Positions 1 through 64,000 of a stretch of DNA of 64,000 bases are shown piece after piece. The translations under genes and the position numbers were made by a program. How positions within the stretch are numbered: position 1 is the first letter of the stretch; each line of letters opens with the position of its first letter. The notes beneath the pieces were generated by a model. The model worked only from the letters and a program-made list of their open reading frames with translations. It had not been told where the DNA came from and did no database searches. The stretch comes from Paenibacillus sp. YYML68 (GTDB lineage: Bacteria > Bacillota > Bacilli > Paenibacillales > NBRC-103111), in the NCBI RefSeq assembly GCF_027923405.1, contig NZ_BQYI01000001.1, forward strand, positions 4,406,501 through 4,470,500, written 5' to 3'.

Positions 1-398
1 CGGGCTGTAGCGCACGAATCGTTACTTATTTCGAGCTGATGGCGCTCCTGCTCACGCTCGCGGCGGACTTAGCGCACGATTCGTTACTTATTTCGAGCCG
101 ATGGCGCTCCTGCTCACGCTCGCGGCGGGCTTTAGCGCACGATTCGTTACTTATTTCGAGCCGATGGCGCTCCTGCTCACGCTCGCGGCGGGCTTAGCGC
201 ACGATTCGTTACTTATTTCGAGCGGGCGATGCTCCTGCTCACGCTCGCGGCGGGCTGTAGCGCACGAATCGTTACTTATTTCGAGCTGATGGCGCTCCTG
301 CTCACGCTCGCGGCGGGCTTTAGCGCACGATTCGTTACTTATTTCGAGCTGATGGCGATCCTGCTCACGCTCGCGGCGGGCATCTCGCTCACGTTCAA
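1..398. repeat. Tandem repeat array, 62-63 bp period (left end cut by window)
   Basis: At least six copies of a unit containing AGCGCACGATTCGTTACTTA, a GAGC(T/C)GATGGCG segment and CTCACGCTCGCGGCGGGC. The GTTACTTATTTCGAG core starts at 21, 83, 146, 208, 271 and 334, so spacing alternates between 62 and 63 bp. Copies differ by single substitutions and 1-bp indels. Frames through it are open only because of the period; no ribosome-binding site or recognisable protein is present. The array enters the window already in progress. A second array at 29140-29872 has the same period and a related core. Confidence 0.9.
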
Positions 399-427
399 GC
401 CGTTACGATGCTTCTCATCGTAACGGC
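399..427. terminator. Perfect 12-bp hairpin closing the tandem array
   Basis: GCCGTTACGATG (399-410) and CATCGTAACGGC (416-427) are perfectly complementary around a 5-nt loop. It sits exactly where the tandem array ends. There is no T-tract on either side, so termination is a guess; it may simply be a structured boundary. Confidence 0.45.
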
Positions 428-430
428 CTC

Positions 431-672
431 CCTCGCGCTGGCCCTGCCGCGATCCCGCAGCCATCCACCCTAACGCCAAAGAGGCCGCCTCCGTACCGGT
501 TTGCCGGTTCAGGAGACAGCCTCGCAGGTGTGCGCCAGATTTTAACCTACTACTATTACGATTGAATGTCCTTCATGCCCGTATTAGCACCAGTATACGG
601 TATTCTAATCACGAATGCCCCAGCAGACCTCATCAGGCCGGCTGGGGCATGCTTCATAGACATAGACTAGGA
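431..672. other. Intergenic region, no gene seen
   Basis: About 240 bp between the tandem array and the 3' end of the GGDEF gene. No coding frame with a plausible start and ribosome-binding site was seen. The only structured element is the hairpin at 615-650. Confidence 0.5.
615..650 (-). terminator. Hairpin downstream of the GGDEF gene
   Basis: ATGCCCCAGC (615-624) pairs with GCTGGGGCAT (641-650), with a further CCT/AGG pairing inside. It lies just downstream of the stop codon of the minus-strand GGDEF gene. The T-tract is poor, so intrinsic termination is likely but not certain. Confidence 0.5.
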
Positions 673-2541
673 CTACTCCTCATGCGCATCATAATACCGG
701 TTACGGCCCATCCGCTTCGCCGCGTAGAGCGCATCATCGGCTGTATTGATCAGCAGCTGCAGGTCAGCCTTCTCCCGCTGCAGCTCCGACCAGCAGACGA
801 CCCCGCAGCTGATCGTCACGTAAGAGGAGGTTTCCGATCCAGCATGTGGAATGGAGAGCTCCTGAACTTGCGCAACGAGTCGCTCCGCAAGCTTCCTTGC
901 GCCCACCAGGCCGACGGGAGCCAGCACAGCGAACTCCTCTCCGCCGTAGCGAGCGGCCATGCCACCGTATGCCTCCGATTCCTTCTGGAGCGTCTGCGCA
1001 ACCTTCACAAGACAATCATCTCCGGCGTAGTGACCGTACGTGTCGTTGAATTTTTTGAAATGATCGATGTCCATCAGAAGCAAGCTGAAGTCATCGCCTG
1101 CCTGCAGCATCGCCTGCGCCATGCTATTGAAGTGTCTCCGGTTCGCTATACCTGTTAAGGCGTCGCACAGCGATTGCTTGAGCAGCGCTTCGTTCATTTC
1201 CTCCAGCTTCTGAGTTCGCTCCTGTACCATCTCCTCCAGCGAGCTGTTCACAATGAGCAGCTTCCGGGCGAGCACCTCGCTCGTTACAAGCGCCCGAGAG
1301 AAGCGGATGGCCAGAATGAACGATTGAAAAATAATGAACGCATACAGCCCATGTGTCACATAGAACTCAGTCTGGATGAACCCTCGCGACGTTAATATAT
1401 CGTTCACGACCGTTACGAAGAAGCAGACTGCCCCTAATGCAGACAATAGCGCCATTGCACGACGTCTTACGATTGCCATAACATAGATGTATACCGTATA
1501 GACGACAAGCGCCAGCATGAAGGCTTGAAAATAAATGAGGCAGTATGTCGAGAACCTAGGCGGCATCAGCAAGCAGATCAAGCCGTACAACGTGCACACC
1601 GAGGTGATCATTACTACAGCCCGCCTGTGAAGCTCCTTAGGAAACACACGATGTAAAAATAACGCGAAGCTGCATACACCGACAACCAGCGCGACATATT
1701 CGATACGCAAAGCAGCTTGCCAGCTTATAGCTGTGGTGAAGCTATAAATAACCTTCTCACCTGTAAATAAGCTCCGCACCCCAAGCGCTAAGCAAAAAGC
1801 ACCGAAATAAAGCGGCTCCGGCTCCACTCTTCGCAATACATAGAGGCCAACATGATAAAGCGCCATTATAATGAGTCCGCCCGCCAAAAACATCTCAACC
1901 GACGTCTGCGCCTTCGACGCCTTATAGATGACATCGGACTTGCCGAGCTTGATACTGCTCGTGATGCCGCCGTTACGCGATACTTGATTCGACGCATGCA
2001 TAACTAGCGTCAGCTTCTCGCTCTGCACATGGAAGTCCACAATGCGACTCTGACGACTCGGAAGCTCGGTCAGCCGATCACCGACAACGCCGTTGCGAAG
2101 CACCTCTTCTCCGTTCAACCATAAGGTATACGCAGAATAAACCGCAGGAATGTGCACCGCCCACACTTGTCCCTTGGCCTCGGTCGGAAGCAGAATGTCG
2201 AGCCGGTATGTAGCGCTCCCATAAGAGGGTAGCTTCTTTCTCTTCCCGTCATCGACGTAGGACGTCCAGCTACTTGGCACCTGAACCGACTCGTATGGCT
2301 CCTTATCGAACTCCTGAGGCGTCAGAAGCCGATTGTAAGAAAACTGCCATTCGCCGTCCAGCTTGTACATAGCTTCAGTGCCCGATCGTGACAAATCAAG
2401 CAAGCCGTTATGAGCAGTCGGCGGCTTCATATTACGGATGTACTCCTTGTCATTGGTGCAGCCTGCTGCAAGCACACAACTCAGCACAACCGCGACCAGC
2501 AGCCATATTCGATATGAGAGTACATGATGTACCTGCTTCAT
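673..2541 (-). CDS. 7TMR-DISM-type membrane diguanylate cyclase (GGDEF)
   Basis: 622 aa. Residues 1-28 form a lipoprotein-type signal ending in the lipobox LAAGC (Cys28). An extracellular jelly-roll-like sensor follows (the GEWQFSYNRLLTPQEF segment is typical of 7TMR-DISM sensors), then about seven hydrophobic segments (roughly 215-410), a short coiled coil and a GGDEF domain with RYGGEEF (533-537). GGEEF is a competent active-site motif, so synthesis of c-di-GMP from two GTP at the membrane is expected. The usual inhibitory RxxD I-site five residues upstream is absent (AYGG instead), so product inhibition may be missing. GAGGT lies 5 nt before the ATG. The HD-GYP gene lies 74 bp upstream on the same strand, so synthesis and breakdown of c-di-GMP are encoded side by side. 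The signal ligand is unknown. Confidence 0.88.
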   Translation of the reverse strand: MKQVHHVLSYRIWLLVAVVLSCVLAAGCTNDKEYIRNMKPPTAHNGLLDLSRSGTEAMYKLDGEWQFSYNRLLTPQEFDKEPYESVQVPSSWTSYVDDGKRKKLPSYGSATYRLDILLPTEAKGQVWAVHIPAVYSAYTLWLNGEEVLRNGVVGDRLTELPSRQSRIVDFHVQSEKLTLVMHASNQVSRNGGITSSIKLGKSDVIYKASKAQTSVEMFLAGGLIIMALYHVGLYVLRRVEPEPLYFGAFCLALGVRSLFTGEKVIYSFTTAISWQAALRIEYVALVVGVCSFALFLHRVFPKELHRRAVVMITSVCTLYGLICLLMPPRFSTYCLIYFQAFMLALVVYTVYIYVMAIVRRRAMALLSALGAVCFFVTVVNDILTSRGFIQTEFYVTHGLYAFIIFQSFILAIRFSRALVTSEVLARKLLIVNSSLEEMVQERTQKLEEMNEALLKQSLCDALTGIANRRHFNSMAQAMLQAGDDFSLLLMDIDHFKKFNDTYGHYAGDDCLVKVAQTLQKESEAYGGMAARYGGEEFAVLAPVGLVGARKLAERLVAQVQELSIPHAGSETSSYVTISCGVVCWSELQREKADLQLLINTADDALYAAKRMGRNRYYDAHEE

Positions 2542-2615
2542 GGTGACCTCGTTTCCGGTATACCTACGTTGCGGACTTCTGCCTTCCCGTCATCCCGCTC
2601 ATCGTTAGATACACA

Positions 2616-3668
2616 TTACATCGTAATATCGACAATGTCGAGGCTGCTCTGATGGGACAGGTCGATGAACTCTTCCTGCACCTGAACGAGTGGGCGGAAA
2701 TAATCGGTCGCATTGGTCATCACGATTTTACCTTGCCGACCGTCGTTCAGCACAACCTGCTTGCCAATGAAGTTCGGAATCATGTGCTTAATGAACGTGT
2801 GCGCCACAGTGGCGTCCAGCTCTCCGAATGAGCAGCGGTGAATTTCTTTCAGCACGACGAGGAGATCACGCTTCTTCTGGTATACTCTTGTCGTAATCAT
2901 CGCACTGTATATATCGGCAACAGCAACAATTTTCGCAAATGGATGAATATGGGCTGCCGTCTTACCCAGCGGGTAACCCTTACCATGCAATCGTTCGTGA
3001 TGCTGCAGCGCGGTGAGGGCGTACTCCTCCTGATCGTCCAGCTCCAGACTCTTCTTGATAATGTCGTAGCCGTACACCGTATGCCGCTTCATCTCCTCGA
3101 ACTCCTCGTCGGTGAGCTTCCCTGACTTGTTCAGAATGTCACTATTGACTCTCGATTTGCCAATGTCATGCAAATATCCGGCCTTCCCGACACGCAGCGC
3201 TTCATATTCGGGCATCCCCATCCACTTCGCTATAAAATAAGAAATCATTCCGACGTGCACACAATGGTAGTACGTATAGTCGTCCTTATTGTTGAGCAGC
3301 AGCAGCAGCGATACGATGTCCGTCTCATTCTTGAACGAACCGATGAACGGAACGAACCCTTCCTCTACATCGGCATCCGTAATTTGGCCGGCACTTCTGC
3401 ATTTCTCGAATATCGTTTTAATTGACTCCAGCGATCTCTCAAAAGTAACAAGCATGTGCCGCATATGCTCAGTCTTGTAGTAGGAGCTTGTTAGAGCTTC
3501 AGGCTTCCGCTCGATCATGACTTCATCGATCCGGTGCTTGTACAGCAAATCCAGCGCATCTTGATCTAATACCGTATTAGCAGCCAAGACCGGCACGCCA
3601 TAGCTATTGAACACATCTTGGGTCAGTCGATCCCCGAGCATTAGCTCATCCACTTGTACCTGCATCAT
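2616..3668 (-). CDS. HD-GYP domain protein, probable c-di-GMP phosphodiesterase
   Basis: 350 aa, soluble. An N-terminal region of about 110 residues is followed by an HD-GYP domain with H138, HDIGK (167-171), H196, HHERLHGKGYP (223-233) and a downstream D-IYSAM motif. These are the metal-binding and signature residues of HD-GYP phosphodiesterases, which hydrolyse c-di-GMP to pGpG or GMP. No receiver or membrane segment is seen, so the N-terminal region probably does the sensing. The start is two consecutive ATGs preceded by AAGGTG. It precedes the GGDEF gene on the same strand with a 74-bp gap, so the two are probably cotranscribed. Confidence 0.87.
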   Translation of the reverse strand: MMQVQVDELMLGDRLTQDVFNSYGVPVLAANTVLDQDALDLLYKHRIDEVMIERKPEALTSSYYKTEHMRHMLVTFERSLESIKTIFEKCRSAGQITDADVEEGFVPFIGSFKNETDIVSLLLLLNNKDDYTYYHCVHVGMISYFIAKWMGMPEYEALRVGKAGYLHDIGKSRVNSDILNKSGKLTDEEFEEMKRHTVYGYDIIKKSLELDDQEEYALTALQHHERLHGKGYPLGKTAAHIHPFAKIVAVADIYSAMITTRVYQKKRDLLVVLKEIHRCSFGELDATVAHTFIKHMIPNFIGKQVVLNDGRQGKIVMTNATDYFRPLVQVQEEFIDLSHQSSLDIVDITM

Positions 3669-4020
3669 GTCACCTTCATATCAGCATCAACTTTTTCATC
3701 ATTCTGCCGCTGCCTCAGCTGCAAGCAACCTCATATGAAGCGCCCTGAGCTTAAGCCTTGTCTGCGACGATATGCAGCATAGAGCTCCAGTACTTGGAGG
3801 TTCTCGATTGAAGTTATAATTCCTGCCTAGCATAGTAAGGGGTGATATATTCTTATTCGACATCATTCTTCATTCTCCTACAAGAAGGATCGAAATCTTG
3901 AATCGACCTCCTCCAATAGCAAGTGCTTGTCTGTATAGAAAAATACGACCTTAAGCCGCGAGGCCAAGGTCGTATTTTTTGGAGCTGCACAGATATACAG
4001 CTTGCATATAGAAATACCGT
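3669..4020. other. Intergenic region between HD-GYP and SDR genes
   Basis: About 350 bp. It holds the terminator at 3939-3979 for the SDR gene and presumably the promoter of the HD-GYP/GGDEF pair. No coding frame with a ribosome-binding site was recognised. Confidence 0.5.
3939..3979 (-). terminator. Rho-independent terminator of the SDR gene
   Basis: AAAAATACGACCTT (3939-3952) pairs with AAGGTCGTATTTTT (3966-3979) around a GC-rich loop. A- and T-runs flank both sides, so it can work in both directions. It lies about 40 bp past the SDR stop codon. Confidence 0.85.
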
Positions 4021-4752
4021 CTATTGCGGATTCGTCGTCCATATGCCTGCTGTCTTCACGAATACGCGCGGTGGCAGCTGCAGCGTAGCCATGATCAGGT
4101 CTGCCACGTCCTCCGGCTGCATCATCCGGTCCTCATCGCCGATCTTCAGTCCCGCCTTCACAGCCAGCTCCGTGTTGACCGTGCTCGGCGTAAGAGCCGT
4201 CACCCGAATGTTCGACTTGCGAACCTCCTGCATCAGCGCCTCCGTCATCCCCATAACTGCAAACTTCGAGGCGCAGTACGCTGAGCCGGTCGCGAAGCCT
4301 CTCTCTCCGGCCGTCGAAGCAATATTAATGATACTGCCGCTTTGCTGCTCCAGCATGGTCGGCAGTGCGGCGCGCGTTACATAGTAGGTCCCCATCACAT
4401 TCGTCTGAATAATCTGCTCCCACTCGGTCGGCTCCATCTCTGCGAGCGTTCCGAACTTAGCTATACCGGCATTGTTGATTAGAATCGATAAGGAGCCCAA
4501 CTGCTCCACAAGTGAGCGGACTGCCTTCTCCGCTTCGTCCTTCTTCGAGATATCCGCCGATGCGATGAACACCTTCGTTCCGAACTCGCTAGTCAGCTGC
4601 TCTCGAAGCGCCTCCAGATCCGCACTACTTCTGGCGATAAGTCCTAGATGCACGCCGCTCTCTGCCAGCTTCAGTGCAGCGGCCTTGCCGATTCCTTTGC
4701 CCCCACCGGTAATGATGGCTGTACCATTACGAAGCTCCATGTGATCCGTCAC
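4021..4752 (-). CDS. Short-chain dehydrogenase/reductase (classical SDR)
   Basis: 243 aa Rossmann-fold oxidoreductase. The cofactor motif TGGGKGIG lies at about 15-22, NNAG follows strand 4, and the catalytic Ser (NIAST) and YxxxK (SAYCASK) are in place. The segment LIARSSADL after strand 2 suggests NADP(H). The family includes FabG-like 3-oxoacyl reductases, but the substrate cannot be read from sequence. The annotated start is GTG with AAGGAGAA only 2 nt upstream; an in-frame ATG four codons later (4740) would have about 14 nt spacing. Neither spacing is ideal, so the start is uncertain by 4 residues. It has its own terminator and is separated by 59 bp from the upstream sugar kinase gene. 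Confidence 0.85.
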   Translation of the reverse strand: MTDHMELRNGTAIITGGGKGIGKAAALKLAESGVHLGLIARSSADLEALREQLTSEFGTKVFIASADISKKDEAEKAVRSLVEQLGSLSILINNAGIAKFGTLAEMEPTEWEQIIQTNVMGTYYVTRAALPTMLEQQSGSIINIASTAGERGFATGSAYCASKFAVMGMTEALMQEVRKSNIRVTALTPSTVNTELAVKAGLKIGDEDRMMQPEDVADLIMATLQLPPRVFVKTAGIWTTNPQ

Positions 4753-4811
4753 TTCTCCTTTATTCGATTCATATGGTAAATGCTTTCCACCGCATTATAG
4801 CAAAGCCGCGC

Positions 4812-5780
4812 TTATTCCTCCAACCAAGCTCGCACTTCCTCCCGCGTCGGCAGCGCCGGAATCGCACCCGGCCGTGTCGTCGTAATCGCCGCCGCGGCAT
4901 TCGCGAAGGCGAGCAGCTCAGCCGCACGCTCAGCCGTTATGCCCGCTCCCGAGGTGAAGCCCGCCTCCTCGGCCAGCTGCACGAGCAGCGCCCCGATGAA
5001 CGTATCGCCTGCGCCGGTCGTATCGACCGCCTGCACCCGAAGTCCGGGCTTCGTCACCTGAGCGCCCTCCCGCATGAACCACGTCGCCCCTTGCGCCCCG
5101 CGTGTGTACACGACGTGCTGTACATCACCGACGAAGAGGGACGCAATCGCCTGCTCCTCCTCCTCGATGCCAGTAATGAAGGCCAGCTCCTCGTCGCTGA
5201 TCTTCACCATATGGCTCTCGGGGATGAACTCCAGTATTGTCCGTCGGCACAGGTCAGGCTCGCTCCACAGTGGCAGCCGTACGTTCGGATCGAAACTGAC
5301 GAAGCCGCCCTTCGCCTTCACCGCCGCGATCGCCTTCCGGTGCGCATACTTAACCGGAGCCTCGATCAGATCGACCGAGCAGTAATGGAGAATGTCCCCG
5401 GGACCGAACCACTCAGGCTCAATCTCATTCTCATGGAGCAGCATATCTGCGCTCGGATTGCGATAGAAGGAGAAGTCGCGGTTGCCATCCTCCTTCAAGC
5501 TGACGAAGGCGAGCGCTGTATTCGCCTCCGTCGTGCGAAGAACGCGGCTCGTGTCTACCCCTGCTCCTGCCATCGTCTCGACGAGGAAGTCGCCGAACGC
5601 ATCGGCGCCGAGCTTGCCGATGAAGCTGCTCGTCCCGCCGAGCCGTGCTACGGCGCAGGCGACGTTGGCCGGCGCACCGCCGGCCGCCTTTTCGAAGCCG
5701 CTGACGGCTTGCAGCGGCACACCTTTTTGCACAGGAATGAAATCAATAAGCGCTTCCCCCATTGCGAACACGTTGACCAT
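4812..5780 (-). CDS. PfkB-family carbohydrate kinase, probable fructokinase
   Basis: 322 aa. The N-terminal GEALIDFIP and GGAPANVACAVARLG motifs and the C-terminal DTTGAGDTF signature (catalytic Asp259) place it in the ribokinase/PfkB family. The overall pattern (AFVSLKEDGNRDFSFYRNPSADMLL) is that of fructokinases of the ScrK/Frk group, which phosphorylate fructose with ATP to fructose 6-phosphate in the cytoplasm. 2-Keto-3-deoxygluconate kinases belong to the same family; that alternative is less likely from the motif pattern but cannot be excluded. The Shine-Dalgarno is weak (AGGGCGG). No sucrose transporter or hydrolase gene is adjacent. Confidence 0.82.
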   Translation of the reverse strand: MVNVFAMGEALIDFIPVQKGVPLQAVSGFEKAAGGAPANVACAVARLGGTSSFIGKLGADAFGDFLVETMAGAGVDTSRVLRTTEANTALAFVSLKEDGNRDFSFYRNPSADMLLHENEIEPEWFGPGDILHYCSVDLIEAPVKYAHRKAIAAVKAKGGFVSFDPNVRLPLWSEPDLCRRTILEFIPESHMVKISDEELAFITGIEEEEQAIASLFVGDVQHVVYTRGAQGATWFMREGAQVTKPGLRVQAVDTTGAGDTFIGALLVQLAEEAGFTSGAGITAERAAELLAFANAAAAITTTRPGAIPALPTREEVRAWLEE

Positions 5781-5920
5781 AGATCCATTACCGCCCTTCT
5801 ATGTGCTTAATCAGATCGTTTGCACGCGCGAGACCTAGCCTTACTATACTGGATGCTGAAGGTGAACACCACTGGCAGGCGGGCGAGGTTGAGGAGACCA
5901 GACTTTGTTAACCTGTCAGG

Positions 5921-6382
5921 CTATAGCGCCGAATATACAGGCACACATAATTCACAATAATCTTCGCGTAGCAGCTCACCCGTATACCTCTCCACAATCG
6001 GTTTATGCTCGATCTGATAGCCTAAGCGATACAGTTGCGGGATGATCTCAGCCCAAGCTCGTTCAATATCCTCAGCCGTATGCTTGATTCTAAAAACAGC
6101 GTATGCACCACCAGACAGCTCCCCTTCACGAACGTCATGCACATCCAGTTGAGTCTCCTCTGGTAAGACGATACATGCATCATACCTACACATCTCAGGA
6201 GGCGTGGTCCGAGGATCATCCTGCGGAATACCGAATAAGATCGCTGTGTCTGTAAGCAGCTCATTGTCCAGCGCCCAGCTCTTCAACCGTTCCATCGCTA
6301 GAGCGTTGGCAGGACCATATGGCCCTACCTGCCGTACATATGCAATGCAGTAATTCGGAATCACTTCTATCCTAATATCCAT
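5921..6382 (-). CDS. GyrI-like small-molecule-binding domain protein
   Basis: 153 aa consisting of a single GyrI/SbmC-like domain: an N-terminal strand IRIEVIPNYCIAYVRQVGPYG, DDPRTTPPEMCRYDACI, and a GGAYAVFRIKHTAEDIERAWAEII half. This fold serves as effector-binding domain of AraC/MerR regulators such as BmrR and as stand-alone proteins such as SbmC. There is no DNA-binding domain here. A role in binding or neutralising small hydrophobic compounds is inference from the family. GGAG lies 3 nt and AAAGGA 12 nt before the ATG. Confidence 0.8.
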   Translation of the reverse strand: MDIRIEVIPNYCIAYVRQVGPYGPANALAMERLKSWALDNELLTDTAILFGIPQDDPRTTPPEMCRYDACIVLPEETQLDVHDVREGELSGGAYAVFRIKHTAEDIERAWAEIIPQLYRLGYQIEHKPIVERYTGELLREDYCELCVPVYSAL

Positions 6383-6484
6383 TTCTCCACTTTCCTTTCC
6401 ATCAAAAGGATGTCTACACGCGGATCATAGCTTGATATAAAAAAAATCACAATATTTTTTTTAAAAATAACCATGATTTGTAAA

Positions 6485-6518
6485 AGAGATAAGCCACCCT
6501 CACGGGCGGCTTATCTCT
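6485..6518 (-). terminator. Terminator of the PepSY-TM gene
   Basis: AGAGATAAGCC (6485-6495) pairs with GGCTTATCTCT (6508-6518), and CCC/GGG pairing lies inside. On the minus strand the right-hand side runs into TTTT. It lies about 27 bp past the PepSY gene stop. Confidence 0.8.
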
Positions 6519-6544
6519 ATTGCATAAACGCTTCAAAACTTCCA

Positions 6545-8026
6545 CTACGCGCCCAAATAACGCTTCACCGCTCCAACTCTCTGAACAAGCAGCACATCAA
6601 TGAGCAGCGCAGCTAGGATCGACAGCCCGACGAGCGGGAAGAAGATACCGAACGCCGCAACGATCACAGCGGTTCCCTTGAGCACTCTGCCGCCGCGCTG
6701 CGCAGCAGGTGCGCCGAGCTTGCCAGCCGGTCTGCGTCTCCACCACATGACCGCGCCGGTCACCGAGGTCAGAATGAGACCGAGGCATAGCAGCAGACAG
6801 ATGATCTGGTTCGCCGTTCCGAAATATCGCCCCTCATGCAGAGCGATGCCGATGGATACCATTTTGCCCAAGATGCCGTAATCGGCAAATCGGAGGTCCG
6901 CCAGCACGTTCCCGCTGTACTGATCAATATGAAGCGTCGCGCCGTTCTCCGGCACGGACGCATTGACCGCAATCGTATACACGCCCAGCTCACCCTTCGG
7001 CAGCGTCACCGTATACGGCTCCTGGAAGCGCTGCTCCTCAGCGAGCTTGACGATGTCCTCGAGCGGAACGACCGGAGCGAGCGGCTTGCCTGTGCTGCCA
7101 GTGCTGGCGCCAGTTGCGCCGCCGTGCTCGCCATGATGGTCGCCGGCGCTCTTCGCCTGACCCGATGTAGGCGCATGTCCGTCATGCCCCGTATTGGTGC
7201 TGGCGGCCGCGCGATCCGAGGTCGGCACAGGCAGCTGCTCGGCTGCCCAAGGCACCTCGGCCACGTCCTTCGTCGGCATAGCCGACTGCGGCTTCATGAA
7301 TAACAGCGCCGGTGTCCCCGTGCCCGTCGCCGCAGAGAACTTGCTCAGCCCATCGCCCCATACGCCCGACCACGGCAAGCCCGTCATAATGAGCAGTGCC
7401 ACGCCTACGGCCATCCACATGGCGGGCACCGCATGCAGGTCGCGCCAGAAGATTCGCTTGCCTTGGTTAAGTCTTGGCAGCCAGACGCCCATCACCTTGT
7501 TGCCCGAGCGCGGCCACCACAGATAAAGACCCGTAACGAGCAGAATCATCCCCCAGCCTGCCGCCAGCTCAATGATTCGATTACCAGTCGTTCCCATCAT
7601 GATTGAGCCATGCAGCGTCTTCACCAGCTTCATGAACGTATGGTTGTCCGCCACTTCTCCGGTAACGGCGCCGCTATAAGGATTGACGAAGACGGTCACC
7701 GGCTCTCCTTGCCGCACGATGCCGACCACCGACGCCAGCTCCGGCTCAGCCCCCGGCTTGAACCTCGTCACGCTGGCATCCGGGTAATGCGTCTTGACCC
7801 GCGCCACCTGCTCGGACGCAGACAGCTTGTCCCCTGCTGCTTGTACATGCATATAATCCTTATACTGCCACGCTTCATATTGCGGCTTGAACAAGTAGAC
7901 CGCACCTGTCACCGCGAGAATAATTAAGATCGGCGCGAACAGCAGGCCCGCGTAGAAGTGCCACCTCCATACCATCCGGTACAGCTTCGGGGTTGGCTGC
8001 TCTTGATTGACATGACTCTGTTCCAT
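6545..8026 (-). CDS. PepSY-associated TM-helix membrane protein with His-rich loop
   Basis: 493 aa from the ATG at 8026, chosen because AGGAGG precedes it; an upstream TTG would add 64 unlikely residues. TM1 follows RMVWRWHFYAGLLFAPILIILAVTGAVYL, then an extracytoplasmic PepSY domain, further TM helices (LHGSIMMGTTGNRIIELAAGWGMILLVTGLYLWWPR and two more) and a second PepSY-like part. A His/Gly-rich stretch, GHDGHAPTSG and DHHGEHGG, lies in the outer loop. The family includes membrane proteins linked to iron, siderophore or copper handling. Metal binding here is inference from the His cluster. It is a single-gene unit with its own terminator, divergent from the chemoreceptor gene. Confidence 0.83.
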   Translation of the reverse strand: MEQSHVNQEQPTPKLYRMVWRWHFYAGLLFAPILIILAVTGAVYLFKPQYEAWQYKDYMHVQAAGDKLSASEQVARVKTHYPDASVTRFKPGAEPELASVVGIVRQGEPVTVFVNPYSGAVTGEVADNHTFMKLVKTLHGSIMMGTTGNRIIELAAGWGMILLVTGLYLWWPRSGNKVMGVWLPRLNQGKRIFWRDLHAVPAMWMAVGVALLIMTGLPWSGVWGDGLSKFSAATGTGTPALLFMKPQSAMPTKDVAEVPWAAEQLPVPTSDRAAASTNTGHDGHAPTSGQAKSAGDHHGEHGGATGASTGSTGKPLAPVVPLEDIVKLAEEQRFQEPYTVTLPKGELGVYTIAVNASVPENGATLHIDQYSGNVLADLRFADYGILGKMVSIGIALHEGRYFGTANQIICLLLCLGLILTSVTGAVMWWRRRPAGKLGAPAAQRGGRVLKGTAVIVAAFGIFFPLVGLSILAALLIDVLLVQRVGAVKRYLGA

Positions 8027-8393
8027 ATTCCTCACAATTCCTCCTAATAAGTCTACGTTAATGCTACCTGTTGTGCTGCTGAATCCAAGTATATGCGCCA
8101 CGTTCTCACTTGAATATGACTCACTCGGGCTAATCGGCAAGCGAGATTGTGTAGAATTCATGTCCATGAGAAAGACGATGGACGCTCCGCTTACAGACGG
8201 GGCGTTTTTATATTTCAAAACAAGTTTGTGTTCGCTATTTTTTCTTTACAAATAATTAAAAGATATGTATTCTGTGAAAAAGAGAGAAATTAGTCGTATT
8301 ATGTCGAATTATGTTCTTTGAAGTCTCTTTACCTCTAAGATAACGCTTTCAAAACACTCTTATTCGACAAACACTCTAAAAGGGGGGCTTACC
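8027..8393. other. Divergent intergenic region between PepSY-TM gene and chemoreceptor
   Basis: About 370 bp, AT-rich towards 8220-8320, expected to hold both promoters. It contains a tandem 10-bp direct repeat TCG(T/A)ATTATG at 8294-8303 and 8304-8313, and a cre-like sequence at 8338-8351. No further gene is supported. Confidence 0.5.
8338..8351. promoter_or_regulatory. cre-like site upstream of the chemoreceptor gene
   Basis: AGATAACGCTTTCA matches the CcpA consensus TGWNANCGNTNWCA at every position except the first base. It lies 43 bp before the chemoreceptor start codon. One mismatch, and a short degenerate motif, keep confidence low. Confidence 0.35.
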
Positions 8394-10145
8394 TTGGATG
8401 TACGCGGTATGTTTAAAAAACTTCCGCTGGATAACCTACGTGGCCGATGGCAAAATCTCGCGCTTGGCTGGAAATACGGCTGTGCGCTTCTATTGTCCAT
8501 CCTTCTATTTGCAGGCTCAACGGGCATCGTCTTCACTTCCGTCCAATCCATTAAGAAAGACATTCAGCTCGTAGAGCATGTCAACAACGAGACGTTTGAA
8601 ATTGCAAGATCGATCTCTCTGCTTGACGCCATTGATGTGCAGGCCTATGAATTTATGATCTTCTCCAGCGGCGAGCGCAAGCAAACCTTGAGCAAGCTGG
8701 TCCAAGAGCTCGATCAGCTTCTCGATCAAATTGAGCAATCGCATAGTTCGAACACCGATGAAATTCATGCAACCATCGCTAAGCTGAAGCAAAATAACCA
8801 GGCAAATTTCAACACCTTCGAGAAGGATCTTGTATTTGCGGTTGAGCGCAATCTCAAGACAGACCTTGTGCTTGCCCGTCAACAGATGACGGAGAACAAG
8901 CTCGAAAATTATGGAATATTGCTCAACCTGCAGGGCCTGCTTAATGAGCAGCGCACAAAGGCCATACAAAATACATACAGCAATCTGACTCAAACGATCA
9001 TCGTACTGCTATTCTCCTTCGTCCTGTCTACCGCAATAGGCCTAGCGATTACGTTGTCGATCTCACGCTTAATCAAGAGACAGATGGATCAGCTCATTCG
9101 CATTAGCGACCGTATCGCCGACGGGGACCTTACGGTAGAGGACATGCTGCATGCAGGTCAGGATGAGATCGGGAAACTCTCACAATCGGTCTATAAGATG
9201 GCAGAGAACTTACGCACTATTATTATCAAAATGTCAGGCGTCTCTGAGCAGGTCAGCAACCAAAGCGCCATGATGCTCCGAGCCTCAAACGAGGTGCAAA
9301 TCGGAAGTCTCCAGATCTCGCAGACGATGGAGCAGCTGGCTGCCGGAACAGAGGAGCAAGCCGACTCCTCAACCGACATCGTTAACGTCATTGAAGGCTT
9401 GAACACGAAGGTGCTGGAGGCCAACAAGGAGAACGATACGTTAACCGGCGCCTCCCGTGACCTCATGGACATGGCCAAGGAAGGCAACAGCCTTATGCTC
9501 AGCTCCAAGCAAAAGATGGAGGAAATCAACAGCATCGTTCGCGGCTCCGTCGATAAAGTCAAAACGCTGGATCATAAATCGAAGGAAATTTCGAAGCTGA
9601 TCGAGGTTATTCACGATATTGCGGGTCAAACGAACCTACTCGCGCTGAATGCAGCGATCGAAGCGGCCCGCGCTGGAGAGGCCGGACGAGGCTTCGCTGT
9701 AGTCGCTTCCGAAATTCGCAAGCTATCCGAGCAAGTTGGACAATCCGTCGTTCACATCACCAAAATTGTGAAAGGGATTCAAGACGAGTCCAGAGCCGTT
9801 GCCAGCTCGCTTGAAACCGGCTACGAGCAGGTCGAAGCCGGCAGTCATATGGTGAAGGTGACAAGCGATACGTTCCAGAGCATCAATGCTGAAGTCATTA
9901 AGGTCGCAGATGGCATCCGCAACGTAGGCAGCAATCTGGAGCAAATCGCCGCAAGCAGTGAACGGATTCATAGCGCTGTCGAAAATATCGCCGCCATCTC
10001 CGAGGAGACTGCAGCCGGCGTGGAAGAAACGTCCGCATCCGCCCAGCAGCAGCATCAATCGGTGGAGGTCATTTCCCGATATGCGCAGGATTTGTCCAAG
10101 CTTACTGACGATTTGAACCAGATGATCGCCTCCTTCAAGCTGTAG
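8394..10145 (+). CDS. Methyl-accepting chemotaxis protein
   Basis: 583 aa. TM1 at about 28-48, a periplasm-facing (outside) helical-bundle sensor at 49-200, TM2 at 201-222, a HAMP domain to about 275, then a cytoplasmic MA signalling domain. The hairpin tip [33 protein letters not shown] lies at about 410-445 and identifies the CheA/CheW-binding region. The start is TTG, chosen because AGGGGGG lies 6 nt upstream; the next Met is five codons on and would be too far from it. The gene is followed 160 bp later by an orphan TRAP solute-binding lipoprotein on the same strand, a possible ligand-presenting partner (inference). Confidence 0.92.
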
Positions 10146-10304
10146 CTCCCCCTCATCAGATCGTTTGAGGAGGTGACCGCTTACCGGTAGAGATGAAGGC
10201 TGCCATTGCCATGCCCTGTGAAATGAAGTGAAGTACCCCCAACAGCATGAATCACTCGTCTTAGCGCGTATGGAACAACATCACACATTATGGAGGAAAC
10301 TAAT

Positions 10305-11381
10305 ATGAAAAAAATAAACAAATCGATGAGCGCCCTATTAGCACTGGTCCTAACAGCATCCTTAACTGCAGCCTGCGGCCAAACGAAGGAGGCGCCGCAG
10401 CAAGCAGCGAAGCCGGATGCTGCTACGTCAGGTGCTACCAAGCCGGAAGCGAAGCCGCAAGAGGCACCAAGTCAAAAATTCGTCTTAAACTTCGGACACG
10501 TTCTCTCCGAATCTGACCCGTATCATGCGGGCTACCTAAGCTGGGCTAAGAACGTCTCGGAGCGCACCAAGGGAGCACTTGAAATTAAAGTGTACCCGAA
10601 CTCCCAGCTAGGTGTGGAGGAAGACATTATTAAGCAGATCAAGGACGGCAAAAGCCTCGGCTATAACACAGACTCCGCACGTATGAGCAGCTTCATCCCG
10701 GAGATGGCCGTCATGAACGCGCCTTACTTCGTAGATAGCCTGGATGAGGTCATTAAGCTGAATGATACCCCTACCGTGAAGGCATGGAAGGAGAAGCTCG
10801 AGAAGGAGCACAAGATTAAGATCTTATCCTTCAACTGGGTGCAAGGCTTCCGTCACATGGTCATGAATAAGCCAGCCAAGACACCTGAGGACTTGAAGGG
10901 CTCCCGCATTCGTACACCTGGAGCTCCAATCTGGCAGGAATCGATTCGTGCCGTAGGTGCAACACCAGTTGCTCTTCCGTTCGGCGAAATTTACTCGGGC
11001 ATTCAGAAGGGTACCATCGACGGGGCAGATAACGTATACAACAGCACGCTGAACAGTAAGCTGTTCGAGGTTACCAAATATGTGAATGAGACGAAGCACA
11101 TTCTGCTCATCAACTTCGCGATCGTAAGCGCCGACTTCTTCAACAGCCTGCCTGCGGACTACCAGCAAATCTTAATGGAAGAAAGCGACAAGGCCGCGAT
11201 CGAAACATCCAAGAAGATCGAGCAAATTACGGGCGAATCCAAAAAGAAGCTGATCGAAAATGGCATGAAAATCGTCGAGGTCGACATGAACGCTTACAAG
11301 GCGGCCGGTGAGAAGGCTTACGAGGTGCTGAAGCTGAACGACATTCGTCAGCAGCTGTATACGGAAATGGGTAAGAAGTAA
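10305..11381 (+). CDS. TRAP-type dicarboxylate-family solute-binding lipoprotein (DctP)
   Basis: 358 aa from the ATG at 10305, chosen over the ATG at 10290 because GGAGG sits 8 nt before it. A lipoprotein signal ends in LTAAC, and an Ala/Lys/Pro linker follows. The DctP fold is marked by FGHVLSESDPYHAGYLSWAKNVSERT, the conserved GSRIRTPGAPIWQESIRAVGATPVALPFGEIYSGIQKGTIDGADN segment and NVYNSTL. These proteins bind organic acids, usually through the Arg in RIRTP, and deliver them to DctQ/DctM permeases. No DctQ or DctM gene is adjacent on either side, so it either uses a distant permease or serves sensing with the upstream chemoreceptor. It ends at a strong terminator. Confidence 0.9.
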   Translation: MKKINKSMSALLALVLTASLTAACGQTKEAPQQAAKPDAATSGATKPEAKPQEAPSQKFVLNFGHVLSESDPYHAGYLSWAKNVSERTKGALEIKVYPNSQLGVEEDIIKQIKDGKSLGYNTDSARMSSFIPEMAVMNAPYFVDSLDEVIKLNDTPTVKAWKEKLEKEHKIKILSFNWVQGFRHMVMNKPAKTPEDLKGSRIRTPGAPIWQESIRAVGATPVALPFGEIYSGIQKGTIDGADNVYNSTLNSKLFEVTKYVNETKHILLINFAIVSADFFNSLPADYQQILMEESDKAAIETSKKIEQITGESKKKLIENGMKIVEVDMNAYKAAGEKAYEVLKLNDIRQQLYTEMGKK

Positions 11382-11410
11382 ATACAATTTTTTTATGAAG
11401 ATATGTTCTG

Positions 11411-11437
11411 AACACACAGGCCTATGGCCTGTGTGTT
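11411..11437 (+). terminator. Terminator after the TRAP binding-protein gene
   Basis: AACACACAGGCC (11411-11422) and GGCCTGTGTGTT (11426-11437) form a perfect 12-bp stem with a 3-nt loop, followed by TGCTTT. It separates the gene from the distal end of the CRISPR array. Confidence 0.75.
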
Positions 11438-11513
11438 TGCTTTACAACTGAAAAGCATTTTTTGCATTCCCAAATGTTTCATACTTCGACGTCGGAACAT
11501 TCGACAACACTTG

Positions 11514-14500
11514 AAGTCGGTCCAGGCATCCCATACGGGATGCGACCGTCCTCGACGTCGTCCTCGTCGCGATTTTTAGGATTTCAATCCTCGCACCCCA
11601 TATGGGATGCGACGTCTATGTGATGGTGACAGGTCGTCAGATCGGATAATTTCAATCCACGCACCCTATACGGGATGCGACAGCTTGAGCAACTGCAGGG
11701 GGCGAGCGCATGCTATTTCAATCCACGCACCCCATACGGGATGCGACCCATAAGGCGAGCATCGAAGCTCCTTACGATGCAATTTCAATCCACGCACCCC
11801 ATACGGGATGCGACGGAGGACTTCGTATCCATAGGCGCTAGATTTGATATTTCAATCCACGCACCCCATACGGGATGCGACGCACAAGGCAAGTCTTGTC
11901 CTACGATTGGGCAGAATTTCAATCCACGCACCCCATACGGGATGCGACCTGTAATATTTTTCTTCTCGCAGGCCGATGACTTATTTCAATCCACGCACCC
12001 CATACGGGATGCGACTCAGCGTGGTGCATGCTGACCTCGGTGTGGTGATTTCAATCCACGCACCCCATACGGGATGCGACCGGCCTCTGTAGCCCAGCTC
12101 GCGCATACGGTCGCTATTTCTATCCACGCACCCCATACGGGATGCGACGGCTGGTGTGTTGACTGTATCGGTAGATCATTAATTTCAATCCACGCACCCC
12201 ATACGGGATGCGACGGTATTTTCAAGTTGGTTAGGAGATTGATTGGATATTTCAATCCACGCACCCCATACGGGATGCGACCTCTTCAACTTGATCACCT
12301 CGCCTTGTTACTAATTTCAATCCACGCACCTCATACGGGATGCGACGTCGTGACGACGCAGATTCAGAATCCGTCGTGTATTTCAATCCACGCACCCCAT
12401 ACGGGATGCGACCATAACGGACATGTCCCAACTTGCTCAATATTGGAATTTCAATCCACGCACCCCATACGGGATGCGACAAAATATACTGACGAAATTG
12501 ATTTAGAAGATGCATTTCAATCCACGCACCCCATACGGGATGCGACGAAAATATCGATTACAAGCGCCGCCGCTTGCGTATTTCAATCCACGCACCCCAT
12601 ACGGGATGCGACGCGAACGATCCTCCTTCGGGATGCCCGCCCGAAATTTCAATCCACGCACCCCATACGGGATGCGACTGCCGGCATCGAGCGTCCCTGC
12701 GCTCGCTTCAGATTTCAATCCACGCACCCCATACGGGATGCGACGATCTGCCCGTCTCCAGGCTGCCAGAGTGACATATTTCAATCCACGCACCCCATAC
12801 GGGATGCGACCGTGCATTTTGCTCGCGAAGCTCACGATTAAAGGATTTCAATCCACGCACCCCATACGGGATGCGACTTAATAAACTCACCTTAGCTGAC
12901 CGAATCAAAGGATTTCAATCCACGCACCCCATACGGGATGCGACACTATTTTCGTAAACTTCATTCGCGTTCGAATTGATATTTCAATCCACGCACCCCA
13001 TACGGGATGCGACGATTCGTTCCCTGAAATATCTACGGCAGATACCTATTTCAATCCACGCACCCCATACGGGATGCGACTCGGCTGGCTGATCAATATT
13101 GCGAAACGTAAGATATTTCAATCCACGCACCCCATACGGGATGCGACGGGAGCTAAGCTCCATAAGGCCACCCCGAGGAGGGATTTCAATCCACGCACCC
13201 CATACGGGATGCGACGTCATCGGGATACCGCGATATGGACACCATGACATTTCAATCCACGCACCCCATACGGGATGCGACTCGCAGTCCGAAGGGGCCT
13301 CAGTATTCCAAGTCAGAATTTCAATCCACGCACCCCATACGGGATGCGACGCTATTGGGCACTGCAAGCTTATAGAGCAATGCTATTTCAATCCACGCAC
13401 CCCATACGGGATGCGACGTATACGTCAAGAAAGAATGGTCACCGCAAGAAGATTTCAATCCACGCACCCCATACGGGATGCGACCTTCGCAGGAGGAGGC
13501 GGCGCGAGTACAGGGATTATTTCAATCCACGCACCCCATACGGGATGCGACCCGGAAACAGAGCACTACTGCGAGGATGTTTTATTTCAATCCACGCACC
13601 CCATACGGGATGCGACAACTGATCGCGGAGGGAGACGCATGACAACTGCAATTTCAATCCACGCACCCCATACGGGATGCGACTGCAGCGCGGATTCGTG
13701 CCCAACAGGAGGCCGAGGCATTTCAATCCACGCACCCCATACGGGATGCGACGGAATACGCCAAGAGCGCGGCAGCTCGCGAGGCTATTTCAATCCACGC
13801 ACCCCATACGGGATGCGACTGGATCTCCGCACTGGCTGCTGCTGGTTTACAAGTATTTCAATCCACGCACCCCATACGGGATGCGACGTCGTCCCAAGAT
13901 GCACCGCAAGCCCGGAAATCGTATTTCAATCCACGCACCCCATACGGGATGCGACCTCTTTTAGCCAGTCATTGTCCTTGCCGATCTCAGGATTTCAATC
14001 CACGCACCCCATACGGGATGCGACACTCATTGACCTGCAGCAGTACGGCGATCAGAAGATTTCAATCCACGCACCCCATACGGGATGCGACGATATTAAG
14101 TTTCGCAGGGAGGAATTAAACGATGATTTCAATCCACGCACCCCATACGGGATGCGACTGGCTCTGCAAGTTCTTATTTTCATGGTAGTCTTATTTCAAT
14201 CCACGCACCCCATACGGGATGCGACCAGCGGGTACCTCCGGCGCTACGTCCGCACTTGATTTCAATCCACGCACCCCATACGGGATGCGACCCGTTTATC
14301 GGCACACTAAGCCTTGTCTGCAACATTTCAATCCACGCACCCCATACGGGATGCGACCCTGACTCTCCAGATACTCCATATACCTTCAATGATTTCAATC
14401 CACGCACCCCATACGGGATGCGACGCGCCAGCGTAATCAGACCTTTATAGCCGATCTATTTCAATCCACGCACCCCATACGGGATGCGACGGTTCATGCA

Positions 14501-15505
14501 GCGGCGCGGGCTAGGTCCTTACAAATTTCAATCCACGCACCCCATACGGGATGCGACGGCGATGCAGACGCTGCTCGACTATCAGATGAACATTTCAATC
14601 CACGCACCCCATACGGGATGCGACTATACGTGACGAATCCGATCTCATTAACTGCCTATTTCAATCCACGCACCCCATACGGGATGCGACCCTTGGTTGG
14701 GCTGATCTACTTATCTTACAAAGAGATTTCAATCCACGCACCCCATACGGGATGCGACCATCGTTGCGGCTAGCCGTAGTAGCGGAATTTTTGATTTCAA
14801 TCCACGCACCCCATACGGGATGCGACTTGTAGGGATACCAAAGAGAGGAGACTGGACTGATTTCAATCCACGCACCCCATACGGGATGCGACTCAAACGG
14901 AATGTAGTAAACGTTCTTCGGGATGTTATTTCAATCCACGCACCCCATACGGGATGCGACGTAATGATGGGTCAAAAAGCGCCGTTTGGTGACAAAATTT
15001 CAATCCACGCACCCCATACGGGATGCGACTCGCGTCGACCTCATCGTCGTTAGCGACCTTCGGATTTCAATCCACGCACCCCATACGGGATGCGACCCTA
15101 GCGAGTTGAAGTAATTACCCGTGGATACTTATATTTCAATCCACGCACCCCATACGGGATGCGACCTTCTCAATCCACCGACCGTAGTTGTTTTTGAGGT
15201 TATTTCAATCCACGCACCCCATACGGGATGCGACTGAACCTTGCGATGATTAAAAAGCTCAGCCTGCAATTTCAATCCACGCACCCCATACGGGATGCGA
15301 CTCGTTTTCTGGTGCAGTCCCGTAAACTCGGTGTCGAAATTTCAATCCACGCACCCCATACGGGATGCGACAGTGCAGGGGCAACGTCAATAACTGGGAG
15401 CACATATTTCAATCCACGCACCCCATACGGGATGCGACAGCAACCAACAAGCCGCAGACAGCGGATGAGGACATTTCAATCCACGCACCCCATACGGGAT
15501 GCGAC
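11514..15505 (-). CRISPR. Type I-C CRISPR array, 60 repeats and 59 spacers
   Basis: Repeats are 33 nt; on the plus strand each begins ATTTCAATCCACGCACCC and ends CATACGGGATGCGAC. Read on the minus strand they begin GTCGC and end GTGGATTGAAAT, the type I-C form, with a CGCATCCC/GGGGTGCG hairpin and an 11-nt handle. Hand counting gives 60 repeats with spacers of 32-37 nt. The repeat at 11514-11546 is strongly degenerate, and those at 11581, 11649, 12116 and 12314 carry one or two substitutions. All variants lie at the low-coordinate end, so that end is the old, leader-distal one and the array is transcribed on the minus strand from the leader next to cas2. Confidence 0.98.
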
Positions 15506-15687
15506 AGCGATTTTTGACTCTAAAACACCCAAAACTCAGTGTATGAGTACAAAAACACACACAAATCAACTAAAACAATAGTAAATATACACGTATGTAA
15601 CGCAGATATGGTATTGATTAACATTTATTTGGTGCGAATATCCCTGAAATGATATGTGCACTCCATATTCGCACCGTCACATTCGCA
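15506..15687 (-). promoter_or_regulatory. CRISPR leader
   Basis: AT-rich 182 bp between the cas2 stop and the first intact repeat. It contains GTGCGAAT three times: twice on the minus strand with a 14-bp period (15681-15688, overlapping the cas2 stop, and 15667-15674) and once inverted (15632-15639). An 11-bp perfect inverted repeat GGTGCGAATAT/ATATTCGCACC spans 15631-15675. Expected roles are promoter for the array and a landmark for Cas1-Cas2 integration. A TTGATT and CATACA pair with 18-nt spacing on the minus strand is a weak promoter candidate. Confidence 0.75.
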
Positions 15688-15987
15688 CTACAACAACAAT
15701 GGACCTTCTAAGTCAAAGACTTCTTTCGCTCCAATGTGCTCTACCTTGTTCTTATAGTTATTTCCCAGCTGATAGAACCGAAGACTGTCTTGCTCTTGAT
15801 CGATAATGTCTAGAAGCTTTATCTTTAATATAGCAAATTGTGTTGGATCGATCACGCATTCAAAAACTGAATTTTGTACTCTTTGACCGTAACTCAGACA
15901 AGTCTTCGCAACTTGCCTCAGCCTTCTTTGCCCTGCACTGCTTACAGTGCTCACATCGTATGTAACTAATACCAGCAGATCCTTCAC
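15688..15987 (-). CDS. cas2: CRISPR-associated endoribonuclease/adaptation protein Cas2
   Basis: 99 aa. It begins with the ferredoxin-like strand LLVLVTYDV (Asp11, the conserved acidic residue of the family) and contains RVQNSVFECVIDP. Cas2 dimers bridge two Cas1 dimers in the spacer-integration complex. The start is GTG, directly following the cas1 stop codon with no gap, so translation is coupled. It is the last gene of the cas operon, next to the leader. Confidence 0.96.
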   Translation of the reverse strand: MKDLLVLVTYDVSTVSSAGQRRLRQVAKTCLSYGQRVQNSVFECVIDPTQFAILKIKLLDIIDQEQDSLRFYQLGNNYKNKVEHIGAKEVFDLEGPLLL

Positions 15988-17019
15988 CTACTTCCACAAG
16001 AATGGTGGATACTCGTCCAGATCATTACGCAAATATCTAGCTAACAGTAAGGCTTGTGCATGAGGAACCAAGCCCCATGAGATCTTCTCCCCCAGATAAG
16101 GGTGAGTGATTTTCTCCTGCTTCTTATCCTGCCAAGCGGCTAAAAACTTCTTCCTACCTTCATCCCTCATGATAGCAGCGCCGTTCTCTTTCTTGATGAA
16201 GTCGTCTTTATTTACAATCCTCTTGTTAATAAGCGACAACACAAACTTATCTGCCACAACTCCGCGTAGCTCCTCCATAACATCCAATGCCAAGGATGCG
16301 CGACCTGGCCGATCTCGATGTAAGTATCCAACGTAAGCGTCCAAGCCAACGCCTTCTAAGGCAGCCGCCACATCACTCGCAAGCAACGAGTAGGCGAACG
16401 ACAGCATCGCATTGACGTAATCCAACGGAGGTCGACGTGAACGAGAATGAAAGTAGAAGTCCTCTTTCTGCTGCAGGATCATAGAATCAAACAGCTTATA
16501 ATAGCTAGTAGCGGCTTGGCCTTCCAGGCCTCTTAATCGCCCCAAATCCTCGCACGCTCTTACATCGAGAATGGCAGCCGATAGCTGCTGTGAAATCGAT
16601 TTGAACTGGTCAACATCGATACGCAATGGATAATCTCTAGTCATTCTTTCGATCATCCACTTGTGATTGTAGAGCTTGCCTACGATAAAGTTTCGTGCGA
16701 TCTTCGCTGACAGCGCTTCGTCTTCCGAGATTTTATACTGTTTTTTTCGCAGAACGACATTTCCCTTGCTCTCCCCAATAACTCGGGCAAGAAATCTACC
16801 GTGCGCAGTGAAGAATACAAGGGAAATGCTACGCTCTGCGCAATAACCCATTAACGCAGGACTTGCTCCCGTATAACCAAACGTAATGATCGCTTCCAAG
16901 TTGTGCAGCGGCAGTCTCCCTAGCTTCTCTTCATCCTTCAGAACGACAACATTATCGCCATCCAGCGACAAATACGTATCGGGCTGTGTAATATACAACG
17001 TATTAAGAAGCTTTTTCAT
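15988..17019 (-). CDS. cas1: CRISPR-associated integrase Cas1 (type I-C)
   Basis: 343 aa, the usual length for Cas1c. An N-terminal beta domain (LYITQPDTYLSLDGDNVVV) is followed by the helical catalytic domain. The metal ligands of the family can be placed at Glu166 (GLEGQAA), His234 (GYLHRDRPG) and Asp246 (LALDVMEEL). It catalyses integration of new spacers at the leader end with Cas2. The start overlaps the cas4 stop by 4 nt, and the stop abuts the cas2 start. Confidence 0.97.
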   Translation of the reverse strand: MKKLLNTLYITQPDTYLSLDGDNVVVLKDEEKLGRLPLHNLEAIITFGYTGASPALMGYCAERSISLVFFTAHGRFLARVIGESKGNVVLRKKQYKISEDEALSAKIARNFIVGKLYNHKWMIERMTRDYPLRIDVDQFKSISQQLSAAILDVRACEDLGRLRGLEGQAATSYYKLFDSMILQQKEDFYFHSRSRRPPLDYVNAMLSFAYSLLASDVAAALEGVGLDAYVGYLHRDRPGRASLALDVMEELRGVVADKFVLSLINKRIVNKDDFIKKENGAAIMRDEGRKKFLAAWQDKKQEKITHPYLGEKISWGLVPHAQALLLARYLRNDLDEYPPFLWK

Positions 17020-17669
17020 TCCCTGATTTTCCCTTCAAGATAACTTTTGACGGTCTGTTTACTCATAAGCTCCGGCAAGCAAATATGGAGAAGGGAACAG
17101 CTTTGACAGTAGGGCCCAGTTTTCACCTTGGGTGTATGTCTTCGTATGAAATAGTCATGCATTTCCTCTACAATTAGCCTTACCTTTGATTTAAGTGCTG
17201 CGGTAATTGGCACTTCAATTCGATGCTTGATCTCGTTATAAAATATATAGCCTACGTTGACCTCGCATAGCAGCATTTCCTCCAGACAGAGAGCTTGTGC
17301 AGCTAATTGCAGCACATCCTCATCCTTCATTTTGGGCTTACCGCGTTTATATTCAACAGGATAAGCCAAATATGTCCCCTCAGCTCCGCTGATTGCAACG
17401 CCACGGTCATCTTTAATAAACTCGACAACATCACAAATTCCGGTAATCTTCAGTTCCTCGGACTTTACTGGCATCCCTCGAACAGTAAGCTTGTCTCCCC
17501 GTTTTTCCCTGGTAAACGGTTGGTCGACGTTCCGATGAAGGTGATTACCCTCAATTGTCTTGACGTTCTCTTCCCACTGCTGTTCAATATGGATCAGCGC
17601 CCACTGCCGCCTGCAAAACTGATAGTGCTGTATACCCGATAACAACAAATAATCTTCGCTATAATCCAT
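17016..17669 (-). CDS. cas4: CRISPR-associated exonuclease Cas4
   Basis: 217 aa RecB-like nuclease with an iron-sulfur cluster. Cysteines Cys19 (HYQFCRRQW) and Cys188, Cys191 and Cys197 (YCQSCSLLHIC) form the cluster set. The nuclease core includes the CDVVEF and PVEYKRGK motifs. In type I-C systems Cas4 works with Cas1-Cas2 to trim prespacers and select those next to a proper PAM. It overlaps the end of cas7 by 11 nt and the start of cas1 by 4 nt. Confidence 0.96.
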   Translation of the reverse strand: MDYSEDYLLLSGIQHYQFCRRQWALIHIEQQWEENVKTIEGNHLHRNVDQPFTREKRGDKLTVRGMPVKSEELKITGICDVVEFIKDDRGVAISGAEGTYLAYPVEYKRGKPKMKDEDVLQLAAQALCLEEMLLCEVNVGYIFYNEIKHRIEVPITAALKSKVRLIVEEMHDYFIRRHTPKVKTGPYCQSCSLLHICLPELMSKQTVKSYLEGKIRE

Positions 17670-18519
17670 GAATGATCTCGACTTCTAAGCCTTCCAAGGG
17701 CACAACTGAAAACGTATAGTCCGTATAAGCTTTAGGCTCTTCAACAAGTCTTTCCACCAATAACGATCGATGAACCTTGGCCGAAGAATATTGGCCCATC
17801 TTGGACCGATGCGCCCACCAATAAACAGTGTGTACTTCCATGCTTCCTTCGGGCCTAGCTGATGATGCATCGTTCTCGAACAAGGAGACGAGCGCTTTCT
17901 TCATTTTCTCGGCATCTTCAACTGAAAACCCTGTCTTCTCAGCCAACTGTGTATTGATACTTCCATAGAACAGATACACCCCCGAATCTACGCGATGCTT
18001 CATACCCATCGTATCCGAACCTCTTGCAGCTCCCGGCTCCGAGTTCACGCTCTTCGTAATTTGCATACTCGTAATATCGATTGGATCTAAACTAGTTGCG
18101 GTGTGGATAGATACAGGCCCCCGGACACCGACAGAGACACCGCCGTTCTTATCTCCTTTGAATGCAAATACTTGACCGAATGCTCTGACATCTAACCATT
18201 CTTGACAAGCGATGCTGGAAAAATCATCACTCGAGACCGTCTTTGACTTCAATATTTTCTCCAGCTTAGGATTCGCGTCGGCCCGCTCTCTTAAGCTATT
18301 GAATGCATCCGACTTCCGGTCATTCGATTGAACAAAGATCGATTCGCCCATATCCTGCAGACGATTGCGAATCTTCCGCTTCAGAGCAACATCCGAGATT
18401 TCACCGTATCCATCGTAATTTTGACGAGGACGATTACCATTCAGTGGGTCACCGTTTGGGTTCGCCTTACTTACGGACAATACAACTGCAAAATCAATTT
18501 TGTGATCTAATGGTTTCAT
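17659..18519 (-). CDS. cas7: Cascade backbone subunit Cas7 (Csd2, type I-C)
   Basis: 286 aa. It begins with the RAMP strand HKIDFAVVLSVSKANPNGDPLNGNRPR, a signature of Csd2/Csh2 Cas7 proteins. The GVRGPVSIHTATSLDPIDI and TKSVNSEP segments are also typical. Several copies line the crRNA and form the Cascade backbone. AAGGAG lies 8 nt before the ATG. It follows cas8c by 14 bp, and this strong separate Shine-Dalgarno agrees with the higher copy number needed. Confidence 0.96.
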   Translation of the reverse strand: MKPLDHKIDFAVVLSVSKANPNGDPLNGNRPRQNYDGYGEISDVALKRKIRNRLQDMGESIFVQSNDRKSDAFNSLRERADANPKLEKILKSKTVSSDDFSSIACQEWLDVRAFGQVFAFKGDKNGGVSVGVRGPVSIHTATSLDPIDITSMQITKSVNSEPGAARGSDTMGMKHRVDSGVYLFYGSINTQLAEKTGFSVEDAEKMKKALVSLFENDASSARPEGSMEVHTVYWWAHRSKMGQYSSAKVHRSLLVERLVEEPKAYTDYTFSVVPLEGLEVEIIHGL

Positions 18520-18533
18520 CTCAATCTCTCCTT

Positions 18534-18908
18534 TTAATTGTTTACTTCGGCTGAATTGGTATTCTCTTTCTTCGGGTATAGCTCATGACGTTGACTATAG
18601 TAGCCGAGTAAATACAATCCGGATAATGGCTTGTTATTAAACTGTTCAATCGGAATACGTGAGGCCACTTCATCAATAATCTTGGTCAAGTAGGTTGCCT
18701 TCGTCCCTAATCTAGCCTGATACGGCTGCAAGCAATCTTGTATCGTTTTCCATGTTCTAGCCGGATGTCTCGAGAAAGCATTCATATAGCGTATGGCGTT
18801 ACTAGCTCGTTCTTCATCACCCAACGCACGTCTTTCCAGTACATCGGCCACTGCCAGCAAGCGACCGAATAAATAGTCACGATCATTATTTTTTGTATCT
18901 AATGCCAC
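18534..18908 (-). CDS. cas11c: Internal small Cascade subunit Cas11c, translated within cas8c
   Basis: An in-frame GTG at codon 515 of cas8c (18908-18906) is preceded by AGGAGGG (18922-18916) with a 7-nt gap, one of the best Shine-Dalgarno sites in the operon although it lies inside a gene. Translation from it gives 124 aa ending at the cas8c stop, beginning with [12 protein letters not shown] after the start. Independent translation of the small subunit from the 3' part of cas8 is established for type I-C systems. Start choice and product are inferred from sequence only. An overlapping ATG one base upstream is out of frame. Confidence 0.72.
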   Translation of the reverse strand: MALDTKNNDRDYLFGRLLAVADVLERRALGDEERASNAIRYMNAFSRHPARTWKTIQDCLQPYQARLGTKATYLTKIIDEVASRIPIEQFNNKPLSGLYLLGYYSQRHELYPKKENTNSAEVNN

Positions 18909-20450
18909 ATTGAATCCCTCCTGTCTATTACTGAGCACTTTGTTGACCAGCGCGCATGTAATGCTGAGCGTCTTCTCCCATTCCCATTTATCCATCGACA
19001 CAGGACTTGACGCACGGTGGTACGCGCTATTTACAATATCTGAAGGTATACTGCGACCATCGACGATGCAGGGTAGCATGCGCTCCATTAGACCCTTGAC
19101 GATCTTGTCGTTTGCTCTTGGACCGTATGCAGCGAATGCGATGTCCCTAGTTGCAGGTGCGCCGTAAAATTGAATAAACTGATTCTTATCATTCTTTCGA
19201 TACCGATGCAGCCACGCACAGGTGGAATGCCACTCCACTAGCCTGTCCAAGTAAAAATCAATATCCATATTGCGATAATGCAGGACGGCCATACGACCAG
19301 TAGTGGCTGAGTCGAGTATGAGCAGATTCACTCTCACCTTCTCATTAGATGGTGCAGAGAGACGATTCTTGTATCCAGCTAATGCCTTGGCCACTTCAGT
19401 AGCATATTCCTTGTTCGTAAACGAAACCTTCTCTTGTACAATAACGGCGCTCGGGTCTATGGAGTACATATCGTCACAGAATCCTGGAATGTCTGGATTC
19501 TCGTTAGCCCATACCATGAACACTCGATCATCATGAATGATTCCTTGTCGATTAATGAGCCACTTCAATGCATTATGGGCTTTCTGAGACACCTCATAGC
19601 TGATGCTTGCTGCTTCATGAGATAGATTGAATCGCCCCCGATACGTAAAGCCGCTCGTATCATTGGAAGAGATCAATTTCGCCTTGTCCCCTGAGTTTCT
19701 GATTTTGTTCGCATGCTTGTCCGTCGCAGGAAGCACTCTTCCTGACACATAGCAAAGCTTCTCTTCACCCAGCTGACCGTTGTAGAATCGGATGAAGGAA
19801 TCATACATCTCCTTATCCTTCCACACCTTTGTGAGTGTTTTATGGGGGGAATACACGTTAAACCGAACGAATGCGCTCGTAATCTCGCCATTGACTACAC
19901 TATAGATTGGCGGCTTTTTGCCGTGCAGACTCTCTGCTTGCTTATCCCAGGTGTCAATGAGTCGATTACTTGTGTCTGTGTACAGAATTCGATGACGAAC
20001 TAAATCTTCAATCAGACGCCGCTTAACCACATACGTGTAAATACTCTTTACTTTGGAGGTCGCATGCGGTGAGTTCGTCCATTCTTCCAGTTGCTTGATG
20101 TAATATGCGAAAGGCTCTTCTTTCTTAATCTCCCCGCCATAAGCTGCAAAGTCTCCTGCCACGAAGCTCAATTTATCATGCAGCGGATAGGGCATAGTCA
20201 CCGCCCCTTTACCTGAACGGCTTGAGGAATTCTCTGTACATGGGATCAGCGTAATGGCATCATTCTTGTCTATGACTGACGCCCAATGGAACTCTCCGTC
20301 TTCTGTGATGTGCACTTCGATATGCGCGCTTTGCGTAGTATGAGAGACGGGAAGCAACGTGAATTCTTGTTCGTTCCTCTTCTTCTCAATCTCACCAACA
20401 AGGTCCACGTTGGCTTCATACGTCTCATATAGATTCAATAGCCAGCTCAT
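18534..20450 (-). CDS. cas8c: Cascade large subunit Cas8c (Csd1)
   Basis: 638 aa, normal for Cas8c. The N-terminus [19 protein letters not shown] and the [37 protein letters not shown] region are typical of Csd1 proteins. Cas8c recognises the PAM and recruits Cas3. The C-terminal about 124 residues form a helical part that can also be made alone as Cas11c (see separate entry). The start overlaps the cas5c stop by 4 nt, so translation is coupled. Confidence 0.95.
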
Positions 20451-21166
20451 GGATTCCCCCCCTCATCCAGTTGTGCGAATAGCTCCTCGGCAGATACGAC
20501 TGTGTTGTGGTCAAAATGCTTCGGCCTCATGTCCTTAATGGTGCGAACATTCGTGCACTGCTCAGGAGTGATGAACTTAATGATTCCATCCTTCATGACA
20601 GGATTCCACAAGCGTACTTCAAGCTGATTTCTACCCGTCTCATCCGGATAATTAAGACCATGGACCATAGTACCGAGATGAATATCGCCATAGCTATCGT
20701 AGAATCCGTCCCCTTCTCCAAAAACACAAGGCTCCACATACGCTTGGCATTCCCTCGTTCCGAGGAAGATGTCTCTTCGCCCTCCCGCCTGAAGTGCACG
20801 CTTGAATATGTTATGGTGCTTGTGCTCATTATGGTCATAAGCCAGGTCTGGACGATGCATGTTAAATTCAAAATGAGCTCGAACCTGATACAAAACGTCT
20901 CTCAGATACGTGTAATTAGCCAGAGAATTCCCTCCACCATATTCCAGCGGGCGAACTCCTTTGGACTCCATCCGAATCGGCTTCATGACGCGAATTTCGT
21001 CGACGACCATAATCAGAGTGGGCTTGAAGTAAATACTTTCCACGATCCCCTTCATAGCCTGATACGTAGGTGCTTGATAACTCAACTTCTCTCCGCCCAG
21101 CTTGGTTAGCGGATCTGTGAAGAGCGCATAATCACCATAAACGACAAACTCTATAGAATTTCGCAT
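20447..21166 (-). CDS. cas5c: crRNA-processing endonuclease Cas5c (Cas5d)
   Basis: 239 aa. In type I-C, which lacks Cas6, Cas5 cuts the pre-crRNA at the base of the repeat hairpin. The catalytic residues reported for the Bacillus halodurans enzyme (Tyr46, Lys116, His117) fall at the same numbers here: Tyr46 in VESIYFKP and Lys116-His117 in DHNEHKHHN. It also caps the 5' handle in Cascade. GGAGG lies 7 nt before the ATG. It is the first gene of the cas5-8-7-4-1-2 operon, whose promoter carries the target site described at 21222-21258. Confidence 0.96.
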
Positions 21167-21221
21167 GGATTCACCTCCAATTCCTGTTTATTACACTTCT
21201 TACAACCCAATAATATCCTAA

Positions 21222-21258
21222 AAGTAGACATCTGTAAATACATAATAAATTATATGAA
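21222..21258 (-). promoter_or_regulatory. Predicted Cascade target in the cas promoter (PAM plus protospacer)
   Basis: Read on the minus strand, TTC (21258-21256) is followed by ATATAATTTATTATGT (21255-21240). The 'spacer' of the crRNA-like RNA at 21320 reads ATATAGTTTATGATGT. Matches cover positions 1-5, 7-11 and 13-16; mismatches are at 6 and 12 only. Beyond position 16 the match drops to background (5 of 18). TTC is the type I-C PAM. Every sixth crRNA base is flipped out in Cascade, so mismatches at 6 and 12 cost nothing. The protospacer covers the TATAAT -10 box (21254-21249). Seed-only pairing predicts binding without Cas3 destruction. Confidence 0.8.
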
Positions 21259-21279
21259 AGATAAAATATTCTTTAACAA
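21249..21279 (-). promoter_or_regulatory. Promoter of the cas5-8-7-4-1-2 operon
   Basis: On the minus strand TTGTTA (21279-21274) and a consensus TATAAT (21254-21249) are separated by 19 bp; a GTTAAA alternative gives 17 bp. The -10 is perfect and the -35 weak. The start site would be near 21242, giving a leader of about 75 nt before cas5c. It overlaps the promoter of the divergent crRNA-like RNA. Confidence 0.6.
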
Positions 21280-21281
21280 TG

Positions 21282-21290
21282 TGTTATACT
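21282..21290 (+). promoter_or_regulatory. Extended -10 promoter of the crRNA-like RNA
   Basis: TGTTATACT: an extended -10 (TG, one base, TATACT) on the plus strand. Transcription 6-7 nt downstream would begin at about 21296-21297, exactly at the first bases of the shortened repeat. No good -35 is seen, which extended -10 promoters tolerate. Confidence 0.6.
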
Positions 21291-21295
21291 AAATT

Positions 21296-21368
21296 GTCGC
21301 CGTTGGCGTGGATTGAAATATATAGTTTATGATGTGGGAACCTATCCTCTCAGCGAGAAGATAGGTTC
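21296..21368 (+). ncRNA. CreR-like crRNA mimic with one degenerate repeat
   Basis: A 24-nt repeat derivative (21296-21319) keeps the outer parts of the array repeat, GTCGC and GCGTGGATTGAAAT, but has lost 9 nt inside. It still folds: CGCC (21298-21301) pairs with GGCG (21305-21308), followed by the exact 11-nt handle TGGATTGAAAT, so Cas5c should be able to process or bind it. The spacer-like part from 21320 targets the cas promoter (see 21222-21258). The RNA would end at a hairpin, GAACCTATC (21338-21346) with GATAGGTTC (21360-21368). No T-run follows, so the 3' end is uncertain, and the hairpin could instead serve the cas3 transcript on the other strand. Confidence 0.75.
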
Positions 21369-21377
21369 TAGCTATTG

Positions 21378-23807
21378 TTAGATTATTCCCGATACAGGAT
21401 TACTGTCATTGTCGAGATCGACTCCGTATTCTTGGTTGTAGGCCGTCTCCTTGAGCACACATACTTTGCCATCCAGCAGGTAGACCAGTCCATCATTTCT
21501 CTCCAGCCTCTCTTTCTCGTAAGGAGACAGATTAATCGAATACTGCTGAGCCTTGCGCAGCACCTTGGACAAGCTATCGATTGAATCACGTCCGTTCAGC
21601 TGTGCAATGATCTCTCGGCCTTCCTCACCATAAGGAACGATTACGGAGGTCGTATAGTCCTCGATCACTTGAAAATGCTCTGCAGCCATCCGATAGCTAT
21701 TTACTATAATCAGCGGCAGCTTCTCCCCTTTACTGTGCTCATAGGCTTGGTTATACGAGCTTTGTTTCCGATTGGACGTCAGCAAGTCGGTCATGTCCTT
21801 CTCCAATTTCGGAACATAATAATTTAAGCTGGAGCTGAACTCTTCATAGAACTCCATAAAATATTTGTTCATAGCCTGAACAGATAACAAATGACCTCCG
21901 TGCAGCTTCTGGTCTCTCCTGAGATCGAGGAGAATCTGCGTTGTCAATTTCTTACCAACCTGTATCTCTCGAAGTTGCTTCAGGTTCTCCTCCGAATGAT
22001 CGATGACATAGACCTGCTGAACGGCCTCCTTCCCATGACGATTACATCGGCCTGCAGCTTGTGCTATAGAGTCGAGTCCCGCCAAGGAGCGAATGACACA
22101 ATTAAAGCTAACATCGACACCCGCCTCAATCAGTTGAGTGCTCACACAAATTACTTTTTCTTTTCTCTCCAGACGTTCCTTGACTTGTCCTAAAATATAA
22201 TTCCGATGCGCCGCGCACATGGAAGTGCTTAAATGGTAGATCGGAATATCTCCCTCCTTCATAAGAAGGTACAGTCTTCGAACCACCGTCTTCGTGTTCA
22301 ATATGACCAGTATGCTCTGGACTTCTTCCAGCTTCTCAAAGACAAATTGAGCGAGCCTTTCACTGTCGATTGATCCATCCGTTGCTTGATCCACGATCTC
22401 CACACGTTTGAAGGCTTCAATAATGCGATCCAGATCTTGAATCATTTCGTGGTTGGCGTTCAGATCGAGCTTATGCTCGACATCATCTAATCTAGGTTGA
22501 GTTGCCGTACAAAGAATGAGAGTGGACCGACCGTAAACCTTCAAGAAATTCAGTGCCTGATTAAATAGCGATACACAAGGGACTGGAACCTTCTGCACCT
22601 CGTCAAAAATAATAACCGATTCACATAATCGATGAAGCCTTCGAATATTCCGACTCCCTTTAGCGAAAAACACATTCAAAAACTGCACCATCGTAGTAAA
22701 AACGATCGGACAGTCCCAGTTATCCTTCGCAAGCTTTAATTTGTGCTGCGTATTGATGATTCCATCCTGATGCTCATCATCATCGTTAACATCTTCGATG
22801 ACGTTCGAGTGGTGTTCTAAGATATGGACATCGTCATCTAAGATTTCTCGAACCTCTCTAGCATTCTGTTCAATAATCGTTGTGAATGGAACAATGTAAA
22901 ATATTTGCCTCTTGCCATACCGCTTAGCATGTTTAAGTGCGTATCTTAGGCTAGCAAACGTCTTCCCTCCGCCTGTGGGGATCGATAGCGTATATATTCC
23001 GGGTGATTCCTCCGCAAACTGATCGCACCGATTGGACATCTCTCTCCGAAGTTCATTAATTCGTTCGTTCGATGTTTGTTGAGAATTTAACTTATTGAGT
23101 TCGACCATCAGCTTCTCATAATACATCGTAAAAAGCTGTGTGCGGTCTTGTTCCGGTTCTCTGCTGGTATTGTCTTCAAATATTCTCGTATCGGTTCGGT
23201 CGGCATCAATTAACATGCTAAATACAAGCTTGGTTAGGAACATTAGCTTCTGTTCACCGCTTCCTGTAAACGGTGTTTTCAAAAAAGCATCCAGTTCTGC
23301 AATTGCACGGATAACGTATTGCTGAAAATCCGCCTCACTGATTACTTTATCGAAAAATAGCTCCTTCGATCGCTCATATTCGGGCAACTGATTCTGATCC
23401 TTGAGCACTCGCTTCAAGTAAGGTGACTCCTGCTCTTGATTCAAAAAATCATGAAGGTAGGAATGATGCGATAAGATCGCATTTCCTACAACTTCAGCCA
23501 AAATCCATTCGAGTCTGGAAGGTGCTCCTGTATGATACAGCTGATACAAGAGCTTACCACCAGCTGTCGAATGGTCGACACTTCCTCTTTTCGGCGGAGC
23601 ATCAGGGTTGTTCACGGCTTCAAGAATATATGCCCTGAATTCATTCGTGTATTTGCCCATGTCATGAAGCATACCCGCAAGACCAGCTATGTGCTTAATC
23701 CCCAGCTTGTCCCCATACGATTCCGCCAATTTCTTAACTCCGATTAAGTGCTCCTCTACGGTCTGAATCTTCTCGTCCCGTTCGCGTATGTGGGCTATGT
23801 ATTCCAT
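21378..23807 (-). CDS. cas3: CRISPR-associated nuclease/helicase Cas3
   Basis: 809 aa. An N-terminal HD nuclease has His20, HD (48-49), His79, HH (114-115) and DAD (201-203). An SF2 helicase follows with Walker A SIPTGGGKT (275-283), DEVQ (402-405) in place of DEAH, TATQ (434-437) and motif VI QAAGRCNRHG (583-592), then a C-terminal domain. All catalytic residues are intact, so interference should work. GGAGGGG lies upstream of the ATG. Unlike many type I-C loci, a 211-bp gap separates it from cas5c, and that gap holds the crRNA-like RNA and the operon's own promoter. cas3 is therefore probably expressed from a separate promoter (23841-23870). Confidence 0.97.
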   Translation of the reverse strand: MEYIAHIRERDEKIQTVEEHLIGVKKLAESYGDKLGIKHIAGLAGMLHDMGKYTNEFRAYILEAVNNPDAPPKRGSVDHSTAGGKLLYQLYHTGAPSRLEWILAEVVGNAILSHHSYLHDFLNQEQESPYLKRVLKDQNQLPEYERSKELFFDKVISEADFQQYVIRAIAELDAFLKTPFTGSGEQKLMFLTKLVFSMLIDADRTDTRIFEDNTSREPEQDRTQLFTMYYEKLMVELNKLNSQQTSNERINELRREMSNRCDQFAEESPGIYTLSIPTGGGKTFASLRYALKHAKRYGKRQIFYIVPFTTIIEQNAREVREILDDDVHILEHHSNVIEDVNDDDEHQDGIINTQHKLKLAKDNWDCPIVFTTMVQFLNVFFAKGSRNIRRLHRLCESVIIFDEVQKVPVPCVSLFNQALNFLKVYGRSTLILCTATQPRLDDVEHKLDLNANHEMIQDLDRIIEAFKRVEIVDQATDGSIDSERLAQFVFEKLEEVQSILVILNTKTVVRRLYLLMKEGDIPIYHLSTSMCAAHRNYILGQVKERLERKEKVICVSTQLIEAGVDVSFNCVIRSLAGLDSIAQAAGRCNRHGKEAVQQVYVIDHSEENLKQLREIQVGKKLTTQILLDLRRDQKLHGGHLLSVQAMNKYFMEFYEEFSSSLNYYVPKLEKDMTDLLTSNRKQSSYNQAYEHSKGEKLPLIIVNSYRMAAEHFQVIEDYTTSVIVPYGEEGREIIAQLNGRDSIDSLSKVLRKAQQYSINLSPYEKERLERNDGLVYLLDGKVCVLKETAYNQEYGVDLDNDSNPVSGII

Positions 23808-23840
23808 TTAACCCCTCCGAAACTGTTTAATTGATGATCT

Positions 23841-23881
23841 ATCATAATTATACAACATATATACTGACAACAGGTTGTCAG
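23841..23881 (-). promoter_or_regulatory. cas3 promoter with palindromic operator
   Basis: On the minus strand TTGTCA (23870-23865) and TATGAT (23846-23841) are 18 bp apart, ahead of cas3. A perfect palindrome CTGACAAC-AG-GTTGTCAG (23864-23881) covers the -35 box, the layout expected of a repressor operator. The region is also upstream of the divergent ATP-grasp gene. The binding protein is unknown. Confidence 0.55.
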
Positions 23882-23992
23882 GGAACGTGTGTTCCAACAT
23901 CTTAACTTTACAATTCATTTTCTTGAATCGTTGGAAGGATGAGGATATGATTTGAAGTGATCGCTGTTTAGTGTTTAGGGGGGGGAAGAAGG

Positions 23993-25180
23993 ATGAACTT
24001 TATTTTTTTCTCGCCGAATTTTCCAGGTTACTGCACATCATTTTGCTTTCACCTGAAAAGCTTCGGAGTCAATGTGCTTGGCATCGGGGATGCGGACTAC
24101 CACACGCTGAACGAGACGCTGAAGCAGTCGCTTACCGAATATATCAAGATCGATCGTCTGGACAATTACGACGAGGTATTACGCGCAACCGGTTATTACA
24201 CGCATAAATATGGGAAGATCGACCGGTTCGAGTCACTGAACGAGCACTGGTTAGAGCTTGAAGCTCAGATCCGAACCGACTTCAACATTTTCGGAACGAA
24301 GCTCGATTTCATCGCTAATCTGAAGCAGAAGTCGAAGATGGAGACCTTTTTCAAAAAAAGCGGCGTCGCGTCGATTCCTTCTATCACGAAGCTCACTCGA
24401 GCGAAGGCGAACAAATTTATCGACAAGGTCGGCTATCCCGTCGTCGTGAAGCCGAATCAAGGGGTAGGTGCTAGCCTGACCTATAAAATTACGGACACCT
24501 CGGAGCTCGAGCAGTTTCTGCAGACGAAGCCGGCCGACGTCGAGTTTATTATGCAGCCTTATATCGATGGCATCCTGCAGACGTATGACGGTCTTGTGAA
24601 TAGAGATGGTGAGATCGTATTTGCAGCTAGCCACGAATTCCCCTACAGCATCATGGACGCTGTCAATTCGGGCTATCACTTCAGCTATTACTGCTTAAAG
24701 GAAGTCAGCAAGGAGATCGAGGAGGCCGGGAGGCGCATTATTCGAACGTATGGAATTAAGGAGCGGTTCTTTCATCTCGAGTTCTTCCGATCGAAGGCCG
24801 ATGGTCAAATTATAGCGCTAGAGGTCAACATGAGGCCGCCAGGCACGTGGATGACCGATGCGATCAATTACAGCTACGATATGGACATATACCGGATCTG
24901 GGCGGATATGGTCGTTCATCATCAAGTCGAGGAGCCTCCGACCGGAACGTATTATACCGGATTCGCCAGCCGCAAGAATCACCTCGACTATGAGCATGAG
25001 CATGAAGAGATCATGCAGCGGTACCCGTATGAGATCGTCCATCATGACAGCATCACCGATGCACAGAGCCGTTCAAGAGGCAATTATGCGTACCAATTCC
25101 GTTCGACCGACTACGATGAAGTGAAACGAATTGCAGCCTACATCCAAGCGGTGAAAAACAAAGTCGAGGTGTTCTCATGA
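23993..25180 (+). CDS. ATP-grasp domain protein
   Basis: 395 aa. A preATP-grasp N-terminus (FIFFSPNFPGYCTSFCFHLKSFGVNVLGIGDADY) is followed by the ATP-grasp core: VGYPVVVKPNQGVGASLTYKI (about 145-165) and FHLEFFRSKADGQIIALEVNMRPPG (about 262-285). The family ligates a carboxylate to an amine or thiol with ATP. The substrate cannot be predicted. The start is preceded by a long G-run and AAGAAGG. Its stop overlaps the start of the esterase gene by 4 nt, so the two act together. It is divergent from cas3; a link with CRISPR function is not supported. Confidence 0.82.
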   Translation: MNFIFFSPNFPGYCTSFCFHLKSFGVNVLGIGDADYHTLNETLKQSLTEYIKIDRLDNYDEVLRATGYYTHKYGKIDRFESLNEHWLELEAQIRTDFNIFGTKLDFIANLKQKSKMETFFKKSGVASIPSITKLTRAKANKFIDKVGYPVVVKPNQGVGASLTYKITDTSELEQFLQTKPADVEFIMQPYIDGILQTYDGLVNRDGEIVFAASHEFPYSIMDAVNSGYHFSYYCLKEVSKEIEEAGRRIIRTYGIKERFFHLEFFRSKADGQIIALEVNMRPPGTWMTDAINYSYDMDIYRIWADMVVHHQVEEPPTGTYYTGFASRKNHLDYEHEHEEIMQRYPYEIVHHDSITDAQSRSRGNYAYQFRSTDYDEVKRIAAYIQAVKNKVEVFS

Positions 25181-25929
25181 ATGTGACCTATCATAACGTA
25201 TACAGCAGCAGCCTGAATCGGAACATGGAGTACAAAGTATACGGACATCAAGGCAAGCCCGTTCTCGTATTCCCGACCTCCTGCGGACGGTTCTATCAAT
25301 ACGAGGACTGCGGCATGATCGGCGAGCTCGCCCCCTACATCGAGCAAGGACGCCTTCAAGTGTGGACGTGTGACAGCATTGATGAGGAGACGTTCTATGC
25401 CGACGGCCGATCAGCTGACGAGCGGATGAAGCGCCACGACCAATACGATGCCTACATTAGCCGCGAGCTCATCCCTTCCATTCTTGAGCAGAGCAAGGCC
25501 AACAACGATGGACACGCACAGAAGCTGCTCGCGACAGGCTGCTCGCTGGGCGCTTATCATAGCGCTAATGTGTTTTTTCGCCACCCGCAATATTTCGATA
25601 GCTTAATCGCGTTAAGTGGCTTGTATTCGATGAATCGCTTCTTCGGTGAGCATATTCCGGCCTCCTCCTACTTCCACTCGCCGCTTCATTACTTGAGCAA
25701 TCTAGAGGACGAGGCCTACTTGACGCCATATCGCAACAGCCGCATCTTCGTCTGCACCGGACAAGGCGCGTATGAGGACTTAATGCGAACGGAGACGCAG
25801 AAGCTCAAGGAGGTGCTGCACAGCAAGCACGTTCCCGCTACGGTCGACTTCTGGGGCCACGATGTCAGTCATGACTGGCACTGGTGGCGGAAGCAGATTC
25901 GACATTACATGGACCAGCTTATGGGTTAA
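25177..25929 (+). CDS. Alpha/beta-hydrolase esterase-family protein
   Basis: 250 aa, no signal peptide. The nucleophile elbow GCSLGAYHS gives a catalytic Ser, and HDVSHDWHWWRKQ near the C-terminus supplies the likely catalytic His. The pattern is that of the putative esterase (esterase D/antigen 85-like) family. The start overlaps the ATP-grasp stop (ATGA type), so they form a two-gene operon. The hydrolase may act on the product of the ATP-grasp ligase or release a protecting group; this is inference. A hairpin follows. Confidence 0.82.
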   Translation: MNVTYHNVYSSSLNRNMEYKVYGHQGKPVLVFPTSCGRFYQYEDCGMIGELAPYIEQGRLQVWTCDSIDEETFYADGRSADERMKRHDQYDAYISRELIPSILEQSKANNDGHAQKLLATGCSLGAYHSANVFFRHPQYFDSLIALSGLYSMNRFFGEHIPASSYFHSPLHYLSNLEDEAYLTPYRNSRIFVCTGQGAYEDLMRTETQKLKEVLHSKHVPATVDFWGHDVSHDWHWWRKQIRHYMDQLMG

Positions 25930-25938
25930 AAAAGAACG

Positions 25939-25962
25939 AGAGCCGTCCGGTCCGACGGCTCT
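25939..25962 (+). terminator. Terminator of the ATP-grasp/esterase operon
   Basis: AGAGCCGTC (25939-25947) and GACGGCTCT (25954-25962) form a perfect 9-bp stem followed by TT. An A-run precedes it. It also lies towards the 3' end of the convergent oxidoreductase gene and may serve both. Confidence 0.65.
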
Positions 25963-26038
25963 TTGCGTATTGTTCAGGCGTGGGGTGAACACGTGCGTGG
26001 ATCGCATTAGGGACTTCAGCTGCGAGGAGAGGAGCCGC

Positions 26039-26641
26039 TTAGTCGAAGTCGTACCGCTGCTCCCGCCACGGATCTCCGTACATATGATACCCGTTGCGCT
26101 CCCAGAAGCCCGGCTTGTCGGTGGCCATGAACTCGATGCCGCGTAGCCACTTCGCACTCTTCCAGAAGTACAGATGCGGGACGACCATCCTCAGCGGGTA
26201 GCCGTGGTCGGGCGTCAATGGCTCGCCGTTATGCTTGATGCCGAAGAACGACGTCTCCATGAGGAAGTCCTCCAGCGGCAGGTTCGTCGACCAGCCATGC
26301 TCGGCATGCAGCATGACGTATTTCGCCTCCGGCTTCAGCTTCACACGTTCCATGACGGTCGATACGGCGATGCCCTCCCAGACGTTGTCCAGCTTCGACC
26401 AGGTCGTCACGCAATGGATGTCGTTCCTGAACTCACGCATCGGCAGCGCCATGAACTCCTCGTAGCGGAAGACGACGTCCTCCTCGACGAGCCCGAATAT
26501 ACGGAAGTCCCACTTGCTTAGGTCCCGATAGTGCGGCGTCTGACCGTAATGAAGCACCGGGAAGCCGTCCGTCAACGTCTGTCCGGGTGGAACGCGGTCC
26601 TCCTCCGGTCGAGGAGCGATAGAATGCTCGTTGCTGTTCAT
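26039..26641 (-). CDS. Molybdopterin-dependent sulfite-oxidase-like oxidoreductase
   Basis: 200 aa consisting of only the molybdopterin domain of the sulfite oxidase family. The molybdenum-ligating Cys is Cys77 in RNDIHCVTTWSKLDN. Cofactor-binding segments such as HGWSTNLPLEDF and PDHGYPLRMVVPHLYFWKSAKWLRGIEF are present. No Tat signal, haem domain or dimerisation domain is seen, so it is a cytoplasmic short form. The substrate is unknown. AGGAGGGG lies upstream of the ATG. It is a single-gene unit. Confidence 0.87.
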   Translation of the reverse strand: MNSNEHSIAPRPEEDRVPPGQTLTDGFPVLHYGQTPHYRDLSKWDFRIFGLVEEDVVFRYEEFMALPMREFRNDIHCVTTWSKLDNVWEGIAVSTVMERVKLKPEAKYVMLHAEHGWSTNLPLEDFLMETSFFGIKHNGEPLTPDHGYPLRMVVPHLYFWKSAKWLRGIEFMATDKPGFWERNGYHMYGDPWREQRYDFD

Positions 26642-26786
26642 AAAATCCCCTCCTTTTTGTTCATAAAAAGTTTACGCGCCTCGCGATCTACACAGCTTAC
26701 AAGCCTGCCCATGATGTGGTAATATTAAGGGTGGCGCAGCTTCATCCGCCTACTTCGGCTTATATGGGTGTGGAGGAATTATTCGA

Positions 26787-27356
26787 ATGTCCAAGTGGAA
26801 GATAGCCATGCTGATTGGCTCAACCTTACTATTTATTGCGTTCGTCGTCTTGGCGATCGCCTATGAATCGACTTATTATTTACACATTGCCAGCGCCTTG
26901 CCGATTCTCATCGTGCTCTGGCTGCCGGATACCGAGAAGCATCAATACATACGCGGCAAGCATAAGAAGAACGTTCGCCTTGTTGTTCACCATACGGGCG
27001 AGCATGGCAAGCTCACGATTACGTTCCCTGCCGGCTACGTCCAGTGGAAGAAGAGCAAGGTGCTGTATTTCCATCTCGACAGCTTGACGCGAGAGCAGAC
27101 TGCAGCGACAGCAGCTGGCGACTTCACGCCAGCTTCGCTGGCCGTCCTCCCCTACGATCTGACGGCGCATCCGCGCAAGTCAGGCTGGATCGGCATCAAT
27201 CTGGAGCATCTGGCCGACCGAACCGCCGGGATGTCCGTCACCACGAGCGAGATTACGCAGCTCGTCCTGCAGCTTCGCGACGTCGAGCAGCTGGCGATCC
27301 AGCACATGTCGAGCGCCGCTCCCGTCGTCCGCAAGGGCAACCAGATGCAGGCTTGA
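26787..27356 (+). CDS. Membrane-anchored protein of unknown function
   Basis: 189 aa. Two adjacent hydrophobic segments (about 6-25 and 30-46) are followed by a basic stretch (EKHQYIRGKHKKNVR) and a soluble C-terminal domain of mixed strands and helices. The positive residues after TM2 suggest the C-terminal domain is cytoplasmic. No known family was recognised. GGAGG lies 10 nt before the ATG. It is convergent with the aminopeptidase gene, with a shared terminator between them. Confidence 0.7.
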   Translation: MSKWKIAMLIGSTLLFIAFVVLAIAYESTYYLHIASALPILIVLWLPDTEKHQYIRGKHKKNVRLVVHHTGEHGKLTITFPAGYVQWKKSKVLYFHLDSLTREQTAATAAGDFTPASLAVLPYDLTAHPRKSGWIGINLEHLADRTAGMSVTTSEITQLVLQLRDVEQLAIQHMSSAAPVVRKGNQMQA

Positions 27357-27403
27357 CTGTCATACGGTTGGATCGGCTGAATGATTTGCATAGGTTGTAT
27401 GGC

Positions 27404-27451
27404 AAAAGCAGAGGAACGCGCCGCCGATGGGCGCGTGAGACCTCTGCTTTT
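27404..27451. terminator. Bidirectional terminator between convergent genes
   Basis: AAAAGCAGAGG (27404-27414) pairs with CCTCTGCTTTT (27441-27451), with an inner CGCGCC/GGCGCG arm. A-run on the left and T-run on the right give termination in both directions. Confidence 0.88.
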
Positions 27452-27471
27452 TATTTCGTGCTGATCGTCAC

Positions 27472-29103
27472 TCAGGTCGATGAAGACTGAACGATATAGG
27501 CGGCGAGTGTCCGCACCATCGCCCCTGTGCCGCCTGCCGGCTCCGTTCCGCGCTCGCTCCACAGCCATGCGGTACCGCCCGTGTCCAGATGCACCCAAGG
27601 CGTATCCTCGGCGAAAAATCCGATAAACAAGCCGCCCGTAATACAGCCGGCCCACCGATCCCGTCCGGTCGCATTCTTAATGTCTGCGATGCGGCTCTTG
27701 AGCATGTCCCGATACTCGGGGTAATTCGGCAGCGGCCACACCTTCTCATCCGCGTTCCGCGCGGCGTCGAGCACGTGCTGCAGCAGACTGTCATTGTTCG
27801 TTACGGCCCCGGTCGCCACATCCGCGAAGGAGACGAGCACCGCTCCAGTCAGCGTCGCCACGTCGATCAGCTTCGTCGCGCCGAGCTGCTTCGCATACAG
27901 CACGCCGTCGGCGAGCACTATTCGGCCCTCGGCGTCCGTGTTGAGCACCTCAACCGTCTGTCCGTTCATCAGCGTCACGATGTCGCCGGGCTTGAACGCT
28001 GTGCCCGACGGCATATTTTCGGCAGCCGGGATGACGATGACGACGTTGACGGCCGGCTTCAGGCGGCCGAGCACATGGACGAGGCCGAGCAGTACCGCCG
28101 CACCACCCATGTCGCTGACCATCTCCTCCATCCCCTCCGGCTTCTTGAGGGAGATGCCGCCTGTGTCGAAGGTGATTCCCTTGCCGACCAGGCCGAGCAC
28201 CTCGGACGGGTGTGACGGGGCGGACGGATCAGAAGGATCGGATTCGTCGCCTTCAGGCGCGCCCTCGTAGCGGATGGCGATCATCCGCGGCGGGTTCACG
28301 CTGCCTTGACCGACAGCGGCGAGGCCGCCCATGCCGTGCTCGCGGATCGCTTGCTCCTCGAGCACGGTGCAAGCGAGCCCGTAGCGGGCGGCGAGGCTCA
28401 CCGCCGCCCCCGCCAGCTCTGCCGGCCCGAGGTAATTGCCGGGCAGGTTGGTTAAGTCTCTCGCCGTATATACGGCGAGAGCGATCGCCTCTGCGGCCTC
28501 GAGCGCCTGCGCGAGGCCGGGCTCGTCCGCGCTGCCTGCGGCCAGCAGCGCGACGCTGCGCAGCGCCGGCGGCGGGGCATCGCCCTCCCCGCCGCCGGCG
28601 CTGCCGCGGGCATAGCTCGGCATGCGGTAGCTGCCGAGCCACAGCCCTTCCGCGAGCGCCTGCACGCGCTCGCGCAGCTCATCCGCGCGCTCCGCGTTCG
28701 CGCGCGGCAGCGGCGCCGCAAGGCGCTCCAGCCGGAGGCTGAGCGCCTTGCGGGCCGCGTAGACGCCGGCGCTGCGCCAGCCGGCGGCGCCGCTCGTGCG
28801 GGCGGCTTCGCCGAGCCCGCACAGCAATAGGGCCTGATGCTTCGCCATCAGGCCGCACGTGTACACGGCCTCGGTCTCCCCGAGGCCGGCCGTGAACTGT
28901 CCGCGCGCAGCGAGAGCGCGGACCGTCTCCTGCAGCGGAGCCGGCACGTCTACGCCGGCCTCCGCTGCCCAGCTGCCCGCGAGCAGCTCCTCGCGGGTCA
29001 CGAACAACACCAGTGCGTCGGACTCCGCCTCCGACGCCTCCAGCGGCTGCAGCTCGATGCGCAGCTGCAGCTCCTGCGTTACATATTGCGCATAAGCATC
29101 CAT
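27472..29103 (-). CDS. pepA: Cytosolic leucyl aminopeptidase (M17)
   Basis: 543 aa from the ATG at 29103, chosen because GAGGAG lies 8 nt upstream; a GTG three codons earlier lacks such a site. The N-terminal macro-like domain is GC- and Ala-rich. The C-terminal catalytic domain has LVGKGITFDTGGISLKKPEGMEEMVSDMGGAA, the family signature NTDAEGRIVLADG (both zinc-binding) and IKNATGRDRWAGCITGGLF. It releases N-terminal amino acids from peptides as a hexameric two-metal enzyme. The N-terminal half is noticeably richer in GC than the neighbours, which explains many spurious open frames there. Confidence 0.93.
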   Translation of the reverse strand: MDAYAQYVTQELQLRIELQPLEASEAESDALVLFVTREELLAGSWAAEAGVDVPAPLQETVRALAARGQFTAGLGETEAVYTCGLMAKHQALLLCGLGEAARTSGAAGWRSAGVYAARKALSLRLERLAAPLPRANAERADELRERVQALAEGLWLGSYRMPSYARGSAGGGEGDAPPPALRSVALLAAGSADEPGLAQALEAAEAIALAVYTARDLTNLPGNYLGPAELAGAAVSLAARYGLACTVLEEQAIREHGMGGLAAVGQGSVNPPRMIAIRYEGAPEGDESDPSDPSAPSHPSEVLGLVGKGITFDTGGISLKKPEGMEEMVSDMGGAAVLLGLVHVLGRLKPAVNVVIVIPAAENMPSGTAFKPGDIVTLMNGQTVEVLNTDAEGRIVLADGVLYAKQLGATKLIDVATLTGAVLVSFADVATGAVTNNDSLLQHVLDAARNADEKVWPLPNYPEYRDMLKSRIADIKNATGRDRWAGCITGGLFIGFFAEDTPWVHLDTGGTAWLWSERGTEPAGGTGAMVRTLAAYIVQSSST

Positions 29104-29139
29104 TCGCAGCACTCCTCTTCAACATTAGCCTATTAGCGG

Positions 29140-29872
29140 CTAGAGGCTCCGCTCACTCCACGGCCTCTCACTCACTCGCTCGCTCAACCGCATTAGCGCA
29201 CCTTTCGTGCGCTATCCGCTCACTCCTCGGCCTCTCACTCGCTCGCTCAACCGCATTAGCGCACCTTTCGTGCGCTATCCGCTCACTCCTCGGCCTCTCA
29301 CTCGCTCGCTCAACCGCATTAGCGCACCTTTCGTGCGCTATCCGTTCACTCCACGGCCTCTCACTCGCTCGCTCACCTGCGTTAGTGCACCTTTCGTGCG
29401 CTATCCGCTCACTCCTCGGCCTCTCACTCGCTCGCTCAACCGCATTAGCGCACCTTTCGTGCGCTATCCGCTCACTCCTCGGCCTCTCACTCGCTCGCTC
29501 ACCTGCGTTAGCGCACCTTTCGTGCGCTATCCGTTCACTCCACGGCCTCTCACTCGCTCGCTCACCTGTGTTAGCGCACCTTTCGTGCGCTATCCGCTCA
29601 CTCCTCGGCCTCTCACTCGCTCGCTCAACCGCATTAGCGCACCTTTCGTGCGCTATCCGCGCACTCCTCGGCCTCACACTCGCTCGCTCACCTGCGTTAG
29701 CGCACCTTGCGTGCGCTATCCGTTCACTCCACGGCCTCTCACTCACTCGCTCACCTGCGTTAGCGCACCTTCCGTGCGCTATCCGTTCACTCCACGGCCT
29801 CTCACTCACTCGCTCGCCCTCGTTAACGCACCTTCCGTGCGCTATCCGCTCGCTCCACAGCCTCGCAATGCC
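29140..29872. repeat. Tandem repeat array, 63 bp period, 11 copies
   Basis: The core AGCGCACCTTTCGTGCGC recurs with the GCGCAC element starting at 29196 and every 63 bp after that to 29826 (11 copies, no indel). Each unit holds the palindrome GCGCAC-N5-GTGCGC and a CTCACTCGCTCGCTCA stretch. Because 63 is a multiple of 3, several frames on both strands stay open and would read as 21-residue repeats; no ribosome-binding site supports them. The array fills the gap between the aminopeptidase start and the aldo/keto reductase stop. It shares period and core (AGCGCAC, CTCAC-CGCTCGC) with the array at 1-398. Confidence 0.93.
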
Positions 29873-30904
29873 TTACAGCCGATCCCCCACCTTATAATAA
29901 TCCGAAGCCGCCATCACAACCTCGCGCATCGGCAGGTCATACGGACAGAGCGGCTCGCACAGCGGCTTCTCCTTACAGGGCTCATGATCGGCACAGGACA
30001 GAATCTTCTCCTTGTTCTTCTGGTAGAAGCCGTCACCCTTGGGCAGCAGACCGAACGTCTTGCGTACTTGACTTGAGATCATAATGTCCGGGATCGCGAT
30101 GCCGACCGGACACTGGCAATAGTTACAGCGGCGGCAATTGTGCTCACCGAGCTCGGACGCCAGCTGCTCCAGCTCCGCACGCTCCTCATCGCCGACCGCC
30201 GTACGCATCGCCGCGATGTTCTCCTTCACTTCGTCCACACTGACCATACCGGAGATGGTCACGTGTACATTTTGACTGAACGGATAACGAAGCGCCTTAT
30301 CGACAGGCTGAATAAAGCCGCCGGACAGCGGCTTCATCGCCGTCTTGCCCATATCCAAGCGCGTCAGCTCCGGAATGAGCTCATCCAGCGCGAACGGCTG
30401 TGCGAGACTGAGATGGAACAGCACCTGATCGAACTGCTCCTTCTGAATCCACTTCACGAGCAGGTCCGGACGATGACCCGTAATGCCGATGAACCGGATA
30501 TGACCCTTGCGCTTCAGCTCCAGCGCTGCTTGGTAAGCGCCGTCCTCCGCCATCGCGTCCTTGAACTCCTGCGGTCTGTTTACATAATGAATTTGCAGCA
30601 GATCGATGACGTCCGTCTTCATCCGTTCCATGCTGCGCTGCATCTCTTCCATCGCAGACTTATAATCCCGCTTCGCCGTCTTCGTCGCGAGGAAATAATC
30701 AGCTCGCCTATGAGAGATGCATTCCCCGATGATCTCCTCACTGTTCCGATAGCCTGCCGCTGTGTCGATATAATTAATGCCTTGATCCAGTGCATAATTG
30801 AGTGTCTCTCTCGCCTGCTCCAGTGGAACGCTCGGCAAATTCATCGCCCCAAAGCCTAACGAAGAAACCTTGTATCCAGTTTTCCCAAAAGTTGTGTAAC
30901 GCAT
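29873..30904 (-). CDS. Aldo/keto reductase with C-terminal iron-sulfur domain
   Basis: 343 aa. A TIM-barrel aldo/keto reductase domain carries the catalytic tetrad Asp47, Tyr52, Lys75 and His106 (NYIDTAAGY, ATKTAK, IHYVNRP). It is followed by a ferredoxin-like tail with CRRCNYCQCP and a second Cys set, CADHEPC, PLC and PLCP, enough for two iron-sulfur clusters. NADPH-dependent reduction is usual for the barrel. The clusters suggest electron exchange with ferredoxin or a role in redox sensing (inference). GGAGGGG lies 11 nt before the ATG. The stop codon lies at the edge of the 63-bp repeat array. Confidence 0.88.
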   Translation of the reverse strand: MRYTTFGKTGYKVSSLGFGAMNLPSVPLEQARETLNYALDQGINYIDTAAGYRNSEEIIGECISHRRADYFLATKTAKRDYKSAMEEMQRSMERMKTDVIDLLQIHYVNRPQEFKDAMAEDGAYQAALELKRKGHIRFIGITGHRPDLLVKWIQKEQFDQVLFHLSLAQPFALDELIPELTRLDMGKTAMKPLSGGFIQPVDKALRYPFSQNVHVTISGMVSVDEVKENIAAMRTAVGDEERAELEQLASELGEHNCRRCNYCQCPVGIAIPDIMISSQVRKTFGLLPKGDGFYQKNKEKILSCADHEPCKEKPLCEPLCPYDLPMREVVMAASDYYKVGDRL

Positions 30905-31161
30905 AACGTCCGTTTCCCCTCCCCGGTTAGTTGATCGCGCCTAGCGCTTAACGACTAGATAAGTACTGCTCAATTATAGTCGATCAATTCTGAAATTACA
31001 CCCTAGCCGGAGCGAGGGTACAGAGGATCGCTAGGTGGTACACGTTTAGATTAGCACATACAGATCACCGTCAGCGCCGGCTTGTACTGGAACAAGGCGC
31101 GATTCGATCTTCAACAGCTCCCACAGCTGAACCTCCTCTCTACTTGCACTATTGTTCATGC

Positions 31162-31596
31162 TCAACTACGCTTGCGAGCCTCCACCTGAAGCGCTTCATT
31201 CGCGCGCTGCAGCAGCGTCTTGTAGCCGCTCACCCGAGCCGAGCTTAAGGAGCTCTCACGATCCAGTGCGTCGGCGATTCGCTCGAAATTATCTACCAAG
31301 TGCTCCGGCCCCATGCCGAATCTACCTAATATTCCGTTCAGCCACAGCGCATAGTCCGTGAATACGTCCTCATTGGACAGCTGGTAGGCGGTATCCAGAT
31401 GCTTCATATGATGCACGTTATCTTCCCAGCACTTCTGCTTTCCCCGCTCCCCATACCGCTCGAGCAGCTGCGGATTCGCCTCATAGATCGAGGCTGTCAC
31501 TTGGCTGGCCAATCGTTCGTGCGCTTCATGAAGAATGCCTGGCTGCACTTCTCCGCCTTCAGTGCTGTGCTCCAAGCGATCGCTATTGCCGCTCAT
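31162..31596 (-). CDS. Conserved helical protein, function unknown
   Basis: 144 aa, almost all helical. The segment LLERYGERGKQKCWEDNVHHMKHLDTAYQ and FTDYALWLNGILGRFGMGPEHLVDNFERI resembles an N-terminal helical domain that occurs upstream of sensor domains in Bacilli (recognition by memory, not a search). There is no signal peptide, and it has a single Cys. Its start overlaps the stop of the ABM monooxygenase gene by 4 nt, so the two form an operon. Confidence 0.65.
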   Translation of the reverse strand: MSGNSDRLEHSTEGGEVQPGILHEAHERLASQVTASIYEANPQLLERYGERGKQKCWEDNVHHMKHLDTAYQLSNEDVFTDYALWLNGILGRFGMGPEHLVDNFERIADALDRESSLSSARVSGYKTLLQRANEALQVEARKRS

Positions 31597-31898
31597 TGCG
31601 CCACCACCTTGTATCGTTTAACGGTCGGTATAATCGCGGCCAGCTCCTGGTCCGGATATTTCCGCTCCAGCTCATGAATACGCTTGAAATCATCACTCGT
31701 CACCCAGCGCAAGTAATGCTCCTTACTCTCCCACTGCATATGCACCGTCAGCTCCCCAGCGCTCGCCTCGCTCTGCCATAGCTGGAAGCCGATGAAGCCC
31801 GGCGCATTGTCAACGAGCCGCGACCGATTCCGATACAGGCCGATCACCTCCTCTGCCTTCCCTTCAGGCACCTCTACAATCGAATGAACAATGTACAT
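31593..31898 (-). CDS. Antibiotic-biosynthesis-monooxygenase (ABM) domain protein
   Basis: 101 aa, a single ferredoxin-like alpha+beta barrel domain: MYIVHSIVEVPEGKAEEVIGLYRNRSRLVDNAPGFIGFQLWQSE, then VHMQWESKEHYLRWVTSDDFKRIH. The family includes quinone-forming monooxygenases and haem-degrading IsdG/HmoA-type enzymes. The PGFIGFQLWQS and ESKEHYLRWVTSDDFK segments are close to the HmoA-like side, but the haem-ligand His cannot be placed with certainty. GGGGGAG lies before the ATG. It is coupled to the helical protein gene by a 4-nt overlap. Confidence 0.8.
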   Translation of the reverse strand: MYIVHSIVEVPEGKAEEVIGLYRNRSRLVDNAPGFIGFQLWQSEASAGELTVHMQWESKEHYLRWVTSDDFKRIHELERKYPDQELAAIIPTVKRYKVVAQ

Positions 31899-32202
31899 TT
31901 TATATCTCCCCCTGAAATAACAGCCTCCGAGCTTTGTCGGAGCGGTTATGGTAAGCCTCGAATCGAATCCTTCTTCCCATCATACCAATAGTGCGGCACG
32001 GGGAAAAGCAACCTACCCCAACACCCAACGCTCACTTCAAAGAAACAGCTCCACAACAAGTAACGCCTAGCCACAAAAAACACCCCGAAGCAAGCCATCG
32101 GCCTGTACGGGGTGTGAGTCAGAGACAAATCTATGCGTTCTAGTCCCGAACATCGTCCTCAGCCTGCTTGCCGCTGGACTCGTCCAATTCGTAGAAGCTG
32201 CA
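31899..32202. other. Intergenic region with two hairpins
   Basis: About 300 bp. A small hairpin CTCCGA/TCGGAG lies at 31925-31942, just upstream of the ABM gene, and the rsgI terminator lies at 32075-32114. No gene is supported. Confidence 0.5.
32075..32114 (-). terminator. Terminator of the sigI-rsgI operon
   Basis: On the minus strand CACCCCG (32114-32108) and CGGGGTG (32087-32081) pair around a structured loop, followed by six T residues (32080-32075). It is about 90 bp past the rsgI stop. Confidence 0.85.
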
Positions 32203-33747
32203 TTAATCATCGTCCTTTTTCTGCTGCTCTTGCTTCTTCCTTGCCTCTTCCTGCTTCTTACGCTCTTCCTCTTGCTTTTTCCTTGCCTCTTCCTGCTTCT
32301 TGCGCTCTTCCTCTTGCTTTTTCCGCGCATCTTCCTGCTTCTTGCGTGATTCCTCTTCAAGCTGCTGCTTCTTCTCCTCAGCCTGCTTCCTTAGCTCTTC
32401 GAGACGCTTTTCTTCCTCGCGCTTACGCTCCTCTTCCTTCTTCGAGCTTTCCGACTGCTTGCCGTTATTGGTCGCTGGCTTCTTGTCGTCATCGTCGTCA
32501 TCCTTACCGTTGCCGCCAGAGGACGAAGTGCCGGGCTTACTGCTTCCCGGCTTCTGCTCAGAAGGACTGGCCTTCGAATTGCCCGTACTGTTCTTCTTAT
32601 CGTCATCGTCTTTATCATCGTCATCCCGATCATTCGAGTTGCCCGTAGAAGGCTTCTTCGGATCGGTCTTCGTGCTGCCACCGGACGTTGTGCCTGTCGT
32701 ACTGCCCGGCTTCGCGCTGCTGTTCGTCTTGCGGTCATCATCCTTGTCGTCCTTATCGTCGTCCTTCTCCTTGCTATCGGTCTGACCCGGCTTGGAGCTC
32801 GTGCTTGTCGACTTGGACCCGGAGTTGCCGGAGGACGTGGTGGAGCCGGTCTTGCTGCTCGTGCTTGATTTGGAATTCGAGCTCGAGCTTTTCTTCTCCG
32901 CTATCTTCTTGTCGAGCTCGCCGGATTTCTCCTCCTCCACGAGCTTCTTCAGATCCACCTTAGATGGCATGGGCTCCTGCTTGATCAGCTCCGCGACCTC
33001 CGGCTTATTTTTCACAACAGACATGACAGAGGTCTTCTTCAGCTCCTCCAGCGTCACGTCGGCACCGTTGCTCTTGGCGTGCAGGTACATCGCGTATTTA
33101 CCGGCAGATACGTCGTTCTGGCTGGCCGCCTCCCGTATTTCCTTCGGTGCTGCGATGGCAGTCACCTGATATCGCTCGGTCTGCTGCGGGTGCGTCGTCT
33201 TGATATGCTTCGTAACCTGCTGCTTCACTTTATCGACAATCGCTTCATCGCTCATCTTAGTCCCGGAAGCAACGACAGTGCTCGCGATAACGATATCCGC
33301 CTCACCTGACGCCAGCGGCCCTTGCTCAGCCTCATCGAGGAGCCCCTCGGTCACCTGCACGAGACTCTTCCCCTTGTAATCGATTCCTTGAACAAGAGCC
33401 ATACCGTCCTCATTGAGCCCCCGCAGCTCCAGCACCGTCTCCTCAATGTCAATTCCGATCTCGACACTAGGATTAATATCCATCGTTATGTAGGCGACGA
33501 CCTCAGGACTGCCGAGCTTGCCATTGAAGCTTGCGAAGAGCACGAGGCAAAACACGACAGCCGCCGCAATCGCCGAGCGTCCTGCTATTGAGGGACTCCG
33601 CCAATTAATACCGGAATCCTCGGTGTATACAATCTCCTCACCGACCTCGCAGCTGCGCTTCTTGCGCGAAATTCGATCAAACTTGCCATCAGGCCGCATG
33701 ATGATAAGATGCCGGTCTGTCATCTCCATCACAATTCCTCTATGCAC
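32203..33747 (-). CDS. rsgI: Anti-sigma-I factor RsgI with long charged tail
   Basis: 514 aa. The cytoplasmic N-terminal RsgI domain (MHRGIVMEMTDRHLIIMRPDGKFDRISRKK) binds SigI. One TM segment lies at about 58-76. The outer region starts with the conserved VVAYITMDINPSVEIGID. After about residue 280 it becomes low-complexity: Ser/Lys/Asp-rich stretches (DDKDDKDDD) and then Lys/Glu/Gln heptad-like repeats (EEARKKQEEERKKQ). Some RsgI proteins carry carbohydrate-binding or hydrolase domains outside; none is seen here. The start lies inside the 3' end of sigI (8-nt overlap). Confidence 0.9.
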   Translation of the reverse strand: MHRGIVMEMTDRHLIIMRPDGKFDRISRKKRSCEVGEEIVYTEDSGINWRSPSIAGRSAIAAAVVFCLVLFASFNGKLGSPEVVAYITMDINPSVEIGIDIEETVLELRGLNEDGMALVQGIDYKGKSLVQVTEGLLDEAEQGPLASGEADIVIASTVVASGTKMSDEAIVDKVKQQVTKHIKTTHPQQTERYQVTAIAAPKEIREAASQNDVSAGKYAMYLHAKSNGADVTLEELKKTSVMSVVKNKPEVAELIKQEPMPSKVDLKKLVEEEKSGELDKKIAEKKSSSSNSKSSTSSKTGSTTSSGNSGSKSTSTSSKPGQTDSKEKDDDKDDKDDDRKTNSSAKPGSTTGTTSGGSTKTDPKKPSTGNSNDRDDDDKDDDDKKNSTGNSKASPSEQKPGSSKPGTSSSGGNGKDDDDDDKKPATNNGKQSESSKKEEERKREEEKRLEELRKQAEEKKQQLEEESRKKQEDARKKQEEERKKQEEARKKQEEERKKQEEARKKQEQQKKDDD

Positions 33748-34552
33748 GGGCGTCCCTCCCTTCCTCCTCGTCGTCTCTAATCTGCAGGTAATCCTTCAAG
33801 TACGGATATGGCCCGTTAAAGATCAGAGCGACAGCAATAATAAACTTCCGATTGCGCTCCAGCGTCTTCCTGGATACGTCCACCAGCGCTAGCAGCTCCT
33901 TGATCGGCAGCATGCGCTTCTGCAGCATCGTACGCATCAGCTCCGGATGTGCTGACAGCTGGCGTGCAATGAACAGCAAAGACTGCCGGGAGTCGTCATG
34001 CTTCGGAGATGCATCGACGAGCTCCTCGAACCTAATACCGAATTCGGACAAGCATCGACTTAAGTCGACAATTTCACTGCGTCGTTCGTCAATACCCTTC
34101 TGCTTCTCGAACTGCTCGATCGCCTGATGAACCTCAATCGGGTTGACCGTATTGTTCTCCTCATCCTCGACGTCGAACGTGCTGTATGGAACCTGCCCCG
34201 AGAACCGCTGCTCCTTGCGCACATAATCGATCAGCCGGCGGCGAATCACCTGCTCCGAGAAGCCGAGGAACGAACGCCCGGCCTGTGCGGAGAATTGATT
34301 GATCGCCTCATTGAACGCACCGAGCGCAATGCTGAACTCATCGTCCCTCGACGGGTCGACATAACGCTTGCAGAAGCGACTTGTGACCTTGGCCACATAA
34401 GGCTGGTAGTCCGTAATGAATTGATTGCGCAGTCGAATATCGCCTGCTTGAATCTGTAATACAATCTCCTCCGGAGTGCGCTGCTCCTCCGTGTCCGGCG
34501 ACTGTCGTTTACCGAGAAATCTCTTGAATAAAACAAGCAGCAACCGTTCCAC
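33740..34552 (-). CDS. sigI: RNA polymerase sigma factor SigI
   Basis: 270 aa. The sigma-70-like region 2 (NQFITDYQPYVAKVTSRFCKRYVDPSRDDEFSIALGAFNEAINQF) is followed by the SigI-specific C-terminal half, with KELLALVDVSRKTLERNRKFIIAVALIFNGPYPYLKDYL as the DNA-binding end. SigI responds to heat or extracellular polysaccharide, depending on the species, and is held by RsgI. The annotated start is GTG without a spaced Shine-Dalgarno; AGGTGG lies 5 nt before a TTG three codons later (34543), which is the better start. It is preceded by a SigI-type promoter. Confidence 0.93.
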   Translation of the reverse strand: MERLLLVLFKRFLGKRQSPDTEEQRTPEEIVLQIQAGDIRLRNQFITDYQPYVAKVTSRFCKRYVDPSRDDEFSIALGAFNEAINQFSAQAGRSFLGFSEQVIRRRLIDYVRKEQRFSGQVPYSTFDVEDEENNTVNPIEVHQAIEQFEKQKGIDERRSEIVDLSRCLSEFGIRFEELVDASPKHDDSRQSLLFIARQLSAHPELMRTMLQKRMLPIKELLALVDVSRKTLERNRKFIIAVALIFNGPYPYLKDYLQIRDDEEEGRDARA

Positions 34553-34566
34553 CTCACACTAATTTT

Positions 34567-34595
34567 TTCGCGACGTTGCGATCGTTTACGGGGGT
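34567..34595 (-). promoter_or_regulatory. SigI-type promoter of the sigI-rsgI operon
   Basis: On the minus strand ACCCCC (34595-34590) and CGAA (34570-34567) are separated by 19 bp. These are the -35 and -10 elements known for SigI promoters. It lies directly before sigI, giving a very short leader, and implies autoregulation. Confidence 0.65.
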
Positions 34596-34819
34596 TGACT
34601 TCGATCATCCCGTAACATACTGCATCAGGTTATTAATGGAAAAAACGTCCCTCTCACCTGCAGCCATACGGTACGCTTCGAGCCCTCGGCCCGAGACTGC
34701 GCATGTACAGCCTGCTCGCACACCTCCTGCCTGGACAGCTTCATAAGCCGGTTAACAGGAGGTGACGCAGGTCAAAGGGACGATGATAGGACGAGCCTAT
34801 GGAATTCAATATAGCCGAA

Positions 34820-35248
34820 TCAGGACATGCCCCGCAGCGGCTTCTTGCTCTTGAGCTTGTTCCTGCGCGTATTGAGCACCTGCAGCCGCTTCTTCAGCTG
34901 CTGCTCCCACTCCACGTCTCCGAGCTCCTTGGCAACAGTCAGCAGGTCGAGCGACATATCGATCTGATTGCGGACGACGTCGAGCGGCTCTTCATACTCA
35001 TGATTCACGCAGTTCTCGAACAGCTCCGTCTGATCGCGATGATCTACATATTCTCCGAAGTCGACCTCAGGGGCGCCGTCCCCATGTGCGTACTCGGCTA
35101 AAATTTCGTACTCGTTCTCCACACTATGATGCACTTCAACCCGGTGGCACACCGGACAAAACAACAGAGGCACGTTGTGAATCTGCGTTCTGATATGCTT
35201 CAACGTTCCCTTCGTCCCCAACATGCTGGCTCCGCAGCAAAAACTCAT
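34820..35248 (-). CDS. Small protein with N-terminal CxxC zinc-finger-like motif
   Basis: 142 aa from the ATG at 35248, chosen because AGGAGG lies 8 nt upstream; 15 upstream residues are excluded. The Cys residues MSFCCGA and FCPVCHRVEVHH form a zinc-ribbon-like knuckle resembling the N-terminus of YgiT-type proteins. The rest is acidic (YAHGDGAPEVDFGEYVDHRD) and ends in a basic helix (LKKRLQVLNTRRNKLKSKK). The function is unknown; a nucleic-acid or protein interaction role is only a guess. Confidence 0.7.
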   Translation of the reverse strand: MSFCCGASMLGTKGTLKHIRTQIHNVPLLFCPVCHRVEVHHSVENEYEILAEYAHGDGAPEVDFGEYVDHRDQTELFENCVNHEYEEPLDVVRNQIDMSLDLLTVAKELGDVEWEQQLKKRLQVLNTRRNKLKSKKPLRGMS

Positions 35249-35408
35249 CACATTCGCCTCCTGTTTTGTTACCTGCACTTCCGGCAGACCCACTTCACGA
35301 TATATTCGACTTCAACTGTCAAAAATCCTTTTTTGACGCTTGTCTCCCGACCCGTTAAATGTTGGCTTGTCTAGTGATCACATGTCGAAAATTTGCTCAA
35401 AGCGGTAT

Positions 35409-35430
35409 ATTTACAAGCATCATTGTAAAT
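35409..35430. promoter_or_regulatory. Inverted repeat upstream of the glucan operon
   Basis: ATTTACAA (35409-35416) and TTGTAAAT (35423-35430) form a perfect 8-bp inverted repeat with a 6-nt centre, followed by a related TGTAAATTGTTAA. It lies 40-60 bp before the DUF4912 start and is a candidate operator. Confidence 0.45.
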
Positions 35431-35469
35431 TATGTAAATTGTTAATCCAGATACGAGGGGGCATGTAAC

Positions 35470-35979
35470 GTGAATGCAACACCAACCTCCGGTTATGAGC
35501 TGCCGGATCGTTATGAGAAGGACATGCTGCAATTAATGGCCCGCGACTCCCACTCCATGCATGTGTATTGGGAGATCGGGAACCGGAAGCGCTGGCTCTG
35601 CTCGCAGCATTTCCAATGCGATTACGGTACGCTGCCGAAGGCGTTGCGCGTCTACGATGTGACGAGCGTCTATTTCAACGGAAGCAATGCGAACAGCTAC
35701 TTCGATGTCAACGTTACGCCTGAAGCGAACAATTGGTACATCCATGGTCTTACACCAGGAGCTACGTATCTCGTCGATCTCGGTGTGTATTCGATCGAGC
35801 GACAATTCATTACGCTGCTTCGCTCCAATTGTGCAGCTACTGCACGTGACAGCGCTGCGCCATGGGGAGCTCCGCTTGTACCGGTGTTCGATGAAGCTGC
35901 TCACCCGATCGCCTTATTCCAGCGCTTGATGCCGCAGCACTTCGAGAACTTTAACGCTTACTCCAACTGTATGAAATGA
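35470..35979 (+). CDS. DUF4912 domain protein
   Basis: 169 aa. The N-terminal LPDRYEKDMLQLMARDSHSMHVYWEI and the PWGAPLVPVFDEA ending match the DUF4912 pattern. The domain looks like a beta-sandwich, and members often sit next to GH57 genes. The start is GTG, with GAGGGGG 8 nt upstream. Twelve bp separate it from the GH57-GT4 gene, so it is the first gene of that operon. A carbohydrate-binding or regulatory role for the neighbour is inference from context. Confidence 0.8.
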   Translation: MNATPTSGYELPDRYEKDMLQLMARDSHSMHVYWEIGNRKRWLCSQHFQCDYGTLPKALRVYDVTSVYFNGSNANSYFDVNVTPEANNWYIHGLTPGATYLVDLGVYSIERQFITLLRSNCAATARDSAAPWGAPLVPVFDEAAHPIALFQRLMPQHFENFNAYSNCMK

Positions 35980-35991
35980 GGTCACTCCAAT

Positions 35992-38916
35992 ATGATAAAC
36001 CGCATCAAGGCAAAACCCGAGGTTAAAGGCTATCTCTCCCTGGTCCTACACGCTCATCTCCCTTACATCCGCCATGCGGACCGGGATGACTACATGGAGG
36101 AGCGCTGGTTCTACGAGGCGATGACCGAGACGTACCTGCCGCTCATCGACGTGTTCGATCGACTCACGAATGACGGCGTTGACTTCCGCATTACGATGTC
36201 CCTTACGCCTACACTGCTCTCCCTGATGGCGGACCGGCTCATGCAGGAGCGATATGCCGCCCATCTCGCCAAGCTGATCGAGCTGGCGGAACGGGAGATC
36301 GATCGCCTGGAGCAGGACCAGGGCCTGCAGCCGCTTGCCCGTATGTATGCGCAGCGGTTCCGTGAGCTGAAGGCGATCTACGAGTCGAGCGGCCGCAATC
36401 TCATTACCCGCTTCCGTCATTACCAGGACCTCGGCAAGCTCGAGATCGTCACCAGCGCGGCGACACACGGCTTCCTGCCGCTGATGAGGACGGAAGAAGC
36501 GATCACCGCTCAGATTAAGACGGCGGTGCGCCATTACGAGAAGCATCTGGGACGTTCGCCGCGGGGCATCTGGCTGCCGGAGTGCGGCTACACGCCAGGA
36601 GTGGACCGCATCTTGAAGTCATGCGGCCTGCAATACTTTTTCGCCGATTCGAAGGCAGTTGCCTATGCGTCACCGCGGCCGAACCGCGAGCTGCTCGCCC
36701 CGCTCATGACGCCGTATGGCGTCACCGCCTTCCCGCGCGATCCGGAGTCGTCCCAGCAAGTGTGGAGCTCGGAGAACGGTTATCCGGGCGATTACAACTA
36801 CCGCGAATATTACCGCGACATCGGCTGGGATCTCGGCTGGGGCAGCGCAGAGGAGTGGGAATATATTCGCCCATATGTACTGCCGACGAACGAGCGCGTC
36901 AATACAGGCATCAAGTATTACCGGATTACGGGTAAGGGTAAGCACCGCGAGCCGTATAATCCCGAGTGGGCTCGCGAGCGGGCGGCTGAGCATGCGGGCA
37001 ATTTCATGTTCAACCGCCAGAAGCAGGCAGAGCATTGGGATGCGCATCTAGACCGCAAGCCGATTATCGTGTCGCCGTATGACGCCGAGCTGTTCGGACA
37101 TTGGTGGTACGAAGGACCGTTATGGATCGAGATGCTGTGCCGCAAAATTTTTCACGATCAGCACGAGCTGCAAATGATTACGCCTTCTGAATATTTAAAC
37201 GAATATCCGATCGCCGACACAGGCAAGCTGAACGAATCGAGCTGGGGACGGAACGGCTCGGCGGAGGTATGGCTGCAGGGCGACAACGACTGGATCTATC
37301 GCCATCTGCACGAGGCGGAAGGACGCATGGTGCAGCTCGCAACGCGGCACGAGCATCTGGAGAGTCGTCCGCGGCTGTCTGCCTCGCTGCTCAAGCGCGC
37401 CTTGAATCAGGCGGCCCGCGAGCTGATGCTGGCGCAAAGCAGCGACTGGGCGTTCATCATGGACTCGAAGACGGTCGTCGATTACGCGTGCAAGCGAACG
37501 AAGAACCATCTAGGCTGCTTCCGCGCGCTGTGCAGCCAGATCGAGGATGGATATGTGGATGAGGCGTTCGTCGCCGAGCTGGAGGAGAAGGACAATATAT
37601 TCCCGGACATCGATTACCGCGACTACGCGAGCATCTACCGAACGGCTCCTGTTGAGCTGATCCGCGATGAGGCGACATGGCGCACCGTTCTGCAGGAGAC
37701 GAAGGATCGCGCCAACGTGTTCCTGCTCGCCTGGGAGTATCCGCCCAAGTACGTCGGCGGCCTGTCCCGCGCCGTATGCGATCTGGCGGAGGCGATGGCC
37801 GCACAGGGCGAGATCGTGCACGTCGTGACGAGCTCGCACTACGGCGCTCCGGCCTTCGAGAAGCGCAATGGCGTGTACGTCCACCGCGTGACACCGCTGT
37901 ACTCGGCGGAGACGGACTTCTACCACTGGACGTTCGAGATGAACCTTGCGATGATCGACCACCTCGTGCAGTGGAAGGAGCATGGCGGCCGCATCGACCT
38001 GCTGCATGCGCACGACTGGATGGTGTATCACACGCTGCGCGAGATCAAGCTGAGCTACGGCATTCCTGCTGTCTGCACGATTCACGCCACAGAGTGGGGA
38101 CGCAATCAGGGACGACTTAGCACCGAGCTATCCCGTAACATCCATCGGCTCGAGACTGGCCTCGCATACGATGCCGAGCAGGTGTTCGTGTGCAGTCAGG
38201 CGATGAAGCATGAGATTCAGCAGCTGTTCCATAAGGAGGAGTCGAAGGTGCTCGTCTTCCCGAACGGTGTGAAGCGCGCCGATGCGATGGAAGCGGCCAC
38301 CTCGTGCCACAACCGTGATGCCGCCAAGCGGGAGCTTGGGGTCGAGCACGAGCACGTGCTCTATTTCGTCGGACGACTGGTTCATGAGAAAGGTGTGCAG
38401 ACGCTCATCCATGCGATGCCAGGCATACTGAGCCGGGTGCCTAATACGGTGCTGTACATCAGCGGAGCAGGCCCGATGGAGAATGAGCTGAAGCAGCTGG
38501 CCGCTCATCTGGGCGACCGCGTCCGGTTCACAGGCTTCGCTCATAAGGAGCAGAAGCATACGCACTACTGCGCCGCAGACGTCTGCGTCATCCCGAGCCT
38601 GTACGAGCCATTCGGCATCGTCGCGCTGGAGGCGATGATGTATCAGCGTCCGCTCGTCCTGTCGGACACCGGCGGACTCGCCGAGATGATCGAGCACGGT
38701 GTAGACGGCTACAAGGCGCTGCCTGGGCATGTCGACTCGCTCGTCTACCATGTGACCGACCTGCTGCTGCAGCCACAGTTCGGACGCCAGATGGCGGAGC
38801 GAGCCTTCGCCAAGCTCGAGCAGCGCTACATCTGGGAGCAGCTCGTGAACAGCATCCGGGAGCAATACCGCAAGTTCACGCATGAGCTGCTGCCCGCAGC
38901 ACCTGTCAAGCCCTAG
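35992..38916 (+). CDS. GH57 alpha-glucan enzyme fused to GT4 glycosyltransferase
   Basis: 974 aa, two enzymes in one chain. Residues 10-560 are a GH57 domain (GYLSLVLHAHLPYIRH) with nucleophile Glu197 in WLPECGY and acid/base Asp364 in SPYDAELFGHWW, plus the DUF1957 region (NESSWGRNGSAEVWLQGDNDWIYRHLHEAE), as in GH57 branching enzymes. Residues 575-974 are a GT-B glycosyltransferase of family 4 (WEYPPKYVGGLSRAVCDLAEAM) with the EPFGIVALE E-x7-E motif at 872-880, as in glycogen-synthase-like enzymes. The fusion suggests coupled chain extension and branching of an alpha-glucan in the cytoplasm; donor and product are unknown. No frame break is seen at the junction, so it is a real fusion in this sequence. 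Confidence 0.9.
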   Translation: MINRIKAKPEVKGYLSLVLHAHLPYIRHADRDDYMEERWFYEAMTETYLPLIDVFDRLTNDGVDFRITMSLTPTLLSLMADRLMQERYAAHLAKLIELAEREIDRLEQDQGLQPLARMYAQRFRELKAIYESSGRNLITRFRHYQDLGKLEIVTSAATHGFLPLMRTEEAITAQIKTAVRHYEKHLGRSPRGIWLPECGYTPGVDRILKSCGLQYFFADSKAVAYASPRPNRELLAPLMTPYGVTAFPRDPESSQQVWSSENGYPGDYNYREYYRDIGWDLGWGSAEEWEYIRPYVLPTNERVNTGIKYYRITGKGKHREPYNPEWARERAAEHAGNFMFNRQKQAEHWDAHLDRKPIIVSPYDAELFGHWWYEGPLWIEMLCRKIFHDQHELQMITPSEYLNEYPIADTGKLNESSWGRNGSAEVWLQGDNDWIYRHLHEAEGRMVQLATRHEHLESRPRLSASLLKRALNQAARELMLAQSSDWAFIMDSKTVVDYACKRTKNHLGCFRALCSQIEDGYVDEAFVAELEEKDNIFPDIDYRDYASIYRTAPVELIRDEATWRTVLQETKDRANVFLLAWEYPPKYVGGLSRAVCDLAEAMAAQGEIVHVVTSSHYGAPAFEKRNGVYVHRVTPLYSAETDFYHWTFEMNLAMIDHLVQWKEHGGRIDLLHAHDWMVYHTLREIKLSYGIPAVCTIHATEWGRNQGRLSTELSRNIHRLETGLAYDAEQVFVCSQAMKHEIQQLFHKEESKVLVFPNGVKRADAMEAATSCHNRDAAKRELGVEHEHVLYFVGRLVHEKGVQTLIHAMPGILSRVPNTVLYISGAGPMENELKQLAAHLGDRVRFTGFAHKEQKHTHYCAADVCVIPSLYEPFGIVALEAMMYQRPLVLSDTGGLAEMIEHGVDGYKALPGHVDSLVYHVTDLLLQPQFGRQMAERAFAKLEQRYIWEQLVNSIREQYRKFTHELLPAAPVKP

Positions 38917-39119
38917 GCGGCTTGACAGCGCCTGGTCCACTCGCCACCCGCGCCGAGTGGGCCGAGCGCTTCGGCCAGCGGCCGGATCCATTCTAAATAG
39001 CACCCTGGGCACATACAATGAACCATAACCAAGTCAGTCTGTACCGGTAAGCCCTTCGCCTACCAGAGTCGGACTACAGCTTATTGGACATCCCACAGAG
39101 CGAGAGGAGAGATGAACGG

Positions 39120-39329
39120 ATGAAGCTGATCCCGATTGGCTCCAAGCAGATCCAGTACGTGCAGTACGACGACGAAGCGTCACAGATGCATATTCAGTAT
39201 TACACGGGGCAAACGCATACGTGCACGAATATTGCACCCGACCAGTACAACATGCTGCTGCAATCTCCGAACCGGTACGACCTTATTATGAAAATGGCAG
39301 CTAGGCCTAACTTCCCTCCTCAAGCCTGA
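39120..39329 (+). CDS. KTSC domain protein
   Basis: 69 aa from the ATG at 39120, which has AGAGGAG upstream; twelve earlier in-frame residues are excluded. The sequence IGSKQIQYVQYDDEASQMHIQYYTGQTHTCTNIAPDQYNMLLQS follows the KTSC pattern (small beta protein, a Ser/Ile start, VPxxxYxxLL). The function of the domain is unknown; in some systems it pairs with lysyl-tRNA-synthetase-like or nuclease proteins. It has its own strong terminator and sits alone between the GH57-GT4 and GH15 genes. Confidence 0.75.
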   Translation: MKLIPIGSKQIQYVQYDDEASQMHIQYYTGQTHTCTNIAPDQYNMLLQSPNRYDLIMKMAARPNFPPQA

Positions 39330-39350
39330 CCGCTGCGGGAGTCCGATCCT

Positions 39351-39383
39351 AATCTCCCCAGCGTGCCGGGAGATTATTTTTTT
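39351..39383 (+). terminator. Terminator of the KTSC gene
   Basis: AATCTCCC (39351-39358) pairs with GGGAGATT (39368-39375) and is followed by ATTTTTTT. It ends the transcript before the GH15 gene. Confidence 0.9.
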
Positions 39384-39481
39384 GTCGCATAGCAATCGCT
39401 GTATATGGAAATAGTGGATGAGGGAACTATACCTTCGACAAATAATGTGGCTGCGAATCCGTTTTCATTCATTTTCACGGA

Positions 39482-39510
39482 TTGACCGGCTTGGCATAAA
39501 ACGGTATCTT
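39482..39510 (+). promoter_or_regulatory. Sigma-A promoter of the GH15 gene
   Basis: TTGACC (39482-39487) and TATCTT (39505-39510) with 17 bp between them, about 30 bp before the GH15 start and after the KTSC terminator. Confidence 0.6.
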
Positions 39511-39541
39511 AAAAAAGAAGGCATTCTGGATAAAGAAGGAT

Positions 39542-41518
39542 GTGGACGTTTTGCCTAGACATCTCGTTATCGGGAACGGTAAGTTTTTGATCAATTTGGA
39601 TCGCAACAACTACATGCGGGATCTGTATTATCCGTATGTGGGCCAATTAAACCATGTGGGCGGCTATCATTGCCGCGTAGGTCTATGGGTAGACGGAACG
39701 TTCTCATGGCTATCCGATCCGGATTGGAAGATTGAGCTCTCCTACGTGGAGGATTCACTGGTTACCGAGGTCCGGGCATCGCACTACCATTTGGGCATTA
39801 CGCTTTACATCAATGATGCCGTTCATCAGCGTGAGGATATTTATCTCAAGCGGGTTCGTGTTCACAATCATTGGGACAAGGTGCGCGAGGTGCGCATGTT
39901 CTTCCATCAGGATCTCGTAATCAATGAGACCGAGGTCGGCGATACAGCCGCCTACTACCCGCTCAACAACACGGTGTTCCATTACAAGAAGGACCGCTAC
40001 TTCATGTTCAACGGCTTGAGCGGCAGCGACGGTCTCTACCAGTATACGGCCGGGGTCAAGCGCTTCTATCATGCCGAGGGCACATGGCGCGATGCGGAGG
40101 ACGGCAACCTGTCCTGCAACGCGATCGCTCAAGGCTCCGTCGACAGCACGATTTCACTTCGCACGCACGTCGCTCCGAACGAGGATGGATTGATCTATTA
40201 CTGGATGACCGCGGGCAAGAATCTCGAGGAAGTGAAGAAGCTTGACGCCTACGTTAAGGAGAGCCACCCGGATAAGCTGCTTGAGCGTACGAAAATATAT
40301 TGGCAGCGCTGGGTTAACAAAAGCGAGCGCGACTACGGCAACCTGACAGATGCCTGCGTTCGCATGTATAAGCACAGCCTGCTCATGGTTCGCACACAGA
40401 CGGACGTGAACGGCGCCATCATCGCCGCTAACGACTCCGACATTATGCAATCGAACCGCGACCACTACAGCTACATGTGGCCTCGCGACGGCGCCTTGAT
40501 CGCCTATGCGATGTCGATGGCCGGCTACCAGGGCATGATTACACCGTTCTTCCATTTCTGCGCGAACGCCCTGTCGCCGGAAGGCTACCTGCACCATAAG
40601 TACAACCCGGACGGCACGGTGGGCTCCAGCTGGCACCCTTACTTGAACGGTGACAAGGTGCAGCTGCCGATTCAGGAGGACGAAACGGCGCTCGTCCTGT
40701 TCGCGATGTGGCAGGACTACACGCGCCACGAGGATATCGAGCTCGCGCAATCGCTGTACCGGAACCTGATTCGCCGCGCAGCACGCTTCATGTCGAGCTA
40801 CATCGAGCATGACCTGTCGCTGCCGAAGCCGAGCTACGATCTGTGGGAGGAGCGCTATGGCATCTTCACGTTCACCGCATCGGCTGTATACGGCGGCTTG
40901 ATCGCCGCGGCGAACTTCTGCAGCCTGTTCGGTGACGAGGAGCGCTCGAGCCGCTACCGCCATACAGCGGAGAAGATCAAGACTGGCATCCTGAAGCATC
41001 TGTATTGTGAAGAGGAGCAGCGCTTCGTGCGCGGCCTATATCTTGAGGATGGGGTATGGGTGAAGGACCGCACGTACGAGAGCAGCGTCTACGGCATCTT
41101 CGAATTCGGCGTCCTGCCAGCCGACGACCCGCGCGTCGCCAGCACGATGCTGAAGAACCGCGACCGCTTGACGATCAAGACCGACGTCGGCGGCATCGCT
41201 CGCTACTACCATGACTACTACTTCCAGCGCTCCTCGGATATCGAGAAGGTGCCGGGCAACCCTTGGATCATCTGTACCCTATGGATGGCCGAGTGGGAGA
41301 TCGAATACGCGAAGACACTCGCCGATCTCGAGTCGCCGCGCCGCACGCTCGAGTGGGTTGTCAAGCACGCAATGGAGAGCGGCGTCCTGTCCGAGCAGCT
41401 CGATCCGTTCACCGGCGATCCGGTATCGGTCGCACCGCTCACCTGGTCGCACGCCACTTATGTGCTGACCGTTGTGAAGTATACGGAGAAGTTCAAGAAG
41501 CTGCAGCAGCAGGCGTAA
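39542..41518 (+). CDS. Glycoside hydrolase family 15 (glucoamylase-like) protein
   Basis: 658 aa, no signal peptide, so cytoplasmic. An N-terminal beta-sandwich (HLVIGNGKFLINLDRNNYMRDLYYPYVGQLNHVGG) is followed by an (alpha/alpha)6 barrel. The barrel has YMWPRDGALIAYAM, the likely general acid Glu in LWEERYGIFTFTAS and the likely base in SEQLDPFTGDPVSVAPLTWSHA. GH15 enzymes release glucose from alpha-glucans or cleave trehalose. The annotated GTG start has AAGG only 2 nt away; a TTG three codons later (39551, MPRHLVIGNG) has about 10 nt spacing and is equally likely. The gene has its own promoter downstream of the GH57-GT4 gene; together they could build and degrade an internal alpha-glucan. 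Confidence 0.88.
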   Translation: MDVLPRHLVIGNGKFLINLDRNNYMRDLYYPYVGQLNHVGGYHCRVGLWVDGTFSWLSDPDWKIELSYVEDSLVTEVRASHYHLGITLYINDAVHQREDIYLKRVRVHNHWDKVREVRMFFHQDLVINETEVGDTAAYYPLNNTVFHYKKDRYFMFNGLSGSDGLYQYTAGVKRFYHAEGTWRDAEDGNLSCNAIAQGSVDSTISLRTHVAPNEDGLIYYWMTAGKNLEEVKKLDAYVKESHPDKLLERTKIYWQRWVNKSERDYGNLTDACVRMYKHSLLMVRTQTDVNGAIIAANDSDIMQSNRDHYSYMWPRDGALIAYAMSMAGYQGMITPFFHFCANALSPEGYLHHKYNPDGTVGSSWHPYLNGDKVQLPIQEDETALVLFAMWQDYTRHEDIELAQSLYRNLIRRAARFMSSYIEHDLSLPKPSYDLWEERYGIFTFTASAVYGGLIAAANFCSLFGDEERSSRYRHTAEKIKTGILKHLYCEEEQRFVRGLYLEDGVWVKDRTYESSVYGIFEFGVLPADDPRVASTMLKNRDRLTIKTDVGGIARYYHDYYFQRSSDIEKVPGNPWIICTLWMAEWEIEYAKTLADLESPRRTLEWVVKHAMESGVLSEQLDPFTGDPVSVAPLTWSHATYVLTVVKYTEKFKKLQQQA

Positions 41519-41609
41519 GGCTTCATTCGACACCTATTTCGACAGATGGCGGCTGCAAGTGCTGCTATAAGCGTATATGCCGAGCGTATGCTAGCAAGAC
41601 GAGATATAG

Positions 41610-41640
41610 AACAGGCCCATGCGGTGAGCATGGGCCTGTT
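41610..41640. terminator. Hairpin between convergent GH15 and lyase genes
   Basis: AACAGGCCCATGC (41610-41622) and GCATGGGCCTGTT (41628-41640) form a perfect 13-bp stem with a 5-nt loop. There is no T-run; it is placed between convergent genes, as expected for a two-way terminator. Confidence 0.55.
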
Positions 41641-41716
41641 ACGTATGCTCGGGGCAATAACAGTCGGTATTGACCGAACCATCGATTAAGCCCCTGCCTG
41701 TAAGCGTGGGGAGTCC

Positions 41717-43735
41717 TTACAAATCTTCCCCTATTTCAAACAAATGCTCCTTGACTTCCCCATCCTCACAAGTAAGCACAACCTTTACTTGCCGATCATC
41801 TTTCGTTTCAATTGTTGCACCTACTATATAAGGTCGATGTCCTTCGTATGCTTCAACCACATTCACATATAGTACATCATTTGCAGATTCGACTCGATTA
41901 AATAAATATGACAGTTCATTCACTGACGGATTATCTGGTCCCTTACCATAAATGAGCGTGTTCTCTTTGCTGCAAAAACTAAAAAGACTCAGTGTACAAC
42001 GGCTACAGCTCCATCTCGTATGCCAAGTTCCATTCGGCTTATGACGCTGTAGCTGTTGAATATATGTTAACGGTTTACGTGTATCGAGCGCTTGGAGCTC
42101 TTCACTAGGCGTCACATTAGACTCAACCATCCGTTCCCCGCGGCTATGAAGAATCCAATCCACCGTCTGACCGCCAGCATTCTTAACAAGAAATGCTTCC
42201 ACGAAATATTTGTCATGCCAGATAATTAATCGTCTCATCTGAATGCCAGCGTAAATAGACTCCTCCCATTCAACCCTCGTCAATGAATCAATACCAGAAA
42301 ATGATCCATCCCAAACTGCTTCTACTTCGATTAGCTTATAATCATGCTGTTGGAGGTATCTGACCGTCCTCCCATTTGCCGGCGGTTGGTTCGAACCTTG
42401 AATAGCTACCGTATTGTGGGTCGCGGTATTTTTATAATAGTCATAATGTAGCGGTGCCCCATATCCTGTCGTTCCTAAATCCGGGGCGATCTCATCGCCG
42501 AATGCTGAAAAGTGAATGCCTAACTTATCGTAATGGTCATGCTCTCCGCCATACTTCCCATGCTTGATTAGCAAGTACTTTTGACCTGAGCCTCTAAATA
42601 CAGTAAAGCCGGATGCATCATTGTCATGATAGTCTCTTAGTACATACTCAGGCGTCTCCGGTATATTCTCCACACCATATAAGAAGGCATCGATGTTATT
42701 TCGTTCGTGCGTCTGATAATACTGGTCGAGTAACCAGGCGTATTCCCAGTCTCCATATACCGCGAATGCAAATTCATAAAACTCCGGTAAATGATCATTT
42801 AGAATGTTTCCAACACCATCTCCAACCTTAGGCAAACTTAAGTCGGACTGCAAAAGTTGAATCGGCATACTAAGCATTTTTCTATATTCAGGACGCTGAA
42901 GCAAACCATAAGGGGTATGCCTAGCGAATTTTTCATATACCATAAATGCCTCTAGAGCAAAAAAATGGTAATGGAATGTTCCTTCAAACCAGAAATCATC
43001 ATGCAGTACGCCATGTTCCAGCTGATACACAAGCCCATACTTCGAGTGAAGCGCATAGTCCACATAATCCGATCTGTTTAACAATATACCCAGAATGCCA
43101 AGACCCCCGCCAACAAGCACTTCATGGTTATGAATTTGATCCATCCTGTACGTCTTTAATACCTCCGCACATACAGTAAAAAGATCTTTCTCAATGAATA
43201 ATTGTTGTTCTTCTGATAAGGTCTCCTTAATGATGTCATATCCCATTGCTAAACTGCGGATCCACATTGCTTCGCATAACGTTTGGGAATTAGCCTTACC
43301 CGGATTATTGTACGGAATTCCGCCATGGATCTCATAGCTTGGATAATAGCGCGCATATTGCACCAAAATGTCTTCAGCTTTATCCCTGAATGTTTCTGTA
43401 CCGGTCAGCAGCCATAATAATGCTAAATCATAGCAACCATCTGCGTTCAGACCATTAACGTGTCTCCACCAGCCTCCGTCAAACGGTTCTCCTAGATGCA
43501 CATCTGTACATAACGAACACCTGTGCTGCTCGCCTTCAGCATAAGTGAATTCTAATGGAACGGAGTGAATCGGACAATAATAATAGAGGCCCCAGGTAGC
43601 AAGCGCTGTTACGGGAACTTTAAGGTCATGTTGTAGTAATGGCTCAACACGATCTAGTAGTTTGTCAATGATAGCTCCGTTTCTAAGAGCTTTGTGACGG
43701 AGTCCGGTCACTTCCAGCTCTGTAAATTGGATCAT
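41717..43735 (-). CDS. Heparinase II/III-like polysaccharide lyase
   Basis: 672 aa from the ATG at 43735, chosen because AAGGAG sits about 8 nt upstream; an ATG six codons earlier lacks a good site. An N-terminal (alpha/alpha) toroid (YPSYEIHGGIPYNNPGKANSQTLCEAMWIRSLAMGYDII, IHNHEVLVGGGLGILG) is followed by the heparinase II/III beta-sandwich with GEHDHYDKLGIHFSAFGDEIAPDLGTTGYG and HNTVAIQG. There is no signal peptide, so it probably acts inside the cell on imported oligosaccharides. Such lyases cleave uronic-acid glycans by beta-elimination. The PL family (for example 12, 15, 21 or 33) and the exact glycan cannot be told. It is the last gene of the MalEFG-like importer operon. Confidence 0.83.
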   Translation of the reverse strand: MIQFTELEVTGLRHKALRNGAIIDKLLDRVEPLLQHDLKVPVTALATWGLYYYCPIHSVPLEFTYAEGEQHRCSLCTDVHLGEPFDGGWWRHVNGLNADGCYDLALLWLLTGTETFRDKAEDILVQYARYYPSYEIHGGIPYNNPGKANSQTLCEAMWIRSLAMGYDIIKETLSEEQQLFIEKDLFTVCAEVLKTYRMDQIHNHEVLVGGGLGILGILLNRSDYVDYALHSKYGLVYQLEHGVLHDDFWFEGTFHYHFFALEAFMVYEKFARHTPYGLLQRPEYRKMLSMPIQLLQSDLSLPKVGDGVGNILNDHLPEFYEFAFAVYGDWEYAWLLDQYYQTHERNNIDAFLYGVENIPETPEYVLRDYHDNDASGFTVFRGSGQKYLLIKHGKYGGEHDHYDKLGIHFSAFGDEIAPDLGTTGYGAPLHYDYYKNTATHNTVAIQGSNQPPANGRTVRYLQQHDYKLIEVEAVWDGSFSGIDSLTRVEWEESIYAGIQMRRLIIWHDKYFVEAFLVKNAGGQTVDWILHSRGERMVESNVTPSEELQALDTRKPLTYIQQLQRHKPNGTWHTRWSCSRCTLSLFSFCSKENTLIYGKGPDNPSVNELSYLFNRVESANDVLYVNVVEAYEGHRPYIVGATIETKDDRQVKVVLTCEDGEVKEHLFEIGEDL

Positions 43736-43759
43736 GCTGTCGCTCTCCTTCATTAGGTG

Positions 43760-44644
43760 TTAACCCTTAATTGAACCTGCAGACATCTGCATGAACGATT
43801 TATTAGCAAACATATAAACAACCAGAATTGGCAGAATGGATAAACATGCCCCCGCCAGCATCAAATGTGTCTGCTGCGCAGCCCCTAATGCACCGTACCT
43901 TAGGTTAGCCAGCCCTACGGTCAAAGGCTGAAGGTCCGGTTTACTCATCGTAAAGATTAGCGGTAAAATATATTCATTCCATCCATTTCTGAATACGAGC
44001 AGTCCGGCAACCCCTAACCCTGGTGCAAGCAATGGAAGAATGACTTGCCAATACAATCGGAAAAAACCGCAGCCGTCAATCATTGCGGCCTCATCAAGAT
44101 CTTTGGGAATAGAACGGTAAAAACCAATAAGTATAAAAAATGTCGTAGCATGCCCAGCGATTATAATAAGTATGACACTTAGTAGAGACTTGTTTAAACC
44201 GATTGCATTCATCATATCGAATTGTGGCCGTAACACCACAGCCCCGATCGAAATAAATAAGGTCGTGGATTGAATGAATACATACCATCGCTTACCGGGA
44301 AATTCGATACGATCAACGGCATAACCCGCCAGAGAAGCAACAAAGAGCGTACCTACTGTTGCAGCGCATGAAATGAATAAACTATTCCAAGTAAATCGAC
44401 TAAAGTTAGCACCATTCCAAGCTGCGACATAGTTGGACCATTGCCATGCTTCGGGCAGGAAGTTATCGCCGAGACTAATTTCAGCGTTACTTTTAAAAGA
44501 GCCTAAAATGGCCATAATAACTGGAAATACAGTGAATACAAGCATACAAAGCAAGAACACCCAAAGTAGAACAAAACCAATTGTCTTTTTGGCATGGATT
44601 CTAGCGACGCGTTCACGCGAAAGTGCAGCAGAGTGTACTGACAT
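43760..44644 (-). CDS. ABC sugar importer permease (MalG-type)
   Basis: 294 aa, six predicted TM helices. The EAA loop is DLDEAAMIDGCGFFRLYWQVILPLLAPGLG, and the CUT1-type C-terminus ends NKSFMQMSAGSIKG. It pairs with the MalF-type permease 13 bp upstream and the binding protein before that. No ATP-binding subunit gene is present, so a shared ATPase of the MsmX kind is expected. The lyase gene downstream suggests the substrate is a uronic-acid oligosaccharide (inference). Confidence 0.92.
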   Translation of the reverse strand: MSVHSAALSRERVARIHAKKTIGFVLLWVFLLCMLVFTVFPVIMAILGSFKSNAEISLGDNFLPEAWQWSNYVAAWNGANFSRFTWNSLFISCAATVGTLFVASLAGYAVDRIEFPGKRWYVFIQSTTLFISIGAVVLRPQFDMMNAIGLNKSLLSVILIIIAGHATTFFILIGFYRSIPKDLDEAAMIDGCGFFRLYWQVILPLLAPGLGVAGLLVFRNGWNEYILPLIFTMSKPDLQPLTVGLANLRYGALGAAQQTHLMLAGACLSILPILVVYMFANKSFMQMSAGSIKG

Positions 44645-44657
44645 GGCGGCCCTCCCA

Positions 44658-45554
44658 TTAATAGATCTTGCTCATTCTACGCGACAGCAGGAAGTACACC
44701 GCGGTTACCGCACCCACAATCAGTGCTGTAGCAAAGCCAACGGCACTTCCGTAACCAAAGTCCTGTTCGACGGAGGCTCCAGTAGATACAGGGAAAAATA
44801 GTCGGTATACGTATAAATACATCACTTCTGTCCTGCCGACAGGCCCACCTTCAGTTAACACCATAATGCTCTCATAGCCCTTTAGAGAAACGGTTATGGC
44901 CAACATCACAATCATTTGCATTACAGGTCCTAGCATTGGAATGGTGATAAAACGAAACTTCTGCCACTCACCTGCTCCATCGAGCGATGCACTTTCGTAT
45001 AAGTCATTCGGAATACCTTGTAAGCCAGCAATAAACATCAACATATAGTTTCCAATAGCTCCCCAGGCAGCAATGAGAATAACGGTCAGCATCGCATACT
45101 TGGTTCCCAGCCAATCAATGGGTGTATCAGCAAGGTGCAGCTTAATCAGAAGTTTATTCAATATTCCGTTATATGAGTTGAAAATGACATAAAATACAAT
45201 AGCCATCACGGATGAACTGATAATGGTAGGAAGAAAATAAACTGCTCTCAACAGTTGCCTGCCTTTTATTGCTCGATTTAAAATGACTGCGAGCATAAGA
45301 GATAACGGAAGCGTGAGTAGCAATTTACCACCTGCATAGAAAGCAGTGTTAATCACGGATTGCCAGTATAAGCCGTCATGCAGAAGCCTAGTGAAATTAT
45401 CCAGTCCTATGAATACAGGTGTCCCATAACCTTTATAATCATAGAACATGTAACGAATAGCCCAAAAAATAGGGTATACGACAAGCACGATCGTTAGTAG
45501 AAAGCTGGGTAATGTGAACATATAAGCAACGCCGAGCTTACGTAGGTTACTCAT
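44658..45554 (-). CDS. ABC sugar importer permease (MalF-type)
   Basis: 298 aa with six TM helices; the N-terminal helix YMFTLPSFLLTIVLVVYPIFWAIRYMF and the EAA loop NDLYESASLDGAGEWQKFRFITIPMLGPV are typical of the MalF/UgpA group. It lies between the binding-protein gene (27 bp upstream) and the MalG-type permease (13 bp downstream) in one operon. Confidence 0.92.
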   Translation of the reverse strand: MSNLRKLGVAYMFTLPSFLLTIVLVVYPIFWAIRYMFYDYKGYGTPVFIGLDNFTRLLHDGLYWQSVINTAFYAGGKLLLTLPLSLMLAVILNRAIKGRQLLRAVYFLPTIISSSVMAIVFYVIFNSYNGILNKLLIKLHLADTPIDWLGTKYAMLTVILIAAWGAIGNYMLMFIAGLQGIPNDLYESASLDGAGEWQKFRFITIPMLGPVMQMIVMLAITVSLKGYESIMVLTEGGPVGRTEVMYLYVYRLFFPVSTGASVEQDFGYGSAVGFATALIVGAVTAVYFLLSRRMSKIY

Positions 45555-45581
45555 GGGTATCCCTCCTTTTACGAAGCCGAT

Positions 45582-46976
45582 TTATTTCACCAAGCCTCCC
45601 TGCAATTTTGCAGCATCAAAACTCGGGTTCTTGGGGTCTGTAATATCCCCACTGCTAATAGCCTTATCGAGAGCGGTGTTGTATCGATTATTTAAATCTT
45701 TTGCCACCTCATCCCAGTCGCCTCCTTCTAGGATATACCTCCAGAATGTATCCGCATATTTCAAGCCCGTTACTGTCAAGAGACTTGTGGGTGCCACAGG
45801 CCATGCAAGCGCATCGTATTTCGTTGGCATGAAGTAGTCAAGGCCGTAAATTTCGCTACTCGATTTGACTTTATTGGCGATACCCGGTGCAACCGGAACT
45901 CCTAAGCCTTGCTCGGCATACTTCACGAGGGAGTCCTCACTTTGAAGAAATTCAAAAAGTGTCCATGCTGCTTTCTTTTTCTCCGAGGAGCTGCTAATTG
46001 CAAGCCAATTTCCTCCTGTAGTTGCCACAGTACCTTGAATGCTGCCGTCAGCGGTTGGAACTGCGGATGCAGCCCATTTAATTTTTGTCGGGAACTGCGA
46101 CTGATATACTCCTACTTCTGCAGAGTATGAGATATACATTCCAATTTTGCCAGCTGCAAATTGTGCGCGAAGTGGATCAATATCCAAAGACTCTACGCCT
46201 GGAAGCATGCTGCCGTCATCCTTCATTTGTTTATAAGCCTGCACAACATCTTTATACATACCAAAATTATATTTTCCTTGTTTAAAATCGTACCCATAAG
46301 ATCCTAGACCCATCGCTTGTGCAACTCGTACCCCAGAACGTTCAAATGCACTATTCGGATTTTTAAAGTTCAATGCAAAGCCGTAAATACCGTCCTTTTT
46401 CCCGATCTCAGTAATCTTTTTGGCATATTCGGTCATTTCATTTAATGTTTTGGGCGGATTTGAGATTCCAGCTTTTTCAAAAAGCTCCTTATTGTAAACC
46501 AACCGGACCGTATAACCGAAGTTTGGAAGTGAATACAGCTTGCCTTTGTATGTGTTGACACCTTCCATCACAGATGATTCGTATTGTTGCTTCATCTCTG
46601 GAGTCATATATCCATCTAAAGGCTCAAAGTATCCCTTCTTGGCAAAATCAACAAAATATGCAGAGTTGGGAACAAAAATATCCGGGGCTTGACCGCTAGC
46701 CACAGCTACCTCGTAAGATTGTTTAAAGTTTTCCGACATGGAGACTAATTCAACTTCGATATTATCTTTATTGGATTTATTAAATTCATCTATCTTTTCC
46801 TTCATAAAATCCAAATCATGCCGATTGAAGGTCCAAAATAACAATTTCGTTTTCGGATGGATAGACGCTCCTGCGCCTTCCTCAGCCTGTTTGGTTCCCG
46901 TAGTACTACAAGCCGACATCGTTAATGCCATTAAGCTAATCAAACCGATAAGCCCTGCTTTTTTCATCATAATCAT
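45582..46976 (-). CDS. ABC sugar-binding lipoprotein (CUT1 family)
   Basis: 464 aa. A lipoprotein signal ends in LTMSAC (Cys23), then Family 1 solute-binding features follow: LLFWTFNRHDLDFMKEKIDEFNKSNKDNIEVELVSM, NFGYTVRLVYNKELFEKAGI and GTVATTGGNWLAIS. It captures the sugar outside and feeds the two permeases downstream. GGGAGG precedes three closely spaced ATGs (46976, 46970 and 46967); the exact start is uncertain by 2-3 residues. Confidence 0.92.
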   Translation of the reverse strand: MIMMKKAGLIGLISLMALTMSACSTTGTKQAEEGAGASIHPKTKLLFWTFNRHDLDFMKEKIDEFNKSNKDNIEVELVSMSENFKQSYEVAVASGQAPDIFVPNSAYFVDFAKKGYFEPLDGYMTPEMKQQYESSVMEGVNTYKGKLYSLPNFGYTVRLVYNKELFEKAGISNPPKTLNEMTEYAKKITEIGKKDGIYGFALNFKNPNSAFERSGVRVAQAMGLGSYGYDFKQGKYNFGMYKDVVQAYKQMKDDGSMLPGVESLDIDPLRAQFAAGKIGMYISYSAEVGVYQSQFPTKIKWAASAVPTADGSIQGTVATTGGNWLAISSSSEKKKAAWTLFEFLQSEDSLVKYAEQGLGVPVAPGIANKVKSSSEIYGLDYFMPTKYDALAWPVAPTSLLTVTGLKYADTFWRYILEGGDWDEVAKDLNNRYNTALDKAISSGDITDPKNPSFDAAKLQGGLVK

Positions 46977-47075
46977 GTAACCTCCCTTAATATAATTGCC
47001 TACATGTCTATCATAGTATTTTTGAATGCAGTAGCGTGTGATGCCATTCCATGCACTAAGGGGGGAGAATCAACT

Positions 47076-48842
47076 CTACTCGCTAAGATTCGAGAGCGGT
47101 ATTCGAATGCGGATCGATGTTCCACCGTCACTTGTAAAATGAATGCGGGCCATTTCGCCATAACACAGCTGGAGCCGCTGAAACACATTACGCAAAGCAA
47201 ATGAACCATTCGTACTCTCCATGTATATACCAGCCTGAACTTGTTCAACATCTATACCACAGCCATTATCTCTAACTTCAAGACATAATTCTTGGTGTCC
47301 CCTTTCAACGCGAATATAAATATATCCACCTTTCTCCCTATTTTTAAAGCCATGTAGAATAGAATTTTCTACTAAAGGCTGAATGATGATTTTAGGAATC
47401 ATCAGACTCAATAGACTGCGATCCTCTATATGGATTTCATAAGCAAATAACTCTTCATAGCAAAGAACTTGCAGGTTCAAATAATGCTCCACATGCTGAA
47501 GCTCCTTCTCGAGTGTTGTCCATTCCTGCCCATTATTAAGACCAAGCTTAAAAAGCTTTGAAAGTGACATGACCATTTGCATGACATCCTTTGTCCGCTG
47601 GGAACCAGCCTTCCAGTAGATTGTATTCAAAGTATTGTAAAGGAAGTGCGGATCAATTTGGGCCTGTAATGCTTTAATCTCGGCCCTTCGCTTTTCATTC
47701 TCTACATCCTTTATTTCTTGGATGAGCATCGATATTTGCTCTAGCATTTGATTGAACTGATTTCCTACTTGGCTGATCTCATCCCGATAGGGGCTTTTAA
47801 ATCGAACATTCAGATCACTGTGAGACCCCGCCGCTCGCATGAGTCTTTGCAGCTTGATTAAAGGACCCGATAAATACTGTGCTAGCAAATTGGACAAGAT
47901 CAAAGCTAAGACAGCACTTGCCAAAGTCGCGGTAATTACAATCCATTGAATATTTCTTAGCTCCTTTAATACCTCACTTCGCGGCTTGATACTGATCAGT
48001 GTCCAGTCTTTTATTACTTTGGAATGTTGAAAATTTATTAAGAGTTCATCACCATTATGTTGAACATCAAAGGAACCTGCTCCCAATTTTATTTTTTCTA
48101 AAATGGCTGAACTTTGCACCATATCCTTATACTGAAAATACGGCTGAGCCATGAGTAACTGACCATCAGGACCGATCCACGCAACTCCTTCGCGATAATC
48201 GATTGCATTCTCAAATAAGAAGTCCTGTAATTCGCTCTCACTAAAATTAGCAATAACATTAACATCCTGATGGGGGTCATCATTTGCAATACCTATGAGT
48301 ACAAGGGAAATCACACGATCATGATCTGTGAAAAATGGATCTTCATGGCCTCCAATCCAGAATGATCGCTGTTCTTGCATCATTTTTCTATAAATATCAC
48401 TACTTTTGTCCGTATCCTGTTGGACACGGACATTGTGGGTGGAATAAAATTCTCCGATGGGCGAAGTGACGAGTACAGAACGAATGAATGGTTCGATCAA
48501 TCGCAGCTGCATGAATGGAACCTGGAGCGAGGAGTAATGCCTAAAATATGTCCCCTTCTCTCCATTCTCAGAAGCACGAGCCATCTCTTTAAATTCATTG
48601 CTAGTTAACAAAGTAGAAAGTGATACGCCAAAGTGTCTCAGTTTCTCATCGAAAGCCTGTGCTGATTTGTTAAGGGTATCCTGACTCAAGGTCATGGCCT
48701 TGACTTGCATAATTCTCGACGTCATATATAGGGTCATGGTGCCGGTTGCAAACACAGCCATCAGGATTAGACAGATGAATGCCATTCTGATTCGATTTTT
48801 GAAAGATATACTGTAAAAAATGGAGCTTATTCCAATATTCAT
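47076..48842 (-). CDS. YesM-type sensor histidine kinase
   Basis: 588 aa. TM1 at 20-41, an outer sensor of about 255 residues, TM2 at 299-320, HAMP, then the His-kinase domain of the LytS/YesM type with His399 in LQAQIDPHFLYNTLN and an ATPase domain (VENSILHGFKN and EVRDNGCGID). It phosphorylates the response regulator encoded just upstream, whose stop overlaps this start by 4 nt. Pairs of this kind commonly control adjacent glycan operons in Paenibacillus; the sugar-binding protein gene lies 100 bp downstream. Confidence 0.92.
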   Translation of the reverse strand: MNIGISSIFYSISFKNRIRMAFICLILMAVFATGTMTLYMTSRIMQVKAMTLSQDTLNKSAQAFDEKLRHFGVSLSTLLTSNEFKEMARASENGEKGTYFRHYSSLQVPFMQLRLIEPFIRSVLVTSPIGEFYSTHNVRVQQDTDKSSDIYRKMMQEQRSFWIGGHEDPFFTDHDRVISLVLIGIANDDPHQDVNVIANFSESELQDFLFENAIDYREGVAWIGPDGQLLMAQPYFQYKDMVQSSAILEKIKLGAGSFDVQHNGDELLINFQHSKVIKDWTLISIKPRSEVLKELRNIQWIVITATLASAVLALILSNLLAQYLSGPLIKLQRLMRAAGSHSDLNVRFKSPYRDEISQVGNQFNQMLEQISMLIQEIKDVENEKRRAEIKALQAQIDPHFLYNTLNTIYWKAGSQRTKDVMQMVMSLSKLFKLGLNNGQEWTTLEKELQHVEHYLNLQVLCYEELFAYEIHIEDRSLLSLMIPKIIIQPLVENSILHGFKNREKGGYIYIRVERGHQELCLEVRDNGCGIDVEQVQAGIYMESTNGSFALRNVFQRLQLCYGEMARIHFTSDGGTSIRIRIPLSNLSE

Positions 48843-50476
48843 CTCCCATTGATCGGATCGTACCCTAAAGTAGTTCGATATTCAGTTGGCGTCATTCCAG
48901 TTAACTTCTTGAACATATCGCTGAAATTACGGCGATCCTCATAGCCAAGGGTGGTAGCAACCTCTTGAATGGATTTACCTTCAATTAGAAATTGCTTGGC
49001 TTTTTCGAGTCTTAACCCGGAAACATACTGTGTAAAGCTCTGCCCTGTAACCTTTTTAAACAGACTTGCAAAATAGCTCCCACTAATAAAAACATAAGCT
49101 GCGCATTGACTAATTGTTAACTCTGTATTCCAGTTTTCGTTAATATAGGTAAGTGCACGATCAATTAATCGCTGTGCTTCTGTTTGATGTCTGCTGTTGA
49201 TCATGCGACAGCCTTCAATGCAAATAAGTTGAATTTGCTGGAAGCTTTCTTCCATCGAACCCGTAGGTTTACTCTGCTGATCTCTCATTCGTCTTATAAG
49301 TGGCTCTAATGCTTCAACAGGGATTTTCTCCATCATTGATCGTAACAGGACGTTTGAGAGCTCGTACAGCACATGGACCTGATATTGGGGATGGGGAAGC
49401 AGCTTATTAGACAACAGTGCTTCGTACCATTGATCGAGAATGGTTAGTGCCAGTTCTTCATTTCCAAGCTGGATCGCGGAGACTATGGCCTTCTCTTCAT
49501 CAGCAGGGTATTGGGGAAGGTTTTGCTCATAATTGGAAATATCACTATAACGAATTACACCGCCACCTGTATAAAAATGATAAGAAAGTGCAATGGCGGC
49601 TTGCTGGTAAGAATCGGTAAGCTGCTGTACACTGGTGGCTCTACCGCCAACACCTATAGATATGGCCCTTCTCGCAAATGTAATGATGTTATCATGGCAA
49701 CCATCCGCTAATGCCTCCAGCATTTCATTATTTCTTGCATTGCATATGATAACAAATCTGTTGGTTGCTTCACGAATGATAACCCCCTTCGTAAAGCTTG
49801 ATACCGTTTCTTCCAATATGTTATGAATCGAAAAATGAACAAGCTCCACTTCGTTCAAAGGTAGATGTTGGCTGTTCTCTAAAAAATGATTGACTTCCAC
49901 AATCATGACGCCCAGATTCCATTTGTCTATATCTAATTGTAGGAAATCCCATCTTCGATTGATCTCAACCTTTGTGCTTTTATGTTGAAGCAAAAGTTTG
50001 AAGTACTCCTGACGCAATAACGGCATGCTTTCCCTTACTTTTACTTGCAATAAATTAACCTGTTGGTGTTGTTCCCGTTGCTTAAGTACTTCCTCTTTGG
50101 CCTTCAGAACGGCTTCTATAACTTCATCTGTTGAAAAGGGTTTTGAAATAAAATCGAACGCACCTAGCCGGACTGCTGTCTTTGCGTACTCAAAATCAGA
50201 ATAGCCAGTCATAAAAATAATTTTGCAGACTGGGTGAAAGTCAAGCACCTCTCGAGCCATATCGATTCCATCTAACATCGACATTCGAATATCCGTCAAT
50301 ACGATATCTGGCTTCCAAGTCCTCGAGAGTTCCACTCCTTGCTCTCCGTTGAAGGAGTAATCTACAATTTGAATGTTATATGTTTCCCATGGAATTTGCT
50401 CAATCAATCCCTCTACAATACTTCTGATATCATCAATAATAATCATTGTTACTGAATTTTGCTGGGTGGCCGTCAT
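48839..50476 (-). CDS. YesN-type response regulator with AraC DNA-binding domain
   Basis: 545 aa from the ATG at 50476, chosen because GGAGGGG lies 6 nt upstream; twelve earlier in-frame residues are dropped. A receiver domain has the acidic pair DD15-16, phospho-acceptor Asp62 (IVLTDIRM) and Lys in FISKPF. A long middle region follows, then two helix-turn-helix motifs (TISQCAAYVFISGSYFASLFKKVTGQSF and QEVATTLGYEDRRNFSDMFKKLTGMTPTEYR). It is the first gene of the two-component operon and lies downstream of the PL8 lyase gene. Confidence 0.92.
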   Translation of the reverse strand: MTATQQNSVTMIIIDDIRSIVEGLIEQIPWETYNIQIVDYSFNGEQGVELSRTWKPDIVLTDIRMSMLDGIDMAREVLDFHPVCKIIFMTGYSDFEYAKTAVRLGAFDFISKPFSTDEVIEAVLKAKEEVLKQREQHQQVNLLQVKVRESMPLLRQEYFKLLLQHKSTKVEINRRWDFLQLDIDKWNLGVMIVEVNHFLENSQHLPLNEVELVHFSIHNILEETVSSFTKGVIIREATNRFVIICNARNNEMLEALADGCHDNIITFARRAISIGVGGRATSVQQLTDSYQQAAIALSYHFYTGGGVIRYSDISNYEQNLPQYPADEEKAIVSAIQLGNEELALTILDQWYEALLSNKLLPHPQYQVHVLYELSNVLLRSMMEKIPVEALEPLIRRMRDQQSKPTGSMEESFQQIQLICIEGCRMINSRHQTEAQRLIDRALTYINENWNTELTISQCAAYVFISGSYFASLFKKVTGQSFTQYVSGLRLEKAKQFLIEGKSIQEVATTLGYEDRRNFSDMFKKLTGMTPTEYRTTLGYDPINGR

Positions 50477-50580
50477 GTCGTACCCCTCCAAAACTTGTGT
50501 CGTGTTAGTCATATCTTAAGGCGATAGCCTCCCCAGCAAAAAACAGCTGCCCGACTTTCTCCCCTTCTGATTCAAACGTT

Positions 50581-53500
50581 TTAGTTCGTCACAATTTTTA
50601 AATAAGACGTTTTCGCAGCACCTATTTCCTTCCCATACATTTGCGTGAATTGTCCTGAGAAGTCAATGACCGCGAAACTAGCGGTTTTGTCACCTGCGTA
50701 CTGCGCTTGCACAAAAGAAGTAACATCCACTTCTACGTATTTCATGGTTCGGTCGGGAGTGAACCTTGCCAGCAGCGAGTTAACAGGAGGCTTATTCGAA
50801 TAGGTAATTCCGGTCTCTGTCCAGCTATCGTTCCCGACCGAATAGATGCCTGTATCTCCGAACAGCGCTCCGCTGCCATCCGTTACGCCGATGTATATGC
50901 CCAGCTTCGCTGAGGTGACCGGTCTTGATAGGCTGCTCAAATCAAATTTCAAATAGCTTTGCCGATCCAAGTTGCCGCTTCCTCTTTTCGCCACAAGGGA
51001 CGTATTGGCACCAAAGTTTGTGTCCTTATTCGTACCGCTTTGTACGTAAGCATCAGCGGACGGATAATACGTAGTGGATTCAGGCGTATACTGAATGTTT
51101 ATATACGGCTTGTTCGAGCTTTCTTTGCTATTCATGATTGCATTAAGACCTAATTGCTCAATGACTGCGAAGCTAGCCAGCTTGTCTCCGGCATATTGTC
51201 CCTTTATATAATCGGTAATATCAAGCTCGACGTACTGGTAGGTGCGATTCGCTACGACATTTCCCAGTAACGCGTCTGTTGCAGGCTTGTTATTATACGT
51301 AATCGTGCCTTCTGTCCAGTCATCATAAGTGATAGAGTAGACATTAGCATTAGTCGTAACCGCGCTGCTCGTATCTGTTAATGCCATGTATAATCCTAAC
51401 TTAGCTGAAGCTATCGGTCTTGATAGGCTGCTTAGATCGAATTTGATATAGTCCTGACGCGTATAACCGCTCGAGCCGGTCTTCAGTTCTAAGGTTGGCG
51501 AGGAGCCGTAGTTCGTACTTGCGTAAGTGCCGTCTCTTACAAACGCATCATCCGTCGGAGTCAACTGAGCATCCGGAGCCGCCTGCGGCACTGGAATATT
51601 TGGTAACGGTGCTGCGAATGTATGATTTTGCACCTTCAGCCCGCCATTGTTCGAGCTCTTTAGCAGCAGTTGCCCTAAGTTCGTAAGGCTGGACCCTGCC
51701 TTAAATGCATAATTGGCTGCAATTTGCGTTTCCGTCCCTGACGGAGGCGTCACATAAACATCGTAGGTTTGCGTAGCAAGATTGGCGACCATGCGAACAT
51801 GATACGTCTGGTTAGGCGTATAAGCGACACTTGTTAACGATTGAAAAGAAAAATCGTTTTTAACATCGACCGTGCCTGAACCATTAAACCGAATCGCGAT
51901 CGGCAAACTCGCTACGTCGCTGATTGTCTGGGTTGCCCCGGTATACCCTACCGTTTGGTCATCATTGGCTGAGCCTGGCGTAACATCGAATTGCGTGGTC
52001 AAGCTCGTCGCTTCGTTCCAGCCCAGATCGTAGACTGCTGAATAATCGGTGGCAGCAACCGCCGTACCGTTCACGATGATTTGCGATAGCTGCGGCGATT
52101 TAATGAGCGCATCATTGGAAAATTCGATTTTCAAATAATTCGTTCCCGCCGGAACAGGTTCAGCCGGAGTGAAATTTGCCCTGTACCAATCATTGTTGCC
52201 GCTCGTTCCTGTAGAAATCGGCGTATCGTGCGTGATTGGGATCTGTACGTAATTCAAGTTATCCGGGGATGCATATACCTTGACCTTGTTGTCAACAGAA
52301 GCGACGGCATATATTTTGGCAGAAAAATTGTTGATCCCGCCTACATGGTAGACCATGCTTTCCGGTGTATTCGTAGTTCGTTTCAATCGAACGAAGTCAC
52401 CTTCGAAATAAGATGGGGTGCTCGAGTCTACCGCCCAGTTATTCGTAGTGGAATACACTTGACTCCAGTCCTCCGCATTGTCAACAATACCCAGCGATTG
52501 TAGTTTGACTGCAGCTGCACCAGAAGGAACGGGCATCACTGCGTTCGGATTCAGATTAAAGCGGGCTTTGAACGCTTTACCGGCGGCTCCGTTTACCAGC
52601 ACGCTCAGCTTTATAGTCGGGCTTAGCTGCGTCACAGTAATGCCCGGATCGGCAGACATGATGTAACTGGCGCTCCGGTTCAGTTCAATATTAATAATAC
52701 CCTTGTTCTCCTGGGTAGGATCGGAGACAGAGACTTCGATAGAGTCACCTGGAGCTTCCTTGGTCATAACCGACGCTTTTTTGTCGCTTGTTATGAGGTC
52801 AACCGTCTTTGTCATATCTTTCCAAAAGTTAACACCAACTATATTTAACGTTTTTTGCTTTACAGCTTGAGCATGAGATGAATTCTCCAGTATGGAAACG
52901 TCAGGATTGCTAGCATAATGGCTCACCTGCGTGCTTGTCATATTCGGCAAAATCACGTAAGCATAAGCGCCATTCGCCGGATTCCTGCCATGGTTCAACC
53001 ACATCGTCATATAGTTGCTCGTGTAGTTATCCGTTGATCCATAGTTGTGATCGACTTCTTGGTACGATCCTGTCCTTGCTTCACGCAACATCGATACATT
53101 CGCCCCGCCAGGGAAGTAGTATCCAACATCCGAGTTTGCCACGTTCCCGGCACGGTGTATCCAATTCGTACCGCTCGCCGTATTGGACCAGCCTAATGTA
53201 GTCGGTTGAGCTGTACCGTTCACCGTCAACGCGTTATCTCCCAGATCATTCAGCCTATAGTTATCGACGATCGTCTCCACCGTCTTATTATCCGTTCCGT
53301 TGATATCTGATCCGAGCGCCACAATTTCATTGTCAAACATGAACCAGGATTTTTTGGCCATCAATGTTTGTCCGACCGGATGGAGCTGCATACCAGATAT
53401 TCCGTATTTGCCTTCGATGTCCGTTCCACCGACCCAGCTTTGATCGCCCAATCCACTCGTGTAATCCGTTACCAATTCGATCTTTGCATATTGTGTTCCC

Positions 53501-55368
53501 GCAGGAATGCTTGATATCGATACGTTGGCCCGAAACCAGCCGTTTCCTGTAGATACAGGCGTATCTATCGTTTTCGATTGTTTGGACCATGTCTGACCAT
53601 TTGCCGATGTATACAAATTAATTTTGTTCGTTACAGAGGGTGTATTATAATACACCTTTGCCTTGAAGACGGTCAAATTACTAAGATTATAGACTACCTC
53701 TTCCGTTGTGTTAACTTTACGCCGAATTCGAGAAGTGTCGCCTTCGAAATTGGCGGTAGTACCGCCGACAAATTGCCAGCTCGATGTATGCGAATAAGAC
53801 AGGCTCCAATCGTTAAGCGGGTCCGTGATTGTGTCTTGCCCGTTTTGCACCGTGATTTGAGAAATTTGAGGCGTCAACGCGTCAATCTCATCGTCGCCAT
53901 GGTTTACAGTCGTTCCCGGTAACCGATACATATCTACCGTTCCGAAATACGGGAGTGCATACTGTGTGAAATCGTCATTTAGTAGAGTCGTTCGGCCGTT
54001 AGCGGTATTCCAGCCTTTCAAATTATTGTAGTTGAGCGATTCGTAATTGGAAATGCGATTCGAGAACATACTGATCCCAAATCCAAAACCGGGACGGAGC
54101 AGAACAGACCGATCCATGCCATTAAACTGTTTATAAGAAGATATTGCGCCTCTCGACTGTACGTTAGAATCGTTTGCGATCGCTTTTAAGCTTGTGATAA
54201 GGTCGATCGGAATCTTCGAGTAATCCAAGGTCGGTCCTTCTTGTAGATAGTACTTCAAAATACCCTTGAGCCGTTCAACATCTGCTGGCCTCCCGTATTG
54301 CGTGAGGCGTGTAGCCGCAGTCATAAAGGAGTAGCCATCAAACGTTCTTGAGGGAAAAGAAATCGTTCTGCCGCCCAAATTATCGAACGACGTATTTTTA
54401 TAGATTATGCTTTCGAATGAATGATATAGAAAATGGTACAGATTATTGCTTTCCGGATTAATGACCTGCCAGGAAGAATTGTTCAGAAGATAGAGCATTT
54501 GCGCCAAACCAATAATCGAAGTATTACCATAATTCAATGTGTACGCGTGGTAATCGTGCTGTACAAAGGAACCGTCTTCATAAAAGCCATTACCCTTCTT
54601 CACCATTCGAAAAAGTGGAATCAGCGCATCTTTGACGGAAGCCAGCTTGGAGCCGTCCTTCGCAAGAATGCCTTGCTTGAGCACAATCATGCTCTTATCG
54701 CTCAAATTCGCTCCTGTTGCAAGCTTCGTATTGCTCGGGGTACTCGTCTGATTCGTGGTCGGATTCGGGGTGAAATGACTGATAGCTGTCATATAGTTGC
54801 TGATTTGTGTGCTGGTCAAATCGTTGTACATCAAGCAAAGGGTGTCAACAATCGCGATTGGAGAAGCAATCTCCCAATCATACCAGTTGTTAGACGGGGA
54901 ATAGGCTGCGAACGGAATCGTTTCGTTATACCAATTCGCATATAACCAATCCAACCCGCTGATAATGTCATCTCGAAGCGAGAGATTATGGTAAAGAGGC
55001 GATCCTACAACGCTATAAGCAAGAGCCATCTGCTGTAGCCTCGAAAAGCTTGAAGAAATATACTTGGTCGGATATTGGCTAGGCGCGTTCGGAAACAAGT
55101 ATGTTCGATTCGCGTCCTTGTTGAGCGAATCCCAATTCGTTTGAGCCGTGGTAGCAATAGTGCTGATTTTCGCAGCGATATCGGAATCGGACGTATTCAA
55201 CGCTGCCCCTCCTGTCAGCGAATCCAACCATTTAGCCCGAAGCGTATCGAATTCATCAGACGCAGACGAAGCCTGCACATCTACAGGCTGCACAATTCCG
55301 AGCATACCGAATACAAGCAGCAGACATAAACCAATGTTGACCCATCTTGGCAAACGTTTTTTAGTCAT
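50581..55368 (-). CDS. Secreted PL8 polysaccharide lyase with inserted and C-terminal modules
   Basis: 1595 aa, about twice the usual family length. A signal peptide (cleavage near VQA, 31-33) is followed by the alpha-toroid with the catalytic triad of hyaluronate/chondroitin/xanthan lyases: Asn221 (TGANLSD), His271 and Tyr280 (GSFVQHDYHAYTLNYG); the N-H and H-Y distances of 50 and 9 agree with known enzymes. The central beta domain is split by an insertion at about 500-643 and resumes at WVGGTDIEGKYGISGMQL. A second copy of the inserted module (about 960-1100), a laminin-G-like module (about 1110-1255) and two DNRLRE domains (about 1270-1415 and 1435-1595) follow. It cleaves a uronic-acid polymer outside the cell. 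A cre site lies upstream. Confidence 0.9.
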   Translation of the reverse strand: MTKKRLPRWVNIGLCLLLVFGMLGIVQPVDVQASSASDEFDTLRAKWLDSLTGGAALNTSDSDIAAKISTIATTAQTNWDSLNKDANRTYLFPNAPSQYPTKYISSSFSRLQQMALAYSVVGSPLYHNLSLRDDIISGLDWLYANWYNETIPFAAYSPSNNWYDWEIASPIAIVDTLCLMYNDLTSTQISNYMTAISHFTPNPTTNQTSTPSNTKLATGANLSDKSMIVLKQGILAKDGSKLASVKDALIPLFRMVKKGNGFYEDGSFVQHDYHAYTLNYGNTSIIGLAQMLYLLNNSSWQVINPESNNLYHFLYHSFESIIYKNTSFDNLGGRTISFPSRTFDGYSFMTAATRLTQYGRPADVERLKGILKYYLQEGPTLDYSKIPIDLITSLKAIANDSNVQSRGAISSYKQFNGMDRSVLLRPGFGFGISMFSNRISNYESLNYNNLKGWNTANGRTTLLNDDFTQYALPYFGTVDMYRLPGTTVNHGDDEIDALTPQISQITVQNGQDTITDPLNDWSLSYSHTSSWQFVGGTTANFEGDTSRIRRKVNTTEEVVYNLSNLTVFKAKVYYNTPSVTNKINLYTSANGQTWSKQSKTIDTPVSTGNGWFRANVSISSIPAGTQYAKIELVTDYTSGLGDQSWVGGTDIEGKYGISGMQLHPVGQTLMAKKSWFMFDNEIVALGSDINGTDNKTVETIVDNYRLNDLGDNALTVNGTAQPTTLGWSNTASGTNWIHRAGNVANSDVGYYFPGGANVSMLREARTGSYQEVDHNYGSTDNYTSNYMTMWLNHGRNPANGAYAYVILPNMTSTQVSHYASNPDVSILENSSHAQAVKQKTLNIVGVNFWKDMTKTVDLITSDKKASVMTKEAPGDSIEVSVSDPTQENKGIINIELNRSASYIMSADPGITVTQLSPTIKLSVLVNGAAGKAFKARFNLNPNAVMPVPSGAAAVKLQSLGIVDNAEDWSQVYSTTNNWAVDSSTPSYFEGDFVRLKRTTNTPESMVYHVGGINNFSAKIYAVASVDNKVKVYASPDNLNYVQIPITHDTPISTGTSGNNDWYRANFTPAEPVPAGTNYLKIEFSNDALIKSPQLSQIIVNGTAVAATDYSAVYDLGWNEATSLTTQFDVTPGSANDDQTVGYTGATQTISDVASLPIAIRFNGSGTVDVKNDFSFQSLTSVAYTPNQTYHVRMVANLATQTYDVYVTPPSGTETQIAANYAFKAGSSLTNLGQLLLKSSNNGGLKVQNHTFAAPLPNIPVPQAAPDAQLTPTDDAFVRDGTYASTNYGSSPTLELKTGSSGYTRQDYIKFDLSSLSRPIASAKLGLYMALTDTSSAVTTNANVYSITYDDWTEGTITYNNKPATDALLGNVVANRTYQYVELDITDYIKGQYAGDKLASFAVIEQLGLNAIMNSKESSNKPYINIQYTPESTTYYPSADAYVQSGTNKDTNFGANTSLVAKRGSGNLDRQSYLKFDLSSLSRPVTSAKLGIYIGVTDGSGALFGDTGIYSVGNDSWTETGITYSNKPPVNSLLARFTPDRTMKYVEVDVTSFVQAQYAGDKTASFAVIDFSGQFTQMYGKEIGAAKTSYLKIVTN

Positions 55369-55388
55369 GTTACATCGCTCTCCCTTTG

Positions 55389-55394
55389 TTTATA
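55389..55394 (-). promoter_or_regulatory. Possible -10 box of the PL8 gene
   Basis: TATAAA on the minus strand, about 20 bp before the start codon, with TTGTAA 15-16 bp upstream. The spacing is short, so this is a candidate only. Confidence 0.35.
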
Positions 55395-55425
55395 ATTGGA
55401 CGAAATGACTTACAAGAGACTGTAA

Positions 55426-55439
55426 TGTGAGCGGTTTCA
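55426..55439 (-). promoter_or_regulatory. cre box (CcpA site) upstream of the PL8 gene
   Basis: On the minus strand TGAAACCGCTCACA matches the cre consensus TGWAANCGNTNWCA at all 14 positions. It lies 58 bp before the PL8 start codon, upstream of the candidate promoter. CcpA-controlled response to preferred sugars is expected; whether the effect is repression or activation cannot be told from position. Confidence 0.75.
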
Positions 55440-55455
55440 AAATTGACTTTTAGTT

Positions 55456-55484
55456 AGACGCCGGTCCCTATGGGAATGGCGTCT
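55456..55484 (-). terminator. Terminator of the LplABC-like importer operon
   Basis: AGACGCC (55456-55462) pairs with GGCGTCT (55478-55484), and TCCC/GGGA pairs inside. It lies directly after the permease stop codon at 55498 and before the PL8 cre site. Confidence 0.6.
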
Positions 55485-55497
55485 GTCATAGCTCCTT

Positions 55498-56379
55498 CTA
55501 TCCCTTCAATGCCCCAACCATGACGCCTTTAACAAAATATTTTTGCACGAACGGATATACACACAAGATCGGCGCAGTTGCAACAACGATCGTCGCATAC
55601 TTAATCGTCTCCCCGATCTGGAACTGGTCCGCTGCGGACGAATTGGTTGCCATACTCTCAGTCGAGTTGGCGATTAAGATCTCCCGTAAGGTCAACTGCA
55701 GCGGATACAAGGAATGATTCTTCAAAAAGATCGAAGCGTAGAACCATCCGTTCCACTTATCCACGGCATAGTATAGAATCATTACTGCAATAACAGGCAT
55801 GGATAGAGGCAATATAATCCTTGTTAAGATCACATAATGCCCAGCCCCGTCAATTTTGGCCGACTCTTCGAGACTTATCGGAATAGACTGAAACGCCGTC
55901 CGCATGATGATCAAGTTGAATGTGTTGACCGCGAATGGGATGATAACTGCCCACAGTGAATTGATCAGTCCTACACCTTTCACAACCAGATAGAACGGAA
56001 TCAAGCCTCCGCTAAAAAACATCGTCACTACAATCAAGAGCATGAACATTGAATTCAACATGGCCTTCTGTCTTGACAACACATAAGCGCCAAGAATTGT
56101 AGCAATCATATTGACGATAACGCCAAAAAATAAAATGAACGCGGTATTTTTGTAGCCGGTCAAAATGCCCGGATTTTTAAATACGGCTTTGTACGCTTCC
56201 AGACTGAAGCCAAGCGGCTTGTAGAGCAAACCACTGTAGCTGACCAGCTGACCAGAATCGCTTATTGACGCAAACAAAACATACAACAGCGGGTAAAGGG
56301 TCACGATTGCCACCATGACAAGCAGCGTGTGTACAATAATATCGAACACCCAATCCAAAATACCGGAAGATTCTCTCAT
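55498..56379 (-). CDS. ABC importer permease (LplC/YtcP-type)
   Basis: 293 aa, six TM helices; the N-terminus contains HTLLVMVAIVTLYPLLYVLFASISDSGQL, the EAA loop is ISLEESAKIDGAGHYVILTRIILPLSMPV, and the C-terminus VQKYFVKGVMVGALKG is the typical LplC ending. It forms the importer with the LplB-type permease 13 bp upstream. No ATPase gene lies nearby. Confidence 0.92.
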   Translation of the reverse strand: MRESSGILDWVFDIIVHTLLVMVAIVTLYPLLYVLFASISDSGQLVSYSGLLYKPLGFSLEAYKAVFKNPGILTGYKNTAFILFFGVIVNMIATILGAYVLSRQKAMLNSMFMLLIVVTMFFSGGLIPFYLVVKGVGLINSLWAVIIPFAVNTFNLIIMRTAFQSIPISLEESAKIDGAGHYVILTRIILPLSMPVIAVMILYYAVDKWNGWFYASIFLKNHSLYPLQLTLREILIANSTESMATNSSAADQFQIGETIKYATIVVATAPILCVYPFVQKYFVKGVMVGALKG

Positions 56380-56392
56380 TTAATCTCCTCAC

Positions 56393-57355
56393 CTACCATA
56401 AGCTATTGTTGCTCAGTTTTTTGCTAAGTTTGTTCGCCGCAACGAGCAACATCAAATTTACAACGGAGTTGAACAAGCCGACAGCAGCGCTGTAACTCCA
56501 ACCGAAATCAAGCAAGCCTTTACGGTATACAAACGATGAAATAACATCCGCCGTTTCGTACGTACTTGAGTTGTACAACAGGATGATTTTTTCCCAACCG
56601 ACGTTAATCAAATTCCCCATTTGTAAAATAAACATGATCGAGATGGTCGGAAAAATGCCCGGAAGCGTAATATACCACATTTGCTTAAAGCGGGAAGCAC
56701 CATCAATTCGAGCCGCTTCATACTGTTCCATATCTATGCTCGAAAGCGCAGCAATGTAAATAATCGATTCCCAGCCAATTCTTTGCCATATCTCTGAAAC
56801 TACATAGATAGGGCGAAATAGATCTGGGTCTTGTAGCATGGCGAGCCCATCGTACCCGAAATACGTGAATAATTGGTTTATAACACCGCCATTGTTCGTA
56901 AATTGCACGATCATCCCGCAAATGACGATGAGCGAAATAAAATGAGGCATATAAGAAAAGGTCTGCACGAAGCGCTTAAATACTTGATTTCGGACTTCAT
57001 TGATAAAAAGAGCAAACAAGATAGGTGCAGGAAATCCAAAAATGAGCATGTAGAAACTAATGATGAGCGTGTTTTTCAAAATTCTCCAAAAATAGTAGGA
57101 ACCGAAAAACTCCTTAAAATTCGCAAGGCCGACCCATTCACTGCCGGAAACGCCCTTCACCGGAGAGTACTCCTTGAAAGCAATCAAAGCACCGTACATC
57201 GGAGCGTAATGAAATACAGCATAGTAAGCGATAATTGGAAGCATCATCAGGTACAAATATTTGTTCAACGCAATATCTTTAAGCAATTGTCTCCAGTACG
57301 CGGGGGCGTCCTTTTGAACTTTCGCTGCAGATTTCATTGAGAGCGTCTTGGCCAT
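56393..57355 (-). CDS. ABC importer permease (LplB-type)
   Basis: 320 aa with six TM helices. The sequence YLYLMMLPIIAYYAVFHYAPMYGALIAFKEYSPVKGVSGSEWVGLANFKEFF is characteristic of LplB/YtcP-partner permeases, and the EAA loop is EQYEAARIDGASRFKQMWYITLPGIFPTI. It follows the binding-protein gene by 70 bp and precedes the second permease by 13 bp. Confidence 0.92.
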   Translation of the reverse strand: MAKTLSMKSAAKVQKDAPAYWRQLLKDIALNKYLYLMMLPIIAYYAVFHYAPMYGALIAFKEYSPVKGVSGSEWVGLANFKEFFGSYYFWRILKNTLIISFYMLIFGFPAPILFALFINEVRNQVFKRFVQTFSYMPHFISLIVICGMIVQFTNNGGVINQLFTYFGYDGLAMLQDPDLFRPIYVVSEIWQRIGWESIIYIAALSSIDMEQYEAARIDGASRFKQMWYITLPGIFPTISIMFILQMGNLINVGWEKIILLYNSSTYETADVISSFVYRKGLLDFGWSYSAAVGLFNSVVNLMLLVAANKLSKKLSNNSLW

Positions 57356-57425
57356 ATATCCCCCTCCTTCTACGATTATGACAGGGAGAGCTTTAGCTCT
57401 CCCCGAGCTTTTATGTCAGTAACTT

Positions 57426-59048
57426 TTATCGTTTGTTATAGCGTTCAAGCGCAGCCTTCTGAATTTCAATGGCTCGGTCAATTTTGAGCGATTTCATTTT
57501 GGACACGTACTGATCGAAACTGTCCACTGAATCGGTGCCGAGAATGAATTTAAGAATCATTTCATCAACCAGCGTATCTACATCAGCCATGATTTTGGCA
57601 TATTCGCTGCTTTCTTCAGGAGTCGGTGTGATCGGCAGCAGCTTATGCTTTGCAACGTCCGTCTTCTGCCAAGCCTTAATGGCATCACGCTGAGTTTGCA
57701 GTGCATAATATTGTTCGACATAGCGCTTATCCTGTACGAACGGACCTTGAGTATTGCCGCGGATATACAAGGACATCGCTTGAGAAGGAGACAATTTATC
57801 AGGATTTTTCATCAACAAATCGGTGTAGCGAGGACTACCGTTTTCCATCTTGTAGCTGACGCCTTCCGTGCCAAAGTTGAAGAACATCCTTCCCTCTTCG
57901 CTATATCCGTAATCAAGCATTTTCACGGCGAGTTCGGCGTTTTTCGAAGTTGCCGATATCGCAACGGCACCGATCGGCGAGTATGCAAAGTCTTTTTGCC
58001 CGAATTGCGGCATGTCTCCTTTCTTCAGTACCGGATAAGGAGTCCCAATAAGAACGGCTTTCGGATCTTTCGCTTCTATGATTGGCTGCCAGCGACCGAT
58101 ACCTCCGCCTGCGTTACCCACGGTAGCGCCGGTAGCGCCATTGGCAAAGCTTGTATCCAGCGCTTTCGTATCCGCCGTAGCCACGTTTCGATCGATTAGA
58201 CCTTCCGAATACCATTTGCGCATCGTCGCGAGGAAGTCTTTAAAGCCTGGTTCCATCGGACCGTACTTCACTTGACCGTTATCCATATAGAAGTCTTTGG
58301 TAACGCCCCAAGCACCGACGAAGTCGCCGTTCACCATATCGAATAGCGGACGCGGTTTGCTGACAAAGGTGATCGGAGCTGCTGCGCCTTTTTTATCCTT
58401 GAACGCCTTAAGCGTGATATACCAATCATCGATCGTCTCCGGAACTGGTAAGTTCAAATCATCGAGCCAGTCTTTACGGATGATCGGTCCGTGATACACG
58501 CTCAAAGAGTCATCACCCCGGATGAACGGGAATGCATAGTAGCTACCGCTGTCGGTCTTGAGCATTTTGTCTACATCTGGGTGATCCTCCAAGTACTTTT
58601 TCAAGTTCGGCGCGAGCTTATCGATCATGTCGTTGAGCTTCAAGATGTATCCGTCCTTGATCGCCTTCTCCGGACCGCCAGGGAACTTTGACCAATCTGT
58701 TTCTATCATATCCGGCAGATCCCCGGAGGCAATCAGAACGTTGAGCTGCTCCTTGGTCTGGCCATTCGGCACCGTGATGAAATCGAGCGGAACCCCAGTT
58801 TTCTTCTGCCATTCTTGATAGAATGGAACATCTTGTAGATCCGCTTTTTGTCCGACAAGGTTGCGGGTAAGTTCGGACCAATACGTGAGCTTTTTATCTG
58901 TCTTTATTGGGTACTGAGCAGGCCCGCTGCCCGAATCCTCCACTGGCGAAGCTATGGGTGTCACTTGGTTCGATGAACACGCTGCCAGCATACTGCTGCT
59001 TATCATAAGGGCAACAACACTTGAACTAACTATTTTTCTTCTTCTCAT
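57426..59048 (-). CDS. ABC solute-binding lipoprotein (LplA-type)
   Basis: 540 aa from the ATG at 59048, chosen because AGGAGG lies 8 nt upstream; 21 earlier in-frame residues are excluded. A lipoprotein signal ends MLAAC. The long CUT1-type binding protein of the LplA/YtcQ kind shows DFITVPNGQTKEQLNVLIASGDLPDMIETDWSKFPGG and YSEEGRMFFNFGTEGVSYKMENGSPRYTD. It likely binds the oligosaccharides produced by the lyases. The 5' region carries the 68-bp element also found before the GH88 gene. Confidence 0.92.
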   Translation of the reverse strand: MRRRKIVSSSVVALMISSSMLAACSSNQVTPIASPVEDSGSGPAQYPIKTDKKLTYWSELTRNLVGQKADLQDVPFYQEWQKKTGVPLDFITVPNGQTKEQLNVLIASGDLPDMIETDWSKFPGGPEKAIKDGYILKLNDMIDKLAPNLKKYLEDHPDVDKMLKTDSGSYYAFPFIRGDDSLSVYHGPIIRKDWLDDLNLPVPETIDDWYITLKAFKDKKGAAAPITFVSKPRPLFDMVNGDFVGAWGVTKDFYMDNGQVKYGPMEPGFKDFLATMRKWYSEGLIDRNVATADTKALDTSFANGATGATVGNAGGGIGRWQPIIEAKDPKAVLIGTPYPVLKKGDMPQFGQKDFAYSPIGAVAISATSKNAELAVKMLDYGYSEEGRMFFNFGTEGVSYKMENGSPRYTDLLMKNPDKLSPSQAMSLYIRGNTQGPFVQDKRYVEQYYALQTQRDAIKAWQKTDVAKHKLLPITPTPEESSEYAKIMADVDTLVDEMILKFILGTDSVDSFDQYVSKMKSLKIDRAIEIQKAALERYNKR

Positions 59049-59111
59049 CTTCGAGACCTCCTTGATGTATCGGTTTTGTCCGGTAGTTAGCGAGATCGCT
59101 TCCGAACTCAT

Positions 59112-59179
59112 GTCTGTATCCTAACGCAACGGCTTTGATTACAGCAATCGATTAAATGTCCATTCGCATCGACTATACT
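59112..59179 (-). promoter_or_regulatory. Duplicated 68-bp element, copy A, before the LplA-type gene
   Basis: The block beginning GTCTGTATCCTAACGC and ending CGACTATACT (plus strand) is about 85% identical to the block at 61600-61667. It overlaps the last codons of the sulfatase gene and lies 64 bp before the binding-protein start. On the minus strand it starts with a TATAGT hexamer that could serve as a -10. Probable role: promoter plus regulator site. Confidence 0.65.
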
Positions 59180-60441
59180 TCAAACCTACCATCCGCATTC
59201 CGATTTATCCGCGTGGTGTTGGCTACTGGCTGCACACATTGGTCGAAGGCTTTCATCATTGCGATAAGACTTTGAACGACTTCCGGATTGCGATCGGCGA
59301 GATTGTAGCATTCACCTGGATCGATATCCATATCGAACAATTGAGGCATTTCCTTGATACTACGGTCTTTCCCAATGCCACTGGCTACGTGCAGCTTCCA
59401 CTTACCAGACCGAACCGCATTCAAGCTATCATTCACATAAAAATATAGCGCTTCATGCGGAGATGTTCCTTCACCAAGCAACAAAGGAAGTATCGGCTTC
59501 CCGTCAACTCTTTCCTCATCAACTGTACCGCCGGCTAATTCGACAAACGTAGGCAAAAGATCCATCAAGCTCGCCACTTCCTCACATACCGTGCCTTCTG
59601 GAATTACGGATTTCCATTGAGCGACAAAAGGCATCCGGACCCCGCCTTCATAAACTTCAAATTTACGGCCGCGTAAGCCGGCACAGCTACCTTCATACCA
59701 AGGTCCGTTATCACTGGATACGATGAAAATTGTATTTTCCTCAAGACCATTCGCACGCAGCGCATTGAGGATCTCGCCCAGGTAGAAATCGATACATTCG
59801 AGCGTATCTCCATATGTCCCCCCCGCTGATTTCCCGCGAAACGCCTCAGGTACGTGTAACGGAATATGCGGCATCGTATGAGCCAAATAGCAGAAGAACG
59901 GCTGATCCTTGTTCGCCTCAATAAACTGAATCGCTTCCCTCGTATATTTTTCAGTCACAGTCGATTGATCGACCTCTTCCTCTTCCACTTCTTCATTCCG
60001 ATACATGTACAAAGGCAACATATCATTGCTATATAAAAGTCCGTAAAATTCATCAAAGCCGTGTCGAGTTGGATAATGCTCCGGCTGACTGCCTAAATGC
60101 CATTTACCGATACATTTGCTGACATACCCCGAATCCTTTAAATAACCGGCGATCGTCTTATCCTCGCTGGAAATTCCACATGTATCCTCCGGCCACAATA
60201 CTCTTGGAATGCCAGCTTTTTGCGGATACCGACCAGTAAGAAGCCCGCATCTAGAGGGACTACACGTTGGAGCAGCAGCATACATCTGGGTGAACCTGAC
60301 ACCGCTCGAAGCAATCCCATCCATGACTGGCGTACGTATGATAGTATTACCATAGCAGCCTATATCGCCATATCCCATATCATCCATATAAACAAGTACA
60401 ATATTCGGCTTGCTCCCAATACGCTTGCCTTGAGTCGTCAT
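59173..60441 (-). CDS. Sulfatase (formylglycine-dependent)
   Basis: 422 aa, no signal peptide, so cytoplasmic. Metal-binding Asp20-Asp21 (VYMDDMGYGD), the maturation signature Cys60-Ser-Pro-Ser-Arg64 (CSPSR) and LLTGRYPQKAG identify an alkaline-phosphatase-fold sulfatase, with SSDNGPW as a further active-site part. Cys60 must be converted to formylglycine; no maturation enzyme gene lies in the window. It would remove sulfate from imported unsaturated oligosaccharides before or after GH88 acts. It follows GH88 by 13 bp, in one operon. Confidence 0.93.
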   Translation of the reverse strand: MTTQGKRIGSKPNIVLVYMDDMGYGDIGCYGNTIIRTPVMDGIASSGVRFTQMYAAAPTCSPSRCGLLTGRYPQKAGIPRVLWPEDTCGISSEDKTIAGYLKDSGYVSKCIGKWHLGSQPEHYPTRHGFDEFYGLLYSNDMLPLYMYRNEEVEEEEVDQSTVTEKYTREAIQFIEANKDQPFFCYLAHTMPHIPLHVPEAFRGKSAGGTYGDTLECIDFYLGEILNALRANGLEENTIFIVSSDNGPWYEGSCAGLRGRKFEVYEGGVRMPFVAQWKSVIPEGTVCEEVASLMDLLPTFVELAGGTVDEERVDGKPILPLLLGEGTSPHEALYFYVNDSLNAVRSGKWKLHVASGIGKDRSIKEMPQLFDMDIDPGECYNLADRNPEVVQSLIAMMKAFDQCVQPVANTTRINRNADGRFEV

Positions 60442-60454
60442 CTACATCTTCTCC

Positions 60455-61570
60455 TTACCAGAAAGTATCTCGTACGCCGCGAAGTTTACAAATCGCCTCA
60501 ACGAAGAAGAAATCTCCGTAAATCATCGGAACATTGATATGAATATTTCTAGGATAATTGGCCGTTCCCATTCTAAGAATCGCTTCCTCGTTCGGATCAT
60601 CCAAAGCCGTGTACCGTTCATTCAGCCTGTGAAGCAGCTTCTCTGCTGCGCTCCGATATAGAGCAGCCTCGCACTCCGATACGAGTAGACTCAGCTCCAG
60701 CATTCCGCTAGCCGCACAAGCCGTTGCGCTGGAATCCATGCCCATCCCTTCTTGCCAAGGAGCCCGGAAATCATATGGAGGCAGACCATCCTCGGGTACA
60801 TTCGCAAGAAAGAAGTGCGCCGCACGCTTGGCAGCGTCTACGTATCGAACATCCCCCGTGTAGCGAGCGCTGAGCGCCATGCCGTATATCGTCCAAGCCG
60901 TACCGCGAGACCATGCGGAATCCGGCGAATAGCCTTGCCCGCCAAGCGCCTCTCGTCTCTCACCCGTTTCGGGATCGAAGCACACAATATGATGCGAAGA
61001 CCCATCCGGACGCAGAAATTCACGTAGTGTTGTATTCGCGTGCATAGCGGCAACATGGCGGAAGCGTGGATCGCCCGATTCTTGGCTAGCCCAATATAAT
61101 AACGGCAAATTCATCATGCAATCGATAATCGCCCAGCCCACCCGTTCCGGATGGTTCCAAGCTCGAATGAATTGGCCCATAGCGTTATACCGCCCTACCA
61201 GATGGCTGGCCGCTGTCATAGCTCTCCGCTTAGAAAGCTCGCTCCCCAGCAGCTTGTACTGCGCTACAGAAGACAAGCTCCACATAAACCCTACGTCATG
61301 ATGCAACGGGTAATAGTCGGACAGAACGCAGTCCATTCCGGCTTCCGCTTGAGCGGCAGCTTCTTTCAGCCCCTCCTCATTAGTCTCGCGATAAACGAGC
61401 CACAATAAGCCAGGCCAGAACCCATTCGTCCACCAGTCCGCTTCCTCGCGGTTGTATTTGCCCTCACAAGAGATGTAGGGGAACTCCGACCCGATCGACT
61501 TACACATTACTTCAACCTTGTTGATAATTTTAGTCCATACTTCGTCTGTCCATCCAGCTGCATTAGACAT
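60455..61570 (-). CDS. Unsaturated glucuronyl hydrolase (GH88)
   Basis: 371 aa from the ATG at 61570, chosen because AAGGAG lies 9 nt upstream; 27 earlier in-frame residues are dropped. (alpha/alpha)6 barrel. The two catalytic Asp of the family fall at Asp92 (LHHDVGFMW) and Asp150 (GWAIIDCMMNLPLLYWA), matching positions 88 and 149 of the characterised Bacillus enzyme. It hydrates the 4,5-double bond of lyase products and releases the unsaturated uronic acid. There is no signal peptide. It is the first gene of the GH88-sulfatase operon, with the 68-bp element upstream. Confidence 0.93.
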   Translation of the reverse strand: MSNAAGWTDEVWTKIINKVEVMCKSIGSEFPYISCEGKYNREEADWWTNGFWPGLLWLVYRETNEEGLKEAAAQAEAGMDCVLSDYYPLHHDVGFMWSLSSVAQYKLLGSELSKRRAMTAASHLVGRYNAMGQFIRAWNHPERVGWAIIDCMMNLPLLYWASQESGDPRFRHVAAMHANTTLREFLRPDGSSHHIVCFDPETGERREALGGQGYSPDSAWSRGTAWTIYGMALSARYTGDVRYVDAAKRAAHFFLANVPEDGLPPYDFRAPWQEGMGMDSSATACAASGMLELSLLVSECEAALYRSAAEKLLHRLNERYTALDDPNEEAILRMGTANYPRNIHINVPMIYGDFFFVEAICKLRGVRDTFW

Positions 61571-61599
61571 TATCATCGTCTCCTTAACCATCGTCTCAC

Positions 61600-61667
61600 G
61601 TCTGTATCCTAACGCAGCGGCTTGACTTCCAGCAATCGATAAAACATCCACTCGTATCGACTATAAT
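61600..61667 (-). promoter_or_regulatory. Duplicated 68-bp element, copy B, before the GH88 gene
   Basis: Begins GTCTGTATCCTAACGC and ends CGACTATAAT on the plus strand; about 85% identical without gaps to 59112-59179. It lies 30 bp before the GH88 start codon and just downstream of the AraC-type regulator gene, whose product is the natural candidate to bind it. On the minus strand it opens with a TATAGT hexamer. Confidence 0.65.
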
Positions 61668-61722
61668 GTTTAGTGCTATCAACAAAATTTATATCGATCA
61701 ACAATTTGTCCAAAATAAAAAA

Positions 61723-61757
61723 CCGTTTCGTATTATCATGCTTGAAATACGAAACGG
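61723..61757 (-). terminator. Terminator of the AraC-type regulator gene
   Basis: CCGTTTCGTATT (61723-61734) and AATACGAAACGG (61746-61757) form a perfect 12-bp stem. On the minus strand it is followed by six T residues. Confidence 0.9.
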
Positions 61758-61763
61758 CTGCAT

Positions 61764-64000
61764 TTATTTCTCCTCTTGAAGGTCCTTGAATTTCCCTGGC
61801 GTAATCCCTTCATATTTCTTAAACGTTCGGATAAACACGTTTACATCATTGAATCCGACACATCCGGTTACTTCGCTTACTTGCAAGCTACGTTCCCCGA
61901 TCAGCTGCTTCGCTTTCTCCACACGACGTTTATTGATGTAATCCAACAAGCCTTCACCGGTTTGATCCTTGAACATTTTGGACAAGTATGTCGGCTTCAT
62001 TCCAAAATGCTGACCTAGCATGGAGATATTCAAGTTTGAATCCGTATAATTGTCATGGATGAAATCTATGACTTGGGCGACCAAATGATTAACCTCTTGA
62101 TCCCTCGACGCTTGAAGGTTTTGCTGCCGCCGCAAAGATGTATACTCGCACACCGTCTTGACGAATTCCGTCATCTTTTCCTGCATGTCTTCAATCGTTC
62201 GGCATGCGGTAAGCTGCTCGATCCGCTTGGGATTCTGGACAAGAAAGCTGTCCTGCACACTGCCAATTTCACTAACCGCCTTGATGATCGTACTGACCAA
62301 ATTCAGCATGAGACATCTTGCATACGCGACGGAAACGGATGCACCGTTGAAGTTATCCGCAATAATGCTGTCCAGCAAATTTTTCGATTTTTCGTAGTCG
62401 CCAATTTTTAAGCTATTGATTAACTGTTGCTCTACTTGGAGAGGGTATGAATAACTGACTTCATTCTTTTCGCTAGTCAACTCGGCAATTTCGTCATAGC
62501 TCAAAACATCTTTACTGCCCATCACTAGCTTATACTCCATCGCATCAAGCGCCTGCTGATACGCTTGCGAGATTCCGGCGGTGGTTCGATGAAGACCACT
62601 GATGGAAACCGTCAGCCGGACGCGATAGTGCGACGTCAAGAATCGTTGCGCTTCCTCGGCTATACGGCGCAGCTCTCCCAAGCGCGACTCCTTATTGAAT
62701 GCCCTGAAATTGATTAGACAGGCAAGCGCTTCATCGATTTCGGCAACGTAACCAACATGTTGCTGGTTAGCAAGCTCCTCGATCACATTCGTTATAATAA
62801 ACTGCAGTAATTTGCGTTTGTACGAATCATCTGTTCCGCTGATCGCCTCATAGAATGGTTCAGTAGACTCCAAATAGACGAGGATGACTGCAAAATCGTC
62901 AGAATGAAAATTCATATGAAACGTTGCAAGCGATTCGTCTATCGGAATTTGACTATCAATCCGCCCTTTCAATAACCGCCCGATGAAGTTCGAACGGAGA
63001 ATATGGCGCTGCTGCTCCATTTGGATGACAATACTATCCATTTTGTGCAACGTATCGTCCACGGCCTGTTGTATGAATTGAAATTCGTTGCTGTCTTTTC
63101 CAATGCCATGCTCTCCTGTGACCGAAAAAGCTTGTACGAGCCGACGAACCGGGGTGTAATTTCGACGCAGGAAGAAGACGGCGAGCAGGAGACCTGCCAG
63201 CAAGCTGATGATGGTACTTGTAATCGTGAGCGTTCGAATAAGCTCTGCTTTTTGCCAATATAAGCTTGTAGGAATGAAGGAAACATAGGTAAGTCCGGAT
63301 TTAGCCGACTTTTGATACAGAATTTCATAGCTCTCCTGACCAATCGTATAGTAAGACATACCGGATGTTCCTTGGATAAAATCCTTAGGCAACTGATCCA
63401 TCAACGAGTCCTCGGCATTCGATACAAGCACATGATTTTGATCGTTCAAAATAATGACGTGACCATTATTAAATAGCTCGACATTCTCAATGACGCCTAG
63501 TATGCGCGACTGATCGATCATGGTTACACTGGTAGCCGGAGGCGGACCGTTATCGTTAAGTATGGAATTATACGAGTTGATGTAGGCAACCGTTTTCTGG
63601 AGCTTGTTGTTCCGGTCTATACGCACCATTGGCACGAAGCCTTTGAATTGGGGTTGACTCATAAGTTCGATCCACTGTTGATAAGTATAGGCGTTGCTGG
63701 TTCCATGAATCAGCTGGAACCCGTCTAGTCCGTAACGGATCGTTTCCGGATACAGGACGGTATTGTCTTTTTGCAAATAAATGTATGACATGTCCACGAC
63801 CGAGTAGGCACTTTGATATTGCTTCAAATCTTTTGTGATTTGATAAGAATCGTAGTAATATTCTTCGGGTATGGAAGCGGTGTATTTGTTGGAAAAAAGC
63901 AACTCCCCCACTTTGACGTTCCAAATAAGCTCATAGGTCAGCCGTTTCATCGAATCAAAGTAATTATCCATCGTTTCGCGGACTTGACTGAGCAAGGCGT
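61764..64000 (-). CDS. Membrane-bound AraC-family regulator (5' end beyond window)
   Basis: At least 745 aa; the frame is still open at the window edge, so the true start and first TM helix are missing. An outer sensor region (MSYIYLQKDNTVLYPE, VTMIDQSRILGVIENVELFNNGHVIILNDQ) is followed by a TM helix (LTITSTIISLLAGLLLAVFFLRR), a cytoplasmic region with a GGDEF-like degenerate fold, and a C-terminal AraC DNA-binding domain (NISMLGQHFGMKPTYLSKMFKDQTGEGLLDYINKRRVEKAKQL and a second helix-turn-helix). One-component membrane regulators of this kind sense sugars outside. It probably controls the GH88-sulfatase and LplABC operons via the 68-bp elements. Confidence 0.88.
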   Translation of the reverse strand, partial: ALLSQVRETMDNYFDSMKRLTYELIWNVKVGELLFSNKYTASIPEEYYYDSYQITKDLKQYQSAYSVVDMSYIYLQKDNTVLYPETIRYGLDGFQLIHGTSNAYTYQQWIELMSQPQFKGFVPMVRIDRNNKLQKTVAYINSYNSILNDNGPPPATSVTMIDQSRILGVIENVELFNNGHVIILNDQNHVLVSNAEDSLMDQLPKDFIQGTSGMSYYTIGQESYEILYQKSAKSGLTYVSFIPTSLYWQKAELIRTLTITSTIISLLAGLLLAVFFLRRNYTPVRRLVQAFSVTGEHGIGKDSNEFQFIQQAVDDTLHKMDSIVIQMEQQRHILRSNFIGRLLKGRIDSQIPIDESLATFHMNFHSDDFAVILVYLESTEPFYEAISGTDDSYKRKLLQFIITNVIEELANQQHVGYVAEIDEALACLINFRAFNKESRLGELRRIAEEAQRFLTSHYRVRLTVSISGLHRTTAGISQAYQQALDAMEYKLVMGSKDVLSYDEIAELTSEKNEVSYSYPLQVEQQLINSLKIGDYEKSKNLLDSIIADNFNGASVSVAYARCLMLNLVSTIIKAVSEIGSVQDSFLVQNPKRIEQLTACRTIEDMQEKMTEFVKTVCEYTSLRRQQNLQASRDQEVNHLVAQVIDFIHDNYTDSNLNISMLGQHFGMKPTYLSKMFKDQTGEGLLDYINKRRVEKAKQLIGERSLQVSEVTGCVGFNDVNVFIRTFKKYEGITPGKFKDLQEEK

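Follow-up and report, generated by a model that had tools for sequence, protein, structure and literature searches.

A probable CreR-type RNA between cas3 and cas5c in a type I-C CRISPR-Cas locus of Paenibacillus sp. YYML68 and its relatives

The DNA analysed here is a stretch of 64,000 nucleotides from Paenibacillus sp. YYML68 (contig NZ_BQYI01000001.1, positions 4,406,501 to 4,470,500 of the forward strand; hereafter, the window), in which a complete-looking type I-C CRISPR-Cas system is found on the minus strand. Its parts are as follows, with the matching protein models in brackets:

21378-23807, minus strand: cas3, HD and helicase (TIGR01587 and TIGR01596), convergent with the creR element described below
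20447-21166, minus strand: cas5c (TIGR01876), first gene of the predicted target operon
18534-20450, minus strand: cas8c (TIGR01863)
17659-18519, minus strand: cas7c (TIGR02589)
17016-17669, minus strand: cas4 (TIGR00372)
15988-17019, minus strand: cas1c (TIGR03640)
15688-15987, minus strand: cas2-like open reading frame of 99 amino acids, taken from the list of open reading frames and named Cas2 by position and look alone
about 11514-15505, minus strand: CRISPR array with the full 33-nt repeat, recognised by repeat sequence

Cas5c is the repeat-processing enzyme of type I-C systems (PMC10865793). A further, short array, whose repeat ends in the same way, lies at 2,090,815-2,091,292 of the genome, distant from the cas genes.

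Between cas3 and cas5c, on the strand opposite to both, lies a small element in which a single degenerate repeat is followed by a guide-like stretch and a hairpin:

21282-21290, plus strand: extended -10 of the predicted creR promoter, TGTTATACT, read from the sequence, 5 nt ahead of the repeat
21296-21319, plus strand: degenerate type I-C repeat with the hairpin CGCC/GGCG and the 11-nt handle TGGATTGAAAT, recognised by sequence and by recurrence in relatives
21320-21336, plus strand: creR guide, of which positions 1-16 are the matched part, defined by the sequence match to its target
21337-21369, plus strand: 3' hairpin that would close the RNA, defined by folding and by covariation in relatives

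The first-pass annotation of this DNA had described a 24-nt shortened repeat far from the array and on the strand opposite to the cas genes, with nine nucleotides deleted from its interior, an exact 11-nt handle and an extended -10 ahead of it, and each of these particulars was borne out. The shortened repeat occurs as a single copy and reads GTCGCCGTTGGCGTGGATTGAAAT, and the full array repeat in the RNA sense is GTCGCATCCCGTATGGGGTGCGTGGATTGAAAT; the two are identical over the first 5 and the last 14 bases, and 9 interior bases are absent from the former. Outside the array, GTGGATTGAAAT has one exact occurrence (21308-21319, plus strand), where 0.35 chance sites with at most one mismatch are expected in the whole window, and a search of the 5.09-Mb genome gave no further exact stand-alone copy of GCGTGGATTGAAA. 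The element is thus a degenerate CRISPR repeat outside the array yet inside the cas locus, as expected of a CreR, and its single copy sets it apart from an ordinary CRISPR array of at least two regularly spaced repeats. The GC hairpin CGCC/GGCG is present, but its fold (-4.4 kcal/mol, vs. -14 kcal/mol for the array repeat) is equalled by 78 of 200 shuffles of the window copy. The spacer-like stretch and stable hairpin were both recovered, the former as 17 nt of guide directly after the handle and the latter at -18.7 kcal/mol (0 of 200 shuffles as good), but the hairpin runs to 21369, one base beyond the end first given. The hairpin is followed by no T-run in the window genome. Over 600 bases round the element, Rfam gave a lone sub-threshold match (tp2, 20.8 bits vs. 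50), which is taken as chance.

The guide, ATATAGTTTATGATGTG, has a counterpart on the minus strand 37 nt from the repeat, where TTC is followed by ATATAATTTATTATGTATTTACAG and guide and target pair up to base 16 with mismatches at 6 and 12 only. In type I complexes these two bases are flipped out and unread, as is established for Cascade. The target and its surroundings can be laid out as follows:

21256-21258, minus strand: TTC PAM of the creR target, read from the sequence; the best site of 30 among 34 elements is flanked by TTC
21222-21255, minus strand: creR protospacer, reading from 21255 downward and matched over 21255-21240 save positions 6 and 12; its length of 34 nt is borrowed from the array spacer length
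21210-21238, minus strand: predicted promoter of the cas5c operon by consensus match, with -35 TTTACA at 21238-21233 and -10 TATTAT at 21215-21210

The spacing between the predicted -35 and -10 is 17 (TTTACA-17-TATTAT), and this promoter leads into cas5c. The target lies just upstream of the predicted -35, which a full-length protospacer would overlap, and the limited complementarity beside a PAM to what is predicted to be a cas promoter is a further mark of a CreR. When both strands of the 64-kb window were scanned for seed runs, with every sixth base skipped in scoring the guide-target match, the longest run was that at 21255 on the minus strand (16 nt, with TTC), and the second-best TTC-flanked site reached a run of 6. 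By plain matching over 17 bases, the 21255 site ties with one site, at 54791, which is preceded by GTC and not TTC. In the 5.09-Mb genome, the creR target is the sole exact match to TTCATATANTTTATNATG, and 5 more sites match with 2 mismatches. A TATAAT inside the target (21254-21249) was considered as the cas5c -10 and dropped, the TTTACA-17-TATTAT pair having been found downstream; because of this pair, and because three relatives (L061, L070, and L071) change these bases together with the guide, the hexamer is treated as target, and by its sequence it could conceivably serve a second promoter.

The distribution of the element was followed in the best 80 of 220 type I-C loci by Cas5c, with titles mostly of Paenibacillus, Bacillus and kin, in 77 of which cas3 and cas5c could be placed (L059, L068, and L069 have no placed gap). 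The element recurs in the cas3-cas5c gap of 34 of these 77 loci, with its strand opposite to that of cas5c, a count of non-independent events, since the loci are mutually related. It is present in 33 of the 35 gaps of at least 180 nt (the exceptions being L013 and L060) and in 1 of the 42 shorter ones (L011), the 180-nt cut-off having been picked after the data were seen. Among the 43 loci with no element in the gap, three (L019, L049, and L078) have one upstream of cas3, with a TTC target there in L019 (run of 16) and L078 (run of 10) and no target found in L049; in L057, 473 nt upstream of cas3 were searched. The element can accordingly sit upstream of cas3 where cas3 and cas5c abut, and the link with gap length together with these cases indicates a preference for the promoter of whichever operon includes cas5c. 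In a sample of the class comprising 398 genomes, the present one included, Cas5c was found in 53, of which 17 have a model match of at least 38.9 bits within about 1 kb; weaker matches were left uncounted unless confirmed by script, because model R1 gives array repeats up to 37.7 bits. Some gaps hold other open reading frames. A transposase-like frame lies between the creR target and cas5c in L006 and would part cas5c from the targeted promoter, a weaker transposase-like frame below the Pfam cut-off is found in the L013 gap, and a long one was seen by eye in L041.

Guide and target change together in these relatives. The test covered 34 elements, including that of the window, with L004 dropped as belonging to the same species as L003 (B. 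panacihumi). The mean TTC-flanked run was 14.7 in an element's own gap and 5.6 in the gaps of other species, and 0 of 10000 permutations reached the own-gap mean; the own-gap run was at least 13 in 30 of 34 elements, and shuffled guides gave a run of 13 in 1 of 1700. Since the choice of sites by seed run skips every sixth base, the scan was repeated neutrally, without skipping, by taking the site that best matched 17 nt of guide anywhere in the whole locus (7-64 kb), with no PAM required. The best site then fell within the own gap in 33 of 34 elements and had TTC in 30 of 34; it was the seed-run site in 29 of 34, and the top score was tied with one other site in five elements of the 34, including that of the window. 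Mismatches at positions 1-20 of the 30 TTC sites number 0, 0, 0, 0, 0, 25, 0, 0, 1, 2, 1, 20, 0, 0, 1, 5, 18, 19, 24, and 16, so that they concentrate at positions 6 (25) and 12 (20), are absent from positions 1-5, total 4 at positions 7-11 and 6 at positions 13-16, and rise to 16-24 per position at 17-20. Of the 87 cells at positions 1-16, 6 and 12 excepted, in which a guide departs from the consensus, 83 show that guide's base in the target too (32 elements); L001 and L011, in which the element is present with no TTC target in the gap, were left out of this count and of the seed-run tally by position. L070, L071, and L080 have quite different guides; the targets of L070 and L080 match theirs, and that of L071 does so with one break. 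The guide-target run breaks after 8-9 nt in L041 and L071.

A covariance model brought in 13 new held-out loci with cas5c, of which 12 could be tested (L132 has no readable handle). TTC stood at the best site in 3 kb in 10 of the 12, with a run of at least 13 in 8 of these; pairing breaks at base 9 in L136 and L137, and L133 and L135 have no TTC target. Two target orientations exist, the TTC target being on the other strand in L058, L077, L080, L130, L131, L136, and L137.

In the covariation alignment A1, which holds 26 of 35 elements aligned without structure (nine were dropped), both hairpins covary, with 92.7% of cells paired, a level that 0 of 500 shuffles attained, and 8 pairs in which both partners changed. 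A -10-like hexamer stands 3-7 nt ahead of the repeat in 21 of 26 elements, with an extended TG in 19 of these 21, and the distance from PAM to repeat start is 35-39 nt in 16 of the 26 elements listed (of 29; three with no recognisable repeat start were dropped). The conservation of repeat with handle, predicted promoter, and hairpins in relatives, on which the first-pass annotation had made its CreR-like reading depend, is thus found, and that reading is strengthened both by this recurrence and by a TTC target that co-changes with the guide, the target being a step beyond the annotation. On the cas5c side, 26 of 29 elements have a best -35 that begins within protospacer positions 13-29, compared with 0.30 in shuffles, and the score of the predicted promoter, a consensus guess, is modest (mean of 10.4 vs. 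9.3 in shuffles). With L004 again left out, a median of 18 guide bases precedes the longest perfect stem of the 3' hairpin (15-20 in 19 of 32 elements; range 12-28), a perfect stem of 6 is missing from two elements, and a T-run of at least 4 follows the hairpin in 14 of 34 elements, not including the window. If A-T extensions are included, the hairpin is predicted to begin as early as guide base 10-16 in many relatives, in which it would have to open for full pairing. A terminator shared with cas3 is not claimed, an A-run of at least 4 being present on the cas3 side in 4 of 34 elements only.

Taken together with the placement of the target, these data point to a CreR-type RNA through which Cascade would repress the likely cas5-8-7-4-1-2 operon, a reading to which we assign a probability of about 0.86. 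Other readings have to be weighed against it. A CreA-type antitoxin, in which the RNA guides Cascade to repress a toxin and so makes the CRISPR system addictive, has an identical parts list, and a tiny gene could go unnoticed downstream of the target, ahead of cas5c; target and cas5c are 560-740 nt apart in L003, L022, L033, and L037. This reading is nonetheless very unlikely, since the target lies 81-108 nt before the cas5c start in 21 of the 32 elements with a target, where a leader fits and little else, and no shared open reading frame was seen by eye in nine short gaps. The corresponding stretch of L022 holds an open reading frame of 142 amino acids with no Pfam match, behind the creR-targeted site and ahead of cas5c, which could be a cargo gene under creR control. 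Less probable still is an antisense action, in which the guide would pair with the cas5c transcript and Cascade would play no part: divergent adjacent transcripts and complementarity in cis would suit it, but the matched site is upstream of the predicted cas5c promoter, the adjoining TTC and the mismatches at 6 and 12 are marks of Cascade, and the orientation of the target is reversed in L058, L077, and L080. A decoy of the Racr kind, a stand-alone repeat that sequesters Cas5c or Cas7 regardless of its guide, has precedent in phage solitary repeats, including RacrIC1 for type I-C (PMC10651486), but Racrs are encoded by viruses or plasmids and act independently of the guide, whereas this element lies inside the cas locus of a one-contig genome, its guide is under strong pairing constraint, and neither blastn against phage records nor a search of viral contigs with one exact pattern gave a similar phage sequence; this explanation is rated lower again. 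The least credible is a functionless, decayed remnant of an old array, which the single and degenerate repeat would fit, as would L001, a decayed-looking copy with a broken stem and no target, but which is contradicted for the family as a whole by the co-change of guide and target, the kept -10, the covarying hairpins and the fall of mismatches on 6 and 12, all unlike a relic.

The sequence data establish the anatomy of creR, the fit of its guide to a target that has no second exact copy in the genome, and the concerted change of both in relatives. Under the preferred reading of a CreR-type RNA, the transcription of creR, its binding by Cascade and the ensuing repression are predicted, and would take the following course. 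RNA polymerase would start from the extended -10 at about the first base of the repeat (near 21296), Cas5c would bind the handle and hairpin and perhaps cleave the repeat, and Cascade would assemble on the creR RNA, bind the TTC site over or beside the -35 and block the cas5c promoter. The PAM of type I-C is TTC (PMC7913775), and type I-C Cascade in the absence of Cas3 can repress a promoter at a TTC site, with one repeat and one spacer about as effective as repeat-spacer-repeat (PMC10865793). In the native setting, repression would proceed with no cutting of the chromosome by Cas3, because pairing ends at about 16 nt. The arrangement could act as a titration sensor in which crRNAs from the array vie with creR for Cascade, and repression would be relieved by anti-CRISPRs that inactivate the complex. 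Since creR and cas5c are divergent and the PAM is 37 nt from the repeat, creR may itself be held down by the bound complex. A more specific proposal is that the hairpin after about 17 bases caps the RNA and yields a Cascade with few Cas7 subunits, which would bind but could not call Cas3 and which, between two divergent promoters, would silence the cas operon together with creR, gauging across Bacilli how much Cascade is free relative to crRNA load and anti-CRISPRs; this is put forward as a doubtful extension, lowered in our estimate because hairpin starts spread over 12-28 guide bases.

Self-regulation by a guide of limited match has a counterpart in type II-A systems, in which the RNA tracr-L sends Cas9 to its own promoter; the principle is alike in creR, and the effector and the RNA differ. 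CreRs are generally mini-arrays in which two degenerate repeats flank a spacer. Stand-alone repeats and mini-arrays, conserved near cas genes and with partial matches to cas promoters, were reportedly predicted in the Shmakov 2023 study. Among the matches listed in our literature search, none concerned a type I-C CreR by title or abstract, and Liu 2023 or Shmakov 2023 could list one. CreRs have been reported for types I-B, I-E, and V-A (PMC13131331) and, in general terms, for type I and type V-A (PMC12737573), and the relevant portion of a further paper names CreR with no subtypes (PMC12948488). The present element shares with them a crRNA-like RNA, a guide partly complementary to a cas promoter and predicted autorepression; it differs in belonging to type I-C, in having Cas5c as the repeat nuclease and in its divergence from cas5c. 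It also consists of one repeat and a hairpin, unlike a repeat by eye, with 17 guide bases in the window, instead of two repeats round a spacer. It is classed as a distinct form of CreR by its predicted mode of action, with the two-repeat feature lacking. Similarly, the CreA antitoxin RNA of CreTA is an ectopic degenerate repeat that guides Cascade to a TTC-flanked promoter (PMC9458426), but the target here is the cas operon, and inspection by eye of the nine short gaps gave no shared frame for a toxin. Racr phage solitary repeats are likewise single stand-alone repeats behind a promoter (PMC10651486), from which the element differs in not being phage-borne and in its constrained guide.

If the reading is true, type I-C joins the CRISPR systems that are governed by a guide RNA of their own, and an explanation is at hand for the cas3-cas5c gap being long in certain loci and almost missing elsewhere. 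The rules by which the complex reads its target (TTC as PAM, bases 6 and 12 ignored, pairing as far as about 16) can be deduced from the evolution of guide and target, and the creR idea is for that reason easy to test. Compact gene repression with type I-C Cascade could also naturally be modelled on a single-repeat, short-guide, hairpin-ended unit, and control of cas levels by creR would bear on the encounter of cells with anti-CRISPRs.

In the wider phylum, weak model matches were obtained in 4 of 397 other genomes (L148-L151). That of L151 was rejected as creR, being an array, and that of L150 yielded no candidate element. Outside the class, the weak match of L148 is near a Cas3-like frame by eye, and that of L149 has no recognisable cas gene nearby and a 17-base match beside TTT; these two are perhaps an orphan or a regulator of another subtype. 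Elsewhere in the window, at 29045-29974, a 63-bp tandem unit extends over about 0.9 kb and is open in several frames on both strands, between open reading frames that we take to be leucyl-aminopeptidase-like and aldo-keto-reductase-like.
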